Source: an uncultured Cellulophaga sp.
GTDB lineage: Bacteria > Bacteroidota > Bacteroidia > Flavobacteriales > Flavobacteriaceae
DNA: 64,000 bases
NCBI GenBank assembly: GCA_947492955.1
Contig: CANLOV010000005.1
Location: forward strand, 186,001 to 250,000
Direction: 5' to 3'
This document shows, one piece after another, positions 1 to 64,000 of this stretch (position 1 is the first letter of the stretch; each line of letters begins with the position of its first letter). Made by a program: the position numbers and the translations under genes. Below the pieces are notes generated by a model. That model was not told the DNA's origin, searched no databases, and worked only from the letters and a program-made list of their open reading frames with translations.

Positions 1-1497
1 AGTTCCTAAATCTCCGTTTTTGGTAGCATACCATAAGCTACCTTGCTTATCTATAGTAATGTCTTTTATAAACAGGTCTTTAACACCATCATTTTTTCCA
101 AAAACCTTATGAATAATAATGGAATCGTTTTGGTAATTAAACTGAACAATTCCGCTAGAGTAAGTAGCTGCCCAGATATAATTATCGGAGACTATTATTT
201 TTCGTATCCAATCAAATGGGAATCCATTTTCAGAATTAAACACATGGTTTTTAGTAACTAATCTAGAAATTGTATCGGTTTTTGTAGTAACAGAATCTAA
301 TACAGTAGTAATAATACTGTCTACTTTTATAGTTTCTCTATACAGCACTCCTTTACCGTCTGATCCAGCCCAGATGTTTCCCTTTTTATCGTTAGCAATA
401 GTTTTAATTTTTACGTTAGAAAAGCTGTTAATGCTGGGGATATGATGAATACCGAGCGAATCTATTTTTGTTAAACCAGCTTCTGAGCTAGATAGCCAAA
501 TATTGTTTTTTACTTTATGTACGGCATAAATACGATTGCCTTTTAAGCCAGAATCTTTATCGTAATGCTTAAAATTATTCTGAAAATATTTGTAAAAGCC
601 GCCGCCAGATGTTGCTATCCAGATATTAGATTGCTGATCGGTTATTGTTTTTCTAATGTGGGGTACCGTTAAACCTTTTTTGGTATTTAATCGTTTAATT
701 TCTGAATACGAATCTGCATTTATAACAGTAATACCATCGTTATCTGTTGCAACCCATAGCTCATTTTTATTGTGTATAGCCATGGTATTAATACGAAGTG
801 GTTCTCGCATTAATATAGTGTCTTCCTCATTTTTGGTATTAATTATAAAAACACCATCATTAAAAGTAGCTGCAAAAATTTTATCTTTATAAGTAATGAG
901 CGAGGTGAAATTATTTTCTTCTATTTTTTGAATATAATTTGCCGATGTTTTTAATGCGCTTACTTTCCAGAGTCCTTTATTCGTAGCAATCCAGTAGAAG
1001 GTACCATCAAAAAGTATAGCATTAATACTATTGCTATCTATTCCGGGATTTAGAGTTATTTTTTGTGCTTTTTTTCCTTTGGAATACAAATAAATCCCTT
1101 GTTTTGTAGCTATATAAAGTTTGTTTTTTGAGGTATAAAATTGATTTATTTGTGGTGTTGTAAAGTTTAGAAAACGCTCTTTTATTTTAATAGAAAGCCC
1201 TTTGTTTGTTCCAATAAAAAGACTGTCTTTATTAGAGTAGAACGAATGTATATAGTTAGATAAAAGCCCATTGCCAACATTCCAAACTTTAAAAGTAGCA
1301 CCATCAAAACTAGCAAGTCCGCCACCTTGTGTTCCCAACCATAAATATCCTATATCGTCTTGTATTATATCGTAGACTTGCGATTGTGGCAAACCATCTT
1401 CAATGGTATAAGCTCGTAACTGACTATTTTGTGCTTGTAGCCTATTTGTGGTTATACAAAACAAGAGTAATAGGAGGTATGTTAAGAGTTTATTCAA
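1..1497 (-). CDS. Two-component regulator propeller sensor (N-terminal part, cut by window edge)
   Basis: Open reading frame read by hand from a TTG at 1497 to the window edge (499 codons, no stop). The codon just upstream in frame is TAA, so TTG is the earliest possible start. The N-terminus is a signal peptide (NKLLTYLLLLLFCITTNR, then LQAQ). It is followed by repeated propeller blades of the type YTIEDGLPQSQVYDIIQDD, GYLWLGTQGG and NIWIATSGGG, typical of the periplasmic sensor half of Bacteroidota two-component proteins. The output half lies outside the window. It could be a LytS-type or classical histidine kinase, or a DNA-binding domain; the sequence here cannot decide. It follows the serine-hydrolase operon on the same strand after a 99-bp gap that holds its own -7-like box. 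The antisense reading frames across this region are shadows. Confidence 0.85.
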   Translation of the reverse strand, partial: MNKLLTYLLLLLFCITTNRLQAQNSQLRAYTIEDGLPQSQVYDIIQDDIGYLWLGTQGGGLASFDGATFKVWNVGNGLLSNYIHSFYSNKDSLFIGTNKGLSIKIKERFLNFTTPQINQFYTSKNKLYIATKQGIYLYSKGKKAQKITLNPGIDSNSINAILFDGTFYWIATNKGLWKVSALKTSANYIQKIEENNFTSLITYKDKIFAATFNDGVFIINTKNEEDTILMREPLRINTMAIHNKNELWVATDNDGITVINADSYSEIKRLNTKKGLTVPHIRKTITDQQSNIWIATSGGGFYKYFQNNFKHYDKDSGLKGNRIYAVHKVKNNIWLSSSEAGLTKIDSLGIHHIPSINSFSNVKIKTIANDKKGNIWAGSDGKGVLYRETIKVDSIITTVLDSVTTKTDTISRLVTKNHVFNSENGFPFDWIRKIIVSDNYIWAATYSSGIVQFNYQNDSIIIHKVFGKNDGVKDLFIKDITIDKQGSLWYATKNGDLGT

Positions 1498-1525
1498 TTA
1501 AAATGATTGATTTAATGTATTGTAA

Positions 1526-1533
1526 CAAATATA
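1526..1533 (-). promoter_or_regulatory. Possible -7 box for the propeller sensor
   Basis: The minus strand reads TATATTTG, a full match to the Bacteroidota -7 consensus TAnnTTTG, 29 bases upstream of the TTG start. No clear -33 TTTG lies at the usual distance, and such strings occur by chance in AT-rich DNA. Confidence 0.35.
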
Positions 1534-1596
1534 AACAAACACATTATTACTTCTTTTTCCTTTATTTTTTTGTTAGAATTAAATAATAATTATCTT

Positions 1597-3063
1597 CTAT
1601 TCTTCTAATTTTTTTATCATTTTCTTAGAGTAATTAATGAAACGTTTATTATCATTAGGAGCTAATTCCAAGGCTTTTTTGAAGTTTTCAACAGCTTTTA
1701 TGTTACTCTCATTAGTTTTATGGTATTGAGCCAATCCAAAATAACCCTTATAGTAATTTGGAAATTGCGTTTTTGCTAGCGTAAATATATTTAAACAATT
1801 CTCGTTTTCTTTTTTTCTTAAATATTTAAAGCCTAATGAAATTAAATCTTTTTTATCGATTTCGTATTGCTGCTGATTAGCAATTAGCTTGTTATAAAAT
1901 TCCTTAATATTCTTACTACCATTAACATTAATTTCTTTTTCTAATGTTATTTCTACAGGCATTGGTAATTTATAACCTGAGTATAAACTGGCTAAAGCAA
2001 TTGCTTTTCTTGTTAATAGTCTTGAGCTATTATAATTTGAATTTGTATATATGGCAATTGCTATTTTTTCTGATGGAATACGCAATACCATGGTTCTAAA
2101 CCCAACTGAAACACCACTATGCCAGATGTATTTTTGGTTATTTATATAGGATATAAGCCAGCCAAAACCAAAACCATAGTCTTTTTTTAGAATCATTTCG
2201 TTTTCACTCCAATTAGAAAAAGCATCTTTTTTTAAGTTTGGCGGAATTAATGAATTATTAGTTAGGGCTTTATTCCAAGAATAGAAATCTTTAACAGAAG
2301 AATAAACACCTCCATCTCCTTTTATGGCAGATGTAATGTCTTGATCTTTTCTATTGAAAAGAGACTTTTTAAATTCATAACCGAATGCACGATTTTTTAT
2401 TTCTAAATCTTTTTCATAGATAGTACTATTTAACATTCCTATTTTTTTAAAAATTTCATCATCCATAAATTGCTTAAAAGATTTATTGGATGTTCTTTCT
2501 ACAATTAACGATAAAAGAGCATAGCCAGAATTACTGTATTTAGATTTTGAATTGGCAGGAAATAAAAGACTGTCTTGTTCTTTTAGAAGGTAAAGAACGT
2601 CCTCATCGCTAAGTTGTTCTTTTTGTTCTTTTGGGTATAAATTGTAGTATTCTTTTAAGCCAGACCTATGAGTTAATAAACTTTTTATAGTAATATCCTT
2701 TCCATAATCTGGAAATTCAGGAATTACCTCGGTTAATTTTGTTTCATAGCTTAGTTTGCCCTTTTGTATTAAAATTAAAATGGCCATTGCTGTATATTGC
2801 TTTGTTACAGAGGCTAATCTATAATTAGTTTCACAAGTAGCTAAAACTTTATTTTCTAAATCTGCATACCCAAAACTTTGACAGGCTTTTATTTCGTTAT
2901 CCTTTATAACGATAAAACTTGCACTTGGTTTTTCGCCAATATAATCTTGGAAAAGATGATTTATAAAGTCTTGTTTATTATGTTCTTTTTTCGCTATTTT
3001 TTGAGATGGTTTACAACTACAAATGATAATTAATAGAACTAATGTTAAATGTGTGTATTTCAT
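1597..3063 (-). CDS. Serine hydrolase lipoprotein (beta-lactamase/class C PBP fold) with TPR-like tail
   Basis: The 488-residue protein has a lipoprotein-type N-terminus with cysteines at about 15-17. The beta-lactamase/DD-peptidase signature is complete: SVTK (catalytic Ser85, Lys88), YSN (Tyr176 to Asn178) and HSG (315-317), in the order and spacing of class C/AmpH-like serine hydrolases. Residues from about 400 on look like two TPR helices pairs (LGFKYLRKKENENCLNIF and GYFGLAQYHKT). Family knowledge suggests peptidase or esterase action on a small amide or ester in the envelope; the real substrate cannot be told. It is the last gene of the minus-strand operon starting at 5661, 18 bp after the previous gene. 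The TPR tail is an addition to the minimal hydrolase. Confidence 0.88.
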   Translation of the reverse strand: MKYTHLTLVLLIIICSCKPSQKIAKKEHNKQDFINHLFQDYIGEKPSASFIVIKDNEIKACQSFGYADLENKVLATCETNYRLASVTKQYTAMAILILIQKGKLSYETKLTEVIPEFPDYGKDITIKSLLTHRSGLKEYYNLYPKEQKEQLSDEDVLYLLKEQDSLLFPANSKSKYSNSGYALLSLIVERTSNKSFKQFMDDEIFKKIGMLNSTIYEKDLEIKNRAFGYEFKKSLFNRKDQDITSAIKGDGGVYSSVKDFYSWNKALTNNSLIPPNLKKDAFSNWSENEMILKKDYGFGFGWLISYINNQKYIWHSGVSVGFRTMVLRIPSEKIAIAIYTNSNYNSSRLLTRKAIALASLYSGYKLPMPVEITLEKEINVNGSKNIKEFYNKLIANQQQYEIDKKDLISLGFKYLRKKENENCLNIFTLAKTQFPNYYKGYFGLAQYHKTNESNIKAVENFKKALELAPNDNKRFINYSKKMIKKLEE

Positions 3064-3081
3064 TTTTTAATCTTTTTGTTT

Positions 3082-4116
3082 TTATAATACTCTGTATAAA
3101 CTATCATCTTCTAATGCTGTAACCCTGTATTCGTTAGCATCATTAGTTTCTAATACAGGCTCTAATACGCAGAGTACGGTTGTTTTTCCTTTAATAATAA
3201 GTTTGTTCCCTTTTACTGTACTTTTCCAGCGATACTTTTCTATAGGAATATTTAAGTTGTATAAGGCTTCTGCCATTTCTGGAGATTCTGAAACCCAATC
3301 CATAATAGCATCCTTATTTTTTAGCTGAGGTATTTCTGTAGTATTATTAAAAGTAAATTCCCATTCTATAGGCACATTAAATTTGTAGCTATATACTTTG
3401 CCTAAACTAGTTTCGTGTCTGGTTTTTATTGCTGTAAACCAATCAATATTTTTGTTAGGGTAAGCTTTTTTAAATTCTTTAGATAGTTGTGCTGGTCCAG
3501 GAGATTCTGCCGTTGGGTAAAATCCGTAGTAGGGTTTAGCTAAGTAATGACCTGCATATTTTCCGCCAAAAATATTAAATAGAGATGAAGCGTATATTTT
3601 TGGTGTCTTATGGTTTGTAAAAGTTTGTTTTAAGGTTTGTAATAAAGTTAAGTTTTCTCCTAATCCGCAGGAATGAAAAATAATTTTTGTGTTATTACCA
3701 AGCCCGTTATTTAGGGTTGAAATTTTATTTTTTAGTAATGAGCTGGCTAATGTTTTTGTTGTAATTCTATTTCCGTTTTTAGTGGTTTTTAAGGCCATTC
3801 CTAACCATGCATTGCTATGACTTACAATGTGTATTTCTTTATAGTTTGTGTTTTTGTTTGTATGTAAGTTTAACCAATCTATAATTTCATCTATAGAAAA
3901 TAAATTAGTAATCACTTGCATTTTTTGTGCTTTAAAATAGTTTTTTGCGTTGGTATAATAAGTATTACTCCCTTCATCAAAACCAGCAATAAATACAATA
4001 GATGTTTCTGTTGTTGGTAAAGCAAGTGCCGTTTCCGGTTTTTGCGAAAACGGCTTCTTGCAACCTATAAGTAATATTACTATTAATACAATGCTATTTT
4101 TTAATGTATTCATCAT
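3082..4116 (-). CDS. Lipoprotein with caspase-like His/Cys pattern (function unknown)
   Basis: The 344-residue protein has a lipobox (VILLIGCK, Cys19). It opens an alpha/beta-type domain with a hydrophobic strand (SIVFIAGFDEG, about 39-49). There follows IHIVSHSNAW with His100, and then KIIFHSCGLGEN with Cys150. A histidine after one hydrophobic strand and a cysteine after the next, about 50 residues apart, recall clan CD cysteine peptidases (caspases, CHAT) and DUF4347-like domains. This is inference from pattern only; the Gly after the His is replaced by Asn. An alpha/beta hydrolase reading (S-H-S-N) is less convincing because no GxSxG is present. The start lies 2 bp after the stop of the SH3 protein, so the two are co-transcribed. 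Gene identity is not recognised. Confidence 0.75.
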   Translation of the reverse strand: MMNTLKNSIVLIVILLIGCKKPFSQKPETALALPTTETSIVFIAGFDEGSNTYYTNAKNYFKAQKMQVITNLFSIDEIIDWLNLHTNKNTNYKEIHIVSHSNAWLGMALKTTKNGNRITTKTLASSLLKNKISTLNNGLGNNTKIIFHSCGLGENLTLLQTLKQTFTNHKTPKIYASSLFNIFGGKYAGHYLAKPYYGFYPTAESPGPAQLSKEFKKAYPNKNIDWFTAIKTRHETSLGKVYSYKFNVPIEWEFTFNNTTEIPQLKNKDAIMDWVSESPEMAEALYNLNIPIEKYRWKSTVKGNKLIIKGKTTVLCVLEPVLETNDANEYRVTALEDDSLYRVL

Positions 4117-4118
4117 TT

Positions 4119-5015
4119 TTAGAAATCTGAGTTATATACTAAAATGTCTTCTGCAATAGTTGGGCTAGCAACTTTCTTTGCCAATTTATAACCATCCCAC
4201 TTGTAGAAACTTGTAATTAGTTTTTTGTTGTCTTTTACAATATTATTTTCTGTAGACACATTATGGTTTGTTATAATAGTATTAAGGATAATAGTACTTT
4301 TTATACCTTCCATATCTGACGGAAAAACAAAAGATTCTGTTTTGGTATAACTAGCATCTGAGTAACCCACTAGGTTTGCTACATTGGTAAATTTACCATT
4401 GTTCCAAAAGATATACATTTTACCAGCAAGACTATTACTTTTTGTGTTTGGAATATTAAGAGTTATAATATCTTCTACATTAAATAAGCCTTTGTTTCCA
4501 ATATTTTTTAGTTCTAGAGGTACAGACTCATGTCCGTTAAAAACAATTTTATCTATTTGTACTCCATTTTTAAAAGCACGTAATTGGTGTTTGTGTTCTA
4601 AAATGCCTTCTTCATTTGTTTTTACACTTGCTAGACCATAAACAAATTTTACATCGTGGTAAGCCTGACTCCCAAATGTTTTTTGCGCTATAAGTCCGCC
4701 CCAAATCCATCCTTCATCTGCACCAATACTTACACGATACCAATTACTTTTAATTCCGTTTATAATATCCGAGTTTTCGCTTTTTTCTTTAACGATTAGT
4801 TTGGTGCCAATATCTAAGACGGCTAATTTTTTGCCTTTTTTAGATGGGTTTTCTCTTAGGTACACTCTGTGCGCCAAAAGATATTCATAAGAAACATCTT
4901 CAATTGCTGTTGTACTGTCTGTTACGGCAAAATTTACTTCGGGTACTGTTTGCCCAAAAATTTTTACAAAGGCAAATAGTAATACTACTAGGATACTGTT
5001 TTTTAAATTTTTCAT
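4119..5015 (-). CDS. Secreted SH3-domain protein
   Basis: 298 residues with a signal peptide (KNSILVVLLFAFVKIFGQ, cleavage near 22). Residues about 45-112 form a bacterial SH3-like module: HRVYLRENPSKKGK, a turn, then WYRVSIGADEGWIWGGLI, the usual RxxPs...W..V...G..GWv pattern of SH3_3 domains that bind cell-wall or protein ligands. The C-terminal two thirds is beta-rich and not recognised. The gene sits second in the operon that begins at 5661. It is 82 bp after the previous stop and 2 bp before the caspase-like lipoprotein. The neighbours (CHAP amidase, serine hydrolase) fit an envelope role, but the ligand is unknown. Confidence 0.8.
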   Translation of the reverse strand: MKNLKNSILVVLLFAFVKIFGQTVPEVNFAVTDSTTAIEDVSYEYLLAHRVYLRENPSKKGKKLAVLDIGTKLIVKEKSENSDIINGIKSNWYRVSIGADEGWIWGGLIAQKTFGSQAYHDVKFVYGLASVKTNEEGILEHKHQLRAFKNGVQIDKIVFNGHESVPLELKNIGNKGLFNVEDIITLNIPNTKSNSLAGKMYIFWNNGKFTNVANLVGYSDASYTKTESFVFPSDMEGIKSTIILNTIITNHNVSTENNIVKDNKKLITSFYKWDGYKLAKKVASPTIAEDILVYNSDF

Positions 5016-5097
5016 AATCTTAAATTTTAAGGGTTAATAATTAATTACCACCAGTGGTTTTGTTACTCTTTAGTTTTTGAGTACTCCAAATGATAGT

Positions 5098-5661
5098 TTA
5101 TTGTAATGCAGTAATTGCATCTTTAGAATTAAAGTCATCATCGTTCCAAATAAAACTTTTTAGCACTTCTATGTCTTTAATTTTATAACTTTCTGTATAG
5201 TTAATTGCTGTTGTTAAAATGGTGTCTTCTTGTCCGTATTTTTGGTTCGGAAAAATGTAATGTAAAGTAGCTTGCGGAATATCGCAATACACATTTTCTA
5301 TAGAAGGTAGCGATACATAATCACCATCTTTTGTTGCTAAATAATAGTAGCTTTCACTATTAGCACAACATGCTATGTAGGTTAGCTCTACTTTTATAAC
5401 CTCGGTAACATTGTATAAATTAGGCTTGTTAAGTACGGTAATTTCTACTTCATCAAAAAGGTCTATGTCTGTAACTTTTAATGTTGTTACTTTTTTAGAA
5501 GTATCTTCTGATGTTACAATACTTAAAGTAGTTGATCCATACTCTTGTTGTTTTGTTGTTATAGCATCAACAACCATATATTTTTCTGTTGCTGTAAATT
5601 CTTGTGCTTTGGTAAATTGAAAACCAAAAGCTAAGGCTAAAAGGATAATGTATTTTTTCAT
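5098..5661 (-). CDS. Small secreted protein, first gene of envelope operon
   Basis: The ATG at 5661 gives MKKYIILLALAFGFQFTKAQ, a clean signal peptide. An in-frame start at 5697 lies upstream but would put residues before the signal and would overlap the -7 box, so 5661 is preferred. The mature part of about 170 residues is beta-rich and has a CC pair (YIACCANSES) that could form a disulfide or bind a metal. No family is recognised. It is the first gene after the two-box promoter at 5695-5764 and probably leads the operon through the SH3 protein, the caspase-like lipoprotein and the serine hydrolase. Confidence 0.75.
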   Translation of the reverse strand: MKKYIILLALAFGFQFTKAQEFTATEKYMVVDAITTKQQEYGSTTLSIVTSEDTSKKVTTLKVTDIDLFDEVEITVLNKPNLYNVTEVIKVELTYIACCANSESYYYLATKDGDYVSLPSIENVYCDIPQATLHYIFPNQKYGQEDTILTTAINYTESYKIKDIEVLKSFIWNDDDFNSKDAITALQ

Positions 5662-5694
5662 GATATAATTTTTATTTGTTGTACTTGTATACCT

Positions 5695-5764
5695 CAAATT
5701 TACGGGGCTTATGCAGCTAAATATGTGCTGTTCTAGTATTCGTTAGGGATAAACTAGAATTCGT
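5695..5764 (-). promoter_or_regulatory. Promoter with two ACGAAT direct repeats, 21-bp period
   Basis: On the minus strand, ACGAATTCTAG (5764-5754) and ACGAATACTAG (5743-5733) are direct repeats with a 21-bp period, two helical turns. The near box starts 41 bp upstream of TAAATTTG (5702-5695), a full match to the TAnnTTTG -7 box. The coding start follows about 34 bp later. The same arrangement with the same spacings is found at 8681-8750. Paired direct repeats with about 21-bp period are the usual target layout of LytTR-type response regulators; that assignment is inference. Confidence 0.75.
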
Positions 5765-5810
5765 TTTAGAGAAGTTTTGTAGCATGTTAAACATGTGTTT
5801 TAAAGCAGAA

Positions 5811-5855
5811 AACGAAAAGAAAAACCTGCAAGAATTTATAATCCTTACAGGTTTT
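5811..5855 (-). terminator. Rho-independent terminator of VWA-CHAP operon
   Basis: Stem of 5821-5832 with 5844-5855 (AAAACCTG..AAG against CTT..CAGGTTTT, one mismatch). Read on the minus strand it is followed by a T-rich run (TCTTTTCG). It lies about 40 bp after the CHAP stop. Just upstream of the hairpin is the string GTTTGTGTTCC (5881-5871), also seen before the terminator at 55885. Confidence 0.7.
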
Positions 5856-5894
5856 CTCTCCTCATAAAAAGGAACACAAACAATCTAACGAACA

Positions 5895-6491
5895 CTAATT
5901 TTTATGCAACCAACCTAAAATTCTATTATTTTCTATTTTCCATTTGCCTAATGGAGTTTTTGTTAATTTAAAGGTTTCTCTAGTTTCTGAAAATGGCCCT
6001 GCATTTTGCTGAATAATCTCTATCCTATTTGGACTTACTTTAGAAATAATAGCAACATGGCCATAAGGGTTAAAAATGGCACCTTTCATTACAATAAGAC
6101 TTCCTTTTTTGGGTATAGTTTTGCTAGGATTGGTATACTGTATTAAGTTTCTTCTTGTATTTAATTCACCATCTAAAATTCGTGCATCATAAAAGCTTTT
6201 TGCATGCCCATAACTGTCTGGCATTTTATGGTTAAAATGCTCATAATAATAACGTTTTACAAATTCTACGCATTGGTATTTTAAACCTAGGTTATAACCA
6301 TCTATAGTGTTTCTTTCTACCACATTATCTACACCTCCGTTATAAAAAACGCTTATATGGTCTAGGCTATCTATAGGCTGTCCTATTTTATATGCCGAAT
6401 TAAAATTTACTTTTTTAATTCTTTTATATGCTAAAAATGAAATTGATATAGTTCCCAATAGAATTCCTGTTATTATGATCAGTTTTTTCAT
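5895..6491 (-). CDS. CHAP-domain amidase/endopeptidase, membrane-anchored
   Basis: The 198-residue protein has one N-terminal hydrophobic segment (residues 3-22), so it is secreted or anchored. The CHAP signature is clear: YQCVEFVKRYY with catalytic Cys74, and NPYGHVAIIS with His145. CHAP proteins cleave peptidoglycan peptides, or in some cases glutathionylspermidine-type amides. The ATG lies one base after the stop of the VWA gene, so translation is likely coupled. The operon is under the two-box promoter at 8681-8750 and ends at the hairpin at 5821-5855. Whether the target is self peptidoglycan cannot be told. Confidence 0.88.
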   Translation of the reverse strand: MKKLIIITGILLGTISISFLAYKRIKKVNFNSAYKIGQPIDSLDHISVFYNGGVDNVVERNTIDGYNLGLKYQCVEFVKRYYYEHFNHKMPDSYGHAKSFYDARILDGELNTRRNLIQYTNPSKTIPKKGSLIVMKGAIFNPYGHVAIISKVSPNRIEIIQQNAGPFSETRETFKLTKTPLGKWKIENNRILGWLHKN

Positions 6492-6492
6492 G

Positions 6493-8646
6493 CTATTTTT
6501 TAATAGTTACTACTGTTTCTTTGTTTAGGTGTAATGGTTGTGTTGTATACTTAGAGAATTCTTGTGTAATGGTTGTGGTAAAAATCCATTTTCCGTTTTC
6601 TAATACTTCAATTGAAACAACTTTTCCTTGAGCATTAAATTTTACACGTAAGCTTTCATAAGTCTTTAAGTATTTAGTAACCAATTTTGAGTATAGTGCT
6701 TTAAATTCCATCTTAATTTTTCTTTTTTCAGTTTTTAACAGGTTTTCATTTAGACTTATAACAAACGATTTACGAAATGTTGTTTTTGCTTTTACTTCTG
6801 CCTCGGCACCTACTGCGGTATTGTTTACATTTTGTGGCATAGGTAGCGCTTGTTTTATAGCTTTTAAAGAACCATTTTTATTTACAATGGTTTCGTCTAC
6901 GGCTACAAATGAGGTGTAATTAGTAGCTAGGTTGTATTTTAAGCCTAAAGCAATTACACTATCTTTTACATCATCATAAAATATTTTACTATAATCATCT
7001 AGTTCGGCTATTCTTTTACGAGCCCATAAGTAACGTAGTGCTTTATTTTTTTTACTTAGTTGCTCTTGAGAGACTTTAAATTCTTGTTTAAATCTTTTCT
7101 TTCCTTGGTAGCCTGTTATAATAATAGAACCTTCTGCTTTACCATGATACTTGCCATAAACTAATACAGGCCTTGCAGCAAAAACATCAGGAATACTATT
7201 AGGAGTAACATCATAAACATTAAACCCTTTTGCTTTAATTTTTACTTGTGTTAATAAAGGTGTTGCTATATATGTTTTAAATTTTTTGGCAACTTCTAAA
7301 GCTTCAGGTTTAGTTGTAGCAATAAAGGATTCGCAATTGGCTACTTTAGCCATACCTTCTATTAAATACCTATTTACACTAGAGCCAATACCAAAAGTGA
7401 ATACATTTGCTTGGTCTAAGTTGTTTTTAATAAGTTCAAAAGCTTCTTTTTCTACACTTACATACCCATCTGTTATTACAACCATAGATCTTGCGCTACT
7501 AGGGTCTTTTCGTGGGAGTTTATAAGCTACTTTTAAAGCGTCTAGTAATTGAGTGCCACCACCACCTTGGCCATTAGAAAGAAAGCGGATTGCTTCTTCT
7601 ATGTTCTTTTCATCAACTTCTACAGGATAAGGGCTAAATACAGTAGAGCTAGAGGCAAATAGTTGTACATTAAAAGTATCTGTTGGTCTAAGGTTACATA
7701 ATAAGTTTCTCATAAGCTCTTTAGAAACTTCTAAAGGGTAACCGTTCATAGAACCAGATACATCTACAATAAAAAGGTATTCTCTAGCAGGGATATCTTC
7801 TAGTTTAGTATGTTTTGTAGGTTCCATTTGTAGTGCAAAGAAGTTTTCATCTCCATGTTCATATAGTAACAAACCAGAAGCTATTTTATTAGCACGTAGG
7901 TTATAGTTTAAAATAAAGTCTCTGTTCGATGGGTTTTCATTGCTTTTAGATAAAAATACTTCTGCCGTTTTAGTATCTGGGTAGTTAATATTTACTTTAT
8001 GGCTACTGCTATTAATATTTTGAATTATCATTCCGGCATTTAGAGTAACAGCAATATCAAACTTAAAAGTATCTGCAATGCCTTTTGATGTGTGTGGCAT
8101 ATTAAAACTTTCCTCAGTTTTTGTACTTTCATCTGTAAATCTGGGTCCAACAACACCTGGTGCTATAAATTGATACTCACCATTAATAGGTGTTAGCATT
8201 TCTGTATAATAGATGTCGATTGCTATTTCATCATTAGGCATAATATTACCCACATTCATTTGAAAAACATTAGGTCTGTTTTGGTCTAATTTTGCGGCAC
8301 GTTTACCCTCTTTTAAAGCCGTATTGTATACTTTGTTGGCTTCTTTTTTTTCAAATATTTTAGCATTTATAATGCGATCTCCAATTGTCATTTGCATTTT
8401 ATGTACAGCAGCTTGCGTAGAAAGCGGAAATACATATTTGGCCTCAATAGCTTGTTGGCTTTTGTTATGATATATTTGTGTAATATGCACATGGGCAATG
8501 CTTCCTGAAATTTGAACATCTGTTTTAGATTCCTTAAGTGGAATTATAGCATCTTTTGTAGATACGGCTAAATATGGGCCTTCTACTTTTTGAGAATAAC
8601 CCATTGAAATAGTTAAGAATAATAATAAGGCAAATAGTTTTTTCAT
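6493..8646 (-). CDS. VIT and von Willebrand A domain protein, secreted
   Basis: 717 residues, signal peptide KKLFALLLFLTISMGYSQ. Residues about 40-155 form a VIT domain (vault/inter-alpha-trypsin type, IYHNKSQQAIEAKYVFPL). A VWA domain follows with a metal-site motif DVSGSM at 295-300, and later a conserved threonine/aspartate region (MVVITDGYVS). The C-terminal part (about 600-717) is beta-rich. VIT-VWA proteins are widespread, and in bacteria they are envelope proteins of mostly unknown function that bind partners through the metal site. Here it is the first gene of a two-gene operon with a CHAP amidase and shares its promoter type with the operon starting at 5661. Confidence 0.9.
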   Translation of the reverse strand: MKKLFALLLFLTISMGYSQKVEGPYLAVSTKDAIIPLKESKTDVQISGSIAHVHITQIYHNKSQQAIEAKYVFPLSTQAAVHKMQMTIGDRIINAKIFEKKEANKVYNTALKEGKRAAKLDQNRPNVFQMNVGNIMPNDEIAIDIYYTEMLTPINGEYQFIAPGVVGPRFTDESTKTEESFNMPHTSKGIADTFKFDIAVTLNAGMIIQNINSSSHKVNINYPDTKTAEVFLSKSNENPSNRDFILNYNLRANKIASGLLLYEHGDENFFALQMEPTKHTKLEDIPAREYLFIVDVSGSMNGYPLEVSKELMRNLLCNLRPTDTFNVQLFASSSTVFSPYPVEVDEKNIEEAIRFLSNGQGGGGTQLLDALKVAYKLPRKDPSSARSMVVITDGYVSVEKEAFELIKNNLDQANVFTFGIGSSVNRYLIEGMAKVANCESFIATTKPEALEVAKKFKTYIATPLLTQVKIKAKGFNVYDVTPNSIPDVFAARPVLVYGKYHGKAEGSIIITGYQGKKRFKQEFKVSQEQLSKKNKALRYLWARKRIAELDDYSKIFYDDVKDSVIALGLKYNLATNYTSFVAVDETIVNKNGSLKAIKQALPMPQNVNNTAVGAEAEVKAKTTFRKSFVISLNENLLKTEKRKIKMEFKALYSKLVTKYLKTYESLRVKFNAQGKVVSIEVLENGKWIFTTTITQEFSKYTTQPLHLNKETVVTIKK

Positions 8647-8680
8647 GATTTTTAGTTTTAAAGTATCGTTGTTATAATGC

Positions 8681-8750
8681 CAAATGTAGAAGGAGATATT
8701 AGGGTATTTTATGCTCTTTTAGAATTCGTTGGTGGTAAACTAGAATTCGT
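8681..8750 (-). promoter_or_regulatory. Promoter with two ACGAAT direct repeats, same layout as at 5695
   Basis: On the minus strand, ACGAATTCTAG (8750-8740) and ACGAATTCTAA (8729-8719) have a 21-bp period. The near box starts 41 bp upstream of TACATTTG (8688-8681), a match to TAnnTTTG, and the VWA start is about 35 bp further. Every spacing equals that of the promoter at 5695-5764, although the sequence between the boxes and the -7 element differs. Confidence 0.75.
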
Positions 8751-8901
8751 AAATGGAAAGAAATTAAGATGATATGTTTTTTAAAGCAGAATGATTATAA
8801 CTTAATTATTAAGGGTGGTTTTTTTGATAGCACTAAAAAATGACTCATAAATGCCTGATATTGCCAATATTTTATTACGAAAATTACGAATTGAATAATA
8901 T

Positions 8902-8929
8902 AACCCCCTTTTTAAAGTGCATATTTACC
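8902..8929 (+). promoter_or_regulatory. Candidate regulator/promoter motif upstream of susC
   Basis: AACCCCCTTTTT followed closely by CATATTTACC, about 55-80 bp before the SusC start. The same two blocks recur at 21404-21444 before the GH88 gene, with 12 more bases between them. The hybrid regulator at 17167 is the natural candidate to act here; this is inference. Confidence 0.35.
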
Positions 8930-8982
8930 TTTTCTGTTTTATTCTTTTGGTTGTTTTGTGATAACTAAATTTCAAAACTAAT

Positions 8983-11943
8983 ATGATTATGAAAAGAACT
9001 ATTCTTAATTTTTTTAAGAAGTTAACAGTTCCAGTTTTTTTAGTTGTGATGTGTACTAGCTTTAGTCTACATGCTCAAACTAATATTTCGGGGACGGTTA
9101 CTTCTGCAGATGATGGGCAGCCTATTCCAGGAGCCAATGTTATAGTAAAAGGAACTTCTAATGGTACATCTACGGATTTTGATGGGAATTATTCTATTGA
9201 GGTTTCTTCAGGTGACATTCTGGTTTTTAGTTACATTGGATTCGAAAGCACTGAAGTAAGTATTAACTCACAATCTGTAATAAATATTACAATGAATGTA
9301 GATAGTGAGAAGTTAGATGAGGTAATTGTGATTGGTTATGGTACACAGAAAAAAAGTGATTTAACTGGTGCAATATCTTCGGTTTCTTCAAAAGATTTTG
9401 AAAAACAACCTTTGGTTAGGGTAGAAGATGCTTTGCAATCTAGAGCGGCAGGGGTATCTGTTTCAAAAACTACCGGTGCTCCAGGAGGACAGGTTAAAAT
9501 TAGAATTAGAGGGTCTAATTCTATTTCATTTAGCAATCAACCGTTAATTGTGATTGATGGTATATTAGGAGGTACGCTAGAAAGTCTTAACCCAAACGAT
9601 ATTGCCACTATGGATATTTTAAAAGATGCTTCTGCATCTGCTATTTATGGTTCTAGAGGAGCTAATGGTGTTGTAGTAATTACAACTAAAAAAGGATCTG
9701 GAAAACCAAAAATAGGAGTAGAATATTTTACAACAATTTCATCTATTCCAAGTGAATTGCCACTTTTGTCACCACAACAATATGCAGATCTTGCTGGTAT
9801 TGATGTAGTAGATGGAGGAACAGATTATCAAAAAGAATATTTTAGGACGGCTCTTCTTAACAATGTGCAATTAAACGCAAGTGGAAAAGAAGGGAATCTT
9901 TCATATTTCTTATCAGGAAATTATGTAGACCAAGAAGGCATTGTTTTTAATAGTGATTACAATAGAGCATCTTTAAGAGCAAATTTAAATGCAGATTTTG
10001 GAGAAAAATTAAAGATAGGTTTAAACATTTACGGATCAAGAGAAAATAGACATAATTTATTCGCAGGAGGAGCTCGTGCGTCTTCGGATACAAGAGGAGG
10101 AATCGCAGCTATACTTGGTTGGGATCCAACAATTCCAGTTAGAAACCCAGATGGTACTTATTACCAACTACAATCTTCATTCGGAAATATACTGGTAAAT
10201 CCTATTGCTGTACAAACAGAAAAAGATAATAATAGCATTCAAGATAGATTTAATGCAAACCTAAATATTTCGTATGATATTTCTAAATCGTTAAATTTTA
10301 CAGTGTTAGCAGGTAGTTTGTTTAGACATACCAATGCAGAAAATTTTTCAGGTATACCTGATGGTACAACTGTCTTAGAGGCTCAAGCAGGTTTTTCTTC
10401 TAGTAGATTAACAACATATCAATTGAGTAATATTTTATCATGGAACAAAAATTTTGGAAAAACTAATGTTAAATTAACAGGAGTTTACGAATTACAGGAA
10501 AATCAAAATAAATTATCGGGAGGAAATTCAGGAGAATTTGGTATTGGTGGATTGCGAAATGCTTTTTATTTATTAGAATTAGGGGTAAATCAAAGTATAA
10601 GTGCCAATCAGACAGAAAGTACAATACAATCTTATGTGGGTAGAGCTGAGATTAATTTTGGAGAAGATTTATATATAACAGGAACTATGCGTGTAGATCA
10701 ATCTTCTAATTTTAGAAAAGATAACAGAACAGGTTATTTTCCTTCGGTTTCGGCAGCATATAATATTAAAAAATTATTGCCCGAAGATGGATTTTTTAAC
10801 AGTATTAAATTAAGAGCAGGTTATGGTGAAGTAGGAAATCAAAATGTTGGTGCTTTGGCAACATATCCTAATTTGCCAACAGGACGAGATTTTGCTTTTG
10901 ATGGTAGTACACCAGAAATAGGGATAGGAAAACCTTCTTTAAGAGACGAAAATTTAAAATGGGAAACTACAAAACAGATTAATACTGGTGTAGATTTTTC
11001 ATTTCTTGATAATCGTATTCAATTTACAGTAGATTGGTATAAGAAAAATACAACAGATTTATTGTTAAGAAAGCCCGTTAGAAGTTATAATGGAGGAGGA
11101 ACGGTTTTAACTAATATTGGAGAGGTTCAAAATTCAGGATTTGATTTTACTTTAAATACATTCCCTATTTCTACAGATGATCTTACATGGAGTGCTAATT
11201 TTAATTTGTCTACTGTAACTAATGAAGTACTAGATTTAGGAGGAGCAGATGTAATTCCTGCAAATATGGGAGGTGTAAATCCAGGTGGAAGTACACAAGT
11301 ATATTATAATACACGAGTAGGAGAGCCTCTTGGACAAATGAATGGAGCTACTTTTTTAGGAACATGGAAAACTGCAGATGCCGCAGATGGTAGAGTTCCT
11401 GGGTCTGCTAGGTATTTAGAAGATGAAAATGGAGAAGTTGTACTTTCTGATATAGGTAATGGAACACCAGGATTAACATGGGGTCTTAATAATACAATTA
11501 CGTATAAGAATATCGATTTAAATTTTGTACTTCGTGGAGTTCACGATTTTCAAGTGTATAATATTACCTATGCTGAACTTGTTAGGCCTCTTGGCTCAGG
11601 AACAGGTAGACATGTTGATTATTTAAATAGATGGACTCCTGAAAATGAAACAGAAGTGCCAGCAGTAGGAGATTTATTAAACTCTTCAAGATATGTTGAG
11701 GATGGTGATTTTATTAGATTAAGTAATCTGTCTATAGGCTATACTTTTAATGATTTGAAACCTTTTAAATCTTTGAAAGTTTATGTGAGTGGACAAAACT
11801 TATTTACAATTACAGATTATAAAGGGTTTGATCCTGAGGTTTCTGCTACAGGGGTATCAACAAATGATGGGGCTCCATCATTTGACTATGGAGCTTTTCC
11901 AAACCCAAGAACGTATACACTTGGAGCTAGGATTCAATTTTAA
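8983..11943 (+). CDS. SusC/RagA-family TonB-linked outer-membrane transporter
   Basis: 986 residues. A signal peptide is followed by a carboxypeptidase-regulatory-like (CarboxypepD_reg) domain (ISGTVTSADDGQPIPGANV, about 34-110) and a TonB box/plug start (LDEVIVIGYGTQKKSDLTGA). The plug contains IRGSNSI and DASASAIYGSRGANGV, and a 22-strand-type barrel ends in aromatic ..LGARIQF. SusC proteins import glycans across the outer membrane with a SusD lid. The next gene is a SusD, 16 bp after the stop. No extra N-terminal STN domain is seen, so control by an anti-sigma factor is unlikely; the nearby hybrid two-component protein fits better. The start could be the ATG at 8983 or the next one two codons on. 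Confidence 0.95.
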   Translation: MIMKRTILNFFKKLTVPVFLVVMCTSFSLHAQTNISGTVTSADDGQPIPGANVIVKGTSNGTSTDFDGNYSIEVSSGDILVFSYIGFESTEVSINSQSVINITMNVDSEKLDEVIVIGYGTQKKSDLTGAISSVSSKDFEKQPLVRVEDALQSRAAGVSVSKTTGAPGGQVKIRIRGSNSISFSNQPLIVIDGILGGTLESLNPNDIATMDILKDASASAIYGSRGANGVVVITTKKGSGKPKIGVEYFTTISSIPSELPLLSPQQYADLAGIDVVDGGTDYQKEYFRTALLNNVQLNASGKEGNLSYFLSGNYVDQEGIVFNSDYNRASLRANLNADFGEKLKIGLNIYGSRENRHNLFAGGARASSDTRGGIAAILGWDPTIPVRNPDGTYYQLQSSFGNILVNPIAVQTEKDNNSIQDRFNANLNISYDISKSLNFTVLAGSLFRHTNAENFSGIPDGTTVLEAQAGFSSSRLTTYQLSNILSWNKNFGKTNVKLTGVYELQENQNKLSGGNSGEFGIGGLRNAFYLLELGVNQSISANQTESTIQSYVGRAEINFGEDLYITGTMRVDQSSNFRKDNRTGYFPSVSAAYNIKKLLPEDGFFNSIKLRAGYGEVGNQNVGALATYPNLPTGRDFAFDGSTPEIGIGKPSLRDENLKWETTKQINTGVDFSFLDNRIQFTVDWYKKNTTDLLLRKPVRSYNGGGTVLTNIGEVQNSGFDFTLNTFPISTDDLTWSANFNLSTVTNEVLDLGGADVIPANMGGVNPGGSTQVYYNTRVGEPLGQMNGATFLGTWKTADAADGRVPGSARYLEDENGEVVLSDIGNGTPGLTWGLNNTITYKNIDLNFVLRGVHDFQVYNITYAELVRPLGSGTGRHVDYLNRWTPENETEVPAVGDLLNSSRYVEDGDFIRLSNLSIGYTFNDLKPFKSLKVYVSGQNLFTITDYKGFDPEVSATGVSTNDGAPSFDYGAFPNPRTYTLGARIQF

Positions 11944-11959
11944 CAATAAAAATATATAT

Positions 11960-13519
11960 ATGAAAACAATTAATATAAGAAAAATGAAGGTAGGAAGCAT
12001 TTTAAGTGCTTTTCTAATGGTTTTCTCGTTCTCCTGTGCAGATTTGGAGGAAGAACCAGGTGAAACTATTATATCGCCAGAAGCTTTAACCTCTGTAGAA
12101 ACTTTATCAGTTTTGGTTACGGGGATGTATAGAACAGTGCAAAATGACGCAAGATGGTCTGATTTTTATATAGCAGGTTTTGGAGGAGATGATATTACTA
12201 CGCATAGTGCTGTAAATAAAGTAGGGTTTAGAGAGGCAGATTGGAGAAGTCAAACAAGTCTTTCTGAAAGAATAAATAGAGCTTGGGATGCTCCATATAG
12301 TATGATCGCTATTGCTAATTCAGCAATAAATGCAGTTCCAAACATTGTAGTATCAGAAGATCAACAAGAATTTTTTGATAGAATAGTTGGGGAAGCTTAT
12401 TTTATGAGAGCTTTTGCATATTTGCATTTAACAAGAACGTATGGAGAAGTTGTTATTAATTTAGAGGTTAATAGTTTAGAAGAACGTCAATTATCTTCTA
12501 TAGAAGAAGTTTATCAGCAAGTAGAATCAGATTTATTACAAGCAGAGGCTTTACTTCCAGATGTATATCCTGGTCTAGCAGCAGTAGGAGTTAGGCCAAG
12601 TAAAGGGGCTGCAAAAGGATTTTTAGCAAGATTATATATGCACTGGGCAGGTTTCCCAGTTAATGATACTAGTAAATATGCTTTGGCAGCAACAAAAGCC
12701 AAGGAAGTTATAGATGGTCCTTATGGATATAGTTTAGCACCAAGTATGAGAGAAATGTGGACGGTAGCTAATAGGTTTAATCATGATGAAGGTGTATTTA
12801 CATTAGCCTTTTGTGATGAACTATGTGATATTGGAAATAGAGCTTCGGGTCGTTTAGGTTTCCCCGCTGATGCTGGTGGGTGGAGTGAAATATTTGGAGA
12901 AATAGCCTTTTTTGAAGATATGGAAGCAGATGCTATGGCTCAAGGGACAATGGCGCGTTTTGAAGACACATATATTTTAGAAGTTATTCCAAGAAGAGAC
13001 CGGCCAGATGCATCAGATTGGAGAAACTTTAGTAATGAACCTCATCCAATACTACGTAAAGTTGGTGGTGGCGATATGGCGGAAGTATCATTAGTTGTTA
13101 ATAGTACTAATACCCCAATAAACCGTTATTTCATGAGATATGCCGATGTATTATTAACTTATGCTGAGGCTGCAGGTCGTTCTGGAAATGTTACAGCTGA
13201 TGCTTGGGAAGCATTGAATATGGTAAGGAGAAGAGCAGCTGGCTTAGATCCAAATTCGCCAGATGCAAGTATTGATTTAACATCTGGTGATTTAGCAGAG
13301 TTAGCTTTTACAGAACGTAAATGGGAATTAGCAGGAGAGTATGAAAGATGGCACGATTTGGTAAGAATGGATAGAGTTGCTGAGGCTTTTGCTAATAGAT
13401 CTCCTGATGAAAGGGTAGATGTTGTAAATAGTAAGACACCATCTGCAACAGGGCCTTCAGTCTATTATACACCAATACCACAGTCAGAATTGAATCTACA
13501 ACCAGGATTAGCAAATTAA
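11960..13519 (+). CDS. SusD/RagB-family glycan-binding lipoprotein
   Basis: The start is ATG 11960 (MKTINIRKMKVGS), 16 bp after the susC stop. A longer in-frame reading from 11789 would overlap susC and lacks a signal, so it is rejected. A lipobox (MVFSFSCADLEEEP) makes it a surface lipoprotein of about 519 residues. Typical SusD features are the N-terminal TPR-like helices (YFMRAFAYLHLTRTYGEV), RASKGAAKGFLARLYMHW-like packing helices, MRYADVLLTYAEA and the C-terminal FTERKWELAGEYERWHDLVR motif. It binds the polysaccharide and closes the SusC barrel. A terminator hairpin follows 40 bp after the stop. Confidence 0.95.
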   Translation: MKTINIRKMKVGSILSAFLMVFSFSCADLEEEPGETIISPEALTSVETLSVLVTGMYRTVQNDARWSDFYIAGFGGDDITTHSAVNKVGFREADWRSQTSLSERINRAWDAPYSMIAIANSAINAVPNIVVSEDQQEFFDRIVGEAYFMRAFAYLHLTRTYGEVVINLEVNSLEERQLSSIEEVYQQVESDLLQAEALLPDVYPGLAAVGVRPSKGAAKGFLARLYMHWAGFPVNDTSKYALAATKAKEVIDGPYGYSLAPSMREMWTVANRFNHDEGVFTLAFCDELCDIGNRASGRLGFPADAGGWSEIFGEIAFFEDMEADAMAQGTMARFEDTYILEVIPRRDRPDASDWRNFSNEPHPILRKVGGGDMAEVSLVVNSTNTPINRYFMRYADVLLTYAEAAGRSGNVTADAWEALNMVRRRAAGLDPNSPDASIDLTSGDLAELAFTERKWELAGEYERWHDLVRMDRVAEAFANRSPDERVDVVNSKTPSATGPSVYYTPIPQSELNLQPGLAN

Positions 13520-13560
13520 ATGATAAGTTGATTTTTTTATGAGTTAATTTAATTAATTAT

Positions 13561-13595
13561 CCCTCATTCATTTTTATGATATGAGGGATTTTTTT
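13561..13595 (+). terminator. Terminator after susCD
   Basis: Perfect 7-bp stem CCCTCAT / ATGAGGG (13561-13567 with 13581-13587) followed by ATTTTTTT. It separates the susCD pair from the next gene. Confidence 0.85.
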
Positions 13596-13670
13596 AAAGA
13601 AGTAAATCTCTTATAGGTATATTAATGATTAATTTAGTAAGTACTATATAATACAAAGCAATTAAAGATT

Positions 13671-16600
13671 ATGAGTAAATACATAAGAATAAGTAAATCA
13701 TATTATTATAAGAGTATAAAACTTTTAATTAGTAGCATATTTATAGTTCTTATATCTTGTGACAATTCTAATGTAGAAAAAACAACAGAAAAACTTTTTA
13801 CAAAAATCCCAAGTAAAATATCTGGTATAAATTTTAAAAATTCGATAATAGAAAGTGAAGCTTTTCACTACTATCAATACATCTATTCATATAACGGAGG
13901 AGGTGTAGCAGCAGCAGATTTCAATAATGATGGCTTAGAAGATTTGTTTTTTACTTCAAATACATCTGAAAATAAGCTTTATTTAAATAAAGGAGATTTT
14001 TCTTTTGAAGATATAACTAAAACATCAGGAATTAAAAAAATAGAAGGTTTTGATGCAGGGGTTTCTATCATTGATATTAATAACGATGGGTTTTTAGATA
14101 TTTATATATGTAGGGCAGGCTGGTTTAAAAAAAACAAGAAATATGCCAATATGCTTTATATAAATAATGGCGACTTAACTTTTACTGAAAAAGCAAAGCA
14201 ATATGGATTAAATGATATGAATAGGTCTATAGCTTCTACATTTTTTGATTATGATAAAGATGGTGATATTGATGTATACATTGCCAATAGCCCAATGGTG
14301 TCGAAAGGATATAAAAGTATTTTGGATTTAAAAGAAATACAGAAAAACCCTAAAACTATTGAACAAAAAGGGAGTGATAAATTATATAGAAACGATGGTA
14401 AAGGTAATTTTAAAGATGTTTCTATAGAAGCAGGAATATTACCAGATCTTGCATTTGGACTAAATCCACAAATAGGAGATTTAAATAATGATGGGTGGTT
14501 AGATATTTATGTAAATAATGATTTTAATATGCCAGACTTTGCCTATATAAACAACGGAGATGGGACTTTTACAGATAAAAAAGACACAATGTTTAAACAT
14601 ATGTCTTTTTATAGCATGGGAGGAGATATAGCCGATATTAATAATGATGGATTAAACGATTTAGTTTCTTTAGATATGAGCCCAGAAGATTATGTAAGGT
14701 CAAAAACAACTATGGCAATGACTTCTATAGATAAGTTTAATGAAATGGTAAAAAAGGGATACCAATATCAATACATGCACAATGCCTTACAACTAAATAA
14801 TGGTAACGAGACATTTAGTGAAATATCTAATATGGCAGGAATATCTAATACAGATTGGAGTTGGGCGCCTTTACTGGCAGATTTTGATTTAGATGGCTAT
14901 AACGATATTTATATAACAAATGGGGTTTACAGAGATGTAATGGATAAAGATGCTATAAATAAGGTTTTACAGATAATTAGAAAAAAAGGAAAAAGGCCAA
15001 CACCAGCAGAGTTTTTAAAATACACTCAAATGCTACCTCAGCAAAAAATTAAAAATTATTTTTTTAAAAATAATAAGAACCTTACTTTTTCCAATACATC
15101 GGAAGATTGGGTAACTACAGAAGCAACTTTTTCTAACGGAGCTGTTTATTCCGATTTGGATAATGATGGAGATTTAGATATTGTGGTAAACAATATTAAC
15201 GAAGAGGCTACATTGCTTAAAAATAATGCAATAGAACAGAAAAAAGGTCAGTTTATTCAACTTCAAGTTTTAGGCCCTAAAAACAATCTTCACGGTATAG
15301 GAGTTATAGCTAATTTATATTTTGAAGACGGAACAAAACAAACGAGGCAATTAATAAATTCTAGAGGGTATTTGTCATCCGTTACTAATAAAATACATTT
15401 TGGTTTTGAAAGCAAAAATAAAATGCAAAAATTAGAAATAATTTGGCCAGATGGTAGAGCCCAAGAACTAAATAATTTTGGTGTAAATACAGTAATAAAT
15501 ATAGATTATAAAAGCGCTTCTATAAATAAGGCGGGAAGTAAAAATAAGGAGGCTAAAATATTTAAGGAAACATCATTTCCTTTTAAACATAAAGACAGCG
15601 TGTTTGATGATTACGGAATACAACTTTTATTACCACATAAATTATCTCAATTAGGACCAGCTGTTGCAACAACCGATTTAAATAAAGATGGCTTAAACGA
15701 TTTGTATTTAGGAGGAGGTTATTTACAATCAGGGAAGTTGTTAATAGCACAATTATCAGGAGAATATAAAGAAATTAGTATTCCCGATTTTAAAACAGAT
15801 AATGAGTACGAAGATGTTGGAGCTGTGTTTTTTGATATAGATAATGATGGGGATAAAGATTTATATGTTGTAAGCGGAAGCTATGAATTTTATGAAGGAG
15901 CTAAACAGTATCAAGATCGTATTTATATTAATAAAGGAAAGTATGTGTTTAAGAAATGTACAGATTGTCTTCCAAAATTATACACTTCAGGTTCTATTGT
16001 TATTCCCAATGATTATGACAAAGATGGAGATATAGATCTTTTTGTAGGCGGCAGGGTAATTCCTGGGAAATACCCTTATGCGCCTAAAAGTTGTTTGCTA
16101 ATAAATAAAGAGGGGAAATTTTATGATGAAACCGTAAAATATGTTCCTGAATTAGAGCGTATAGGAATGGTTACTGATGCGCAATGGAAAGATATAGATG
16201 CAGATGGAGATGCTGATCTTGTTGTTACTGGCGAATGGATGGGGATAGAGGTATTTTTGAATAATAATGGAGGATTAACAAAGACAGAAAATTTTCCTGC
16301 ATTAAAAGAAGCTAAAGGTTGGTGGAATAAACTTTTAGTTTTGGATATAGATGAAGATGGGGATCAAGATATTATTGCGGGTAATTTGGGGCTTAATTCT
16401 AAATATACCGCTTCATACAATAAACCATTTCAGATATATACCAAGGATTTTGATTATAACGGTACACAAGATATTTTTCTTGCTAAATATTACAAAACTA
16501 GAGAAGTTCCTGTTCGAGGTAAAAGTTGTGCAACACAACAATTACCATTATTAGGTAAAAAAATAAAATCGTATCAAGATTTTGCTAATAAAGATTTAAA

Positions 16601-17039
16601 GGAAATATTAGGGTCAGATATAGAAACAGCATTACATTATAAAGCTAATGAATTTAGATCTGGGATATTTTTAAATAATGGAAATAATGAGTTTTCTTTT
16701 TCTCCTTTTTCACAAAACGTTCAGAAATCAGTAATTAATAGTATATTATTTGATGATTTTAATGGAGATGGAATAAAAGATGTTTTACTTGCAGGAAATA
16801 ATTACATGTCGGAAGTAGAAACAACTAGATCTGATTCAGGAACTGGGTCTTTCTTACAAGGAAAAGGTAATGGTGATTTTGATTTTATACCTAATTATAA
16901 TACAGGGTTTTATGCACAAAAAGATGTTCGCAATATGATTCTGGTAAATACATCTTTTGGTAAAAGTGTTATTGTAATTAACAACAACAATGAACACACT
17001 TCGTTTAAAATAACCTATAAGGAAAAGACTAAAAATTAA
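13671..17039 (+). CDS. FG-GAP/VCBS repeat lipoprotein with ASPIC/UnbV domain
   Basis: 1122 residues, lipoprotein-type N-terminus (IFIVLISCDNS). At least ten calcium-loop repeats of the form DxNxDGxxD are visible (ADFNNDGLEDLFF, IDINNDGFLDIYI, GDLNNDGWLDIYV, TDLNKDGLNDLYL and others), the hallmark of VCBS/FG-GAP beta-propellers. At about 530-600 lies an ASPIC/UnbV domain (GIGVIANLYFEDGTKQTRQL, then IIWPDGRAQEL), giving a propeller-UnbV-propeller order as in CRTAC1-like proteins. In Bacteroidota such proteins often sit beside SusCD pairs and are thought to be surface glycan-binding or scaffolding proteins; a precise role is unknown. It lies between susCD and the hybrid regulator. Confidence 0.88.
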   Translation: MSKYIRISKSYYYKSIKLLISSIFIVLISCDNSNVEKTTEKLFTKIPSKISGINFKNSIIESEAFHYYQYIYSYNGGGVAAADFNNDGLEDLFFTSNTSENKLYLNKGDFSFEDITKTSGIKKIEGFDAGVSIIDINNDGFLDIYICRAGWFKKNKKYANMLYINNGDLTFTEKAKQYGLNDMNRSIASTFFDYDKDGDIDVYIANSPMVSKGYKSILDLKEIQKNPKTIEQKGSDKLYRNDGKGNFKDVSIEAGILPDLAFGLNPQIGDLNNDGWLDIYVNNDFNMPDFAYINNGDGTFTDKKDTMFKHMSFYSMGGDIADINNDGLNDLVSLDMSPEDYVRSKTTMAMTSIDKFNEMVKKGYQYQYMHNALQLNNGNETFSEISNMAGISNTDWSWAPLLADFDLDGYNDIYITNGVYRDVMDKDAINKVLQIIRKKGKRPTPAEFLKYTQMLPQQKIKNYFFKNNKNLTFSNTSEDWVTTEATFSNGAVYSDLDNDGDLDIVVNNINEEATLLKNNAIEQKKGQFIQLQVLGPKNNLHGIGVIANLYFEDGTKQTRQLINSRGYLSSVTNKIHFGFESKNKMQKLEIIWPDGRAQELNNFGVNTVINIDYKSASINKAGSKNKEAKIFKETSFPFKHKDSVFDDYGIQLLLPHKLSQLGPAVATTDLNKDGLNDLYLGGGYLQSGKLLIAQLSGEYKEISIPDFKTDNEYEDVGAVFFDIDNDGDKDLYVVSGSYEFYEGAKQYQDRIYINKGKYVFKKCTDCLPKLYTSGSIVIPNDYDKDGDIDLFVGGRVIPGKYPYAPKSCLLINKEGKFYDETVKYVPELERIGMVTDAQWKDIDADGDADLVVTGEWMGIEVFLNNNGGLTKTENFPALKEAKGWWNKLLVLDIDEDGDQDIIAGNLGLNSKYTASYNKPFQIYTKDFDYNGTQDIFLAKYYKTREVPVRGKSCATQQLPLLGKKIKSYQDFANKDLKEILGSDIETALHYKANEFRSGIFLNNGNNEFSFSPFSQNVQKSVINSILFDDFNGDGIKDVLLAGNNYMSEVETTRSDSGTGSFLQGKGNGDFDFIPNYNTGFYAQKDVRNMILVNTSFGKSVIVINNNNEHTSFKITYKEKTKN

Positions 17040-17166
17040 TCTATAAATACCCTTTGCAGCTTATTTGCTTTCTTTCCACATTAAAGCATATAATATATTC
17101 AAAGATTAGCTTAATATATGTAATGAAAGATTATTAGTTTAATATGTGATTAACCCACTGTACTAT

Positions 17167-20100
17167 ATGAGAATAAAAAAAAGGATATTGTGTTTAGTAC
17201 TTCTAATGTGTACAATGTTTCTAACTTCACAAGAGAATAATAAACTTTATAACACTATAAAGTTTAAACATTTTTCTACAAATGAAGGTTTATCACAAAG
17301 TTCCGTTAGATCTATACTACAAGACAATGATGGTTTTTTATGGTTTGGAACACGCTATGGTCTAAATAAATACGACGGTAATACATTTAAGAATTACACT
17401 TATAATTCTAATAATCCAAAGAGTTTAAGTCATAATGGAATTACATCTTTAGCTAAAGATTACGCTGGTAATGTATGGGTTGGTACAGAGGGCGGACTTA
17501 ATAAATATAATGCAAGTGAGGATAATTTTATAAGATTAAAGACAGGTATAGAGAATAATTCTTTTTATGATAAAAGTATTAAAGATATACAAGTTCAGGA
17601 TTCTGTTTATTTATGGCTAGCAACGGATGAGGGTTTAGATAGGCTTAACATAGAAACAAATGAAATAGTAAGTTATGTAGATAATTTTAGCAATACAAAT
17701 TCTATTAGTTCTAATAAAATTTTCTCTCTTTTAGTAGATGCAAAGAATAATTTATGGATAAGTAACGCTGAAAAAGTAGATGTATACAATTTAGAAACCA
17801 ATACTTTTTCACATTATAATTATCCCTTTAATTTATCGCCAAATAAAACAAAGAATAAAACAACAAAACTTTTACAAGACAAAAGGGGTACTATTTGGTT
17901 GGGGTATGATAAAGGCTTAGCAGTTTTTAATAAAGCATCTAATTCTTTTGAGGATTTTGTTTTGGATAAAATAGTACAAGAACCAATTATTAATGAAGAA
18001 GTAAGAGATATTTTAGAAGACGCAAAAGGAAATTTATGGGTAGGTTCTTATGTAGGGTTATTTTATATAGATATAAAAAACAAATCAGTTCAAAAATATA
18101 GGCATAGCGAGTTAGATGTTAATAGTTTAAGTCAAAATTCGGTATATAAAATTATTGAAGATTCTAGAGGAGATTTATGGATTGGTACATGGGCAGGAGG
18201 AATAAACTATTTAGATAAAAGTGCCAATAAGTTCACAAATTTAAAAGTAGGCCCAGACAAGAAAAGTTTAAATTATAAAGTAGTAAGTTCTATTGTAGAA
18301 ACTAAAGATGGTAACCTTTGGGTAGGAACAGAAGGGGGAGGGGTAAATTTTTACAATAGAAAAAAGAAGCAGTTTAAGTATTTAATTAATGACCCTAAAA
18401 ATCCTAATAGTATTAGTGCTAATAATGTAAAGACAATGCTAAATGATAATGGCAATCTTTGGATAGGAACACATGATGGGGGGCTTAATTTTTTAAGTGT
18501 TAAAGGCGATAAATTTGAAAGTCAAAAAATAAATAAAATTTTAAGAAATAGTACATTAGTAAATAATAGAATAACGTGTTTAGCTAAGGATAATGATAAT
18601 AAAATATGGGTTGGTACTAATAATCAAGGAATAAGTTTTTTTGATAAAACATTAGGGGTATATAAAAAAATAGAGGATTATAAAGGAATATTAGGAGATT
18701 TTATATACGTAATACTAAAATCGAAATATAATAATGTATTATATGTTGGAAGTAATAAAGGGTTCTTAGGAATAGATTTAATAACCAATGAGATTACTCG
18801 CATAGACTTAGATAAGAATTTAGATAATTTTTTGGTTAACAATGAAGTTATTAGCATTTATGAAGAATCTTCTGTTAGTTTATGGTTGGGGACTGAAGGA
18901 AAAGGGCTTTATAATTATAATTTAGATACTAATAAAAGTTATAGATATGGCACTAAACAAGGGCTATTTAATGAGGTGGTATATGGCATTTTGCCAGACG
19001 ATAGTAAAAATCTTTGGTTAAGTACTAATAGTGGATTGTTTAGATTCAATATAGAAAAAAAAGAGTTTAAAAATTTTGATAAATCCGATGGAATACAAGG
19101 AAATGAATTTAACTATGGAGCTTATTTAAAGACAAGGAAGGGAGAGCTTATTTTTGGTGGAACAGACGGATTAACAATTTTAAACCCTAACGAGATTTCA
19201 GAAGATAGGTTTGTGCCTCCTGTAAAAATTACTTCTCTTAATTTTTGGAATAACCCTAATACCAATATAACGGATAATACAGGGCAAATAACATTACAGT
19301 ATAAGCAAAATGATTTTAGTTTAGATTATGTGGCTCTAAACTATTCTCAGCCAGAAAAGAACGAATATGCTTATATGTTAGAAGGTTTTGATAATGGTTG
19401 GAAACATGTAGGTAATAATAAAACAGCAGCATATACAAATTTAAATCCTGGAGATTATGTTTTTAAAGTAAAAGCATCAAATAGTGATGGCATTTGGAAT
19501 GAAAACGCTGCTACAGTAAAATTAAAAATATTACCACCATTATGGAGAACTTGGTGGGCTTATGTGTTGTATTTTTTATTATCAGTAGCCATAATATTAA
19601 TTATTAGAAGATATAGTTTAATACGAATAAATGATAAAAATCAATTAAAGCAAGAACGATTAGCTAAGGAAAAAATAGAGAAAGAAAATAGGTTTAAGTT
19701 ACAATTATTCACTAATATTTCTCATGACTTTAGAACTCCATTAACCCTTATTATAGGGCCATTAAAACGTATTTTAAATACACAGAATATAGAAGCTCCT
19801 TTACATAATCAATTATCAGGAATGTACAGGAATGCAAGTATTTTACTTCAGTTAATAAATCAATTATTAGATTTTAGAAAAAGTGAAGCAGGGAAATTAA
19901 AATTAGATGCTTCTAAAGCTAACATAGTTCCATTTTTAGAAAATTTAAAACTGGCTTTTGAAGAATTAGCAATAGAGAGAAGAATTACGTATAATTTTGA
20001 ATCAAAGGAAAAGGAAATCAATTTATGGTTTTCTAAAATAGAAATGAAAAAGGTGATATTAAATGTGTTATCTAATGCATTTAAATTTACACCACCTAAT

Positions 20101-21291
20101 GGAAAAATAACAATAAACGTATCTACTTTTAAAAAAGAAACAGAAAATAAAGATTTAGAGTTTTTAAAAATTTTAATTGAAGATAACGGCAAAGGAATAC
20201 CTGCAGAAAATATAGAATTTGTTTTTGATCGTTATTTTCAATTAGGTCAAAAAAATGAGCTTAGGTCCGGTACAGGTGTGGGATTAGCTTTAGCAAAAGA
20301 CATTGTAGACTTACATTATGGAACTATAAAAGTAGAAAGTGTAGAAAGCAAAGGAACAGTCTTTACAATTCTATTACCAATGGGTAAAGAACATTTAAAG
20401 CCAGAAGAGATTACTGAAGAGGCATTTTATGATGAAGACGAACTTTTAGGAAGTTATGAGCCTACACATGTAAAAATTGGCTGGATAAAGGAAGAAGAGG
20501 ATGTTAAAGATGTAGTTTTAGACGAATCATTACCATCTATTTTAATTGTTGAAGATAATATAGAAGTGCGCAATTTTATTGAGAATATCTTTACTAAAGA
20601 TTTTAATGTTTTTGAAGCAAGAAATGGAAAAGAAGGACTCGAGATTGCAAATTCTAAACCAATAGATTTAATAGTTAGTGATATTATGATGCCTATAATG
20701 GATGGTGTTGAGATGTGTAAAGTTTTAAAGTCAGACGTTGTTACAAGTCATATTCCAGTAGTGTTATTAACAGCTAGGACTTCATCTAAAATTCAAAAAA
20801 TAGGGTACGAAACAGGTGCAGATGCCTATGTAACCAAGCCTTTTGATGCTGAGCTGTTAAAGTTACAAGTAAAAAATCTATTAAAATCTAGAGAAAATTT
20901 AGTAATAAAATTTAAGAAGGACATTATTTTAGAACCTAAAGAGCTGCCTACAGAATCAATTGATGAGGTTTTTTTAAAAGATGCCATGGATATTATAGAA
21001 GAGAACATGTCTAATCCAGAATTCAATGTTAATTTTTTTACCAATAAAATGCATATGAGTCAATCTGTTCTTTATAGAAAAATTAAGGTATTAACTGGGC
21101 AGTCAATTTCAGAGTTTATAAGAACAATTAGACTCAAAAGAGCAGGTCAATTGTTGGCTCAAACAGAGATGGCAGTATCCGATGTAGCTTATGATATTGG
21201 GTTCAACGATTTAAAATATTTTAGAAGGTGTTTTAAGCAAATTTTTGAGATGTCTCCTTCAGAATATAGAAAATCTAAAAAGAGAATATAG
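17167..21291 (+). CDS. Hybrid two-component regulator (propeller, kinase, receiver, AraC output)
   Basis: The start is ATG 17167 (MRIKKRILCLVLLMC signal); an upstream GTG at 17146 is less likely. Domain order: about 14 propeller blades (WFGTRYGLNKYDG, WVGTEGGLNKY, WIGTWAGGINY and more), a Y_Y_Y domain (LEGFDNGWKHVGNNKTAAYTN), one membrane segment (about 800-820), HisKA with His853 in NISHDFRTPL, and HATPase (DNGKGIP, GTGVGLALAK). A receiver with Asp1172 (IVSDIMMPIMDG) and a C-terminal AraC-type HTH (SDVAYDIGFNDLKYFRRCFKQ) complete it. This is the classical HTCS design: the propeller senses an oligosaccharide in the periplasm and the AraC domain activates the utilisation locus. It likely controls susCD and the enzymes on both sides. 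Confidence 0.95.
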   Translation: MRIKKRILCLVLLMCTMFLTSQENNKLYNTIKFKHFSTNEGLSQSSVRSILQDNDGFLWFGTRYGLNKYDGNTFKNYTYNSNNPKSLSHNGITSLAKDYAGNVWVGTEGGLNKYNASEDNFIRLKTGIENNSFYDKSIKDIQVQDSVYLWLATDEGLDRLNIETNEIVSYVDNFSNTNSISSNKIFSLLVDAKNNLWISNAEKVDVYNLETNTFSHYNYPFNLSPNKTKNKTTKLLQDKRGTIWLGYDKGLAVFNKASNSFEDFVLDKIVQEPIINEEVRDILEDAKGNLWVGSYVGLFYIDIKNKSVQKYRHSELDVNSLSQNSVYKIIEDSRGDLWIGTWAGGINYLDKSANKFTNLKVGPDKKSLNYKVVSSIVETKDGNLWVGTEGGGVNFYNRKKKQFKYLINDPKNPNSISANNVKTMLNDNGNLWIGTHDGGLNFLSVKGDKFESQKINKILRNSTLVNNRITCLAKDNDNKIWVGTNNQGISFFDKTLGVYKKIEDYKGILGDFIYVILKSKYNNVLYVGSNKGFLGIDLITNEITRIDLDKNLDNFLVNNEVISIYEESSVSLWLGTEGKGLYNYNLDTNKSYRYGTKQGLFNEVVYGILPDDSKNLWLSTNSGLFRFNIEKKEFKNFDKSDGIQGNEFNYGAYLKTRKGELIFGGTDGLTILNPNEISEDRFVPPVKITSLNFWNNPNTNITDNTGQITLQYKQNDFSLDYVALNYSQPEKNEYAYMLEGFDNGWKHVGNNKTAAYTNLNPGDYVFKVKASNSDGIWNENAATVKLKILPPLWRTWWAYVLYFLLSVAIILIIRRYSLIRINDKNQLKQERLAKEKIEKENRFKLQLFTNISHDFRTPLTLIIGPLKRILNTQNIEAPLHNQLSGMYRNASILLQLINQLLDFRKSEAGKLKLDASKANIVPFLENLKLAFEELAIERRITYNFESKEKEINLWFSKIEMKKVILNVLSNAFKFTPPNGKITINVSTFKKETENKDLEFLKILIEDNGKGIPAENIEFVFDRYFQLGQKNELRSGTGVGLALAKDIVDLHYGTIKVESVESKGTVFTILLPMGKEHLKPEEITEEAFYDEDELLGSYEPTHVKIGWIKEEEDVKDVVLDESLPSILIVEDNIEVRNFIENIFTKDFNVFEARNGKEGLEIANSKPIDLIVSDIMMPIMDGVEMCKVLKSDVVTSHIPVVLLTARTSSKIQKIGYETGADAYVTKPFDAELLKLQVKNLLKSRENLVIKFKKDIILEPKELPTESIDEVFLKDAMDIIEENMSNPEFNVNFFTNKMHMSQSVLYRKIKVLTGQSISEFIRTIRLKRAGQLLAQTEMAVSDVAYDIGFNDLKYFRRCFKQIFEMSPSEYRKSKKRI

Positions 21292-21403
21292 TCCTATATT
21301 ATCTTGCTGATTTATGTAAAGAATAGTTGATTCGATTTTTGAATTATCACTAATAATAAGGTTTTTGAGGGAAAAAGAATAATATATACCCTAAAAGCGA
21401 ACT

Positions 21404-21444
21404 TAATCCCCCTTTTTTTTAGATCTAAATACATCCATATTTAC
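21404..21444 (+). promoter_or_regulatory. Candidate regulator/promoter motif upstream of GH88
   Basis: TAATCCCCCTTTTTTTT (21404-21420) and CATATTTAC (21436-21444), about 80-120 bp before the GH88 start. It resembles the blocks at 8902-8929 before susC. The spacing between the blocks differs by 12 bases, so a single rigid operator is not proven. Confidence 0.35.
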
Positions 21445-21521
21445 ATTATTATAAATGTCTTAAATATGAAGCCCTAATACAAGTAGGAGTTTTGTATTAA
21501 AATCTAAAAAATATTAAACGA

Positions 21522-22745
21522 ATGAGTTTTTTAAAAGTTGTGTTTTGTGTTATAATAATATCCTTATTTTATTCTTGTAATGGGGTTAATTCGCAAAAAT
21601 CAAATGTTGCAAAAAATAGTATAATAGAAAATAAAGAAGAGGAGTTAGATAATTATCTTAAAGGAGCAGAAAAACAATTAAAACTTCAACTTACAGAGGC
21701 AGAAAAGCAAAATAAAATTCCCAGAACGGTTAATAAGAATGGAGCAATGCATTGGACTAATCCTAAATTTGACTGGACAGAAGGATTTTACCCAGGAAGC
21801 CTTTGGTATATGTATGAGTATACTGGTGATGAAAAGTGGAAGAATTCGGCAGAAAAATTTCAGTCCTTATTTGAAAATCATAAGTATAAAACAAATAATC
21901 ATGATTTAGGTTTTGTATTTAATTGTTCTTACGGTAATGGTTATCGATTAACAAAGAATGAAGATTTTAAGCAAGTAATGATTACATCGGCAGATTCTTT
22001 ATTAACTCGTTTTAATCCTAATGTTGGATGTATAAAAAGTTGGGATGTAGATTATGGTTGGCAAAAAGAACGTGGTTGGATGTTTCCTGTAATTATAGAT
22101 AATATGATGAATTTAGAATTGTTATTTAAAGTGAGTGAATTTACAGGTGATTCTAAATATAAAAAAGCAGCAATTACACATGCTAATACTACTATTAAGA
22201 ATCATTTTAGAGAAAATGATAGTTCTTTTCATGTAATAGATTACGATCCAGAAACTGGTGAGGTAAGAAGTAAGCAAACAGCTCAAGGATTTGCACATAC
22301 TAGTTCCTGGGCAAGAGGGCAAGCTTGGGGATTATATGGATTTACAGTATGCTACAGGTATACAAAAAATGAAATTTATTTAAAGCAAGCAGAGAAAATT
22401 GCTAATTATATTATAAATTACAAAGGTACACCAGAAGATGGTATTCCGTATTGGGATTACAATGCGCCAAATATACCAAATGAGCCAAGAGATGTTTCTG
22501 CAGCAGCAATTACTGTTTCTGCATTACTAGAATTGGATGGTTATTCTAAAACAACATATAAGTCTAATATAGATAAAATAATAAACTCATTGTCTTCTGA
22601 TTCGTATACAGCTAAAATAGGAGAAAACCATAATTTTATATTAAAGCATAGTGTAGGAAGTATTCCTCATAATAATGAGATTGATGTACCTTTAAATTAT
22701 GCAGATTATTATTATCTAGAAGCATTGCTTAGGTATAAAAAATAA
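21522..22745 (+). CDS. GH88 unsaturated glucuronyl hydrolase (lipoprotein)
   Basis: 407 residues with a lipobox (IISLFYSCNG). The (alpha/alpha)6-barrel signature of GH88 is strong: FDWTEGFYPGSLWYMYE, NNHDLGFVFNCSYGN with Asp128, RGWMFPVIIDNMMNLELLF with Asp193, and HTSSWARGQAWGLYG. By comparison with the characterised Bacillus enzyme, these aspartates match its two catalytic acids. The enzyme removes the 4,5-unsaturated uronic acid that polysaccharide lyases leave on oligosaccharides, so it should act after the PL8 lyase at 30359. The lipoprotein signal suggests a periplasmic or membrane site. The next gene begins 14 bp on, in the same operon. Confidence 0.92.
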   Translation: MSFLKVVFCVIIISLFYSCNGVNSQKSNVAKNSIIENKEEELDNYLKGAEKQLKLQLTEAEKQNKIPRTVNKNGAMHWTNPKFDWTEGFYPGSLWYMYEYTGDEKWKNSAEKFQSLFENHKYKTNNHDLGFVFNCSYGNGYRLTKNEDFKQVMITSADSLLTRFNPNVGCIKSWDVDYGWQKERGWMFPVIIDNMMNLELLFKVSEFTGDSKYKKAAITHANTTIKNHFRENDSSFHVIDYDPETGEVRSKQTAQGFAHTSSWARGQAWGLYGFTVCYRYTKNEIYLKQAEKIANYIINYKGTPEDGIPYWDYNAPNIPNEPRDVSAAAITVSALLELDGYSKTTYKSNIDKIINSLSSDSYTAKIGENHNFILKHSVGSIPHNNEIDVPLNYADYYYLEALLRYKK

Positions 22746-22759
22746 AAGGACTATAATTT

Positions 22760-24316
22760 ATGCTATTAAAATTTAAGGTTTTATTTTTTATTGTATTTAC
22801 GACTGTTAGTTGTAGCTCACAGAAAAGTAGTTTGTGGCAAAATTTTAAGGAAGCTAAAGAAAATAATATAGAACCTATATTGCCAGATTTTTCATATGCA
22901 GGTTATATGCATAGTGAGCAGCAGCTACCTAAAGTTAATTATAAGGTTTTTAATGTTGTTAATTATGGAGCAATCCCAGATGATACTATTTCCGATAAAG
23001 CCGCAATAAATAAAGCTATTGGAGCAGCAAAAGAAAACGGAGAAGGGGTAATTTATTTCCCAAAGGGGAAATATTATATAAATACTAAGGAAGATGATCA
23101 AAGTATTATCTCTATTAGCTCTTCAAAAATTGTTTTTAGAGGTGAAGATAAAAATAATACTACGTTATTTTTCGATAAAGATTTACCACCATCGGACCCA
23201 GAAAAATTTTGGACTTGTCCTTCGGCGATTAAGGTTCAAAGCTTAGATGAGAATGAATATATTACCAAAGTAATCGCTAATACTAATAGGGAAACACATC
23301 GTATTAAAGTAGAGGATGCTTCAAAAATAAAAAAAGGAGATTGGCTAGTAATTCAGGTTCTTAACAACGATAAAGATTTAGTAACATACGATTTAGGTAA
23401 TTTAAAGCCAGATAAAGAGTGGACTTCTATTTTAGAAGAAGGGGTAAAAGTTAACGAGGTTCACCAAGTAGCATCAGTCAAAGGAAATGATGTACAATTA
23501 GTATCACCAATACATTATGCTATTAAAGCAAAGCATAATTGGAAAGTTTATCGTTTTTCACATGTAAATCATGTTGGTTTCGAAAGAATAACTTTTGAAG
23601 GAAACTGGACTAAAAAGTTTATACACCATAGATCAGCTCAGGATGATGGAGGTTGGAGCATTTTAAAAATTTCTAATGCCGTCAATTCATGGGTTAAGAA
23701 TTGTACTTTTAAAAATGTTAATAATGCATTAAGCTTTTCTCATTCCGCTAATGCTACAGCTATAGATGTAACTATAAACGGAAATTTAGGACATAGTGCC
23801 ATTCATTCTTCTCGCTCTACAAATATTTTAATTGCAAATTGTAATGATATTGCAGGGATGCACCATTCATTAGGAGTAGACGGGAACTCATCTGGTACAG
23901 TAATTTGGAGGTCTAAATATGCAGCTCATACAAGTTTTGAATCCCATGCTTCTCAGCCTCGTTGTACTCTTTTGGATAACGTTGAAGGAGGCTTTTTTCA
24001 AGGTAGAGCAGGAGGCGCAAGATTTAATTTGCCAAACCATGGAAAACATCTTGTTTTATGGAATTTTAAGGAAACAGATGGGCCTGAAGAGAATTTTAGA
24101 TTTGTAGCAAATGATACTTGGTACTGGCGAATTGTACCTCCAATAATTGTTGGATTTCATGGAGCTGGCACAACATTCAAAAAAGATGAAGTAGAAGTTT
24201 TGGAGAGTTTAGGTAAGCCTGTAACTCCAGAATCATTATTTGAAAAACAATTAGAGCTTAGGTTGGGAAAGCTACCGCAATGGATAGTAAATATTAAAAA
24301 TAAACCAAAGCTATAA
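22760..24316 (+). CDS. Pectate-lyase-fold (right-handed beta-helix) lipoprotein, DUF4955-like
   Basis: 518 residues with a lipoprotein signal (VFTTVSCSSQ). The start of the mature domain is a Pectate_lyase_3 type opening (VFNVVNYGAIPDDTISDKAAI, then GEGVIYFPKGKYYI). Parallel beta-helix coils follow (VGFERITFEG, SWVKNCTFKNVNNALSFSHS, NILIANCNDIAG). The C-terminal part (RFVANDTWYWRIVPPIIVGFHG) resembles DUF4955 proteins. It could be a lyase, a hydrolase or a sulfated-glycan binding helix; no catalytic residue can be named from sequence alone. It is co-directional and 14 bp after GH88, so it likely acts on the same polymer. The downstream 286 bp (24317-24602) has no convincing gene, only short frames that may be remnants. 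Confidence 0.8.
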   Translation: MLLKFKVLFFIVFTTVSCSSQKSSLWQNFKEAKENNIEPILPDFSYAGYMHSEQQLPKVNYKVFNVVNYGAIPDDTISDKAAINKAIGAAKENGEGVIYFPKGKYYINTKEDDQSIISISSSKIVFRGEDKNNTTLFFDKDLPPSDPEKFWTCPSAIKVQSLDENEYITKVIANTNRETHRIKVEDASKIKKGDWLVIQVLNNDKDLVTYDLGNLKPDKEWTSILEEGVKVNEVHQVASVKGNDVQLVSPIHYAIKAKHNWKVYRFSHVNHVGFERITFEGNWTKKFIHHRSAQDDGGWSILKISNAVNSWVKNCTFKNVNNALSFSHSANATAIDVTINGNLGHSAIHSSRSTNILIANCNDIAGMHHSLGVDGNSSGTVIWRSKYAAHTSFESHASQPRCTLLDNVEGGFFQGRAGGARFNLPNHGKHLVLWNFKETDGPEENFRFVANDTWYWRIVPPIIVGFHGAGTTFKKDEVEVLESLGKPVTPESLFEKQLELRLGKLPQWIVNIKNKPKL

Positions 24317-24602
24317 GATTGCACTTTGTTACTTAGTTTAGTTAATAAGGATAGAATGCCTTTTACTTTAGAGACAGAACTATTTTTAAATTTAGAAAAG
24401 ACTTATTCAATAGCATTTGATTTGGTCATTTTTATTATGATAATATAATTCCAGATTTTACAGAAGCTAAACACCCTAAAACGATTAAAATACGGCGAAT
24501 TTGTATAATCGTTTAAATATTAAAAGGAATAAAGAGCGCTAAAGACGTGTAAATAATTTTAGTAAAAACATCGATAGCTCTAGCGTAAAAAAGAAAACAT
24601 CA

Positions 24603-27600
24603 ATGACAATACAATTAAAAAAACTAATTTTCGTAACACTCGTATTTTTTCAATTAAGTGTAATTGTAGCTCAGAAGAAACCTTACGAGGATCCAGAAAT
24701 TTTTCGTGTGGGTTTAGAACCAAATCATGCAACTATAGTTCCGCATTGGAATGCATTTGATGCTTTAACTGCTAAGTATTTGGAGTCTGACCAAATAAAA
24801 TCTCTCAACGGCGATTGGAAATTTAAGTTTGTAGAAGGCAAAGAAAATATTCCATTAGGATTTGAAAAACCAACCTATGACGTAAGCAGTTGGGACGATA
24901 TAAAAGTGCCTTCCAATTGGGAAAGACAAGGGTTTGGTGTTCCAATTTATGCCAATACCAATATGGATATAGAGCCCGACGATGTGGGGTGCTACCGATT
25001 CAATGTTAACATTCCAAGAACCGATTTAATCAACAAACGCGTCTTCTTGTATTTTACAGGGGTGCGTACGGGAATGCATACCTATGTAAATGGTGAAGAA
25101 ATGGGGTATTCCGAAGGTGTAGCGCTTCCTGTAGAATTTGATATCACCAAACAATTGCAATCTGGGGAGAATACTATTGCTGTAAAAGTGTATCGCAAAG
25201 CGACTAGCGTTATCTTAGAAAATGAAGATTACTGGCGTTTAAGCGGCATTTTTAGAGATGTATATCTCGTATTCCGTTCGCCAACCTATGTAGAAGATTT
25301 TGAAGTAAATGGAGATATGAATGGTAACTGGAAGGTGAAAGCACGTATCATAAATAAACAAGACAATCCGTATCGAGGATTACAACTCACTGCTCGCCTT
25401 TATGATGCCGAAGAAAATGAAATAGCTACACAATCTGTCCCCGTTTCCGACCTTTTGAAAAATGCCTCAGATGAAGTGGAAATGACAACCAAAGTAGCAG
25501 ATGTAAAACTTTGGAGTGCAGAAAAGCCTAATCTATATCGCACAGTTTTAGAGCTTACCCAAAACGGAAATACTCTTGAAGCTATGGCATGTAATACTGG
25601 TTTTAGAACAGTAAAACTTGAAAATGAACTGCTATTGGTAAACGGACAATCGATAAGAATTAAAGGTGTTAATGCTTACGGGTGGGACGGTAAAAATGCA
25701 CAAGCTTCTAGTTATGAGACTTTAGAAAAAGAGGTGATTTTAATGAAGCAAAACAATATTAATGCAGTGCGCGCCTGTTTTTACCCAGCACATCCCTATT
25801 TTTTAGAGTTATGTGATACGTATGGTATTTACGTGATGGACGAAGCAGGAATAGAGACCCATTATCAAGGTGATTATCACAACTTACCTGAATGGAAAGG
25901 AACACATTTAGATAGAGTACAGCGCATGTTAGAGCGCGATAAAAACCATCCTTCAGTCATTATTTGGTCCTGTGGGAATGAGACTTTGGTGGGTGACAAT
26001 ACCGAAGCGACATATCACTGGTTAAAACAACGTGACCCTTCGCGATTGGTTTACAATGATGCAGAGGACAAGACACATCAATTAGAAGTTTCCTCAGATA
26101 TTTTAGGACATGGCTATGTGAACTACGAAAAATTAATGCGTCATTTTGGTGCCAAAGGTAAGTCGGTTATTGTTAAAGAATATGCCCATTCAATGGGGAA
26201 CGCAACGGGGCAGTTGGACCAGTTATGGGATATTATGCGTGACCCAAAGTATAAGAAATTACAAGGTGGTTTTATATGGGATTTTGTTGACCAAGGATGG
26301 GAAATGGAAAAAGATGGCAAAACGTTTTATGATTACGGAAAGCTATCAGGAAAAACCATGCAGGAGCATTTTTGCATCAATGGAATTGTTCAACCCGATA
26401 GAAAACCAACACCAAAACTCATTCAAGTTAAAAAAGTATATGCCGATATAAAATTTGAAGCTTTAAATACAGAAAACCTCAAATTTAAGGTCACCAACTA
26501 TTCGTATTTCACGAATCTTGATGCCTATAATTTTAAATGGGAATTGTTGGTAGATGGTAAAAAAACATCAGAAGGCAATTTTGATGTTTCGCTGGTGCCA
26601 CAAAGTGACAAAGAAATCACCTTAAACATTCCAGCAAGTGCATTGCAAGCCAAAGGCGAGAAGTTAATCAATTTTAGAGCCTTTACAAAAGAAACGCAAT
26701 TGGGCATTCCAGCGAACCATGAAATAGCTTGGGAGCAAATTCCGCTATCCGCATTCAAGTCTGAAAAAGCGGCACTAACAAATAAAATCAAGGTTTCAGA
26801 AAAAGGTGAAATAGTGGTAGTCAAAAACAAAAAATCTACTTTCACCTTTAACAAAAAAACAGGAGAATTGACTTCTTGGATAGCAAATGGTACTGAAGTA
26901 TTGGCAGAAGCACCAATAATCAATACATGGCGTTCTGTGACCGATAACGATATTTCTGGATGGGGTGGTAGTTATGTAGAATATTTTGATAAATGGAACA
27001 AAGCAGGTTTAAATGCTACTACCAATACACTCAAAGAAATCAACGTTGATAAAAATACTATTGTTGTAAAAAGTGAACTGACTGCAAAATCAAAAGCACT
27101 TTTTGAATTGGAAATCACCTATGAATTCACAGCCAATTCTGGTTTAAAAATTTCAACTAAAGCAATTCCAACAAAACGATTATTATCATTTAACATGACA
27201 GACATTCCTCGTTTTGGATGGGATGTAACACTTACCAATCCTTATAATAATGTAACATGGTATGGCCGTGGACCACATGAAAATTACATAGATAGAAACT
27301 CTTCTACTTTGGTCGCTGAATACAATGCAACTATAGATGAGTTGCATACTCCATACATTTTTCCACAGGCTAATGGTAACCATACCGATACGCGTTGGAT
27401 GGAAACAAGAACCAATAAGGGGAATGGCTTACGCTTTACTTTGGAAAAAGAGAAGAATGAGTTATACAATTTTACAGCAAGTCCATATTCAGAAACCGAT
27501 TTAGACAATGCCGAACATACTATTGACCTTAAAAAGGACGGAAACGTTCATTTACATATAGATTATAAACACAGTGGAGTAGGAAACATGCCAAGACATA

Positions 27601-27668
27601 AAAGACCAGAGCATGTAGTGCCGGTCGAAGAAATGGAATTTTCACTAATAATAGACCTAGTAAAATAG
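24603..27668 (+). CDS. GH2 beta-galactosidase-like glycoside hydrolase (LacZ type)
   Basis: 1021 residues, signal peptide (KLIFVTLVFFQLSVIVAQ). Full LacZ order: sugar-binding jelly roll (WKFKFVEGKENIP, VPSNWERQGFGVPIY), immunoglobulin-like domains, TIM barrel, then the Bgal small chain (WYGRGPHENYIDRN). Acid/base Glu460 lies in IIWSCGNET and nucleophile Glu526 in VIVKEYAHSMGN. GH2 enzymes of this size remove terminal beta-linked galactose or, in some loci, beta-glucuronic acid. The exact sugar is not fixed by these motifs. Hand counts of single 60-base lines gave 43% (25021), 43% (25441) and 47% (26161) G+C, against 22-23% at 18061 and 20101. This composition suggests a different origin from the upstream regulator. 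Confidence 0.92.
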   Translation: MTIQLKKLIFVTLVFFQLSVIVAQKKPYEDPEIFRVGLEPNHATIVPHWNAFDALTAKYLESDQIKSLNGDWKFKFVEGKENIPLGFEKPTYDVSSWDDIKVPSNWERQGFGVPIYANTNMDIEPDDVGCYRFNVNIPRTDLINKRVFLYFTGVRTGMHTYVNGEEMGYSEGVALPVEFDITKQLQSGENTIAVKVYRKATSVILENEDYWRLSGIFRDVYLVFRSPTYVEDFEVNGDMNGNWKVKARIINKQDNPYRGLQLTARLYDAEENEIATQSVPVSDLLKNASDEVEMTTKVADVKLWSAEKPNLYRTVLELTQNGNTLEAMACNTGFRTVKLENELLLVNGQSIRIKGVNAYGWDGKNAQASSYETLEKEVILMKQNNINAVRACFYPAHPYFLELCDTYGIYVMDEAGIETHYQGDYHNLPEWKGTHLDRVQRMLERDKNHPSVIIWSCGNETLVGDNTEATYHWLKQRDPSRLVYNDAEDKTHQLEVSSDILGHGYVNYEKLMRHFGAKGKSVIVKEYAHSMGNATGQLDQLWDIMRDPKYKKLQGGFIWDFVDQGWEMEKDGKTFYDYGKLSGKTMQEHFCINGIVQPDRKPTPKLIQVKKVYADIKFEALNTENLKFKVTNYSYFTNLDAYNFKWELLVDGKKTSEGNFDVSLVPQSDKEITLNIPASALQAKGEKLINFRAFTKETQLGIPANHEIAWEQIPLSAFKSEKAALTNKIKVSEKGEIVVVKNKKSTFTFNKKTGELTSWIANGTEVLAEAPIINTWRSVTDNDISGWGGSYVEYFDKWNKAGLNATTNTLKEINVDKNTIVVKSELTAKSKALFELEITYEFTANSGLKISTKAIPTKRLLSFNMTDIPRFGWDVTLTNPYNNVTWYGRGPHENYIDRNSSTLVAEYNATIDELHTPYIFPQANGNHTDTRWMETRTNKGNGLRFTLEKEKNELYNFTASPYSETDLDNAEHTIDLKKDGNVHLHIDYKHSGVGNMPRHKRPEHVVPVEEMEFSLIIDLVK

Positions 27669-27679
27669 TCGCTAAAGAA

Positions 27680-27883
27680 ATGATAAAACGTTCAAAAGGA
27701 CAACAAAAACTAGTGCTTCATGCTAAACTGGGTCATCTGGATTTTAAAGACTTTGGAAAATTAGATACTAGATATTTAAGTTCTGAAACAGCGGGTGGAT
27801 TTACAGGGGTATATATTGGATTGTTTGCTGAATCTGATAAAGGCGCTTATACAGATTTTGACTGGGTAGAAAAAAAATGGTAA
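27680..27883 (+). pseudogene. Remnant of a GH43 beta-xylosidase-type C-terminal domain
   Basis: A 67-residue frame contains LDTRYLSSETAGGFTGVYIG and ends in FDWVEKKW. This is the last segment of the concanavalin-like C-terminal domain of GH43 glycoside hydrolases, which typically ends in ..GGFTGVYIGLYA...A.FDWFEY. No five-bladed propeller or signal peptide precedes it; the coding space upstream is occupied by the GH2 gene in another frame. It is therefore read as the scar of a deleted GH43 gene, not a functional enzyme. It lies 11 bp after GH2 and 4 bp before GH95. Confidence 0.75.
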
Positions 27884-27887
27884 CTCA

Positions 27888-30365
27888 ATGACTCCTAATT
27901 TTAAAAACACTTTTTTCTCTGTAATAGCTCTTTTGTTACTAATAGCCTGTAACAACCGTAAAACGGAAACTATAGAGCAGCAAAAAACGAATGTTAGTGA
28001 AGCGCCAGCTTCCCGTTGGCAAGATGCTTTAATTAGTGGAAACGGAGAAATGGGTATTATGGTTTATGGAAATCCGCGTGATGAGAAAATCATTTTCAAC
28101 CATGAGTTTTTATATGAATACATAGGGACGGAAGGCGTAAAACCTCCCGATATAGGAGATATAATGCCAAAGGCAAAACAGTTAATTAAAGCTGAAAAAT
28201 ACGCTGAAGCCAAAAGCGAAATATTAAAGCATGCTAAAACCAGAGGGTATCAAGATATTTTATGGACTGACCCTTATCACCCTGCTTGTGTGTTAAATTT
28301 AAATCAAGAATTTCAAGGAGACGTTTCAGGTTACGAACGAAGCTTAAATTATGAAAGTGGAGAGATTACCGTAACATGGAATGCAGATGAAACGGAATTT
28401 CAACGAACATCTTTTGTATCTAGACCCGATAATGTAATTGCTACAAAGATTAAAAGTAGCAAAGAAAAAAACATCAACATTGCATTTTCTTTAGGCCATC
28501 AAATTGATGAGAATCAATCTGAAGAAGATAAAGAATCTGGTATTCAGCAAAATATAAAAATGCTATTTCCTGATAAGTGGGAACAACTAAATACGCCTTT
28601 GATTGAAAAGCCTGAAACTATTACAAATAACCATTGGATAACGTTTAGGAGTAAATATCAATTAGTAGATAGAGGTTATGAAGTTGTAGTAAATATTAAA
28701 AACGAAGGCGGTCTTCTAACGACTAAAAACAATAAAATAATTGTTAAAGAAGCCAATAATGTTGAAGTTTATGCAAAGGTTATCCTTATTGAGCCGTTTT
28801 CAGAATCTGCTATTTCAAAAGTAAAAACAACTATTAAGAGTTTAGCATCTTACGATGAGGTTTTAAAAAAACATGAAGCAGTACATGGTGAAATGTTTAA
28901 CCGCGTTACCTTAAATCTTGATAAAACAGGGTTTACAGATGGTTCTAACGAGACACTTATAGCTAACCAAAAAGGAGCAGAAGTTATCAATCCGTATTTA
29001 CTTGAAAAAGTCTTCAACATGGGGGTCTATGGTTTAATTTCTAGTAGTGGAAAAAATCCACCTAACTTAATGGGTATTTGGAACGGTAGCTGGAGACCGC
29101 GTTGGTCTGGTGATTTTACATTAGATGCCAACGTGAATTTGCAAGTAGCAGCAGCTAATCTAGCCAATCAAAAAGAAGCTATAGATAGTTATATGACATT
29201 GTTAGAACGTATTGCGCCAGATTGGGAAGTGAATGCTAAAAATTTGTTTGGATGCAGAGGCTATGTATCAGGAACACGAACTTCAGGTAGGCATAATTAC
29301 CATACACATTTTGGCAAATGGCCTGGAAATTATTGGACAGCAGGCGTTGAATGGTTATTACTACCCTGTTATGAATACTATCAGTGCACGGGAGATAAAG
29401 AGTTTATGCAAAATGGACTATATCCTATGATGAAGAAAACAGCGTTATTCTATGAAGATTTTTTAGATATGTATGATGATAACGGAAAGTATTTAATAGG
29501 ACCTTCTTATTCACCTGAAAATAAAGCCATATTACCAAATGGAGAACGCATGGGAGCCGTTGCAAATGCTACTATGGATATTGCAGTCATTAGAGAATTA
29601 CTCACCAGTTTAATTACCGTAAATAAGGAGTTGAATTTAAAAGAAGAGAAAATAGCACTTTGGCAAGAGATGTTGCAAAAGTTACCTCCTTATTTAATCA
29701 ACGAAGATGGTGCTTTAAAAGAATGGGCACATCCTAATTTAAAAGATAATTATAACCATAGACACATCTCTCATCTTTATCCTGTGTGGCCTGGGTTAGA
29801 AATTTCGCCAGAAGAAAAAACATTGTTTGAAGCGTCAAATATTGCCATTGAAAAACGCGGACTAGGAAACGGTAGTGCCCACGGTTTAGCACATACAGCA
29901 CTTATAGCGGCTCGCTTAAAAAAGAGTGATTTAGTATATGGTAATTTGTTGTTTCTTATGAAAAATAACTATCTGTATAATAGTTTGGTAACATCGCACA
30001 ACCCAGGCGTAATTTATAATACCGATGCACTACATTCAATACCAGCTGTGATATTGGAGATGTTAGTGTTTTCAAAACCTGGAGTTATTGAGTTTTTACC
30101 AGCATTATCTGAAAAACTTCCAAAAGGAAGCGTCTCTGGTGTTTTATGCAGAACACAAGCTAAAGTGGAAAACTTGAAGTGGGATATGGTAGGTAAAACT
30201 ATGAAAGCAAAGGTATCAAGTAGAAAAAAACAAAATATCCTTTTTCAATTACGAAAAGCAATTACAGAAGCAAAAGTGAATGGAGAAAAAGTGAGTTTGG
30301 AAGGAGATACTTTTTTTACAAATTTTGAAGCTGGGGAAACAAAAATAATAGAGTTGTCATGGTAA
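27888..30365 (+). CDS. GH95-family alpha-fucosidase/alpha-galactosidase-like lipoprotein
   Basis: 825 residues, lipobox ALLLLIACNN. The N-terminal beta domain carries the GH95 hallmark WQDALISGNGEMGIMVYG followed by EKIIFNHEFLYE. The (alpha/alpha)6 barrel contains LMGIWNGSWRPRWSGDFTLD, NVNLQVAAANLANQ, GPSYSPENK, and NYNHRHISHLYPVWPG. GH95 members known so far are inverting alpha-1,2-L-fucosidases and alpha-L-galactosidases. Which sugar is used here cannot be told from sequence. The stop overlaps the PL8 start by 7 bases, so both are translated from one message. A fucose- or galactose-branched uronic polymer would fit this pairing. Confidence 0.88.
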   Translation: MTPNFKNTFFSVIALLLLIACNNRKTETIEQQKTNVSEAPASRWQDALISGNGEMGIMVYGNPRDEKIIFNHEFLYEYIGTEGVKPPDIGDIMPKAKQLIKAEKYAEAKSEILKHAKTRGYQDILWTDPYHPACVLNLNQEFQGDVSGYERSLNYESGEITVTWNADETEFQRTSFVSRPDNVIATKIKSSKEKNINIAFSLGHQIDENQSEEDKESGIQQNIKMLFPDKWEQLNTPLIEKPETITNNHWITFRSKYQLVDRGYEVVVNIKNEGGLLTTKNNKIIVKEANNVEVYAKVILIEPFSESAISKVKTTIKSLASYDEVLKKHEAVHGEMFNRVTLNLDKTGFTDGSNETLIANQKGAEVINPYLLEKVFNMGVYGLISSSGKNPPNLMGIWNGSWRPRWSGDFTLDANVNLQVAAANLANQKEAIDSYMTLLERIAPDWEVNAKNLFGCRGYVSGTRTSGRHNYHTHFGKWPGNYWTAGVEWLLLPCYEYYQCTGDKEFMQNGLYPMMKKTALFYEDFLDMYDDNGKYLIGPSYSPENKAILPNGERMGAVANATMDIAVIRELLTSLITVNKELNLKEEKIALWQEMLQKLPPYLINEDGALKEWAHPNLKDNYNHRHISHLYPVWPGLEISPEEKTLFEASNIAIEKRGLGNGSAHGLAHTALIAARLKKSDLVYGNLLFLMKNNYLYNSLVTSHNPGVIYNTDALHSIPAVILEMLVFSKPGVIEFLPALSEKLPKGSVSGVLCRTQAKVENLKWDMVGKTMKAKVSSRKKQNILFQLRKAITEAKVNGEKVSLEGDTFFTNFEAGETKIIELSW

Positions 30366-33300
30366 AATTAAAGTTAGGGTTATTATCTCTTATGTTATTA
30401 GTAATAACGAATAGCATACAAGCGCAGACTATTTCCTTTGAAGAAGGACTACCAAAAAATATACAATTCAAAAAAGGAGAAATTAATCTATCGGGTTTAC
30501 ATAGAGTTTCAGGAAACTATGGGTTGCATTGGAAATTTACGCCTGATGATGAATTGCGCATCAATACAAAGATTGGTTACGCACCACAAAGTGTAGATGC
30601 CATAGTTACTGTGAATGATGTAGATTATCCCATTACCAATGAACCAGCAGTATTTACACTCCCTATCTATTCAGAAAAAAAACAAGATGCCATTGTTAGG
30701 GTAAGTTTTGGTAGAGGGGAAAAAACAGACTGTTTTATAGATATTCATTTAGTCTACAAAGGTTGGAGAAAATTTACCATTCCTTATGCTCGTGGACATA
30801 TGAGAGGGAACCCTCATGAGAATATGGATTTTATGAAGCTTTCTATTTTAGGAAACCAAGAAGGTGAAATTTTTCTAGATGATATTGTATTGCTGAAACG
30901 AGAAAGTCCAAAAGGAATTAAACCTACCCATTTAGTGCCAGGATTAAAGTTACATCCGCAACGGCGTGCTTTGGGAGACGAGATTGAACAAGAATGGCAT
31001 TTGTACCAACCTTGGTTTGCACTTCAGGATAGAGTAACGCCAGAGCAACAACAATCTTTTAAAACTATTGAAGACCGCCTTTGGCAATTAGAATGGGGAG
31101 GTGAAAAAACAAAAGAATCATTACCGACTAAAGATTTTGAAGATTTAAAAAAGCGATATGCCGATTATAGTATTACCCGAAACGGAGAAGCTATAAACGG
31201 GTTACATCTTGAAGCAGGTGGAAAAAGGTCAAAGTTTAACCAATTAGGAAAAGCCATTGCCATTGCTTATCGAACGATATCAAATACCTCTCAGAAAGAA
31301 GTATTAAAAGACATGGCGCTTAACATGATAGCACACGGAATAGATTGTGATGTCAATTTAGATTGGTACCACGGACGTGGGTTTGCCGATATGTGTTTTT
31401 TAATGAAAGATGATTTAAAAGCAATCGGAAAATTAGAAGAAGCCAATGCATTTATAAAACGTAAATATGAGTTTAATAGATTTTATAATGAAGATGTAAA
31501 TAAAGGCAGGCATAATGTAATTGGTATGTCGTCTGATGCTTTATATACCAATAGCATTGGCTACTTAATTTGTGTAATGCTGTTAGATGGACCAGAAAAA
31601 GTGCGCGATATGCAACACTTAGTATCCTATTACAGTAATTTAGGATTAGGCTACGCTAATGGTCTTACAGATTCGTTTAAACCAGATGGTTCCCACTACC
31701 ACCACGCAAACGCCGCATTAACGCGTTACGGTAGTTATACCATGCCAAAAGTAGCTGAGGTGATTTATATACTTTCAGGAACCGAATTTCGTATTTATGA
31801 AGATGCACATGAATGCATGAAACACAATTTGTACATGCGTAATTTTTACAGTTCTCGTAATTACTTTCCGTGGAGCTATTCACATAACCGAATTAAATCA
31901 TTAACTCCAGGAGATAATTATGAATTTTTATACATGGCATTGGCGGGTACACCAGATGGAAAACAAGACATTGATAAAGAAATAGCCGAAATGTATTTCT
32001 ATCAGATGGAAGGTCGTGAAATGCCTGAATTAGCAGCATCACTTTTGGATAAAAACATTGAAACGGCTACTTTCCCACAAGGACACCATACATTATCTTA
32101 TCATGCAAAGGGCATTCATAGAAAAGACGATTGGATGACCGTAATAGGCGCTCACAGTCGTTATATTTTTCAAAAGGAAATTTGGGGATGGCATTCCTCA
32201 AGAGGCAACATGAAATATGGCATGTTCGAAAATTGGGGAAGTCTGGAAATTATTTATCCAGATAAGCCAGGACTTAAGCAAATTGATAACGGCAGAGGCT
32301 TAAAAGGATGGGATTGGACTATGATACCTGGCGTTACCAGTGTAAATGCACCTTTAAAAAATATTGAAAATAAACCACTTAAATTGGGTGATGATGCTTA
32401 TCAAGAACATTTACGAAGCGACCAATCTTTTGTTGGAGGCTTAGATTTTTCAGATGGTAATGGTGTTTTTGTTGCTAAAATACGAGGGCATGACAAGTAT
32501 AAATTAGAATCGTTTTATGCGACCAAAAGCTGGTTTAGTTTTGGCGATTTAATTGTTTGCTTAGGGTCTGATATTCAAAACGATTTACCTGAATATACTA
32601 CGCATACGTCCATTTTTCAGAATGATTTATCGCAAACAGATTTTAATCTAAAAATAGATAAAACCAAATCTTTAAAACCATTAGCTTTTAACAAAGAATA
32701 TGACGAGACTTCTCATTGGATGCTAGATAGTAGAAATGTGGGATACTATATCCCATCGGGGCAAAAAGTGAATGTTTGGTATGGCGAAAATACATCGCCA
32801 GATTATCAAGGAAAAGTTATGACTACTGGCACTTATGAAAAAGCTTGGTTATCTCATGGAAAAGCACCAGATGGAGAAGCGTATGAGTATGCTGTAAAAG
32901 TGAAAACTTCAAAAGAAACCATGAAGGCTTTCGCTAAAAATCAAGACGAACAACAGGAGTATAAAGTGCTTGTAAAGAATAACACGGCGCATATAGTTAA
33001 ACACCCAGCTTCAAATACCACAGCAGCCATAATTTTTGAGCCTCAATATCAGCTAAAAATAGGTAAAATTAAAGGAGTATCTCATTCTGGTATTTATATG
33101 TTGAAAGAAGAAAATAACAAAATAACATTGGCAGTAAGTGACCCTGATTTACGTTTTTATGAAGGCCACAGTAACGATATAGATTTAGCCCTGAATCGGA
33201 AGGAATTACCAGGATATAGCAATTATTGGCATGCAGCAAATAGTATCCCTTCTAAAATTAAAGTGTTTTTGGAAGGCGACTGGGACATAGATACCATTGT

Positions 33301-33400
33301 AAAAGGTAATGGAACGGTTATACAGCAAGCTAATGGTGTTACAGTTATAGAGTTTGTTTGTAAAGACGGACTTACTAATGAAGTAATTTTAAAAAAATAA
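30359..33400 (+). CDS. PL8-family polysaccharide lyase, chondroitin ABC lyase-like
   Basis: 1013 residues, signal peptide ending SIQAQ. The layout follows chondroitin ABC lyases: N-terminal lyase domain (HRVSGNYGLHWKFTPDDEL), toroid (YHGRGFADMCFLMKDDL, then KPDGSHYHHANAALTRYGSY), central beta sandwich (GNMKYGMFENWGSLEI, KGWDWTMIPGVTSVNAPL) and C-terminal domain. By alignment in mind with the Proteus enzyme, His449 and Tyr457 fit the catalytic His/Tyr pair and Glu607 (KEIWG) the helper glutamate. The enzyme should beta-eliminate a uronic-acid-containing glycan and feed the GH88 at 21522. No sulfatase is seen in the window, so sulfated chondroitin as the substrate is only one option. The gene ends at a strong terminator. 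Confidence 0.88.
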   Translation: MVKLKLGLLSLMLLVITNSIQAQTISFEEGLPKNIQFKKGEINLSGLHRVSGNYGLHWKFTPDDELRINTKIGYAPQSVDAIVTVNDVDYPITNEPAVFTLPIYSEKKQDAIVRVSFGRGEKTDCFIDIHLVYKGWRKFTIPYARGHMRGNPHENMDFMKLSILGNQEGEIFLDDIVLLKRESPKGIKPTHLVPGLKLHPQRRALGDEIEQEWHLYQPWFALQDRVTPEQQQSFKTIEDRLWQLEWGGEKTKESLPTKDFEDLKKRYADYSITRNGEAINGLHLEAGGKRSKFNQLGKAIAIAYRTISNTSQKEVLKDMALNMIAHGIDCDVNLDWYHGRGFADMCFLMKDDLKAIGKLEEANAFIKRKYEFNRFYNEDVNKGRHNVIGMSSDALYTNSIGYLICVMLLDGPEKVRDMQHLVSYYSNLGLGYANGLTDSFKPDGSHYHHANAALTRYGSYTMPKVAEVIYILSGTEFRIYEDAHECMKHNLYMRNFYSSRNYFPWSYSHNRIKSLTPGDNYEFLYMALAGTPDGKQDIDKEIAEMYFYQMEGREMPELAASLLDKNIETATFPQGHHTLSYHAKGIHRKDDWMTVIGAHSRYIFQKEIWGWHSSRGNMKYGMFENWGSLEIIYPDKPGLKQIDNGRGLKGWDWTMIPGVTSVNAPLKNIENKPLKLGDDAYQEHLRSDQSFVGGLDFSDGNGVFVAKIRGHDKYKLESFYATKSWFSFGDLIVCLGSDIQNDLPEYTTHTSIFQNDLSQTDFNLKIDKTKSLKPLAFNKEYDETSHWMLDSRNVGYYIPSGQKVNVWYGENTSPDYQGKVMTTGTYEKAWLSHGKAPDGEAYEYAVKVKTSKETMKAFAKNQDEQQEYKVLVKNNTAHIVKHPASNTTAAIIFEPQYQLKIGKIKGVSHSGIYMLKEENNKITLAVSDPDLRFYEGHSNDIDLALNRKELPGYSNYWHAANSIPSKIKVFLEGDWDIDTIVKGNGTVIQQANGVTVIEFVCKDGLTNEVILKK

Positions 33401-33428
33401 AGCCTTTACAGAAATGTAAAGGCTTTTA
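33401..33428. terminator. Terminator after PL8, probably bidirectional
   Basis: 10-bp perfect stem AGCCTTTACA / TGTAAAGGCT (33401-33410 with 33415-33424) with a GAAA tetraloop and a short T run on the plus side. The A-rich left flank could serve the minus-strand tRNA. Confidence 0.8.
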
Positions 33429-33433
33429 GAAGG

Positions 33434-33507
33434 TGGTCCCACATGGGCTCGAACCATGGACCCCCTGATTATGAGTCAGGTGCTCTAACCAACTGAGCTA
33501 TAGGACC
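33434..33507 (-). tRNA. tRNA with CAU anticodon (Met elongator or Ile2)
   Basis: A complete cloverleaf on the minus strand: acceptor GGTCCTA paired with TGGGACC, D arm GCTC..GAGC, anticodon arm CCTGA-CTCATAA-TCAGG with anticodon CAU, T arm CATGG-TTCGAGC-CCATG, discriminator A. The 3' CCA is not encoded as such (ACCT follows). CAU serves elongator Met or, after lysidine modification, Ile2. The pairs C4-G69 and C5-G68 are the ones TilS prefers in the E. coli Ile2 tRNA, so Ile2 is possible but unproven. Confidence 0.9.
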
Positions 33508-33575
33508 CGCAAATTGCGGATGCAATATTACTATTTATTTTAATAGCTTGCAAGAAAAAAGTAGTAGATATTAAT

Positions 33576-33986
33576 CTATTTTATATCTTTTATTTCTTGG
33601 CATAGCTCTATTAATACTCCATTAGTACTTTTTGGGTGTAAAAATGCAATGAGTTTATTGTCAGCTCCCTTTTTTGGAGTTTCATTTAATACAGTAAAAC
33701 CCTCTTTCTTTAGCCTATTAATTTCCTGTATAATATCATTAACCTCAAAAGCTATATGGTGCAAGCCTTCTCCTTTTTTAGCTAAAAATTTAGCAATAGG
33801 ACTGTCCTTATTAAGTGCTTGTAGTAGTTCTATTTTATGAGTATTGGTTTTAAAAAAAGAAGTTTTTACTCCTTCAGAAGGTACATCTTCTATTTTGTAA
33901 TGAGGAGAGCCTAATAATTTATGAAACAATAAATTAGAAGCTTCTAAATCCTTAACAGCAATTCCAATATGTTCTATCTTATGCAT
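33576..33986 (-). CDS. mce: Methylmalonyl-CoA epimerase
   Basis: The 136-residue protein is a single glyoxalase-fold (VOC) domain of the usual epimerase length. It has HIGIAVKDLEAS at the N-terminus, KIELLQAL, GEGLHHIAFEV and GVLIELCQE, which carry the His/Glu metal ligands of methylmalonyl-CoA epimerases. The enzyme interconverts the two stereoisomers of methylmalonyl-CoA in propionate/succinate metabolism in the cytoplasm. It is read from its own promoter, divergent from rbfA, and no mutase gene lies nearby. A different VOC-family enzyme is possible but the match over the full length is good. Confidence 0.88.
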   Translation of the reverse strand: MHKIEHIGIAVKDLEASNLLFHKLLGSPHYKIEDVPSEGVKTSFFKTNTHKIELLQALNKDSPIAKFLAKKGEGLHHIAFEVNDIIQEINRLKKEGFTVLNETPKKGADNKLIAFLHPKSTNGVLIELCQEIKDIK

Positions 33987-34100
33987 TCGTATAAATTTTA
34001 AGGGTAGCTAGCTTTAAGTAAGGTACTTAAAAAAAGTATAATTGCTATAAACTAATACTCTAAAATAGGGTATCATTAATAATCTGTGTATTTTTGTACC

Positions 34101-34496
34101 ATGGAAGAAACACAAAGACAGAAAAAAATAGCTGGAGTTATCCAAAAAGATATTGCTGACATTTTACAACGTGCAGCAATAGATGGTGGATTAAAAGGTA
34201 CTTTAATTTCCGTTTCTAAAGTAAGTGTAACTTCAGATTTATCTATAGCAAAGGTATACCTTAGTATATTTCCGCATAATAATGCAGAGGAATTATTAGA
34301 AGGTATAAAAAGTAATCAGCCAATTATTAAGCACGAGTTGGCAAGGAGAACTAAAAATCAATTACGCAGAATGCCAGAATTATTGTTTTTTATAGATGAT
34401 TCTTTGGAATATATAGATGGTATTGAAAAATCTTTACGAGGAGAAGAAAATCCTATAGAGAATCCAGATCTTTTAGAAAAGCGAAAAAAATCGTAG
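34101..34496 (+). CDS. rbfA: Ribosome-binding factor A
   Basis: The ATG at 34101 gives MEETQRQKKIAGVIQKDIA, the expected RbfA start; an upstream GTG at 34086 adds unlikely residues. The 131-residue KH-like domain shows ISVSKVSVTSDLSIAKVYLS, the P-F-rich turn, and KHELARRTKNQLRRMPELLFFIDDS, all family signatures. RbfA binds the 30S subunit late in maturation of 16S rRNA. TATTTTTG (34089-34096) just before the start fits a -7 box but would leave almost no leader, so it is not counted as certain. The permease start follows 3 bp after the stop. Confidence 0.95.
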   Translation: MEETQRQKKIAGVIQKDIADILQRAAIDGGLKGTLISVSKVSVTSDLSIAKVYLSIFPHNNAEELLEGIKSNQPIIKHELARRTKNQLRRMPELLFFIDDSLEYIDGIEKSLRGEENPIENPDLLEKRKKS

Positions 34497-34499
34497 TAT

Positions 34500-35705
34500 T
34501 TGAACTTTCCTTTTTACATAGCAAAACGGTATATACGCTCTAAGAGCAGCCAAAATGCAGTAAATATTATTAATTTTATTACCTTTTTAGTCACTGTTAT
34601 TGGTGCTGCTGCACTTTTTATAGTATTGTCTGGTTTTGCAGGATTAAAAACTTTTAGCCTTTCTTTTACTAATACTTTTGACCCCGATTTAAAGGCGCTG
34701 CCAATAAGTGGTAAGGTTTTTACAATTACTCCTGAGCAAGAACAAAAATTAAAAGAAATAAAAGGAGTTGTTGCTTATGCAAAAGAGTTAGAAGAAAGAG
34801 TGTATTTAACGCACCAAAAAAAAAGCCATATGGCTTATATTAAAGGGGTAGATGTTAATTATAGTAAAGTAACTAATGTAGATAGTATTATTTATTACGG
34901 AGAATGGGTTATAAATAACCAATTAGGAGTTTTAGGTATTGGTATAGCAAATATATTGGGCATTACAATAAATAATTATAGTAGCCCTTTAGTAGTATTA
35001 GCTCCTAAACCTGGAAAAGGTTCGCTATCTCAGCAATCTTTTAAAAAACCATATAACGAACTGCCTTTAGCAATTAGTGGAGTTTTTGAAATAGAGGAAG
35101 AGCTAAATAGAAAATATGTTTTTACAGATTTAAGTTTAGTGCAGGCTTTATTAGAAAAAAGTAATAAGGAAGTCTCTGGGGTTAATTTTAGATTGTTAGA
35201 TGAGGTGGATATAGCGGTTATAAAAAAAGAAATAACGCAAATATTTAACGGTAAAGTTCATATTAAAAATAGGCAAGAGTTAAATGGAACCTTACATAGA
35301 ATGTTAAATACAGAAAACTTAGCTACGTATCTTATTTTTACTTTGGTACTTGTTATAGCTTTATTTAATGTGGTTGGTGCAATAATAATGATGATTTTGG
35401 ATAAAAAGCAAAATCTAAAAACATTATACAATGTAGGAACAACAATTAAAGAGCTTCGTAGTATTTATTTTGTGCAAGGGGTATTAGTTACTAGTTTAGG
35501 AGGGCTAATAGGAGTGGTGTTTGCTTCTTTGTTAATATGGTCTCAATTAATTTTTGGCTGGTTAAAAATTACACCTACTTTATCTTACCCAGTAGAATAT
35601 AAATTCATAAACGTATTAATTGTATTGGGAACCATTATTGTTTTAGGAATAATTGCTTCTAGAATAGCAAGTAGCAGTATTACTAAAAAATTAATTTCTA
35701 AATAG
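34500..35705 (+). CDS. FtsX/LolE-type ABC transporter permease
   Basis: The 401-residue protein starts at TTG 34500 (MNFPFYIAKRYIRSK), 3 bp after rbfA stops; the sequence MNFPFYIAKRY is the conserved beginning of this family, which supports the non-ATG start. Four membrane segments are visible: one near residues 25-50, then three in the C-terminal half (about 275-300, 320-345, 365-390). Between them lies a large periplasmic (MacB-like) domain. The ATPase partner is not adjacent. Such permeases release lipoproteins or drive other envelope tasks; a Lol role is possible, not shown. Confidence 0.85.
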   Translation: MNFPFYIAKRYIRSKSSQNAVNIINFITFLVTVIGAAALFIVLSGFAGLKTFSLSFTNTFDPDLKALPISGKVFTITPEQEQKLKEIKGVVAYAKELEERVYLTHQKKSHMAYIKGVDVNYSKVTNVDSIIYYGEWVINNQLGVLGIGIANILGITINNYSSPLVVLAPKPGKGSLSQQSFKKPYNELPLAISGVFEIEEELNRKYVFTDLSLVQALLEKSNKEVSGVNFRLLDEVDIAVIKKEITQIFNGKVHIKNRQELNGTLHRMLNTENLATYLIFTLVLVIALFNVVGAIIMMILDKKQNLKTLYNVGTTIKELRSIYFVQGVLVTSLGGLIGVVFASLLIWSQLIFGWLKITPTLSYPVEYKFINVLIVLGTIIVLGIIASRIASSSITKKLISK

Positions 35706-35706
35706 A

Positions 35707-36723
35707 TTATTTAAATTGGTAATCTCCAAATTTATCTAATACTTCGTCAAAAGCATCAAAAACATCAGCTGAAGCATCGCTAGTTACCATTTTCATACGG
35801 TATTCTTTAAAATTTGGAATGCCTTTAAAGTAATTTGTATAATGCCTACGGGTTTCAAAAACGCCCAAAGTTTCTCCTTTCCAATCTATAGACATTTGTA
35901 AATGACGACGGGCTGCGGCTACACGTTCTGCCATAGTAGGAGGCTCCATATGTGTGCCTGTTTTAAAGTAATGTTTTACTTGGTTAAAAAACCAAGGGTT
36001 TCCTATACTAGCTCTACCAATCATAGCGCCATCTAAGCCATAATCGTCTCGCATTTTTTGCGCCATTTCAGGAGTATTAACATCACCATTTCCAAAGACA
36101 GGAATATGCATTCTAGGATTATTTTTAACCTCTGCAATGGGTTTCCAATCGGCATCACCTTTATACATTTGCGCTCTGGTTCTTCCATGTATGGCTATAG
36201 AGGCACAGCCAACATCTTGTAAGCGTTCTGCTACTTCAACAATTTTAATAGAATCGTGGTCCCAGCCTAATCTTGTTTTTACAGTTACAGGTAGTTTGGT
36301 ATGGTTTACCATGGCTTTGGTTAACGATACCATTAAATCTATATCTTTTAATATGCCGGCACCAGCACCTTTACTTACTACTTTTTTTACAGGACATCCA
36401 AAATTAATATCTATAATATCTGGCTTAGATTGTTCTACAATTTCTACAGAACGTAGCATAGAATCTAGATTGGCGCCAAAAATTTGAATTCCAACAGGGC
36501 GTTCTTTTTCGTAAATATCTAGTTTCATAACACTTTTAGCAGCATCACGAATTAAACCTTCCGAAGAAATAAATTCGGTATAAACCACATCTGCACCATG
36601 CTCTTTACATAGCGCTCTAAACGGAGGGTCGCTAACGTCTTCCATCGGTGCTAAAAGAAGCGGAAATTCTGGTAATTGTATGTCTCCTATTTTTGGCAAA
36701 GTAGTATTGTTTTTAGGCTGCAA
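35707..36723 (-). CDS. dusB: tRNA-dihydrouridine synthase (DusB type)
   Basis: The protein has FMN-binding TIM-barrel signatures: LLLAPMEDVSDPPFRALC, IDINFGCPVKKVVSKGAGAG with the catalytic Cys, KTRLGWD, IHGRTRAQMYKGDADW and GNGDV. DusB reduces uridine in tRNA D-loops. The start is uncertain: a TTG at 36723 gives 338 residues, but the same bases form part of TATTTTTG, a -7-like box, and another TTG at 36699 (MPKIGDIQLPEFPLLL) would give the more usual N-terminus. The gene converges on the permease with one base between the stops. Confidence 0.92.
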   Translation of the reverse strand: MQPKNNTTLPKIGDIQLPEFPLLLAPMEDVSDPPFRALCKEHGADVVYTEFISSEGLIRDAAKSVMKLDIYEKERPVGIQIFGANLDSMLRSVEIVEQSKPDIIDINFGCPVKKVVSKGAGAGILKDIDLMVSLTKAMVNHTKLPVTVKTRLGWDHDSIKIVEVAERLQDVGCASIAIHGRTRAQMYKGDADWKPIAEVKNNPRMHIPVFGNGDVNTPEMAQKMRDDYGLDGAMIGRASIGNPWFFNQVKHYFKTGTHMEPPTMAERVAAARRHLQMSIDWKGETLGVFETRRHYTNYFKGIPNFKEYRMKMVTSDASADVFDAFDEVLDKFGDYQFK

Positions 36724-36860
36724 AAATAGGAAATATCATTTATTATATAATACTAGATAGTTATTAAGTAATTGGATGTAAATCTTTAGATATATCATCA
36801 TATTTAAATTATTTGAAGTTTATTTATTAAAAACCCATATTTTATGGGCTATAAATAAAT

Positions 36861-36868
36861 TATATTTG
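36861..36868 (+). promoter_or_regulatory. Possible -7 box of lepA
   Basis: TATATTTG, a full match to TAnnTTTG, 74 bp before the lepA start. It would leave a leader of about 65 nt. No clear -33 element. Confidence 0.4.
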
Positions 36869-36942
36869 TAGCTTGTTTAAGAATAAGTAAGTAATAGCTA
36901 CTTAAAAACTGTAACAAATACAGTGAAAGTAAATTAGGATAG

Positions 36943-38739
36943 ATGAAAAATATTAGGAATTTCTGTATTATAGCTCATATTGATCACGGAAAAAGTACGT
37001 TGGCAGACCGACTTTTAGATTTTACAGGTTCAGTAACTGATCGAGAGAAAAAGGAGCAGTTACTAGATAGTATGGATTTAGAAAGAGAGCGTGGTATTAC
37101 CATTAAGAGTCATGCCATACAAATGGAGTATACTTACAAGGGTGAAGAATATATTTTAAATTTAATTGATACTCCAGGCCATGTAGATTTCTCTTATGAA
37201 GTTTCTAGATCTATTGCTGCCTGCGAAGGTGCTTTATTGGTGGTAGATGCGGCGCAAAGTATACAAGCACAAACAATATCTAACTTATATTTAGCATTAG
37301 AGAACGATTTAGAGATTATTCCGGTTCTTAATAAAGTAGATTTACCAAGTGCAAACCCAGAAGAGGTTACAGATGATATTGTAGATCTTTTAGGTTGCGA
37401 TGCAGAAGAAGTAATACCTGCCAGTGCAAAAACAGGTATCGGAATCGAAGAAATATTAGCAGCTATAATAGACCGTGTACCTGCTCCAGAAGGGAACCCA
37501 GAAGAATCATTACAAGCTTTAGTGTTCGATTCTGTTTATAACCCTTTTCGTGGTGTAGAAACTTATTTTAGAGTTATTAATGGTGAAATTACAAAAGGGC
37601 AAAAAATAAAATTTGTAGCTACCGATAAAGATTATTTTGCCGATGAGGTAGGTACATTAAAATTGGTACAGCACCCTCAAAAAAGTATAAAAACAGGAGA
37701 CGTAGGCTATTTAATTACAGGTATTAAAGATGCTCGCGAAGTAAAAGTAGGAGATACAATTACCGATGCGGCTAAGCCTACAGAAAATGCTATTGAAGGT
37801 TTTGAAGATGTAAAACCAATGGTTTTTGCGGGAATTTACCCTGTAGATACCGATGAGTTTGAGGAATTACGTGCTTCAATGGAAAAATTACAGTTAAATG
37901 ATGCCTCGTTGGTTTTTGCTCCAGAAAGTTCTGCGGCACTTGGTTTTGGTTTTAGATGTGGTTTCTTAGGAATGTTACACATGGAAATTATTCAGGAGCG
38001 TTTAGAGCGCGAGTTTAATATGACGGTAATTACTACGGTACCCAACGTTAGTTACCATGCCTATACGCGTAAAAACCCCGATGAAGCTATAATTGTAAAC
38101 AACCCTACAGATTTACCAGATCCTTCTAGTATTGATCGCGTAGAAGAGCCTTATATAAAAGCTACTATTATTACAAAATCCGATTTTGTGGGTAATGTTA
38201 TGTCTTTGTGTATAGAAAAAAGAGGGCAAATAACCAACCAGACTTATTTAACAACAGAGCGTGTAGAGCTTAATTTTGATATGCCATTGGCAGAAATAGT
38301 TTTTGATTTTTACGATCGTTTAAAAACAGTTTCTAAAGGCTATGCTTCTTTTGATTATGCCCCAATAGGGATGCGTAAGTCTAAGCTAGTACGTGTAGAT
38401 ATTTTATTAAATGCACAACCAGTAGATGCGCTTTCTGCTCTTATACACGCAGATAATGCCGTTACTATTGGTAAAAAAATGTGCGAAAAATTAAAAGAAT
38501 TAATTCCAAGGCAACAGTTTGATATTCCTATACAAGCAGCTATTGGTGCTAAAATTATTTCTAGAGAAACAACCAAAGCATTACGTAAAGATGTTACGGC
38601 AAAATGTTATGGTGGTGATATTTCTCGTAAACGTAAACTTTTAGAAAAACAAAAGAAAGGTAAAAAGCGTATGCGCCAAGTAGGTAATGTAGAAGTACCC
38701 CAAGAAGCATTTATGGCGGTGTTAAAGCTGAATGATTAA
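36943..38739 (+). CDS. lepA: Elongation factor 4 (LepA) GTPase
   Basis: 598 residues, full length for the family. G domain motifs: [15 protein letters not shown] (P-loop), [12 protein letters not shown] (switch I), [12 protein letters not shown], and NKVDLP. The EF-G-like domains II, III and V and the specific C-terminal tail ([30 protein letters not shown], then [20 protein letters not shown] in parts) follow. LepA binds the ribosome and is GTP-dependent. The last 49 bases, including the stop, recur with one mismatch at 47141-47189, which marks a direct repeat around the following 8.45 kb. Confidence 0.97.
38691..38739 (+). repeat. Direct repeat copy 1 (lepA 3' end)
   Basis: 49 bases that encode the end of LepA through the TAA stop. 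The other copy at 47141-47189 differs only at one base (G at 38704, A at 47154). The offset is 8450 bp. The repeats bracket five genes. Confidence 0.9.
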
Positions 38740-38767
38740 CTTTTAAGACAAAAAAATAGAAAAACAA

Positions 38768-38796
38768 AAGCCCAACGGAATTAATGTTGGGCTTTG
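38768..38796. terminator. Hairpin terminator between lepA and following minus gene
   Basis: Perfect 10-bp stem AAAGCCCAAC / GTTGGGCTTT (38768-38777 with 38787-38796). On the minus strand it is followed by TTTTGTTTTTC, so it best terminates the gene at 38866; it may also stop lepA. A second small hairpin (CTCTTT/AAAGAG) with a T run lies close after, near 38818-38840. Confidence 0.7.
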
Positions 38797-38865
38797 CTAC
38801 TGTTTCCCCCCAGTAGGCTCTTTAAAAAGAGACTTTTTCTTGTAGAATAGTTTTTAAATAATATA

Positions 38866-39315
38866 CTATAGATAATCTAAAAGTTTAATTGCATAAGCTT
38901 CTACTTTCTTTTTACTCATTGTTTTTACTTTTTCATTGCTTTTACTATAAAAGTTATGGTAAGAAAAATTTTCTTTAAAAGTTAAATCTAGCATAACAAT
39001 AACAAAACTTTCCTGATCGTATGTAAGTAGGTAAAGCCCCATACTATTATAAAAAACAGGTTTACCAAATTGTTTGCTCATTTTTGGTTTGTATGTGTAT
39101 AGAGCAGGAAAACATTTTGCGCAGGCTGCAACAGCCAACATTTGTGTTCCGTTATTCTCAACCAATTGAATAACCTTGTTCTTTGTTGGTCCAGAAGCTC
39201 CTCTTTCTGCAACTAATGCCGTGTAGGCTCCGTCTATATGGGCTTTAGAAGGCTTATTTTGCGCTTGTACTACTCCTGCTACTAGTAGGAGTAATATAAA
39301 GATACTTTTTTTCAT
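38866..39315 (-). CDS. Small secreted protein of unknown function
   Basis: 149 residues with a clear signal peptide (KKSIFILLLLVAGVVQAQ). A CAKC motif (VAACAKCFPALYTY, about 64-77) could hold a disulfide or a metal, and the rest is a mixed alpha/beta small domain. No family is recognised. It is the first gene inside the block bracketed by the lepA 3' repeats and is read toward lepA. The gene ends in front of the hairpin at 38768. Confidence 0.7.
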   Translation of the reverse strand: MKKSIFILLLLVAGVVQAQNKPSKAHIDGAYTALVAERGASGPTKNKVIQLVENNGTQMLAVAACAKCFPALYTYKPKMSKQFGKPVFYNSMGLYLLTYDQESFVIVMLDLTFKENFSYHNFYSKSNEKVKTMSKKKVEAYAIKLLDYL

Positions 39316-39488
39316 GTTTTATTTTTTTTTGGATATAGGCGTAACACCTTGTTTTCTTTGTGATGATATTTTTTAGCATTATAGCTTATTTTTAATACCA
39401 CCTTATGGGTCTTTTTTGTTTTAAATACCCCTAAAATATAATGACAAAGACCCATAGGCTGTAGTTTATAAAACTCTTATTTGTAATT

Positions 39489-40517
39489 TTAATTTATTGT
39501 TACGGTAGTACCACAACCACTGTTTGCTGTATATATTTTATTTCTAACACTATCAGTAGAGGTACTTCCTCCATGATCAATGGCATAATAAATATTTGTT
39601 GTACAACTAAAAGTGCCACTACTACCAGGGCTGAGTCTACCAGAGACACTGGCTCCATCGCGTTCTTCTTTAATCATTATTCTACTTCCTGTGTTATTCT
39701 TAATGGTTACCTGACTTCTTTTTGCTGCTTCATCAGCCATACGATTATTTTTCATAATACGTTTATACTCTGGTGAACTTAACCAATCATCACTCATTTT
39801 TTTGATGGTTTTTTTCATTAAGGCAGCAATATCTTTTTTATTCTCGATCAACCCCTTGTTAACAGGGTCTTTTATCCATTCTGCATACACCTGCGTTTGT
39901 TTTGCTGTAGCAGCATCTAAATACGCTTGTAACTTTGCTCTAGGCTGCTCTACAGCCATCTTTTTTGGACTTTTAGCAGATAGTTTTAGCAACTTAAAAC
40001 CAGATATTTTACCTTCTTGCTGTTCTAATACAGACTTTAAATCATAGTCGTCTTTACTTTTCCAATTTTCAATTAAATAAATTTTATTCTCTAGAAAAAC
40101 GGCTCTGTTTTCTGCATACCTTCCTGTTCTTGCGGTATAGCCAATCCCTTCTTTTAGCTTTTTATTACCTTCATATACTGTAGAAACATAGGTTACAGGA
40201 AATGCTTCATTATCGGGAATATACATATCACAATCGTACCATTTTTCTGAGCTACTTTCAGGGTTGTCAGATAGGTATATTTCTTTGTGTCTACTTGTAG
40301 GCGCTACTCTGTAGGGCTTAAAGGCAACAAGAAAATAAGGCTCTTTTTTAATGCCTCCTAAATATTTGCCGCTTTCGTCTTGGGTAGTTAAATAGTTTAA
40401 ATAGGCTGTTTCTTGAAACGATAGAGCTGCCTGTGTTTGATCTTTAATGTCTTGAGCTCTTGAACTTAAGGTTGCTATTAACAGCGTAAAAACTGCTAAG
40501 AAATGTGTTTTTTTCAT
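39489..40517 (-). CDS. Secreted protein of unknown function, 342 residues
   Basis: Signal peptide KKTHFLAVFTLLIATLSSRAQ. The first 200 residues are mixed (FQETAYLNYLTTQDESGKYL, KWYDCDMYIPDNEAFPVTYV), followed by a charged helical stretch (AEWIKDPVNKGLIENKKDIAALMKKTIKKM) and a C-terminal beta domain of about 80 residues with three cysteines (GTFSCTTNIYYAIDHGG, SGCGTTVTIN). The C-terminal part looks like a small beta-sandwich ending. No family is recognised. It lies in the lepA-repeat block, 173 bp from the small secreted protein and 166 bp from the cadherin/NHL gene, separated by a hairpin. Confidence 0.7.
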   Translation of the reverse strand: MKKTHFLAVFTLLIATLSSRAQDIKDQTQAALSFQETAYLNYLTTQDESGKYLGGIKKEPYFLVAFKPYRVAPTSRHKEIYLSDNPESSSEKWYDCDMYIPDNEAFPVTYVSTVYEGNKKLKEGIGYTARTGRYAENRAVFLENKIYLIENWKSKDDYDLKSVLEQQEGKISGFKLLKLSAKSPKKMAVEQPRAKLQAYLDAATAKQTQVYAEWIKDPVNKGLIENKKDIAALMKKTIKKMSDDWLSSPEYKRIMKNNRMADEAAKRSQVTIKNNTGSRIMIKEERDGASVSGRLSPGSSGTFSCTTNIYYAIDHGGSTSTDSVRNKIYTANSGCGTTVTIN

Positions 40518-40591
40518 AAATATTATTAAAATTGATTAAAAAGCGTTCACATAAATAATATGAACGCCGTCTTTGTGTTATACGATTTTGA

Positions 40592-40631
40592 AACTATGAT
40601 TTCACATATTTTTATAGTTGAAATCATAGTT
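40592..40631 (-). terminator. Hairpin after first cadherin/NHL gene
   Basis: Perfect 13-bp stem AACTATGATTTCA / TGAAATCATAGTT (40592-40604 with 40619-40631) 52 bp after the stop of the 40684 gene. No long T run, so termination is likely but not certain. A second smaller hairpin (GCGTTCA/TGAACGC, 40543-40567) lies nearer the next gene. Confidence 0.55.
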
Positions 40632-40683
40632 GTAAAATTGAATTCTCTAGACAGTTGAACCATTCAATATTGTATTATACAAC

Positions 40684-42609
40684 TTATTGGTTTATGGTAA
40701 CTCTGCGAATAACATGGTTATTAGTATCTCCTATAAACATTTCTGTACCTGCACTGTTTACCCAAATACCTAATGGATTTCTAAATCTTGCCATACTACC
40801 TACGCCGTTTACATTACCATGAATATTAGCAGACGCTAAAATTGTATTTACTTCGCCTGTAGAAGTGTCTAATCTTCTTATTGTGCTACTACGATTACTT
40901 GTAAAATAAATAATATCATTAGCATCTATTGTTAAATAAGAAGGTCCGTTTAGCCCAGCTGCAGTTCCAATACCATCCATATAAGAGTTATCTGGTTCAC
41001 CTGCAACTATAGATATTGCACCACTTGAAGATAATTTTTTTATTGTTCTATCGTTATAATCAGATACATATACAGTACCATCTGATGTTACCACTACATC
41101 TTCTATTAAGCTGAAACTCACTGCTTGGTTGGTATTTGCTATTGTTGATGCGGTGCCATTTGCAGTAATTTTACGAACAGCATTATTACCTGTATCTGCC
41201 ACGTAGACATTATCATTGGCATCTATAAATATACCGCGTGGAGCGTTAAATTGTGTGTTCCCAGAACTTACCAAACCGTCTACATACCCTGCAGTACCAT
41301 TCCCTGCAAACGTAGATACATTGCCTGCTGGCGTAATTTTCATTATTTTGTGTAATTGCGTATCACTAACATATAAATTACCGTTGCTATCAAAAGCTAA
41401 ATCTCTTGGACTTGGTATAGGTGAAGACGGTGGAATAGTAGCTACTGAAACACCAACAAAAACAGTAACAGTTCCGGAAGCATCAATCCTTTTTATGGCA
41501 CTATTATCTCTATCTGCAACATATACCAAACCATCTGATCCTTTTGCTACTCCTATTGGTGTAGAAAACTGTGAGATAGCACTACCTTGAGAACTTCCAG
41601 CAAAACTAAATGCTGTTGCTGTTAATTCTAAAACATCGGTAACATTTATCGCTATAGATGCAATGGCGTTACCACCGTTTCCATCATTTACCTCTAAAGA
41701 AATTGTATGTAGATTTTTTGTTTCAAAATCTAAATTTTGACCAGGTATTAAAGTAATATCTCCATTCGTAGCTATAGTAAAAAATTCAACACCATTGGCA
41801 TTAAAAGAATTGGCATTAATGTTATAAGTTGTTACATTGTCGCCATCCTCGTCTGTTACACCTACATTACCTATTACAGTTGTTTCATTTATATCTTCTG
41901 CTACTGTAAATTCTGTAACGCCAATAACTGGAGCATCATTAACATCGTTAACATTAATAACTATTTGTGCTGTGGCATCTAGTTGACCATCGTTTGCAGT
42001 AACACTAATGGTATAAGAAGCACTATTTTCAAAATTTAAATCACCAGCTACGGTAAGTTCACCAGAGGTGCTAAGTGCAAAAAGGCTACCTAAATTACTA
42101 CTACTAAAGGTAAGGGTATCTCCATCTGCATCTGTTGCAGCTACAGTACCAATTACAGTGTTTGTAGCACTATTTTCATCAATGGAAAATGTTTGAGCGG
42201 CTATTGTTGGTGCTACATTCTCATCTACATCTACTACAGTAATGGTTACTGCTGCGTTAGAAGTTAATTTACCGTCTGTAACAGCTACAGATAAGGTATG
42301 GCTTTCTGCTGTTTCAAAATCTAGGGTTTTGCCTGTTGCTAAACTTATGTCGCCTGTATTTGTAATTTCAAAAAGTGCATTACTATTTGTTTTTAAACTA
42401 AATGTAAGTGCGTCTTTTTCTGCATCTGTAGCTACTACTTTACCAAAAACAGTAGTATCGTTTGCATCTTCTGATGCATTAAAATTTTGCACTGTAATTT
42501 TTGGAGCGGTGTTTATGGGGTCTTCTGGACCATCATCTTTACCACAAGAGAATAGTGTGGCAAAGGCTAAAGCTGTTAAAGCTGATTTGTTTAAAATTGA
42601 TTTTTTCAT
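40684..42609 (-). CDS. Cadherin-like/NHL-propeller lipoprotein (paralogue A)
   Basis: 641 residues; lipobox LAFATLFSCGKDD (Cys22). Three cadherin-like repeats (about 30-330; DADGDTLTFSSSN, DANDTTVFGKVVATDAEKDALTF and similar calcium-site strings) precede a six-bladed NHL propeller (GVAKGSDGLVYVADRDNSAIKRI, NLYVSDTQLHKIMKI, NVYVADTGNNAVRKI). These are surface-type adhesion or binding modules. The first 226 residues differ from paralogue B by only 13 substitutions with no gap, while the third repeat and propeller are much more diverged. This points to recent duplication or gene conversion of the 5' part. Confidence 0.88.
   Translation of the reverse strand: MKKSILNKSALTALAFATLFSCGKDDGPEDPINTAPKITVQNFNASEDANDTTVFGKVVATDAEKDALTFSLKTNSNALFEITNTGDISLATGKTLDFETAESHTLSVAVTDGKLTSNAAVTITVVDVDENVAPTIAAQTFSIDENSATNTVIGTVAATDADGDTLTFSSSNLGSLFALSTSGELTVAGDLNFENSASYTISVTANDGQLDATAQIVINVNDVNDAPVIGVTEFTVAEDINETTVIGNVGVTDEDGDNVTTYNINANSFNANGVEFFTIATNGDITLIPGQNLDFETKNLHTISLEVNDGNGGNAIASIAINVTDVLELTATAFSFAGSSQGSAISQFSTPIGVAKGSDGLVYVADRDNSAIKRIDASGTVTVFVGVSVATIPPSSPIPSPRDLAFDSNGNLYVSDTQLHKIMKITPAGNVSTFAGNGTAGYVDGLVSSGNTQFNAPRGIFIDANDNVYVADTGNNAVRKITANGTASTIANTNQAVSFSLIEDVVVTSDGTVYVSDYNDRTIKKLSSSGAISIVAGEPDNSYMDGIGTAAGLNGPSYLTIDANDIIYFTSNRSSTIRRLDTSTGEVNTILASANIHGNVNGVGSMARFRNPLGIWVNSAGTEMFIGDTNNHVIRRVTINQ
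41931..42609 (-). repeat. 679-bp repeated 5' part, paralogue A
   Basis: This stretch encodes the first two cadherin-like repeats with signal peptide. It has the same length as 43978-44656 and differs at only 13 codons in translation. Similarity stops at the NDVNDAP motif on one side and at the start codon on the other. Confidence 0.85.
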
Positions 42610-42639
42610 CTTTAAAATAATTTAAATAGATTGTTTTGA

Positions 42640-42674
42640 ATCATACACGCTAAAAAAGATGTAGCGTGTGTGAT
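42640..42674 (-). terminator. Hairpin after second cadherin/NHL gene
   Basis: 13-bp stem ATCATACACGCTA / TAGCGTGTGTGAT (42640-42652 with 42662-42674; one G-T pair) with a short loop, 30 bp after the stop of the 42704 gene. The T-rich side lies on the plus strand, so read-through into the next minus gene is possible. Confidence 0.55.
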
Positions 42675-42703
42675 TTTTCTTTTTAAAATGTTAGAGCTAA
42701 GTC

Positions 42704-44656
42704 TTATTCGGTTATTGTTATTTTGCGGATTCTGTGCTGTGTATATTCGGTAACATAAAGTGTTTTGTCGTCTGCACTTATTGCTATGCCCCTAACATTA
42801 CCAAAAGTGGCTATTGATGAATCACCGTTTACACGACCTGGAAACCCATTACCTGCGTCTCCTACTAGCGTTGTAACTTCTCCTGATGGAGTTATTTTTC
42901 TAATACGATAACTAGTAACACCATCTGTCGTATATAAGTTTCCCTTACTATCTATCGCTAATTTTCGTATACTAGAGAACTGTGCATTTACACCTGTACC
43001 ATTTGCAAAACCTTGCGTTGAACCGGCAAGTGTAGTTACCTGACCAGAGGGTGTTACTTTTCGAATGCTGTAATTATTTGTGTCAACTAAATAGAAATTA
43101 CCCGCAGCATCTACGACTACATCTTGCGGTTCTCCAAACCTTGCATCTGCTAATGGTCCATCTACATTACCTCTTCTATTATCTCCTATAATGGTTGTTA
43201 CAACGGCTGCTGGGGTAATTTTGCGAATGCGATTCCAGCTATTATCAGCAACATAAAGATTGTCATTGGCATCGATAGCAATCCCTTGCACGTTTCCAAA
43301 TCTCGCGGCCGTACCAGTACCGTCAACAAAATCTCTTGGGCCTGTACCTGCAAAAGGAGTTACATTTCCTGAAGGGTCTATTTTAAAGATTCCGTGAGCA
43401 CTAGCATCGGTAACAAATAAATTGCCTTTAGAGTCAAATACCAAATCTGTCGGGCTTTCAATTAAGCCATTGCCCGCTGTTATATCGACAAATGTGGTTA
43501 CAGTGCCATCTGTTGTTATTTTTCTAATTGCCGAATTATTTTCGTCAGCTACATATACATCACCATTACTAGCAATAGCAATACCATTTGGTCTATTAAA
43601 TGTTGCAGCGGTTCCAGAGCCATTGGCATTACCGCTAAAGCCTGAACCAGCAAATGTACTAACAGTTATTACTTGTGGTTCTGCAACATCTAATACATTA
43701 ATTGTAACTTCTACCTCATCTGTTGCCCCGTCTGGGTCCGTAGCCACAAGTGTAAAAGTATGTGCGGTACTTGTCTCAAAATCTAAGGACTTACCCGTTT
43801 GTAATTTGAACAAACCAGCTGAAGATTCTTTTAATTCAAATAGGTCTTCTGAGTCATTTGTAATGCTATAAACTAAGGTGTCACCATCTTCATCAGTTGC
43901 TGTAACACCATTAATAGTTGCTGTATCAGATAAACTTTCAGTTGCATCAAAACTCACCATATCTGGATCAAATAAAGGAGCATCATTAACATCATTAATA
44001 GTAATAACTACTTGTGCTGTGGCATCTAGTTGACCATCGTTTGCAGTAACACTAATGGTATAAGAAGCGCTATCTTCAAAATTTAAATCGCCGTCTACAG
44101 TAAGTTCACCAGAGGTGCTAAGTGCAAAAAGGCTACCTAAATTACTACTACTAAACGTAAGGGGATCTCCATCTACATCTGTTGCTGCTACAGTACCAAT
44201 TACAGTGTTGGTAGCACTATTTTCATCAATAGAAAATGTTTGAGCGGCTATTGTTGGTGCTACATTCTCATCTACATCTACCACAGTAATGGTTACTGCT
44301 GCGTTAGAAGTTAATTTACCGTCTGTAACGTCTACAGATAAAGTATGGCTTGCTGCTGTTTCAAAATCTAGGGTTTTACCTGCTGCTAAACTTATGTCGC
44401 CTGTATTTGTAATTTCAAAAAGTGCATTACTATTTGTTTTTAAATTAAATGTAAGTGCGTCTTTTTCTGCATCTGTAGCTACTACTTTACCAAAAACAGT
44501 AGTATCGTTTGCATCTTCTGATGCATTAAAACTTTGCGCTGTAATTTTTGGAGCGGTGTTTATGGGGTCTTCTGGACCATCATCTTTACCACAAGAGAAT
44601 AGTGTGGCAAAGGCTAAAGCTGTTAAAGCTGATTTGTTTAAAATTGATTTTTTCAT
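42704..44656 (-). CDS. Cadherin-like/NHL-propeller lipoprotein (paralogue B)
   Basis: 650 residues, same architecture as the 40684 gene: lipobox SCGKDD, cadherin-like repeats to about 330, and an NHL propeller (GIAIASNGDVYVADENNSAIRKI, GIAIDANDNLYVADNSWNRIRKI, DVVVDAAGNFYLVDTNNYSIRKV). The third repeat and propeller are not closely similar to A, although the N-terminal 226 residues nearly match it. The gene lies next to the hybrid histidine kinase at 44904. The 5' regions of both genes share a motif (44748-44779 and 47075-47102), so the kinase may control this gene. Surface adhesion or ligand binding is a reasonable but untested role. Confidence 0.88.
   Translation of the reverse strand: MKKSILNKSALTALAFATLFSCGKDDGPEDPINTAPKITAQSFNASEDANDTTVFGKVVATDAEKDALTFNLKTNSNALFEITNTGDISLAAGKTLDFETAASHTLSVDVTDGKLTSNAAVTITVVDVDENVAPTIAAQTFSIDENSATNTVIGTVAATDVDGDPLTFSSSNLGSLFALSTSGELTVDGDLNFEDSASYTISVTANDGQLDATAQVVITINDVNDAPLFDPDMVSFDATESLSDTATINGVTATDEDGDTLVYSITNDSEDLFELKESSAGLFKLQTGKSLDFETSTAHTFTLVATDPDGATDEVEVTINVLDVAEPQVITVSTFAGSGFSGNANGSGTAATFNRPNGIAIASNGDVYVADENNSAIRKITTDGTVTTFVDITAGNGLIESPTDLVFDSKGNLFVTDASAHGIFKIDPSGNVTPFAGTGPRDFVDGTGTAARFGNVQGIAIDANDNLYVADNSWNRIRKITPAAVVTTIIGDNRRGNVDGPLADARFGEPQDVVVDAAGNFYLVDTNNYSIRKVTPSGQVTTLAGSTQGFANGTGVNAQFSSIRKLAIDSKGNLYTTDGVTSYRIRKITPSGEVTTLVGDAGNGFPGRVNGDSSIATFGNVRGIAISADDKTLYVTEYTQHRIRKITITE
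43978..44656 (-). repeat. 679-bp repeated 5' part, paralogue B
   Basis: The second copy of the near-identical segment, same length and boundaries as 41931-42609. The upstream non-coding bases differ, so the duplication ends at the start codon. Confidence 0.85.
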
Positions 44657-44747
44657 TATTTTGTTTTTATTAATAATATTGTGAATGCAATATTTTTTTA
44701 TGACAAAATAACGAGGTGTTTATTGTTAAATTTTTTAAAGAGGGCTT

Positions 44748-44779
44748 CTATTTCAGCCAATAACAATTACGAAAAAAGA
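44748..44779 (-). promoter_or_regulatory. Shared upstream motif of paralogue B gene
   Basis: Plus strand ATTTCAGCCA, seven bases, then TTACGAAAAAAGA. The same two blocks with a four-base spacer lie upstream of the kinase at 47075-47102. A common operator for the AraC output of the kinase is the inferred reading. Confidence 0.4.
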
Positions 44780-44903
44780 CAATTGTGTTTTTGTATAGGG
44801 TACTGATAATAAGAATGTTATGTGTATTGTTTGTTCTGTTTTTTAATTTCAGTCATAGCTATTTTTAAATCAGACAGAAAGGTCTTTTTTAATAAAGCTT
44901 AGT

Positions 44904-47006
44904 TTAAAAGTTGTTAATGGATTTTCCAAAACGTTCTTCAAATAACTGATTTAAATATGTTCCATTGGTTAAACCTACAGATTGTGCTAATTCTTGTAAG
45001 GATAGCTTATTGTTTTCGTTTATATATTCTCTTACTTTCGTTAACTTTAATTCTCTAATAAAATTATTAGGGCTAAGTCCGGTTTCTCTTTTTAGAGTTC
45101 TGTATAGAGTTCTTTCAGATATTTTTAATTGATCTGATAATTGTGCTACGCCAAAATAAGGGTTAGATATATTATCTATTACAATGTTTTTTGATTGCAA
45201 TACGGTCTTATTTGTATCTATTTCTAAAATGGCTTCTTTTTCGTCTACTTTAATAAATTTTTTACGTTCATTGTAGTTTATTAAAATGTTTTTTAAGCGC
45301 AGTAAAAATTCTTCTTCCATAAAGGGTTTTGTTAAATAATCGTCAACACCTAACTCTAATAATTGTAGTTTGCTTGCTGCATCTGCTCTAGCAGTTAGCA
45401 TTATGATAGGGATTTTATTTTTTATAGCTTTAAGTTCAGTAACCAATTCTTTTCCATCCATAATTGGCATCATAAAATCTGTAACTATAACATTAATATT
45501 TTTACTTTCTATAATTTTAAGCGCTTCTTCTCCATTTTTAGCTTCAAAAATGTGAAATTCTTTTAATAAAGAAATAAGATATTCTCTCATTTCTTTATTA
45601 TCGTCAACAATAAGTATACGTTGGCCAAATAGGTCTTGTAGTTCTTTTTTTTGAAATTTATTTTCAATTTCAGGTACAACTATAGTTTCTGTAATGCTAG
45701 CTTTATTAAGTGTAATAGTTACTTTAAGTCCGTCTGTGTTTTTTAATTTAGCTTTTATATTACCTCCATGTAATCCTACAACTTCTTTTGAAAAAGCTAA
45801 GCCTATACCGCTGCCACTTGCTCTATTTATGTGATTCTCGGATTGATAAAATTTATTAAATATGTTTTCTAAATCTTTTTTTGGGACGCCGATTCCCGAA
45901 TCGGAAATTGAAAAAAAAACAGTATTATCTTCTGCTGTAATTTCTAAGTTAACTAATCCGTTTACTGGTGTATACTTATATGAATTACCTAAAATGCTAC
46001 TCAATACTCTTTCGTAATATATTCTATCAACATTTACAAAAACATCTTCCTTATTTAATTTTAAATCTAAAGTTATATTCTTTTCAAGAAATAAAGGTTG
46101 GAATTCTAGATATACACTTTGTAGTAATTTATTAGCAGAATGCAGTTTTTTATTTAAAGAAAGAGCATTGGTTTCTATTTTAGCTATATCTATAATATTT
46201 GTTAATAAATCTTCTATTTTATTAACCTGTAGGCTTAGTTTATTAAAATTATCTTTAAGATTATTTTCGGTATTTTTTTTAATTAGTTGTCCCACTTGCC
46301 CTTTTAAAATAGTTAGTGGTGTGCGTATTTCATGAGCAATATTCACAAAAAAATGATTCTGGAATTTATTCAATGAAATCAACTCTTTATTTTTTTCGTC
46401 TAAATGATTTTGAATTTTTTTATTTTCCTTTAACTGATAAACTAGCTTTTTTTCATTTTTTTCATTGATATTTTTAAAAAAAGAAACGATAAGAAACACA
46501 CCTACAAAAAGGAAAAGAGCATTTATATATCCAAAATATTTTTCTGGGTAAAGATGTAAAAAATAGTTAGGCGTATAAAATGCTAAAACAGCGAAGAGCA
46601 GCAAAATAAAATGTGCATACTTATTATCAAAGAAGAAAAGAGAAAAAAGAGGTATTACAATATATTGATATTCTCCATAATACCCTATGAAAGCATAATT
46701 ACAATGAATAAGTAGATTACCAAAGATTGTTAGTATAAAAATGTATCGGGCTATTTTAGTAAACCCAATATATTGAAAGTATAGTATAAAACTAAAGAAT
46801 ACTATTTCTAAGGATAGTGTTAACAACTTTGGCTTGTCATAATTATTTTCTAAATAATTAAAAATTAAGAAAAAGAAAGCATGAAATAAAGCTATAAGTG
46901 TAGTTATATTTAGAACTTTAATTCGTTTTTTTTCTTTTTCTATAATAGTATTTGATACACCAATATTTAATAATTTATTAAACTTGTTATTTATAGTTTT
47001 ATACAT
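44904..47006 (-). CDS. Membrane hybrid histidine kinase with receiver and AraC-type output
   Basis: 700 residues. Six hydrophobic segments lie between about 30 and 185 (ALFHAFFFLIFNYL, IVFFSFILYFQYIGF, FILTIFGNLLIHC and others). Then come a coiled linker, HisKA with the phospho-His in NIAHEIRTPLTIL, HATPase (DSGIGVPKKDL, GSGIGLAFSKEV), a receiver with the aspartate in VIVTDFMMPIMDG, and a C-terminal AraC HTH (LSLQELAQSVGLTNGTYLNQLFEERFG). Unlike the propeller type at 17167, it senses through a membrane module. It sits in the lepA-repeat block with the cadherin/NHL genes and shares an upstream motif with one of them. Confidence 0.92.
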   Translation of the reverse strand: MYKTINNKFNKLLNIGVSNTIIEKEKKRIKVLNITTLIALFHAFFFLIFNYLENNYDKPKLLTLSLEIVFFSFILYFQYIGFTKIARYIFILTIFGNLLIHCNYAFIGYYGEYQYIVIPLFSLFFFDNKYAHFILLLFAVLAFYTPNYFLHLYPEKYFGYINALFLFVGVFLIVSFFKNINEKNEKKLVYQLKENKKIQNHLDEKNKELISLNKFQNHFFVNIAHEIRTPLTILKGQVGQLIKKNTENNLKDNFNKLSLQVNKIEDLLTNIIDIAKIETNALSLNKKLHSANKLLQSVYLEFQPLFLEKNITLDLKLNKEDVFVNVDRIYYERVLSSILGNSYKYTPVNGLVNLEITAEDNTVFFSISDSGIGVPKKDLENIFNKFYQSENHINRASGSGIGLAFSKEVVGLHGGNIKAKLKNTDGLKVTITLNKASITETIVVPEIENKFQKKELQDLFGQRILIVDDNKEMREYLISLLKEFHIFEAKNGEEALKIIESKNINVIVTDFMMPIMDGKELVTELKAIKNKIPIIMLTARADAASKLQLLELGVDDYLTKPFMEEEFLLRLKNILINYNERKKFIKVDEKEAILEIDTNKTVLQSKNIVIDNISNPYFGVAQLSDQLKISERTLYRTLKRETGLSPNNFIRELKLTKVREYINENNKLSLQELAQSVGLTNGTYLNQLFEERFGKSINNF

Positions 47007-47037
47007 TGGTTAATAATATTGATTTCGTATATTTTCC

Positions 47038-47102
47038 CAAATATATAATATTATAAACCTCTGTTGTTTTTATTATTTCAGCCATATTTTACGAAATAAG
47101 AA
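47038..47102 (-). promoter_or_regulatory. Promoter region of the hybrid kinase with shared motif
   Basis: TATATTTG on the minus strand (47045-47038) fits the -7 consensus, 32 bp before the start. ATTTCAGCCA and TTACGAAATAAGA (47075-47102, plus strand) lie upstream, matching 44748-44779. Confidence 0.45.
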
Positions 47103-47140
47103 ACTATTTTAGGTTTTACTGTGTTTTGGTGTTTTAATAT

Positions 47141-47189
47141 AGAAGTACCCCAAAAAGCATTTATGGCGGTGTTAAAGCTGAATGATTAA
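47141..47189 (+). repeat. Direct repeat copy 2 (lepA 3' end remnant)
   Basis: 48 of 49 bases match the end of lepA at 38691-38739, including the stop codon, but no lepA reading frame precedes it. Followed by a hairpin at 47216. It lies between the kinase promoter and the antiporter gene. Confidence 0.9.
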
Positions 47190-47215
47190 TTAGAGAAGAT
47201 ATTTATAAAATATAA

Positions 47216-47247
47216 AAGAGGCTGTCTTATTTCCTAGACAGCCTCTT
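47216..47247. terminator. Terminator between lepA repeat and antiporter
   Basis: 12-bp perfect stem AAGAGGCTGTCT / AGACAGCCTCTT (47216-47227 with 47236-47247) with an eight-base loop and T-rich flank. It ends the antiporter message (minus) and, before any insertion, might have ended lepA. Confidence 0.75.
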
Positions 47248-47288
47248 CTTGTTTTAAGTATAAGTAGTAATATGATACTTATAATATT

Positions 47289-49115
47289 TTATTTATCCTC
47301 AAATACTTTACCTAAGTATACAAGTATATGTTTATCTGTAATATCATTAATTTCTCCACTAAAGGAGGAGATAACTTTTAAATCGCCATTCGGAGATTTT
47401 AAAAATATAGGAATAATATCATCATCGTTTTTAGTAATCTTAATAAGACTATCGTAATGTTGTTGGTCTTTTAGTTTAATTTCATTGATAGCTGGATGTT
47501 TTCTAGCCGTTTCAGTTATTTTTATAAAATCATCGGTATGAGAAAAAAGTCCTTCTTTAGGAGTACTTTCAGAATTGTTTATTTCATCATTACTTACTAG
47601 CCTATAAGCACCGTTTTCACCAAACTGGTTTTTAAACTTAGAAATGGCAAAATTGTTAATATCAGAGTTTCCTGTTAATGCCATTAAAAAGCCCATGTCA
47701 TTTAACTCAATATTATCTGTTAAATTATCGGCATAGATATTGGCAACAAAAGCCCCTAAGCCAGCTTCTTTGGCTTTATTTATATTAGATTGGTTGCTAT
47801 CTATTAAAACCACATGGCGATTGTTTTTTTGTAAATAACCAGCAATTAGCCTAGAAACTTCTGAAGCACCTAGTATTAATATACCTTCCGATTTTTTTAG
47901 AAAAACGCCTATTAATTTTGCTACAATACGTGCTGTTGTTGCATTTAATAAAACAGTACCTAAAACAATCATAAACACTAGTGGTGTTATATACTCTGCT
48001 CCGGTTTCTCCTTTCGCTAATAATTTAGAACCAAATAAAGAGGCAATACCCGCAGCAACTATACCACGAGGTCCTACCCAACTAATAAATAATTTTTCGT
48101 TTAGTTTTAAACTGGAACCCTGCGTACTTAAAAACACGCCTAAAGGCCTTATTACTAATATAATTACTGCGAATAATGCAGCGGTTTTCCAGTTATATAT
48201 TAATTCTAAATCACTAATATTAATATTAGCAGCTAAAAGAATAAATAGAATGGATATTAGTAAAACACTTAAAGACTCTTTAAAATATAGTAATTCTTCA
48301 AGGTTTGGTAAGTTTATATTTCCTAGAACAAGTCCCATAACTACAACCGCTAAAAGGCCAGATTCATGAGCAAAAACATCAGAAGTTACAAAAACTAATA
48401 GTACTACGGATAGCGATACTACATTTAATAAATAATGAGGAATTAGTTTGTTTTTTACTGCAATACTAAGTGCATGGGCAAATGTAAAACCAAAAGTAAA
48501 ACCAAATAGTAAAATTTTACCAAATTCCATTAAAGCAGTAGTAGTAAAAGAATGTCCTTCACCAACACTAATAAATTCGTATACTAAAACGGCAGCTAAA
48601 GCACCAATTGGATCAATTAAAATACCCTCCCATTTAAGTACAGAAGAAATATCTTTTTTTAAGGGTATATTTCTAAGAATAGGAGAAATAACTGTAGGGC
48701 CAGTAACAATTATTAATGCAGAGAATAAGAAAGATATTTGCCAATTAAGCCCAAAAATATAGTGTGCAGCCAAACCAGCACCAAAGAATGTAACTAAACT
48801 TCCTAGTGTTATTAGTTTAGTAATTACAGGACCTATATTTTTTATTTCGGAACGTTTTAGAGTAAGCCCACCCTCAAAAAGAATAATACTAATGGCAAGC
48901 GATACAAAATAGTATAGGCTATCGCCAGGGAAAAGCCCTTTTTTTCCGTTCCAAATAGGTTCTATTAATTTTAAACCATCTTCAGTGTAAAGGCTAGATA
49001 TAGGTCCCACTAATAAACCTATTAAAATTAAAGGTAAAATAGCAGGTAGTTTTAAACGCCATGCCACCCATTGCGCTATAATTCCAAGAATAACAATTCC
49101 AGCCAGTTCTAGCAT
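47289..49115 (-). CDS. Cation:proton antiporter (CPA family) with TrkA-N domain
   Basis: 608 residues. The first 400 hold about twelve membrane segments of the Na+/K+:H+ exchanger family (PAILPLILIGLLVGP, LFEGGLTLKRSEI, GPTVISPILRN, SWVGPRGIVAAGIASLFG). The C-terminal 200 form a TrkA-N Rossmann domain (GILILGASEVSRLIAGYL, then VVLIDSN). NhaP/KefC-like proteins with this tail exchange K+ or Na+ for protons under nucleotide control. The gene stands alone on the minus strand, divergent from the hydrolase at 49255. The conserved GPRGIVAAG string is typical of the subgroup; the ion cannot be told. Confidence 0.9.
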   Translation of the reverse strand: MLELAGIVILGIIAQWVAWRLKLPAILPLILIGLLVGPISSLYTEDGLKLIEPIWNGKKGLFPGDSLYYFVSLAISIILFEGGLTLKRSEIKNIGPVITKLITLGSLVTFFGAGLAAHYIFGLNWQISFLFSALIIVTGPTVISPILRNIPLKKDISSVLKWEGILIDPIGALAAVLVYEFISVGEGHSFTTTALMEFGKILLFGFTFGFTFAHALSIAVKNKLIPHYLLNVVSLSVVLLVFVTSDVFAHESGLLAVVVMGLVLGNINLPNLEELLYFKESLSVLLISILFILLAANINISDLELIYNWKTAALFAVIILVIRPLGVFLSTQGSSLKLNEKLFISWVGPRGIVAAGIASLFGSKLLAKGETGAEYITPLVFMIVLGTVLLNATTARIVAKLIGVFLKKSEGILILGASEVSRLIAGYLQKNNRHVVLIDSNQSNINKAKEAGLGAFVANIYADNLTDNIELNDMGFLMALTGNSDINNFAISKFKNQFGENGAYRLVSNDEINNSESTPKEGLFSHTDDFIKITETARKHPAINEIKLKDQQHYDSLIKITKNDDDIIPIFLKSPNGDLKVISSFSGEINDITDKHILVYLGKVFEDK

Positions 49116-49254
49116 AATTATATTTTTGCCGAAAAATACATTTTTTATTTATAATAATGAATTTTTATTGTGTGGTTTATATGTTAGATTTGGTATTGGT
49201 AACTTGTATTAAATTCAGTTACATAGCTTTATCTTATTTTGTAAATACATTATA

Positions 49255-50112
49255 ATGAACTTATATTCTATAGAAACAGGAAATTTTAAATTAGACGGAG
49301 GAGCTATGTTTGGTGTAGTTCCTAAAGCATTATGGCATAGAACTAACCCAGCCGATGCTAAAAATAGAATAGATATAGCAGCAAGGAGTTTATTAATTGA
49401 AGAGGGAGATAGGCTTATCTTGATAGATACTGGAATGGGAAATAAACAGTCCGATAAGTTTTTTAGCTATTATGATAAATGGGGAGATTATACCTTAGAA
49501 AAATCACTTAAAAAAGCAGGTTTTCATAAAGATGATATTACCGATGTTTTTATGACTCATTTGCATTTTGATCATTGCGGAGGTAGTATAGAATGGAATA
49601 AAAATAGAACAGGCTACGAGCCAGCATTTAAAAATGCTACGTTTTGGACCAACGAAGCACATTGGAATTGGGCAATAAACCCAAATGCACGCGAAAAGGC
49701 ATCCTTTTTAAAGGAAAACTTATTGCCAATGCAAGAAAGTGGTCAGCTTAAATTTATAGAACGCACAGGAAGTAGTTTTCAAGAAAAATCAGAAGTAGAT
49801 TTTGAAATATTATTTGTTGATGGGCATACCGATAAACAAATGATTCCTCATATTAAATATCAAAATAAAACATTGGTTTTTGTTGCAGATTTATTACCTA
49901 CTGCGGGTCATATTCCATTACCTTACGTAATGGGTTATGATACAAGACCATTAGTAACCTTATCAGAAAAAGAATCTTTTTTATCTACAGCAGCAAAACA
50001 AAATTACTATTTGTTTTTAGAGCACGATGCGCATAACGAAGTCTGTACTGTAAAAGAAACAGAAAAAGGTGTTAGGCTAAATAATGTACACACATTTAAT
50101 GAGCTTTTTTAG
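49255..50112 (+). CDS. Metallo-beta-lactamase-fold hydrolase
   Basis: 285 residues, no signal peptide, so likely cytoplasmic. The metal site THLHFDHCGG (H102, H104, D106, H107) is complete, and further ligands are visible in FVDGHTDKQM and FLEHDAHNEV. The order and length resemble quorum-quenching lactonases and related MBL-fold enzymes of the AttM/PNGM type. The substrate cannot be assigned, and a glyoxalase II-like role is less likely because the length and tail differ. It is divergent from the antiporter and not tightly linked to the peptidase downstream. Confidence 0.85.
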   Translation: MNLYSIETGNFKLDGGAMFGVVPKALWHRTNPADAKNRIDIAARSLLIEEGDRLILIDTGMGNKQSDKFFSYYDKWGDYTLEKSLKKAGFHKDDITDVFMTHLHFDHCGGSIEWNKNRTGYEPAFKNATFWTNEAHWNWAINPNAREKASFLKENLLPMQESGQLKFIERTGSSFQEKSEVDFEILFVDGHTDKQMIPHIKYQNKTLVFVADLLPTAGHIPLPYVMGYDTRPLVTLSEKESFLSTAAKQNYYLFLEHDAHNEVCTVKETEKGVRLNNVHTFNELF

Positions 50113-50188
50113 TTAAATTATTAAAAATGCATTTTTTGCAAGGTATAATTTAACATATCGTATAAGTGTGCTGCATGAAATATTAAAG

Positions 50189-50196
50189 TAAATTTG
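50189..50196 (+). promoter_or_regulatory. Possible -7 box of the S8/M1 peptidase operon
   Basis: TAAATTTG, a full match to TAnnTTTG, 88 bp before the S8 start. No clear -33 box at the usual distance. Confidence 0.4.
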
Positions 50197-50284
50197 TACA
50201 TTACACCCTGTAAAAACAAGGGCTTTACGGGTATATATCCTTTAAAATACAAAAACCCTTAAAATTTATAATAATATAAAACAT

Positions 50285-51922
50285 ATGAAAAAGACATTAT
50301 TGGGCTCTTTTTTGAGGCTTTCTGTAGCCTCTTTATTTTTAGTATCCTGTGGAGGAAGTACAGCATTAATTTCTACACCAGTAGAAAATATAGATGCTAT
50401 TCCTATAAAAATAGCAGAACTTAATAAGGAAGAAAAGAAAAATTGGGGACATGCAGATTTAGTTACAGATACTATTCCTGGAATGTCTGTAAATAAAGCC
50501 TATAAAGAAATTATAAAAGGTAAAAAAGGGCAAAAAGTAATTGTAGCAGTTTTAGATTCTGGTATGGATTTAAAGCACGAGGATTTAGATGGTGTTTTAT
50601 GGAGAAATAGAAAAGAAATTGCTGGTAATAATAAGGATGATGATAAAAATGGATATGTAGATGATATTCATGGTTATAATTTTATAGGAGAATCTTATAA
50701 CGAGCAGTTAGAATATGCTAGAATCCTTAGGTTAAAACTAGGAGATGCTGCTTTGCAGGCGAAAGCAAAAGCAAAAGTAGATAAAGAATATAACGAAACA
50801 ATACAAAATAAACAGCAATACGAGCAAATTTCGCAAACTGTAAAAAATGCTGATGCAGCAGTGCAAAAAGTATTAGGTAAAGAAACGTATACTAAAGAAG
50901 ATCTAGCAGGTATAAAAACCGAAGATGCTACATTAAAACAGCATGTGGGTGTATTATTGCAGATGTATAATTATGGAGAAAGTATACCAGCAGTTTTAAA
51001 AGAAATTAATAGCGGTGTTAAACATTTTACAGATAAATTAAATTATAATATTAATGTAGATTTTGATGGAAGAAAAGAAGTTGGAGACAATCCTTATGAT
51101 ATAAAGGATACGGGATATGGAAACGGAAATCCGCAAAATAGATCGGAAGATGAAAGCCACGGAACCCATGTTGCGGGAATAATTGGAGCAGAACGTAATA
51201 ACGGTAAAGGAATAAACGGAGTTGCCAATAATGTAGCTATAATGAGTATTCGTGCGGTGCCAAATGGAGATGAGTACGATAAAGATATTGCATTAGGAAT
51301 AAGATATGCAGTAGATAATGGAGCAAAAATAATTAACGGAAGTTTTGGTAAATCTTTTTCTCCTTATGCAGAGTGGGTGTACGATGCTATAAAATATGCT
51401 GCAAAGAAAGATGTTTTAATTGTGCATGCAGCAGGAAACGATGGGCAAGATTTGGATGACCCATTAAACCCTAATTTTCCAAATGACCAAGTAAATAATG
51501 GTCCAGAAATTGCAGATAACCTAATAACAGTAGGTGCGTTAGATAAAAAATATGGATCAGAACTAATAGCATCATTTTCTAATTATGGAACTATAAATGT
51601 AGATGTTTTTGCGCCAGGGAATGATATTTACTCTACAGTGCCTAACAACAAGTACGAATTTCAAGGCGGAACATCTATGGCTGCTCCTGGTGTAGCAGGT
51701 GTTGCGGCATTAATTAGATCTCAATATCCAAATTTATCGGCATCTCAGGTAAAGAAAATAATAATGCAGTCTGGTAGCGAAACTAAGGCATCGGTAATTT
51801 TAGGAGGAGACGCAACAAAAGCAAAGCCTTTTAATCAAGCATCAAAATCTGGAAAAATGGTAAATGCTTATAATGCTTTAATTTTAGCTAAAAACGTATC
51901 AGAAAGAAAAATAAAACTATAA
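50285..51922 (+). CDS. S8 (subtilisin-like) serine peptidase lipoprotein
   Basis: 545 residues, lipobox ASLFLVSCGGS. Catalytic triad in order: Asp91 (VLDSGMD), His292 (ESHGTHVAG), Ser464 (GGTSMAAPGVAG). About 200 residues separate Asp and His, much more than in simple subtilisins. The insertion (about 130-265) is helical and charged and may be a regulatory or partner-binding arm. The Asp-box region (NNKDDDKNGYVDD) looks like a calcium loop. It should act on the cell surface or in the periplasm. The M1 peptidase start is 5 bp after its stop, so both are probably made together for peptide breakdown. Confidence 0.93.
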   Translation: MKKTLLGSFLRLSVASLFLVSCGGSTALISTPVENIDAIPIKIAELNKEEKKNWGHADLVTDTIPGMSVNKAYKEIIKGKKGQKVIVAVLDSGMDLKHEDLDGVLWRNRKEIAGNNKDDDKNGYVDDIHGYNFIGESYNEQLEYARILRLKLGDAALQAKAKAKVDKEYNETIQNKQQYEQISQTVKNADAAVQKVLGKETYTKEDLAGIKTEDATLKQHVGVLLQMYNYGESIPAVLKEINSGVKHFTDKLNYNINVDFDGRKEVGDNPYDIKDTGYGNGNPQNRSEDESHGTHVAGIIGAERNNGKGINGVANNVAIMSIRAVPNGDEYDKDIALGIRYAVDNGAKIINGSFGKSFSPYAEWVYDAIKYAAKKDVLIVHAAGNDGQDLDDPLNPNFPNDQVNNGPEIADNLITVGALDKKYGSELIASFSNYGTINVDVFAPGNDIYSTVPNNKYEFQGGTSMAAPGVAGVAALIRSQYPNLSASQVKKIIMQSGSETKASVILGGDATKAKPFNQASKSGKMVNAYNALILAKNVSERKIKL

Positions 51923-51927
51923 GAAAT

Positions 51928-53781
51928 ATGCTTAAAAAAGGGATTAATTTTTGGTTGTTATTTTTAGTAATAACTTTTGCTAGCGCACAGCATGGATATT
52001 GGCAACAACATGCAGACTACACTATGGATGTAGATATGGATGTAAAAAATTATCAATATTCTGGTACGCAAAAGTTAGTATATACCAATAATTCTCCTGA
52101 TGATTTAAGTAGAGTATATTATCATCTTTATTTTAATGCATTTCAGCCAGGTAGCGAAATGGATATCCGTTTGCAAACCATAGCCGATGGTGATGGAAGG
52201 ATGATGCATGAAGGTAAAAGTAAAATAAGTAGCTTATCACCCAAAGAAATAGGATTTTTAGAAGTAACATCTTTATTGCAAGATGGTAAACCTGTTACGT
52301 ATAACGAAGAAGGAACTATATTGGTTGTAGAACTGGCAAAACCTATCCTTGCTGGAGAAAGTACAACTTTTGATATGGTTTTTAAGGGGCAAGTGCCCAT
52401 ACAAATAAGGCGTTCTGGTAGAAATAGTAAAGAAGGAGTAGCACTTTCTATGAGTCAGTGGTATCCTAAAATGGTAGAGTACGATTTTGAAGGTTGGCAC
52501 CCAAATCCATACATAGCAAGAGAATTTCATGGGGTTTGGGGTAATTTTGATGTAAAGTTAACTATAGATAAAAAGTATACTGTTGGTGGTAGTGGTTATT
52601 TGCAGAATGCAGAAGAAATAGGTCATGGCTATGAGTCGGCTGGGACTGTGGTTAAACAACAAAAAGGCAAAAAACTAACGTGGCATTTTAAAGCACCAAA
52701 AGTGCATGATTTTATGTGGGCTGCTGATCCAGAATATTTACACGATACATTAAAGGTAGATAATGGACCTATGCTTCATTTCTTATACAAGGACAACCCA
52801 GAAATATTAGACAACTGGAAAAAATTACAACCTAAAGCTGCGGAAACAATGCAGTTTTTTAGTGATAATATTGGTAAATACCCCTATGATCAATACTCCA
52901 TAATACAAGGAGGAGACGGAGGCATGGAGTATGCTATGAGTACGCTAATTACAGGAGAGCGTAAGTTTGGTAGTTTAGTGGGCGTTACGGTGCATGAAAT
53001 GGCACATTCGTGGTTTCAACATATACTAGCAACCAACGAGTCAAAATATGAATGGATGGATGAAGGGTTTACGTCATTTATATCAGATTTATGTATGAAT
53101 AAGATTATGAACCAGAAAAAGGATAATCCTTTTGAAGGTGCTTATAATGGTTATTTTAGATTGGCAACATCAGAGAAAGAACAACCACAAACAACGCATG
53201 CAGATAGGTATCATTTAAATTTTGCTTATGGGGCATCTGCATACAACAAAGGAGAGGTGTTTTTATCGCAATTAGGATATGTAATAGGGCAAGAAAATCT
53301 TTTAAAAACAATTAAAAAATATTACGAAGATTTTAAATTTAAACACCCAGTTCCTAATGATATTAAAAGAACGGCAGAAAAAGTTTCTGGGATGGAATTA
53401 GATTGGTATTTAACAGATTGGACCCAAACTACAAATACTATAGATTATGGTATTAAAGAAGTAGCTGCTAAAGAAAACAAGGTTAGTGTTACTCTAGAAA
53501 GAATAGGTCTTATGCCAATGCCATTAGATCTTTTAATTATATACCAAGACGGAACTCAGGAAACACTTTATGTGCCATTACAAATGATGCGAGGAGAAAA
53601 AGAAAATCCTTACGGGCAGTTGCCAAGGAAAGTTTTGCCAGATTGGGCATGGGCATACCCATCTTATGAGTTTGTTATAAATAAACCATTAGAAAACATA
53701 AAAGCAATAGTAATAGATCCATCGCAACTAATGGCAGATATAGATAAGAGTAATAACATATACCATCAAGTTAAAGAATAG
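51928..53781 (+). CDS. M1-family zinc metallopeptidase (aminopeptidase type)
   Basis: 617 residues, signal peptide (NFWLLFLVITFASAQ). Zinc site HEMAH (His356, Glu357, His360) with Glu379 exactly 18 residues later (DEGF), as in gluzincins. The N-terminal beta domain (MDVDMDVKNYQYSGTQKLVY) and the GGMEYAMST exopeptidase string (GxMEN equivalent) place it in M1, secreted. It would trim peptides made by the S8 peptidase in the same operon. The terminator at 53802 follows the stop. Confidence 0.92.
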   Translation: MLKKGINFWLLFLVITFASAQHGYWQQHADYTMDVDMDVKNYQYSGTQKLVYTNNSPDDLSRVYYHLYFNAFQPGSEMDIRLQTIADGDGRMMHEGKSKISSLSPKEIGFLEVTSLLQDGKPVTYNEEGTILVVELAKPILAGESTTFDMVFKGQVPIQIRRSGRNSKEGVALSMSQWYPKMVEYDFEGWHPNPYIAREFHGVWGNFDVKLTIDKKYTVGGSGYLQNAEEIGHGYESAGTVVKQQKGKKLTWHFKAPKVHDFMWAADPEYLHDTLKVDNGPMLHFLYKDNPEILDNWKKLQPKAAETMQFFSDNIGKYPYDQYSIIQGGDGGMEYAMSTLITGERKFGSLVGVTVHEMAHSWFQHILATNESKYEWMDEGFTSFISDLCMNKIMNQKKDNPFEGAYNGYFRLATSEKEQPQTTHADRYHLNFAYGASAYNKGEVFLSQLGYVIGQENLLKTIKKYYEDFKFKHPVPNDIKRTAEKVSGMELDWYLTDWTQTTNTIDYGIKEVAAKENKVSVTLERIGLMPMPLDLLIIYQDGTQETLYVPLQMMRGEKENPYGQLPRKVLPDWAWAYPSYEFVINKPLENIKAIVIDPSQLMADIDKSNNIYHQVKE

Positions 53782-53801
53782 AAAACTTATAAAGTAGAAG
53801 G

Positions 53802-53840
53802 TCCGTTTGGAGCTATAAATATAGTTTTCAAACGGATTTT
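53802..53840 (+). terminator. Terminator after the peptidase operon
   Basis: Perfect 8-bp stem TCCGTTTG / CAAACGGA (53802-53809 with 53829-53836) followed by TTTTCTATTTTT. It lies 20 bp after the M1 stop and just upstream of the rnpA start region. Confidence 0.8.
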
Positions 53841-53852
53841 CTATTTTTAGCT

Positions 53853-53860
53853 TAGTTTTG
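53853..53860 (+). promoter_or_regulatory. Possible -7 box of rnpA
   Basis: TAGTTTTG, a full match to TAnnTTTG, directly after the terminator and only 6 bp before the rnpA ATG. A start this close would give an almost leaderless message, so the match may be by chance. Confidence 0.3.
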
Positions 53861-53866
53861 TCAGTA

Positions 53867-54253
53867 ATGAATCAATCTTTCCCTAAAATAGAAAAGCTTA
53901 AAAGTAAAAAACAAATAGAACAATTGTTTTCGGAAGGGAAATCTATTTCTATATACCCTTTAAAGCTTGTTTATTTAAAAATAAAGTTAAAAACAGAAAA
54001 ACCAATACAAACGGGAGTAACGGTTTCTAAAAGAAATTTTAAAAGTGCTGTAAAGAGAAATCGTATTAAAAGACTTTTAAGAGAGAGTTATAGATTAAAT
54101 AAACATTTGGTTTTTAACACGCTAGAGGGCGAATATGCATTTATGTTTTTATATCTTGGTAGAGAAATGCCTATATATCAGGAATTGGAGACTAATATGA
54201 TTAAGGTATTTCAAAAATTAGTAAAGAAAGAAAAGAATGAAAAAAGTAATTAA
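53867..54253 (+). CDS. rnpA: Ribonuclease P protein component
   Basis: ATG 53867 (MNQSFPKIEKLKSKKQIEQLF) is preferred over a TTG nine bases upstream. The 128-residue basic protein carries the family signature TVSKRNFKSAVKRNRIKRLLRE. It binds the RNA subunit of RNase P and helps cleave tRNA 5' leaders. In many bacteria rnpA neighbours rpmH; here it does not. The last codons overlap the start of the S41 peptidase by 17 bases, so the two are probably translated together. Confidence 0.95.
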   Translation: MNQSFPKIEKLKSKKQIEQLFSEGKSISIYPLKLVYLKIKLKTEKPIQTGVTVSKRNFKSAVKRNRIKRLLRESYRLNKHLVFNTLEGEYAFMFLYLGREMPIYQELETNMIKVFQKLVKKEKNEKSN

Positions 54254-55865
54254 AAATAAAATACTTGTTCCTGTATTAGCCATCGTTTTTTTAGTAGTAG
54301 GAAGTAGTTTTAAAAGCGATTTTTTTGAAATTGCTAAGCAGATAGAAATATTTACCACCTTATTTAAGGAGTTAAATATGAATTATGTAGATGAAACTAA
54401 CCCTGCCGAATTAATGGATACGGCTATAAAGAATATGCTAGGAGGTTTAGATCCTTATACTAAATTTTTAAATGAGCAAGATGTAGAAGCTTATAAGATT
54501 AATAATAGGGGTAAATATTCTGGTATTGGAGCCATTGTACGTTCTTACAAGGATAAAATTTTAATTGTTGAACCTTATAAAGATTCTCCTGCCGATAAAG
54601 CAGGATTAAAAGCCGGAGATGAAATTATAAAAATAGACGATATTGTATTAAAAGATGTAGAAGACGATACTAGTGAGTTGTTAAAAGGAGCTAATGATAC
54701 AGAAGTTACAGTTACCTATATTAGGCAAGGAGAAACTAAAACAACAACTATTACTAGGGCAGCTATAGAAGTAGATGCTGTACCCTACTATAAAATGGTT
54801 AATGATAAAACAGGCTATATAGTATTATCTAAATTTAACAAAAAAGCATCGAGTCAAACAAAAGAAGCGCTAATAAACCTTAAGAATGAAGGCGCGGAAA
54901 AAATTATCCTAGATTTAAGAGGTAATCCTGGAGGCTTGTTATCAGAAGCTATTAATGTTACTAATTTATTTGTGCCAAAAGGGGAAATTATAGTAACTAC
55001 AAAATCTAAGGTTAAAAAATTTAATAGAGTATATAAAACAAAGAATACAGCTTTAGATACAGAAATTCCTTTAGTAGTATTAGTTAATGGGAGAAGCGCC
55101 TCTGCCAGTGAAATAGTTTCTGGAAGTTTACAGGATTTAGATCGTGCTGTAATTATGGGAGCGCGAAGTTTTGGAAAAGGTTTGGTGCAGCGTCCTTTAA
55201 AATTAACCTATGGTACGCAATTAAAGGTAACTATATCTCGCTACTATACATCATCCGGAAGATGTATACAATCATTAGATTATTGGAATAGGGATAAAGA
55301 AGGCAAGGCAGTTAGAAATACCGAGTTTAATGATTTTAAGACTCGTAATGGGCGTAAAGTACAAGATGGTGGCGGCGTATTACCAGATATAGAAATAAGT
55401 GCACTAAAAACAAACGTATTAACCAAAGCATTATTAAAGAATCATATCATTTTTGATTTTGCTACGGATTACTATTATAAGAAGAAATATAATAATTTAA
55501 GTGATTTTACTTTCTCAGAAGCAGATTTTAAGGCTTTTAAAAACTATGTTTCTCAAAGCGATTTTAATTTTGAAACCAAAACAGAGAAAATATTAAAAGA
55601 ATCATTAAATAATAACGAATTAGAAGTGTATGGAGATCAGGTAAAGGAAAGTTATAAAAACCTATTGTCTCAAATGAGTGCAGGTAAAATAGCAGGATTA
55701 GATACACATAAAAAAGAAATAACTACGAATATAGAAGACGAGCTAATTAAGCGTTATTTCTATAGAGATGGTTTATACGACTATTATTTAGGAAACGATG
55801 AAGCTATTTTAGCTGCTACTGAGTTGTTAGGGAACGATAAAGAATTTAAAGAGCTTTTGAAGTAG
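54237..55865 (+). CDS. ctpA: Carboxy-terminal processing peptidase (S41)
   Basis: 542 residues with an N-terminal membrane segment (KILVPVLAIVFLVVGSSF). PDZ domain at about 85-160 (GIGAIVRSYKDKILIVEPYKDSPADKAGLKAGDEI), then the S41 catalytic core: DLRGNPGG, the serine in NGRSASASEIVSG, and the lysine in SFGKGLVQ. CtpA-type enzymes cut C-terminal tails of envelope proteins. The C-terminal 130 residues are helical and specific to Bacteroidota. The overlap with rnpA is typical for this group. The gene ends before a minus-strand hairpin at 55885. Confidence 0.93.
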   Translation: MKKVIKNKILVPVLAIVFLVVGSSFKSDFFEIAKQIEIFTTLFKELNMNYVDETNPAELMDTAIKNMLGGLDPYTKFLNEQDVEAYKINNRGKYSGIGAIVRSYKDKILIVEPYKDSPADKAGLKAGDEIIKIDDIVLKDVEDDTSELLKGANDTEVTVTYIRQGETKTTTITRAAIEVDAVPYYKMVNDKTGYIVLSKFNKKASSQTKEALINLKNEGAEKIILDLRGNPGGLLSEAINVTNLFVPKGEIIVTTKSKVKKFNRVYKTKNTALDTEIPLVVLVNGRSASASEIVSGSLQDLDRAVIMGARSFGKGLVQRPLKLTYGTQLKVTISRYYTSSGRCIQSLDYWNRDKEGKAVRNTEFNDFKTRNGRKVQDGGGVLPDIEISALKTNVLTKALLKNHIIFDFATDYYYKKKYNNLSDFTFSEADFKAFKNYVSQSDFNFETKTEKILKESLNNNELEVYGDQVKESYKNLLSQMSAGKIAGLDTHKKEITTNIEDELIKRYFYRDGLYDYYLGNDEAILAATELLGNDKEFKELLK

Positions 55866-55884
55866 ACTACTATTATTTTTCAAT

Positions 55885-55921
55885 AAAAAAAGGGCACTTT
55901 AAGATTACTCTTAAAATGCCC
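55885..55921 (-). terminator. Minus-strand terminator, convergent region
   Basis: Stem GGGCA.TTTAAG / CTTAAA.TGCCC (55892-55903 with 55910-55921; one mismatch) with a T7 run on the minus strand (plus A run at 55885-55891). Immediately upstream on the minus strand is GTTTGTGTTCC (55936-55926), the same string as before the terminator at 5811-5855. It may terminate the OmpA message. Confidence 0.7.
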
Positions 55922-56020
55922 AAGGGGAACACAAACAAAAATTTAACACCCCAATACCTACTATCGTTGTAATCTTTGTTACTTTATGTGTTCAAAATTC
56001 CTGTAAAACAAGAATGTTGT

Positions 56021-56055
56021 TTAACACTCATATTTTATTAAAATATGAGTGTTAA
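56021..56055. repeat. Perfect 17-bp inverted repeat downstream of OmpA gene
   Basis: TTAACACTCATATTTTA and its exact complement around a single central base, 10 bp past the OmpA stop. A stable mRNA 3' end or terminator is likely; no T run follows. Confidence 0.7.
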
Positions 56056-56064
56056 CTATTTGTA

Positions 56065-57162
56065 TTAGTTAATTAATCTAAATTCAGTTCTTCTGTTAGC
56101 TGCGTGCTCTCTTTCTGTACAAGAAACACCATCTTTACATCTGTTCTTTAATTTAGCTTCTCCGTAACCATTAGCTACTAATAAACTAGAGTTAATTCCT
56201 TTTGTTTTTAAGTACTCTGCTACTGCTTGTGCTCTTCTTTCAGATAATGCTTGGTTAGCAGATGCGCTACCTCTAGAATCTGTATGAGAAGCTAATTCTA
56301 CCTTAACTCCTGGGTTTTGTTGTAATACAGGCATTAAACGAGTATCTATTAAATTCTTTGCTGCTGCTGTTAATGTTGCACTGTTTACATTCCAGCTTAT
56401 TGGTAAAGCTTGGTATTCTACTAAAGAACACTCAACCTCTTTCCAAGTTGTTAAACCACCTTTTTCTTTTAATACCTCTCTAGAGATAGTTTTTGTAACT
56501 GCTGGGATTGTTTCTTCTATAGTGTAAGCATCTTTATCTAATACTGTTTTAGTAATATCTTTATATTTTGCAGGGATTACTTCTTCTACAACTTTAGCAG
56601 GAGATAATAATACAGTTTTAGTATAAGTAGCATTTCTAGATCCTAATGGTGTCTTAGAGAAACTAGCATCTTTTGCTAATACTTGTGTTTGTATTGTTGT
56701 AAACTCTGCTGGGTATCCTTTGTAACACCAGTATCTACAATCATCTGGATTTCCAGAAGCACAATCTGGAGCAGGTGCTCCTAATTCCCACTGTGCGTAA
56801 GCTGGCTTAATTTCTAATGTCTCTGAACTTGTAGTAAAAGATGCAGGAGAAGTACTAATTGAATTTCCCCCTTCTTTAGATACATAAGTAACAGTTTCTG
56901 TTCCCCATTTTTCTGGAACAACTGTTAACCTTTTTCCTTCTGGCTTTACTAAAACATTTTCTGTAACCGTTTTAAATGTTGCAGGAACTGTTTTTAAGGT
57001 TTTATATGCAGGTTTTACAACGATAGATACAGTTTCGTTTACATATACATCTGGCGTAGTACAACGTACATAACATTTACCAGGTTGCGGGTTTGATGGC
57101 AAATCTTGTGCCATTGTAATTGATGCAGTCATTACTGCAAAAAAGAATAAAACTTTTTTCAT
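56065..57162 (-). CDS. OmpA-family outer-membrane protein
   Basis: 365 residues, signal peptide (KKVLFFFAVMTASITMAQ). The C-terminal 110 residues are an OmpA peptidoglycan-binding domain: VELASHTDSRGSASANQALSERRAQAV, then ANGYGEAKL and a final ANRRTEFRLIN. The N-terminal part is not a barrel but consists of repeats of the type VPATFKTVTENVLVKPE, YPAEFTTIQTQVLAKDA and IPAKYKDITKTVLDKDA, about four or five times. It carries paired cysteines (CYVRCTTP, CASGNPDDCRYWC). Such proteins anchor the envelope to peptidoglycan. The repeat fold is not known. Confidence 0.92.
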   Translation of the reverse strand: MKKVLFFFAVMTASITMAQDLPSNPQPGKCYVRCTTPDVYVNETVSIVVKPAYKTLKTVPATFKTVTENVLVKPEGKRLTVVPEKWGTETVTYVSKEGGNSISTSPASFTTSSETLEIKPAYAQWELGAPAPDCASGNPDDCRYWCYKGYPAEFTTIQTQVLAKDASFSKTPLGSRNATYTKTVLLSPAKVVEEVIPAKYKDITKTVLDKDAYTIEETIPAVTKTISREVLKEKGGLTTWKEVECSLVEYQALPISWNVNSATLTAAAKNLIDTRLMPVLQQNPGVKVELASHTDSRGSASANQALSERRAQAVAEYLKTKGINSSLLVANGYGEAKLKNRCKDGVSCTEREHAANRRTEFRLIN

Positions 57163-57734
57163 GTTAATGGATTAGTGTTTAGTTAAAATTTATTTGTGTT
57201 CAATATGTAATAAAAGTAATTAGGTTTAAAGCTCTTTACAGGGGCCATTAAAACCAACCAATAAATTTAAAAAGGTGTAATCTTATTTTTTTGGGGTAAA
57301 AAGGTGAGATGTTTCTTAAATTTATTGATTTTTTAATAAGTTAATAGTTAGTGGTTGTGTCGCTTATTAATATTTTTTACGCAGTAATATTTTTAATATT
57401 CAGTTTTATAATGTGTATAATTTTTTTAATCAGAGTTGTTTTTTGAAATATTATTAATAGTGAGATAAAAAAACAGATTACACTTATTAATAAGAAAATA
57501 TCAATCAGAAAAAAATCATACATAATCTATATTTTTTAGTAACAGTAACCTGTTTTTGTATTAAATTTCAAACAACAGTGTAAATTTACTGAGAGGTAAT
57601 TTGAAGCAAGAAAATAAATCTTGAAAATATAAATAATCGATAAAAAGATTGATTTTAACGATAAAATGCGCATGTATGGTAAAAAAAGCGCTTTTTTAAA
57701 ATTAAGGAATAATAAAATAGAGGAAGATTAAATA
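57163..57734. other. 572-bp AT-rich intergenic region
   Basis: Lies between two minus-strand genes. It should contain the OmpA promoter and the end of the kinase message. A short palindrome AAAAAAAGCGCTTTTTT (57681-57697) could end the kinase operon. No gene or RNA is recognised. Confidence 0.55.
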
Positions 57735-59252
57735 CTATTTTAAATATTTAAACATTGTTTTTAATAAAACATCATGATCAAAAGGTTTAGGAACAACAGC
57801 ATTCATACCTGCTTTTAAATACGCTTTTATATCATCTTCATAAGCATTAGCTGTAAGACCTATAATAGGAATTTTTTTAATATTTTTAAATGGAAATTCT
57901 CTAATGGCATGGGTAATTTTATCGCCAGATAAATTAGGTAAGTTAATATCCATTAATATTATATCGTAACTATTATTAACTAGTTCTTCTATTACTTTTG
58001 CTCCATCATTAATTAAATCTACAAAAAATACTTCTGTGTTTATCAATATTTTAAATAAGGTGGTTTGTAAATGAATATCATCTTCTACCAATAACACTTT
58101 AAATTTTCCTTCTTCTTTATGCTTGTATTTTTTTTCTTTTATATCTGGCTTTATAGTGGGGTGTAATGGATATTTTAATACGATATCAAAGTAAAAAGTA
58201 GAGCCTCTATTTAATTTAGAATGTACTTTAATGTCACTTTCCATTTGTTGCAATAAGCCTTTAACAATAGCTAAACCTAAACCATTGCCGTTTTGTTGCT
58301 CGGCAGTTTTTAATTGTGTAAAGCTATTAAAAACGGTAGCTAATTTTTCCTGAGGGATACCAATCCCTGTGTCGGAAATTTTAAAACGAAGGCTAACTTT
58401 GTTGGCTCTTTTTTGATTTAACTCAATATTAAAATTAATACTGCCGTCTTGAGTGTATTTAAAGGCGTTGTCTAATAGATTTGTTAATATTTGATAAATC
58501 CTTAAATAATCTCCTTCTACATATTCAGGAATTTTAATATCGGATGTTAAAGTAAATTCTAATCCTTTTTCTTTTGCTTTGGCACCATATGTAAATCGTA
58601 GTAAATTAAATAACTCATAAATATTAAACTCTTTATTTCGTAATTGTAATTTTCCCGAAGCAATCATACTAATGCTTAAAATATCTTCTAGCATTAATTT
58701 TAGATTGGCGTTAGACTCTCTAAGAAAATTAATCATATTTTTTTGCTCTCCTGTTAATTCGGTATTAGCAATAATGTTAGTAATAGAAATGATGTTGGTA
58801 AGTGGATTTCTTAATTCGTGGCTAAAATTTTGAATAAAGGAATTTTTGAAACGTTCTCTTTCTTCTAATTCACTGTTTTTAAGTATAATTAATTCTCCGT
58901 TAATGATTGATTCATTTCTGGATTGAGCGATGCTTTGATAGGTTAAATAATGTTGTGTTAAATTGTGTAAAACAAGAAGTATACCGTCTATTTTCTTTAT
59001 AATTTTTATATCTGTGGTATATTCTTTATCATGAATATTAAGATGTACACAATTAAAAGTTGTTTCTTCTTCTGGAGTGTTTTCTAATGCATGCAAACAT
59101 TCGAAAAAAGGATGAGTATTATATATAAAATCTCCAATAGTTAGTTTTAAAAAAGCCTGATCGCTTTCTAAAATAACTCTGCTATCATTAACAAAAACAA
59201 ACTGAATGTCGTTGTTAGTATACGATTTTTTGTATTTGTTAAGTAGCTCCAT
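57735..59252 (-). CDS. Soluble hybrid histidine kinase (PAS-like sensor, kinase, receiver)
   Basis: 505 residues with no signal peptide or membrane segment. The first 120 residues are a PAS-like domain (FVFVNDSRVILESDQAFLKL). Then come HisKA with the phospho-His in FSHELRNPLTNII, HATPase (DTGIGIPQEKLATVF, GNGLGLAIVKGL) and a C-terminal receiver with the aspartate in IILMDINLPNLSGDK. No DNA-binding domain follows, so the output should be a phosphorelay or protein contact. It is the last gene of the operon and its start overlaps the GTPase stop by 14 bases, a strong sign of coupled expression. Confidence 0.92.
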   Translation of the reverse strand: MELLNKYKKSYTNNDIQFVFVNDSRVILESDQAFLKLTIGDFIYNTHPFFECLHALENTPEEETTFNCVHLNIHDKEYTTDIKIIKKIDGILLVLHNLTQHYLTYQSIAQSRNESIINGELIILKNSELEERERFKNSFIQNFSHELRNPLTNIISITNIIANTELTGEQKNMINFLRESNANLKLMLEDILSISMIASGKLQLRNKEFNIYELFNLLRFTYGAKAKEKGLEFTLTSDIKIPEYVEGDYLRIYQILTNLLDNAFKYTQDGSINFNIELNQKRANKVSLRFKISDTGIGIPQEKLATVFNSFTQLKTAEQQNGNGLGLAIVKGLLQQMESDIKVHSKLNRGSTFYFDIVLKYPLHPTIKPDIKEKKYKHKEEGKFKVLLVEDDIHLQTTLFKILINTEVFFVDLINDGAKVIEELVNNSYDIILMDINLPNLSGDKITHAIREFPFKNIKKIPIIGLTANAYEDDIKAYLKAGMNAVVPKPFDHDVLLKTMFKYLK

Positions 59253-59736
59253 TTAATTGGTTTACTAGTTTAAGAAATACATCATTAACAGCATCACCTG
59301 TTTTAGCACTTGTTAAAAAATCGGTAGAAATTTGATTTTTGTTTAATAGTTCTTCTAGTTCTTTTATAACTACTAAATCTGTTTTGTTGCCAATTACTAA
59401 AAGAGGAATGTTGGGTAATTTTTCTGTGACAATTTTTAAGTCAGTATTTATATTTTGAAATGTAGAAGGCCTAGTAACATCAAAAACAAATATAACACCA
59501 TGAGTGCCCAAGAGATAGGAATTACGTATGGTTTCTAAATCATCGGTGCCTTCTAGATCCCAAAGAATTAAAGACATGGAATCACCAGCTGCTATCTCTA
59601 CTACTTTTTTGGTAATATGTACGCCTATAGATACTTTATAGTTATCGGAGAAACTATCCTCTACAAACCTTCTTATTAAAGATGTTTTTCCTACTCCAAA
59701 ATGTCCTAGAATAACAATTTTTTTAGATGTCTGCAT
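59239..59736 (-). CDS. Rab-like small GTPase
   Basis: 165 residues, cytoplasmic. Ras-superfamily motifs are complete: P-loop GHFGVGKTS (11-19), switch I YKVSIGVHI, G3 WDLEG (59-63), G4 NKTD (117-120), G5 SAK (143-145). The order and spacing follow Rab/MglA-type proteins. The residue after DxxG, a catalytic glutamine in Ras/Rab, is threonine (Thr64), so intrinsic hydrolysis may be slow and depend on a partner. Prokaryotic small GTPases of this class often work with roadblock-type regulators; one lies just upstream. The start overlaps the previous gene by 14 bases. Confidence 0.9.
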   Translation of the reverse strand: MQTSKKIVILGHFGVGKTSLIRRFVEDSFSDNYKVSIGVHITKKVVEIAAGDSMSLILWDLEGTDDLETIRNSYLLGTHGVIFVFDVTRPSTFQNINTDLKIVTEKLPNIPLLVIGNKTDLVVIKELEELLNKNQISTDFLTSAKTGDAVNDVFLKLVNQLNGAT

Positions 59737-60535
59737 TATTAAAATTTTGTGCTAATTCTTTTTCTATTACGTCTTTATTAAGTGTTTTAGATTTTTTTAT
59801 GTCCATAAATTGATCATAAAAATTAAAAATTAGGTCTTGCACTTTGTTTTTTGATGTTAAAGTATAATTTCCCGATATAATTACGGCAATATAATAATTT
59901 ATAAAACTTTGCAGATGTATTTGATACAATTCATACTCTATTAACTCTAAGTTCTGATTTTTTTGATTAAAAGCATCTTCAACGAAAGTTTTAATAGCTG
60001 TTAGCATACCAGAAATCATTTCCTGGTCCATAGTATCTGTTTTGGAATAGCTAGCAGTTAAAATACCAGAATTTTTTTCTATTAATAAAACTTGCTCTAT
60101 GCTGGCAGATGATAATTCACTTAAGATAAGTTCTTCTTCTTTAATACCACCAAACCAAGATTTAAATTTTCTTTTCCAACCTTTAGTAGATAATTGGTTA
60201 TTAATTTTTTCTGAGAGTAATTTTATTTCTTGAGCAATGTACTTTTTAATCATTTTACCCAAAATAGGAAATAAAGCATCTACAATTTCGTCTTTATTTT
60301 TTTTAATTTCTTCTTTTAAAGTCGCTGTAATTGTTGGGCCTAAAGAAGTTGGGATGCTTTTAGTAAATTCTTTTAATTGATTTTCTACAATAGGGCTAAC
60401 TTTTGTAGTTAATTTTTTTTGCTCATTAATAGTCTGTTCTAGTATAGCAATTCTTTTGGCAATTTTTTCTGCATATTCACGGTCGTCTGTAAATAAGATG
60501 TCTTTTAAAATTTCTAACTTGTCCTTTTCATTCAT
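59723..60535 (-). CDS. Helical protein with roadblock/longin-like domain
   Basis: 270 residues, no signal peptide. The N-terminal 120 residues are long charged helices (LKDILFTDDREYAEKIAKRI, likely coiled coil). Residues about 140-245 look like a roadblock/LC7 or longin-type alpha/beta domain: ASIEQVLLIEKNSGILTASY, then MDQEMISGMLTAIKTFVEDAF and INYYIAVIISGNYTL. This fold regulates small GTPases in the MglA/MglB pair, so this protein may act on the GTPase encoded next. Assignment is by pattern only. The start motif LKDILFTDD recalls the small coiled-coil protein upstream (IKNLIFGDN). Stop and GTPase start overlap by 14 bases. Confidence 0.75.
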   Translation of the reverse strand: MNEKDKLEILKDILFTDDREYAEKIAKRIAILEQTINEQKKLTTKVSPIVENQLKEFTKSIPTSLGPTITATLKEEIKKNKDEIVDALFPILGKMIKKYIAQEIKLLSEKINNQLSTKGWKRKFKSWFGGIKEEELILSELSSASIEQVLLIEKNSGILTASYSKTDTMDQEMISGMLTAIKTFVEDAFNQKNQNLELIEYELYQIHLQSFINYYIAVIISGNYTLTSKNKVQDLIFNFYDQFMDIKKSKTLNKDVIEKELAQNFNNADI

Positions 60536-60557
60536 ATTTGTTAGAATTTAGAAAAGA

Positions 60558-60917
60558 CTATTTGTTATTTACCTTTTCGCCAAGCTCAATTAATAAATCG
60601 CCAAGCATTTTTTTATTTACTTTAGCAGTATCTATATCTTCTAGTTTGTTTTCTAGATTTTCTTCTAGTTCAGTAATTCTAATATTTACATCTGTGGCTA
60701 CATTATCTATCGCCGTTTTTAAATCTGCTTTAACATCTTCTATTAGTTCTTCTAGAACTTTTTTCTTGTCAAGAATGTCTTGTTTAAGTAATTCAAATTC
60801 GGAATCGTAAGCTTGAATATTATCGCCGAAAATTAAATTTTTAATTACATCAATTTTTGATGCTGCATCATCTTCCTTTGTATTTAAATCTATGACACGT
60901 TTATTGTTTTTAGACAT
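60558..60917 (-). CDS. Small coiled-coil protein, first gene of GTPase operon
   Basis: ATG 60917 gives MSKNNKRVIDL, 120 residues; the longer reading to 60962 would overlap the -7 box. Most of the protein is charged helix (KQDILDKKKVLEELIEDVKADLK, then ITELEENLENKLEDIDTAKV), a probable coiled coil. The string IKNLIFGDNIQAYD matches the N-terminal LKDILFTDDREYA of the next protein, which suggests related docking elements. It has no known family. It is 22 bp ahead of the roadblock-like gene and leads the operon. Confidence 0.75.
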   Translation of the reverse strand: MSKNNKRVIDLNTKEDDAASKIDVIKNLIFGDNIQAYDSEFELLKQDILDKKKVLEELIEDVKADLKTAIDNVATDVNIRITELEENLENKLEDIDTAKVNKKMLGDLLIELGEKVNNK

Positions 60918-60951
60918 TGTTGTTTGCGTTATGGTTATGTGTTGTTTAATA

Positions 60952-60988
60952 CAAAAATACATTAATATTTACCTTAAAATAAGGTAAA
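60952..60988 (-). promoter_or_regulatory. Promoter of GTPase operon with overlapping palindrome
   Basis: TATTTTTG on the minus strand (60959-60952) is a full -7 match, 35 bp before the start. Next to it lies TTTACCTTA-TTT-TAAGGTAAA (60988-60968), a perfect 9-bp inverted repeat that overlaps the -33 region. A repressor or activator site is likely; no -33 box is evident. Confidence 0.5.
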
Positions 60989-61081
60989 GCTAAACTCAAA
61001 GATACTAAGTTATGTGTTAAAGATAAACGTTTTGGTTGTTTAAACTATTGTAGTAGGTTGTATTATAGTTATTTATAAAAC

Positions 61082-61112
61082 AAAAAAACACCACTTATAA
61101 GTGGTGTTTTTT
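61082..61112. terminator. Bidirectional terminator next to tRNA-Asn fragment
   Basis: 8-bp stem CACCACTT / AAGTGGTG (61089-61096 with 61099-61106) with an A run on the left and T6 on the right. On the minus strand it ends transcription just past the tRNA-Asn 3' end, as expected for the original tRNA terminator. Confidence 0.75.
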
Positions 61113-61116
61113 AAAG

Positions 61117-61160
61117 CTCCCCCTCTTGGGCTCGAACCAAGGACCCTCTGATTAACAGTC
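61117..61160 (-). repeat. tRNA-Asn 3' fragment, left attachment site of an integrative element
   Basis: On the minus strand the 44 bases run from the anticodon loop (GACTGTTAATC, anticodon GUU) through the T arm (CTTGG-TTCGAGC-CCAAG) and the 3' acceptor strand AGGGGGA to the discriminator G. The 5' half (acceptor 5' strand, D arm) is missing: the upstream bases turn into unrelated AT-rich DNA. This is the usual scar of integration into a tRNA gene. The rebuilt intact tRNA would lie at the other end of the element, beyond the right edge. Confidence 0.85.
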
Positions 61161-61305
61161 TGTCATTATTATTTTTCATTTAACTTCTTTTGCTTTCAAA
61201 TGCTTGATTTTAAAGGTTTTGGGGTTTTTTGTTGTTTCAGATGTTTACTTTTAATTACTTATTATTTCCAAAATGTTTGACCTATGTTTGACCCAGAATG
61301 AATTA

Positions 61306-61782
61306 CTACATTAATTTCTTCTTCATAGCAATCCCTGTATTTCCATCTTTCTTGACCAACAACTCTATAACTGTATTTGAATCTAAATGACAGGTTGCCC
61401 TGTAAGCTAAAAATGGGTCTATTACCATTTTATTTTTACTTGGTAATCTTTTATTTGTTTGCTTTAATAAATACTCAAAATGATTTCCTTGAAACCTGTA
61501 ATAAACAGCACTCAAAATATCAGCATTAAATAGCAATACAATTCCTCTTGAAATAGGTAAATCAAATAGCATTTTAAAATCACCCTTTTCATATAGGTAA
61601 ATTTCATAACAGATATCATTTACTATTTTCTCTCCTTTAGATTTTAAATCAAACTCATAATTTTCATATTGCTCACCAATTGTAAATCTAAGTTGCTTTA
61701 AAAGTCTCTTTTCACTTCTAAAAATACCTGTAACTAAAAAAAGCCACCTTTTTAGATGGCTTATTAACTTATATTTTGTCAT
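61306..61782 (-). CDS. Hypothetical protein in integrative element
   Basis: ATG 61782 (MTKYKLISHLKRWLFLVTG) is preferred; a GTG at 61803 would overlap the previous gene. About 158 residues, with an N-terminal hydrophobic helix region and a globular remainder (FYEIYLYEKGDFKMLFDLPI-like). No family is recognised. It lies 7 bp after the lipoprotein gene and is probably co-transcribed with it. Confidence 0.6.
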   Translation of the reverse strand: MTKYKLISHLKRWLFLVTGIFRSEKRLLKQLRFTIGEQYENYEFDLKSKGEKIVNDICYEIYLYEKGDFKMLFDLPISRGIVLLFNADILSAVYYRFQGNHFEYLLKQTNKRLPSKNKMVIDPFLAYRATCHLDSNTVIELLVKKDGNTGIAMKKKLM

Positions 61783-61789
61783 TTGATTT

Positions 61790-62200
61790 TTAAAAATTAT
61801 CACAATTAAAGCTTCTTAAAGAGGATATAAATTCACTCATCTGTTTTCCTATTTCACCTTTATCTACAAGAAGTCCTACAACTTCTCCATTACACTTAGC
61901 AAATATTTTATATCTAAATATAGGTGTTGGTGATGAATCTATAATTTCAGCAGATATTATACTTGCATCCTCTTTTGTAAAATCTACAGATATAGATGAT
62001 GAATTTGTAACACTGAAAGTTTCTGAAATATCCTCACTATTCATTTTTAAGTGAATTTTTATTTCTTGAAGTTCTTCTGAAGCATTTAACTCTAAAGTGT
62101 ATGTGTTTAAATTGATTGTTTCCTCATCGCTATTACTATCATCATCGGAACAAGATAATAATGTGAAAAACGCTATTAGTATTAAATATATATGTTTCAT
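61790..62200 (-). CDS. Small lipoprotein in integrative element
   Basis: 136 residues; lipobox LIAFFTLLSCSDDD (Cys17) followed by a run of acidic residues, a common surface-export signal in Flavobacteriaceae. The mature part is beta-rich (LNTYTLELNASEELQEIKIHL). No family is recognised. It starts 4 bp after the stop of the 62205 gene. Confidence 0.65.
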   Translation of the reverse strand: MKHIYLILIAFFTLLSCSDDDSNSDEETINLNTYTLELNASEELQEIKIHLKMNSEDISETFSVTNSSSISVDFTKEDASIISAEIIDSSPTPIFRYKIFAKCNGEVVGLLVDKGEIGKQMSEFISSLRSFNCDNF

Positions 62201-62204
62201 AAGA

Positions 62205-62774
62205 TTAGTTATTATAAGGTTTAAGTAAAATTTCTTTTGTGGGCTTGTTTATTGAAGTAATTAGAGTATTTATAGTACTCCCTATAAAGTTTGTTTTATC
62301 AATTTCATCAAATGCTAATTTTCCTGAATATTGAAAGGCATATAACCTACCTCTTTTATAAGATTGCATTCTTTCTTTTAGAGGTAAATTCAAATCATCA
62401 GGTAATAGAAGTATTAAGTCTAAATATTCATCTTTGACATTAATAACGTAAGCTTCAACACACCAGTTGTATTTAAATGCTGTTTCTATACTATCCCAAA
62501 TCAATGAATCTAAATCAGGTGCTAATTCGTCTTTACTGTTAGGCTGCTTAACTACCTTATTAATTGAATTTTCTTTAAAATCAGAATCTTTCAAAACAGT
62601 CTTTATGTTATTTGTCTTATTATCCTTTTCTTGGTTGCGTTCTTGTTTACTGTGATTTAACATCTTAAAAAAGAAATAAATACAAACAAAGTAGAATAAC
62701 CATCTAATTACTCTACCTAATTCATAATCTGATAACGGTTCTTGTGGCTCTATATATAAAATAAGCTCTAACAT
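62205..62774 (-). CDS. Membrane-anchored hypothetical protein in integrative element
   Basis: 189 residues with one membrane segment near the start (IRWLFYFVCIYFFFKML), then a long charged linker and a globular C-terminal domain (DSIETAFKYNWCVEAYVINV, LLPDDLNLPLKERMQSYKRGRLYAF). No family is recognised. It is divergent from the XRE gene, and the operator copies lie between them. It probably leads a three-gene operon with the lipoprotein and the 61306 gene. Confidence 0.65.
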   Translation of the reverse strand: MLELILYIEPQEPLSDYELGRVIRWLFYFVCIYFFFKMLNHSKQERNQEKDNKTNNIKTVLKDSDFKENSINKVVKQPNSKDELAPDLDSLIWDSIETAFKYNWCVEAYVINVKDEYLDLILLLPDDLNLPLKERMQSYKRGRLYAFQYSGKLAFDEIDKTNFIGSTINTLITSINKPTKEILLKPYNN

Positions 62775-62790
62775 GCTAAGTAAAGTATTT

Positions 62791-62857
62791 TTATCATTTA
62801 TGATAACTAGCCAAATATAATAAACTTCATCTTTGTATTTATCATAAAAGATAACTA
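62791..62857. promoter_or_regulatory. Control region with two 19-bp operator copies (XRE divergent promoter)
   Basis: TTATCATTTATGATAACTA (62791-62809) and TTATCATAAAAGATAACTA (62839-62857) share 15 or more of 19 positions, each with TTATCA...GATAA dyad symmetry, 48 bp apart. Between them the minus strand has TATATTTG (62819-62812), a -7 match. The second copy ends 12 bp before the XRE start. The region should bind the XRE protein. Confidence 0.6.
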
Positions 62858-62868
62858 TCTAATTAAGT

Positions 62869-63090
62869 ATGACAGATAAGCAAGATTTGCAAATAGCTAT
62901 TGGTAAACGTGTTAAAGAATTAAGAGAGTCTAAAAACATAGCTCAACAAGATTTAGCTGCTGCTTGTAATTTTGAAAAATCTAATATGGCAAGATTAGAA
63001 GCTGGAAACACAAATGCTACTATTTATACCCTTAAAATTATTGCTAAAAACTTAAAAGTTGAGTTAGTAGATTTAGTTAAAGATTTATAA
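62869..63090 (+). CDS. XRE-family transcriptional regulator
   Basis: 73 residues consisting of one helix-turn-helix domain: GKRVKELRESKNIAQQDLAAACNFEKSNMARLEAGNTNATI, the Cro/C1 pattern, then a short tail. Small size fits an immunity-type or copy-control repressor of mobile elements. It is divergent from the 62774 gene and has two probable operator copies in its own upstream region, so self-regulation is likely. Confidence 0.88.
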   Translation: MTDKQDLQIAIGKRVKELRESKNIAQQDLAAACNFEKSNMARLEAGNTNATIYTLKIIAKNLKVELVDLVKDL

Positions 63091-63290
63091 AATCGCTATT
63101 AATACCTATCTTAAAATAATTACCGTTATAAATTAATACTTAAATAGTGGGTATTTACATAAGTTCACAAATACATTTATCCAAAAATTACAGTTTTACT
63201 ATATAAGATTTTACAGTAAAATTCAGATAAAATTGATTTTAACCTGTAGTAAAAAGTATGTATAAACAATGCTTCACCTTTATACAGGTA

Positions 63291-63725
63291 CTACATAATT
63301 CCTTCATCATTAAAACTGTAAAAGCCATCTTTAGTAATAACTAAGTGGTCTAAAACAGCAACATCTAAATATTCTCCTGCTTTTTTAAGTTTGTTAGTCA
63401 TTATTTTATCAGCTTCACTAATTTTTAAGCTACCACTTGGGTGGTTGTGTGCTACAATAATACCTTTTGCATTACATTTTAAAGCTACAGAAAACACCAA
63501 TTTAGCATCTACATTTACACCAGAACTTCCTCCTTTGGCTAATGGATAAATTCCTAATACTTGATTAGTATTGTTTAATAATAATACTTTAAATTCTTCC
63601 TGTAATTCTATAGTATGTTTATTCCAACAAGCTAATAGTAAATCATAAGACATTTTACTGTTGGTTATTTTTAATCGTTTCTTATTATTGTTGGTGTAAG
63701 AAACTTTAATTTCTGCTATTTCCAT
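63291..63725 (-). CDS. radC: RadC-like JAB-domain protein
   Basis: 144 residues. The JAMM metal motif is complete: AHNHPSGSLKISEAD, with the two histidines and the aspartate, followed by LVITKDGFYSFNDEG. The protein covers only the C-terminal catalytic part of chromosomal RadC; short versions like this are common on mobile elements, where their role is unknown (a DNA repair role is not supported). The gene is convergent with XRE; the gap of 200 bp holds no gene. Confidence 0.88.
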   Translation of the reverse strand: MEIAEIKVSYTNNNKKRLKITNSKMSYDLLLACWNKHTIELQEEFKVLLLNNTNQVLGIYPLAKGGSSGVNVDAKLVFSVALKCNAKGIIVAHNHPSGSLKISEADKIMTNKLKKAGEYLDVAVLDHLVITKDGFYSFNDEGIM

Positions 63726-63742
63726 AAGGTTATAAAAATTTA

Positions 63743-63771
63743 AAAGGCATCACTTTAGTAGTAATGCCTTT
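63743..63771 (-). terminator. Terminator after the 63784 gene
   Basis: AAAGGCAT / ATGCCTTT stem (63743-63750 with 63764-63771) with a T-rich run on the minus strand (TTTTAAATTTTT), 12 bp after the stop of the 63784 gene. Confidence 0.65.
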
Positions 63772-63783
63772 GTTGTTGATTTG

Positions 63784-63993
63784 TTAAGAAGCATATTGTA
63801 AAGCTCCATTTTGGCTAAATTGCTCAATGCTTGGTTGTAGTGTTTCAGTTTCTAATGGCGTACTTTTAGCTACAGGTTCTTTTACATCCTCTGGCATATA
63901 AGTCCATCTATGATGCATAATAATTTCTTCTCCTGTTTCTGTAACAACATACTCATAAGGCTCACATTCCTCTTTAATAATGCTACCCTGCAT
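63784..63993 (-). CDS. Small hypothetical protein at right edge
   Basis: 69 residues from the ATG at 63993; the reading frame stays open to the window edge, so a longer N-terminus is possible. It is acidic and has no signal peptide or recognised motif (EECEPYEYVVTETGEEIIMHH). It lies 58 bp before the RadC-like gene, separated from it by a terminator hairpin. Confidence 0.45.
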   Translation of the reverse strand: MQGSIIKEECEPYEYVVTETGEEIIMHHRWTYMPEDVKEPVAKSTPLETETLQPSIEQFSQNGALQYAS

Positions 63994-64000
63994 TTCTGTA

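Follow-up and report, generated by a model that had tools for sequence, protein, structure and literature searches.

Four genes lie on the minus strand between positions 60917 and 57735 of the 64,000-nucleotide stretch of DNA analysed here (the window), which comes from a relative of Cellulophaga. The first specifies a coiled-coil protein, the second a protein of 270 aa, the third a Ras/Rab-like GTPase, and the last a soluble hybrid histidine kinase, all at the positions given by an earlier reading made from the letters alone (the sequence-only reading). All 36 related loci that we fetched keep the four genes on the same strand and in the same order, while the identity of the GTPase across these loci is 57 to 80%, indicating that the arrangement is more than chance. 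The proposal of the sequence-only reading that the genes form a single conserved signalling unit is thus supported, and the gene order, whose conservation it had suggested checking, was retained in 36 of 36 loci. Open reading frames were incomplete for one GTPase (L010) and two kinases (L018 and L033). Alignments A1 and A2 comprise 30, A3 29, and A4 26 of the 36 loci, in each case plus the window. The 18 distant loci used below are not independent: one pair (L039 and L040) is nearly identical, a second (L065 and L066) belongs to a single genus, and a third (L069 and L078) to a single genome.

The first gene (60558 to 60917, minus strand) occupies this place in 36/36 loci and encodes a soluble, probably coiled-coil protein of 119 aa, the coiled coil being judged by eye. 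Its longest open reading frame begins at 60962. Conservation starts at the equivalent of 60917 (alignment A4), and the related open reading frames are 117 to 123 aa long in 31 of 36 loci, so that 60917, the start chosen by the sequence-only reading, is the better one. Searches against Pfam gave weak matches only, all under the cut-off, and the hydropathy plot showed no hydrophobic segment. Profile matches, some of them weak, were obtained in 16 of the 18 distant loci. A homology between this protein and the N terminus of the 270-aa protein was found to be unsupported (hhalign, 15 columns, probability 0.7%).

The 270-aa gene overlaps the GTPase gene at 59723 to 59736, and the GTPase gene overlaps the kinase gene at 59239 to 59252, both by 14 bases as claimed before. 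The former overlap measures exactly 14 bases in all 29 loci measured out of the 36 fetched; the latter is variable, being 8 bases in 10 of the 18 loci tallied with GTPase and kinase starts picked by homology. Upstream of the operon, and as noted in the sequence-only reading, we found the palindrome TTTACCTTATTTTAAGGTAAA (60988 to 60968, minus strand), with 9-base arms and a 3-base loop, and a promoter-like TAnnTTTG box (60959 to 60952, minus strand). The latter matches by consensus only and resembles the -7 box seen in promoters of Bacteroidota. Upstream of 34 relatives (34 of the 36 loci), the palindrome never recurs as a perfect copy; one of them has a palindrome with arms of equal length and a different sequence, and a role as a conserved operator was therefore rejected. 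A lone tRNA gene next to the operon was also rejected, ARAGORN detecting none there and the sequence amounting to a 3' fragment only.

The third gene (59239 to 59736, minus strand) encodes a small GTPase of 165 aa (Pfam Ras, E = 1.4e-31), assigned below to the Group 1 Rup family. Among solved structures, its profile comes closest to Sec4 and Rabs. The GTPase carries the motifs GHFGVGKT, WDLEG, NKTD, and SAK. In its G3 motif, WDLEGTDD (59539 to 59562, minus strand), Thr64 replaces the catalytic glutamine of Ras proteins. This threonine is found in 30/30 aligned GTPases, and the G3 position is without glutamine in 17/17 distant Rups. Asp60 of WDLEG is likewise invariant in 30/30. The residue numbered Thr78 in MglA presumably occupies the position of this G3 aspartate, and the corresponding threonine is not found in the third gene, where Asp60 is kept. 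According to PMC3000849, proteins of the MglA family carry a threonine (Thr78) at a position where another residue is otherwise highly conserved. The GTPase had been taken for an MglA-type protein by the sequence-only reading; its features fit Rup instead.

The second gene (59723 to 60535, minus strand) encodes the 270-aa protein, with a helical N-terminal half and a roadblock/longin-like C-terminal half (residues 133 to 249; 59789 to 60139, minus strand). In the AlphaFold model, residues 133 to 249 follow the order H-E-E-H-E-E-E-H, corresponding to the roadblock order α-ββ-α-βββ-α; the confidence of the model is moderate to low (mean pLDDT 62.7; other four models, 51 to 52). Ten-residue pLDDT means range from 49 to 89 within this region, and residues 133 to 140, part of the first helix, which separates roadblock from longin, are below 50. 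The 50 Foldseek matches listed come from roadblock/longin structures or from complexes that contain one, several of the chains being assigned by presumed identity, and they include MglB, LAMTOR, and Rag structures. Their E values run from 1.8e-4 to 1e-2, with five at ≤0.001, and TM-scores by query length are ≤0.35. In hhalign, the family matched Robl_LC7 proteins over 111 columns with P = 7e-5 (controls, 0.2 to 0.6) and a probability of 63%; this set consisted of 18 proteins from 20 loci, two having been dropped for irregular length and several being nearly alike. Direct proof from sequence was sought and came out negative on both counts. Pfam Robl_LC7 was detected neither in this protein, nor in its 30 aligned relatives, nor in its own genome, so no MglB homologue is recognisable there by sequence. 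A profile search of solved structures gave nothing significant, unrelated YopH chains (E = 0.45 and 0.47) outranking TRAPP BET5 (E = 1.3). Taken together, the model, the Foldseek matches, and the profile match suggest that the C-terminal half is probably a diverged roadblock/longin domain. The sequence-only reading had placed such a domain in 59723 to 60535 and proposed structure prediction as a check; the predicted topology agrees with it.

The protein encoded here is the short form of its family, many distant relatives extending into a transmembrane segment and an OmpA domain. OmpA was found in 8/8 long homologues scanned; in 13 of the 18 distant loci, the protein contains a hydrophobic segment. 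A neighbouring OmpA protein (56065 to 57162) was considered as a split-off anchor and rejected, since a match was present in only 1 of 36 loci (L003), within flanks of at most about 6 kb and less on some contigs.

The fourth gene (57735 to 59252, minus strand) encodes a hybrid histidine kinase with HisKA (residues 136 to 200), HATPase_c (247 to 357), and receiver (386 to 499) domains in Pfam; His145 and Asp435 are invariant in alignment A2. As the sequence-only reading held, the protein has no membrane segment, nothing in it being strongly hydrophobic (largest 19-residue Kyte-Doolittle mean, 1.16), and Pfam shows no DNA-binding domain. Its N-terminal residues 1 to 98 (58959 to 59252, minus strand) were modelled with a mean AF2 pLDDT of 86.6 and matched mostly PAS/LOV proteins in Foldseek, one at E ≤ 0.001. 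Pfam PAS models matched none of the 31 members of the kinase family, and we thus describe the predicted fold as a diverged PAS-like domain. Gln110 (58923 to 58925, minus strand) lies near the start of the helix joining this domain to the kinase core. It is invariant in 31/31 near outputs and is the sole invariant column (23/23, three enzyme types) in a wider alignment of 6 of these 31 outputs, the window included, and 17 distant ones, three of which were start-trimmed by hand. A strict Q-x-R-[NEDV] motif is found in 7 of 12 distant kinases, so in the other five the invariance depends on the alignment register. Beside Rup genes, the same PAS-like domain with the invariant glutamine occurs in three types of protein (kinases, sigma-54 activators, class III cyclases), indicating that the association with Rup follows the shared domain rather than the kind of enzyme. 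Among five distant kinases that were scanned, two have an Hpt domain of their own (L038 and L064); the genome of the window encodes Hpt domains in one small open reading frame of 113 aa and within two longer ones.

The sequence-only reading knew of no described system with this gene set. The Group 1 Rup neighbourhood had nevertheless been described by Wuichet and Søgaard-Andersen in 2014, who gave the name Rup to the GTPases not coupled to MglB homologues (PMC4316618). There, Group 1 comprises a GTPase without the G3 glutamine, a coiled-coil partner, a partner with an unknown domain, often continuing with a transmembrane helix and OmpA, and a signalling output with a conserved N-terminal glutamine; Bacteroidetes are among the hosts (PMC4316618). 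All features tested here were found, namely a GTPase with eukaryote-like G motifs and no G3 glutamine, the 119-aa protein as cytoplasmic coiled-coil neighbour, the 270-aa protein, and an output with the invariant Gln110. Judged from these features and their context, the operon is most likely a Group 1 Rup signalling system. From context, we infer that the domain of the 270-aa protein is the one left unknown in 2014, read here as roadblock/longin, and Gln110 would be the residue of the 2014 logo. Unlike the long form often described, the protein lacks the optional transmembrane and OmpA part here. The main-text account of 2014 includes c-di-GMP enzymes among Rup outputs, and does not name the sigma-54 activators and class III cyclases seen here (PMC4316618). 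According to that account, the gene set was experimentally uncharacterised as of 2014, and no later test of Rup systems was found among the literature matches listed.

Like MglA/MglB of Myxococcus xanthus, the operon pairs a small GTPase with a roadblock-fold partner. Unlike that pair, its roadblock domain is too diverged for Pfam Robl_LC7, its GTPase, which by context fits Rup, retains Asp60 of WDLEG, and the operon includes a hybrid kinase. It also resembles the actinobacterial conservon (CvnA-D), in which a histidine kinase, a roadblock protein, a small GTPase, and a fourth protein share one operon. The conservon, as described in PMC4316618, has a membrane-spanning kinase, an MglA-family GTPase, and no response regulator, whereas the kinase here is a soluble hybrid and the GTPase a Rup. 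A role in gliding had also been suggested, but the distribution of the module does not follow that of GldJ. GldJ was found in 59 of 60 genomes (53 above the cut-off) and the 270-aa family in 15 of the same 60, its own genome included; among congeners, the family occurs in 9/17 and GldJ above the cut-off in 17/17. A core gliding part is therefore excluded, while an accessory influence remains compatible with these data.

We consider it fairly probable that the operon is a short, OmpA-less Rup system in which the roadblock protein sets the state of the GTPase, which in turn controls the kinase by way of the PAS-like domain. Input would be gathered or relayed by the helical N-terminal half of the 270-aa protein and by the coiled-coil protein. 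The diverged roadblock domain would most likely dimerise and bind the Rup GTPase, whose nucleotide state the 270-aa protein would set, as MglB does for MglA. The GTP form, having no catalytic glutamine of its own, would dock on the PAS-like domain, and a contact near Gln110 on the connecting helix would switch autophosphorylation of His145. The phosphate would be transferred to the receiver (Asp435) and from there probably onward to an Hpt protein distinct from the kinase, a putative phosphorelay leading to an equally putative physiological output. Against this explanation count the low confidence of the 270-aa model, the modest Foldseek scores, the negative Pfam and solved-structure searches, and the register dependence of Gln110. 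In addition, the 270-aa gene and the Rup and output genes lie on opposite strands in 4 of 18 distant loci, and the 270-aa homologue and the Rup gene sit on separate contigs in G188 and G092. The survey of neighbours covered the genomes with the 270-aa family other than G028, G191, G092, and the nine congeners.

The roadblock-like protein could also be a mere scaffold, like Ragulator/LAMTOR, with the PAS-like domain and its Gln110 as the GTPase-activating element; the effector would then provide in trans the glutamine that the GTPase lacks, thereby turning off its own activator. The LAMTOR and Rag structures among the listed fold matches would suit a scaffold. A glutamine in trans, an idea raised in 2014 along with the conserved output glutamine (PMC4316618), would fit both its absence from G3 in 30/30 and 17/17 Rups and the invariance of Gln110 in 23/23 outputs. 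However, a conserved polar residue on a linker helix could serve signal transmission, and, with the register dependence in 5 of 12 distant kinases, we regard this explanation as rather unlikely. The sequence-only reading and the conservon analogy suggest a reversed order. Control would then run from the kinase or its PAS-like input to the GTPase, and the GTPase would act on an unlinked target, for instance in polarity or the envelope, the roadblock protein being a GAP or GEF. For the conservon, which lacks a response regulator, the GTPase has been proposed as output (PMC4316618), and the hydrophobic segment in 13/18 distant loci and OmpA in 8/8 homologues scanned fit an envelope role. Here the kinase carries its own receiver, however, and across loci the fourth gene encodes different types of enzyme behind a constant N-terminal domain, a pattern resembling interchangeable outputs of a single GTPase. 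We hold the reversed order to be distinctly improbable.

What is new here is the likely roadblock/longin identity of a domain unnamed in 2014. One broader view, which we hold to be unlikely in the form given, is that Group 1 Rup would be a general G-protein cassette, in which a Rab-like GTPase would be loaded by a roadblock platform that OmpA ties to peptidoglycan in many lineages and that is free in the flavobacteria. A single dedicated receptor domain of the PAS-like kind would let this GTPase plug into exchangeable enzymes, namely histidine kinases, sigma-54 activators, class III nucleotide cyclases, and, following the 2014 account, c-di-GMP enzymes. The invariant glutamine of that domain would complete the active site of the GTPase and let the effector end its own activation. 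The short four-gene version is small enough for reconstitution and testing. Should the partner domain indeed be a roadblock that has diverged, the GTPase-roadblock pairing would cover both bacterial families and may predate their split.

A search of publicly available genomes, run with the GTPase as query, yielded 36 loci, and in all 36 the four genes lie on one strand in identical order: gene 1 (coiled-coil protein), gene 2 (270-aa protein), gene 3 (Rup, a Ras/Rab-like bacterial GTPase), and gene 4 (soluble hybrid histidine kinase). The coordinates of the four minus-strand ORFs in the window (60917-57735) and their two 14-base overlaps all match the sequence-only reading, and in the alignment of relatives the conservation of gene 1 starts at 60917. 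Three ORFs among the 36 loci are incomplete (the GTPase of L010 and the kinases of L018 and L033). Judged by their record titles, nearly all loci come from Flavobacteriaceae, Flavobacteriales, or genera of these groups; one record names no more than a Bacteroidia bacterium (L006) and another a Cytophaga sp. (L030). The gene 2/gene 3 overlap measures 14 bases in 29 of 29 measured loci, a constancy that fits coupled translation of two partners, and the gene 3/gene 4 junction is variable.

Gene 3 matches Pfam Ras (1.4e-31), and a profile search found Sec4, Rab35, and Rab1 as its closest solved structures. At E <= 0.001 its own genome holds no second GTPase of this kind. The position of the catalytic glutamine is held by Thr64 in all 30 aligned GTPases, and none of 17 distant Rups has a glutamine at this G3 position. 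The sequence-only reading knew of no described system with this gene set, but a Group 1 Rup neighborhood was already described in 2014 (Wuichet and Søgaard-Andersen 2014, PMC4316618). According to that paper, Group 1 Rups occur in Bacteroidetes, Chloroflexi, Cyanobacteria, and Gammaproteobacteria and lack the G3 glutamine, and supply of a glutamine in trans is proposed. The operon matches this description on every feature compared: the missing G3 glutamine, a coiled-coil neighbor, a neighbor with the unknown domain, and an output protein whose N-terminal region has a conserved glutamine.

The gene 2 profile matched 15 of 60 genomes, including its own and 9 of 17 congeners, and 13 of 395 in a phylum-wide sample (own included). 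Eighteen distant loci were analyzed, three on plasmid records (Nostoc, Rhizobium, and Mesorhizobium) and the others in 15 regions of 14 genomes. A Rup gene is present at 17 of them, the L068 genome having its Rup on a separate contig, and the coiled-coil profile matches at 16, in part weakly. Gene 2 is short, as in the window, at five loci; at the other 13 it is long, a hydrophobic stretch following its roadblock-like domain, and all eight long proteins scanned contain OmpA. At L069, L070, L072, and L078, gene 2 lies on the strand opposite to the Rup/output pair. One genome (G310) holds two gene 2-Rup-kinase sets on separate contigs (L069 and L078). By eye, the helical part preceding the roadblock-like domain in L038, L065, and L066 shows an apparent repeat of about 25 residues, which the window protein has in fewer copies.

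Does gene 2 carry the roadblock/longin-like domain proposed from the sequence? The window protein gave no Pfam match over a family cut-off, and the commonest weak match occurs in 11 of 31 aligned members. In the AlphaFold2 model (31 sequences; mean pLDDT 62.7, four other models 51 to 52), the C-terminal half follows the roadblock order H-E-E-H-E-E-E-H, then one more helix. Since the first helix is partly below pLDDT 50, the model alone cannot decide between roadblock and longin. Foldseek gave 690 matches at E <= 10, and the 50 listed are roadblock/longin proteins or complexes holding them, among them zeta-COP, AP sigma chains, Rag complexes, LAMTOR, Mon1-Ccz1, Asgard roadblocks, and MglB (several chains by presumed identity). 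Among the matches listed, TM-scores do not exceed 0.35 when normalized to the query and 0.62 when normalized to the target. The kinase N terminus, run identically as a control, retrieved mostly PAS/LOV proteins, its 50 listed matches including two dynein-complex chains and three rows of uncharacterised proteins.

A diverse alignment of the domain (21 sequences) matched a second alignment, built from 18 Robl_LC7 proteins (the Pfam roadblock family) of the same phylum, over 111 columns including the first helix (P 7e-5, probability 63%), and the flavobacterial alignment did so at P 1.8e-4, versus 0.2, 0.43, and 0.59 in three control comparisons. The match places the gene 2 hallmark D-x-DMVSGMLTAI on the roadblock segment D-x-x-x-V-x-AM-x-AA. 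A profile search against solved structures gave no significant match. We read these results as favoring a diverged roadblock/longin domain, on evidence that is good though not final. Separate Robl_LC7 proteins occur in some genomes of the same family (L103-L108); the gene 2-positive and Robl_LC7-positive lists, drawn from differing samples, have no genome in common.

The distant outputs, counterparts of gene 4, comprise 12 histidine kinases, three sigma-54 activators, and two class III cyclases (seven plus one cyclase typed by Pfam scan, the remainder by profile or alignment). Their N-terminal regions are alignable, and Gln110, predicted to lie in a long helix behind the PAS-like domain, is the sole fully invariant column (n = 23 sequences). 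Weighing against this invariance, strict Q-x-R-[NEDV] occurs in 7 of the 12 distant kinases; in the rest the alignment shifts the neighbors and so keeps the glutamine in register. Most likely, gene 2 would act as regulator of the Rup GTPase, which would gate the kinase by way of its PAS-like N-terminal domain. The strongest argument for this mechanism is that the PAS-like domain is constant while the enzyme behind it varies. The kinase receiver would require a partner. Three Hpt matches occur in the own genome, including a small 113-aa ORF on another contig.

Directly upstream of the operon lies a 47-base copy of a tRNA-Asn 3' end (61114-61160), and an intact tRNA-Asn (anticodon gtt) sharing those bases is found about 23 kb off (positions 270268-270296 of the contig). 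Together they look as if they mark both ends of an integrated element, with one border adjoining the operon. Within this presumed element are a minus-strand RadC-like protein, named by eye (63291-63725), and small ORFs without assigned function (61306-62774).

A gliding role had also been suggested. The gliding marker GldJ scored over cut-off in 17 of 17 congeners, whereas the gene 2 profile matches 9 of the 17. Given this patchy distribution within the genus, the module would be an accessory regulator and is no part of the core gliding machinery.
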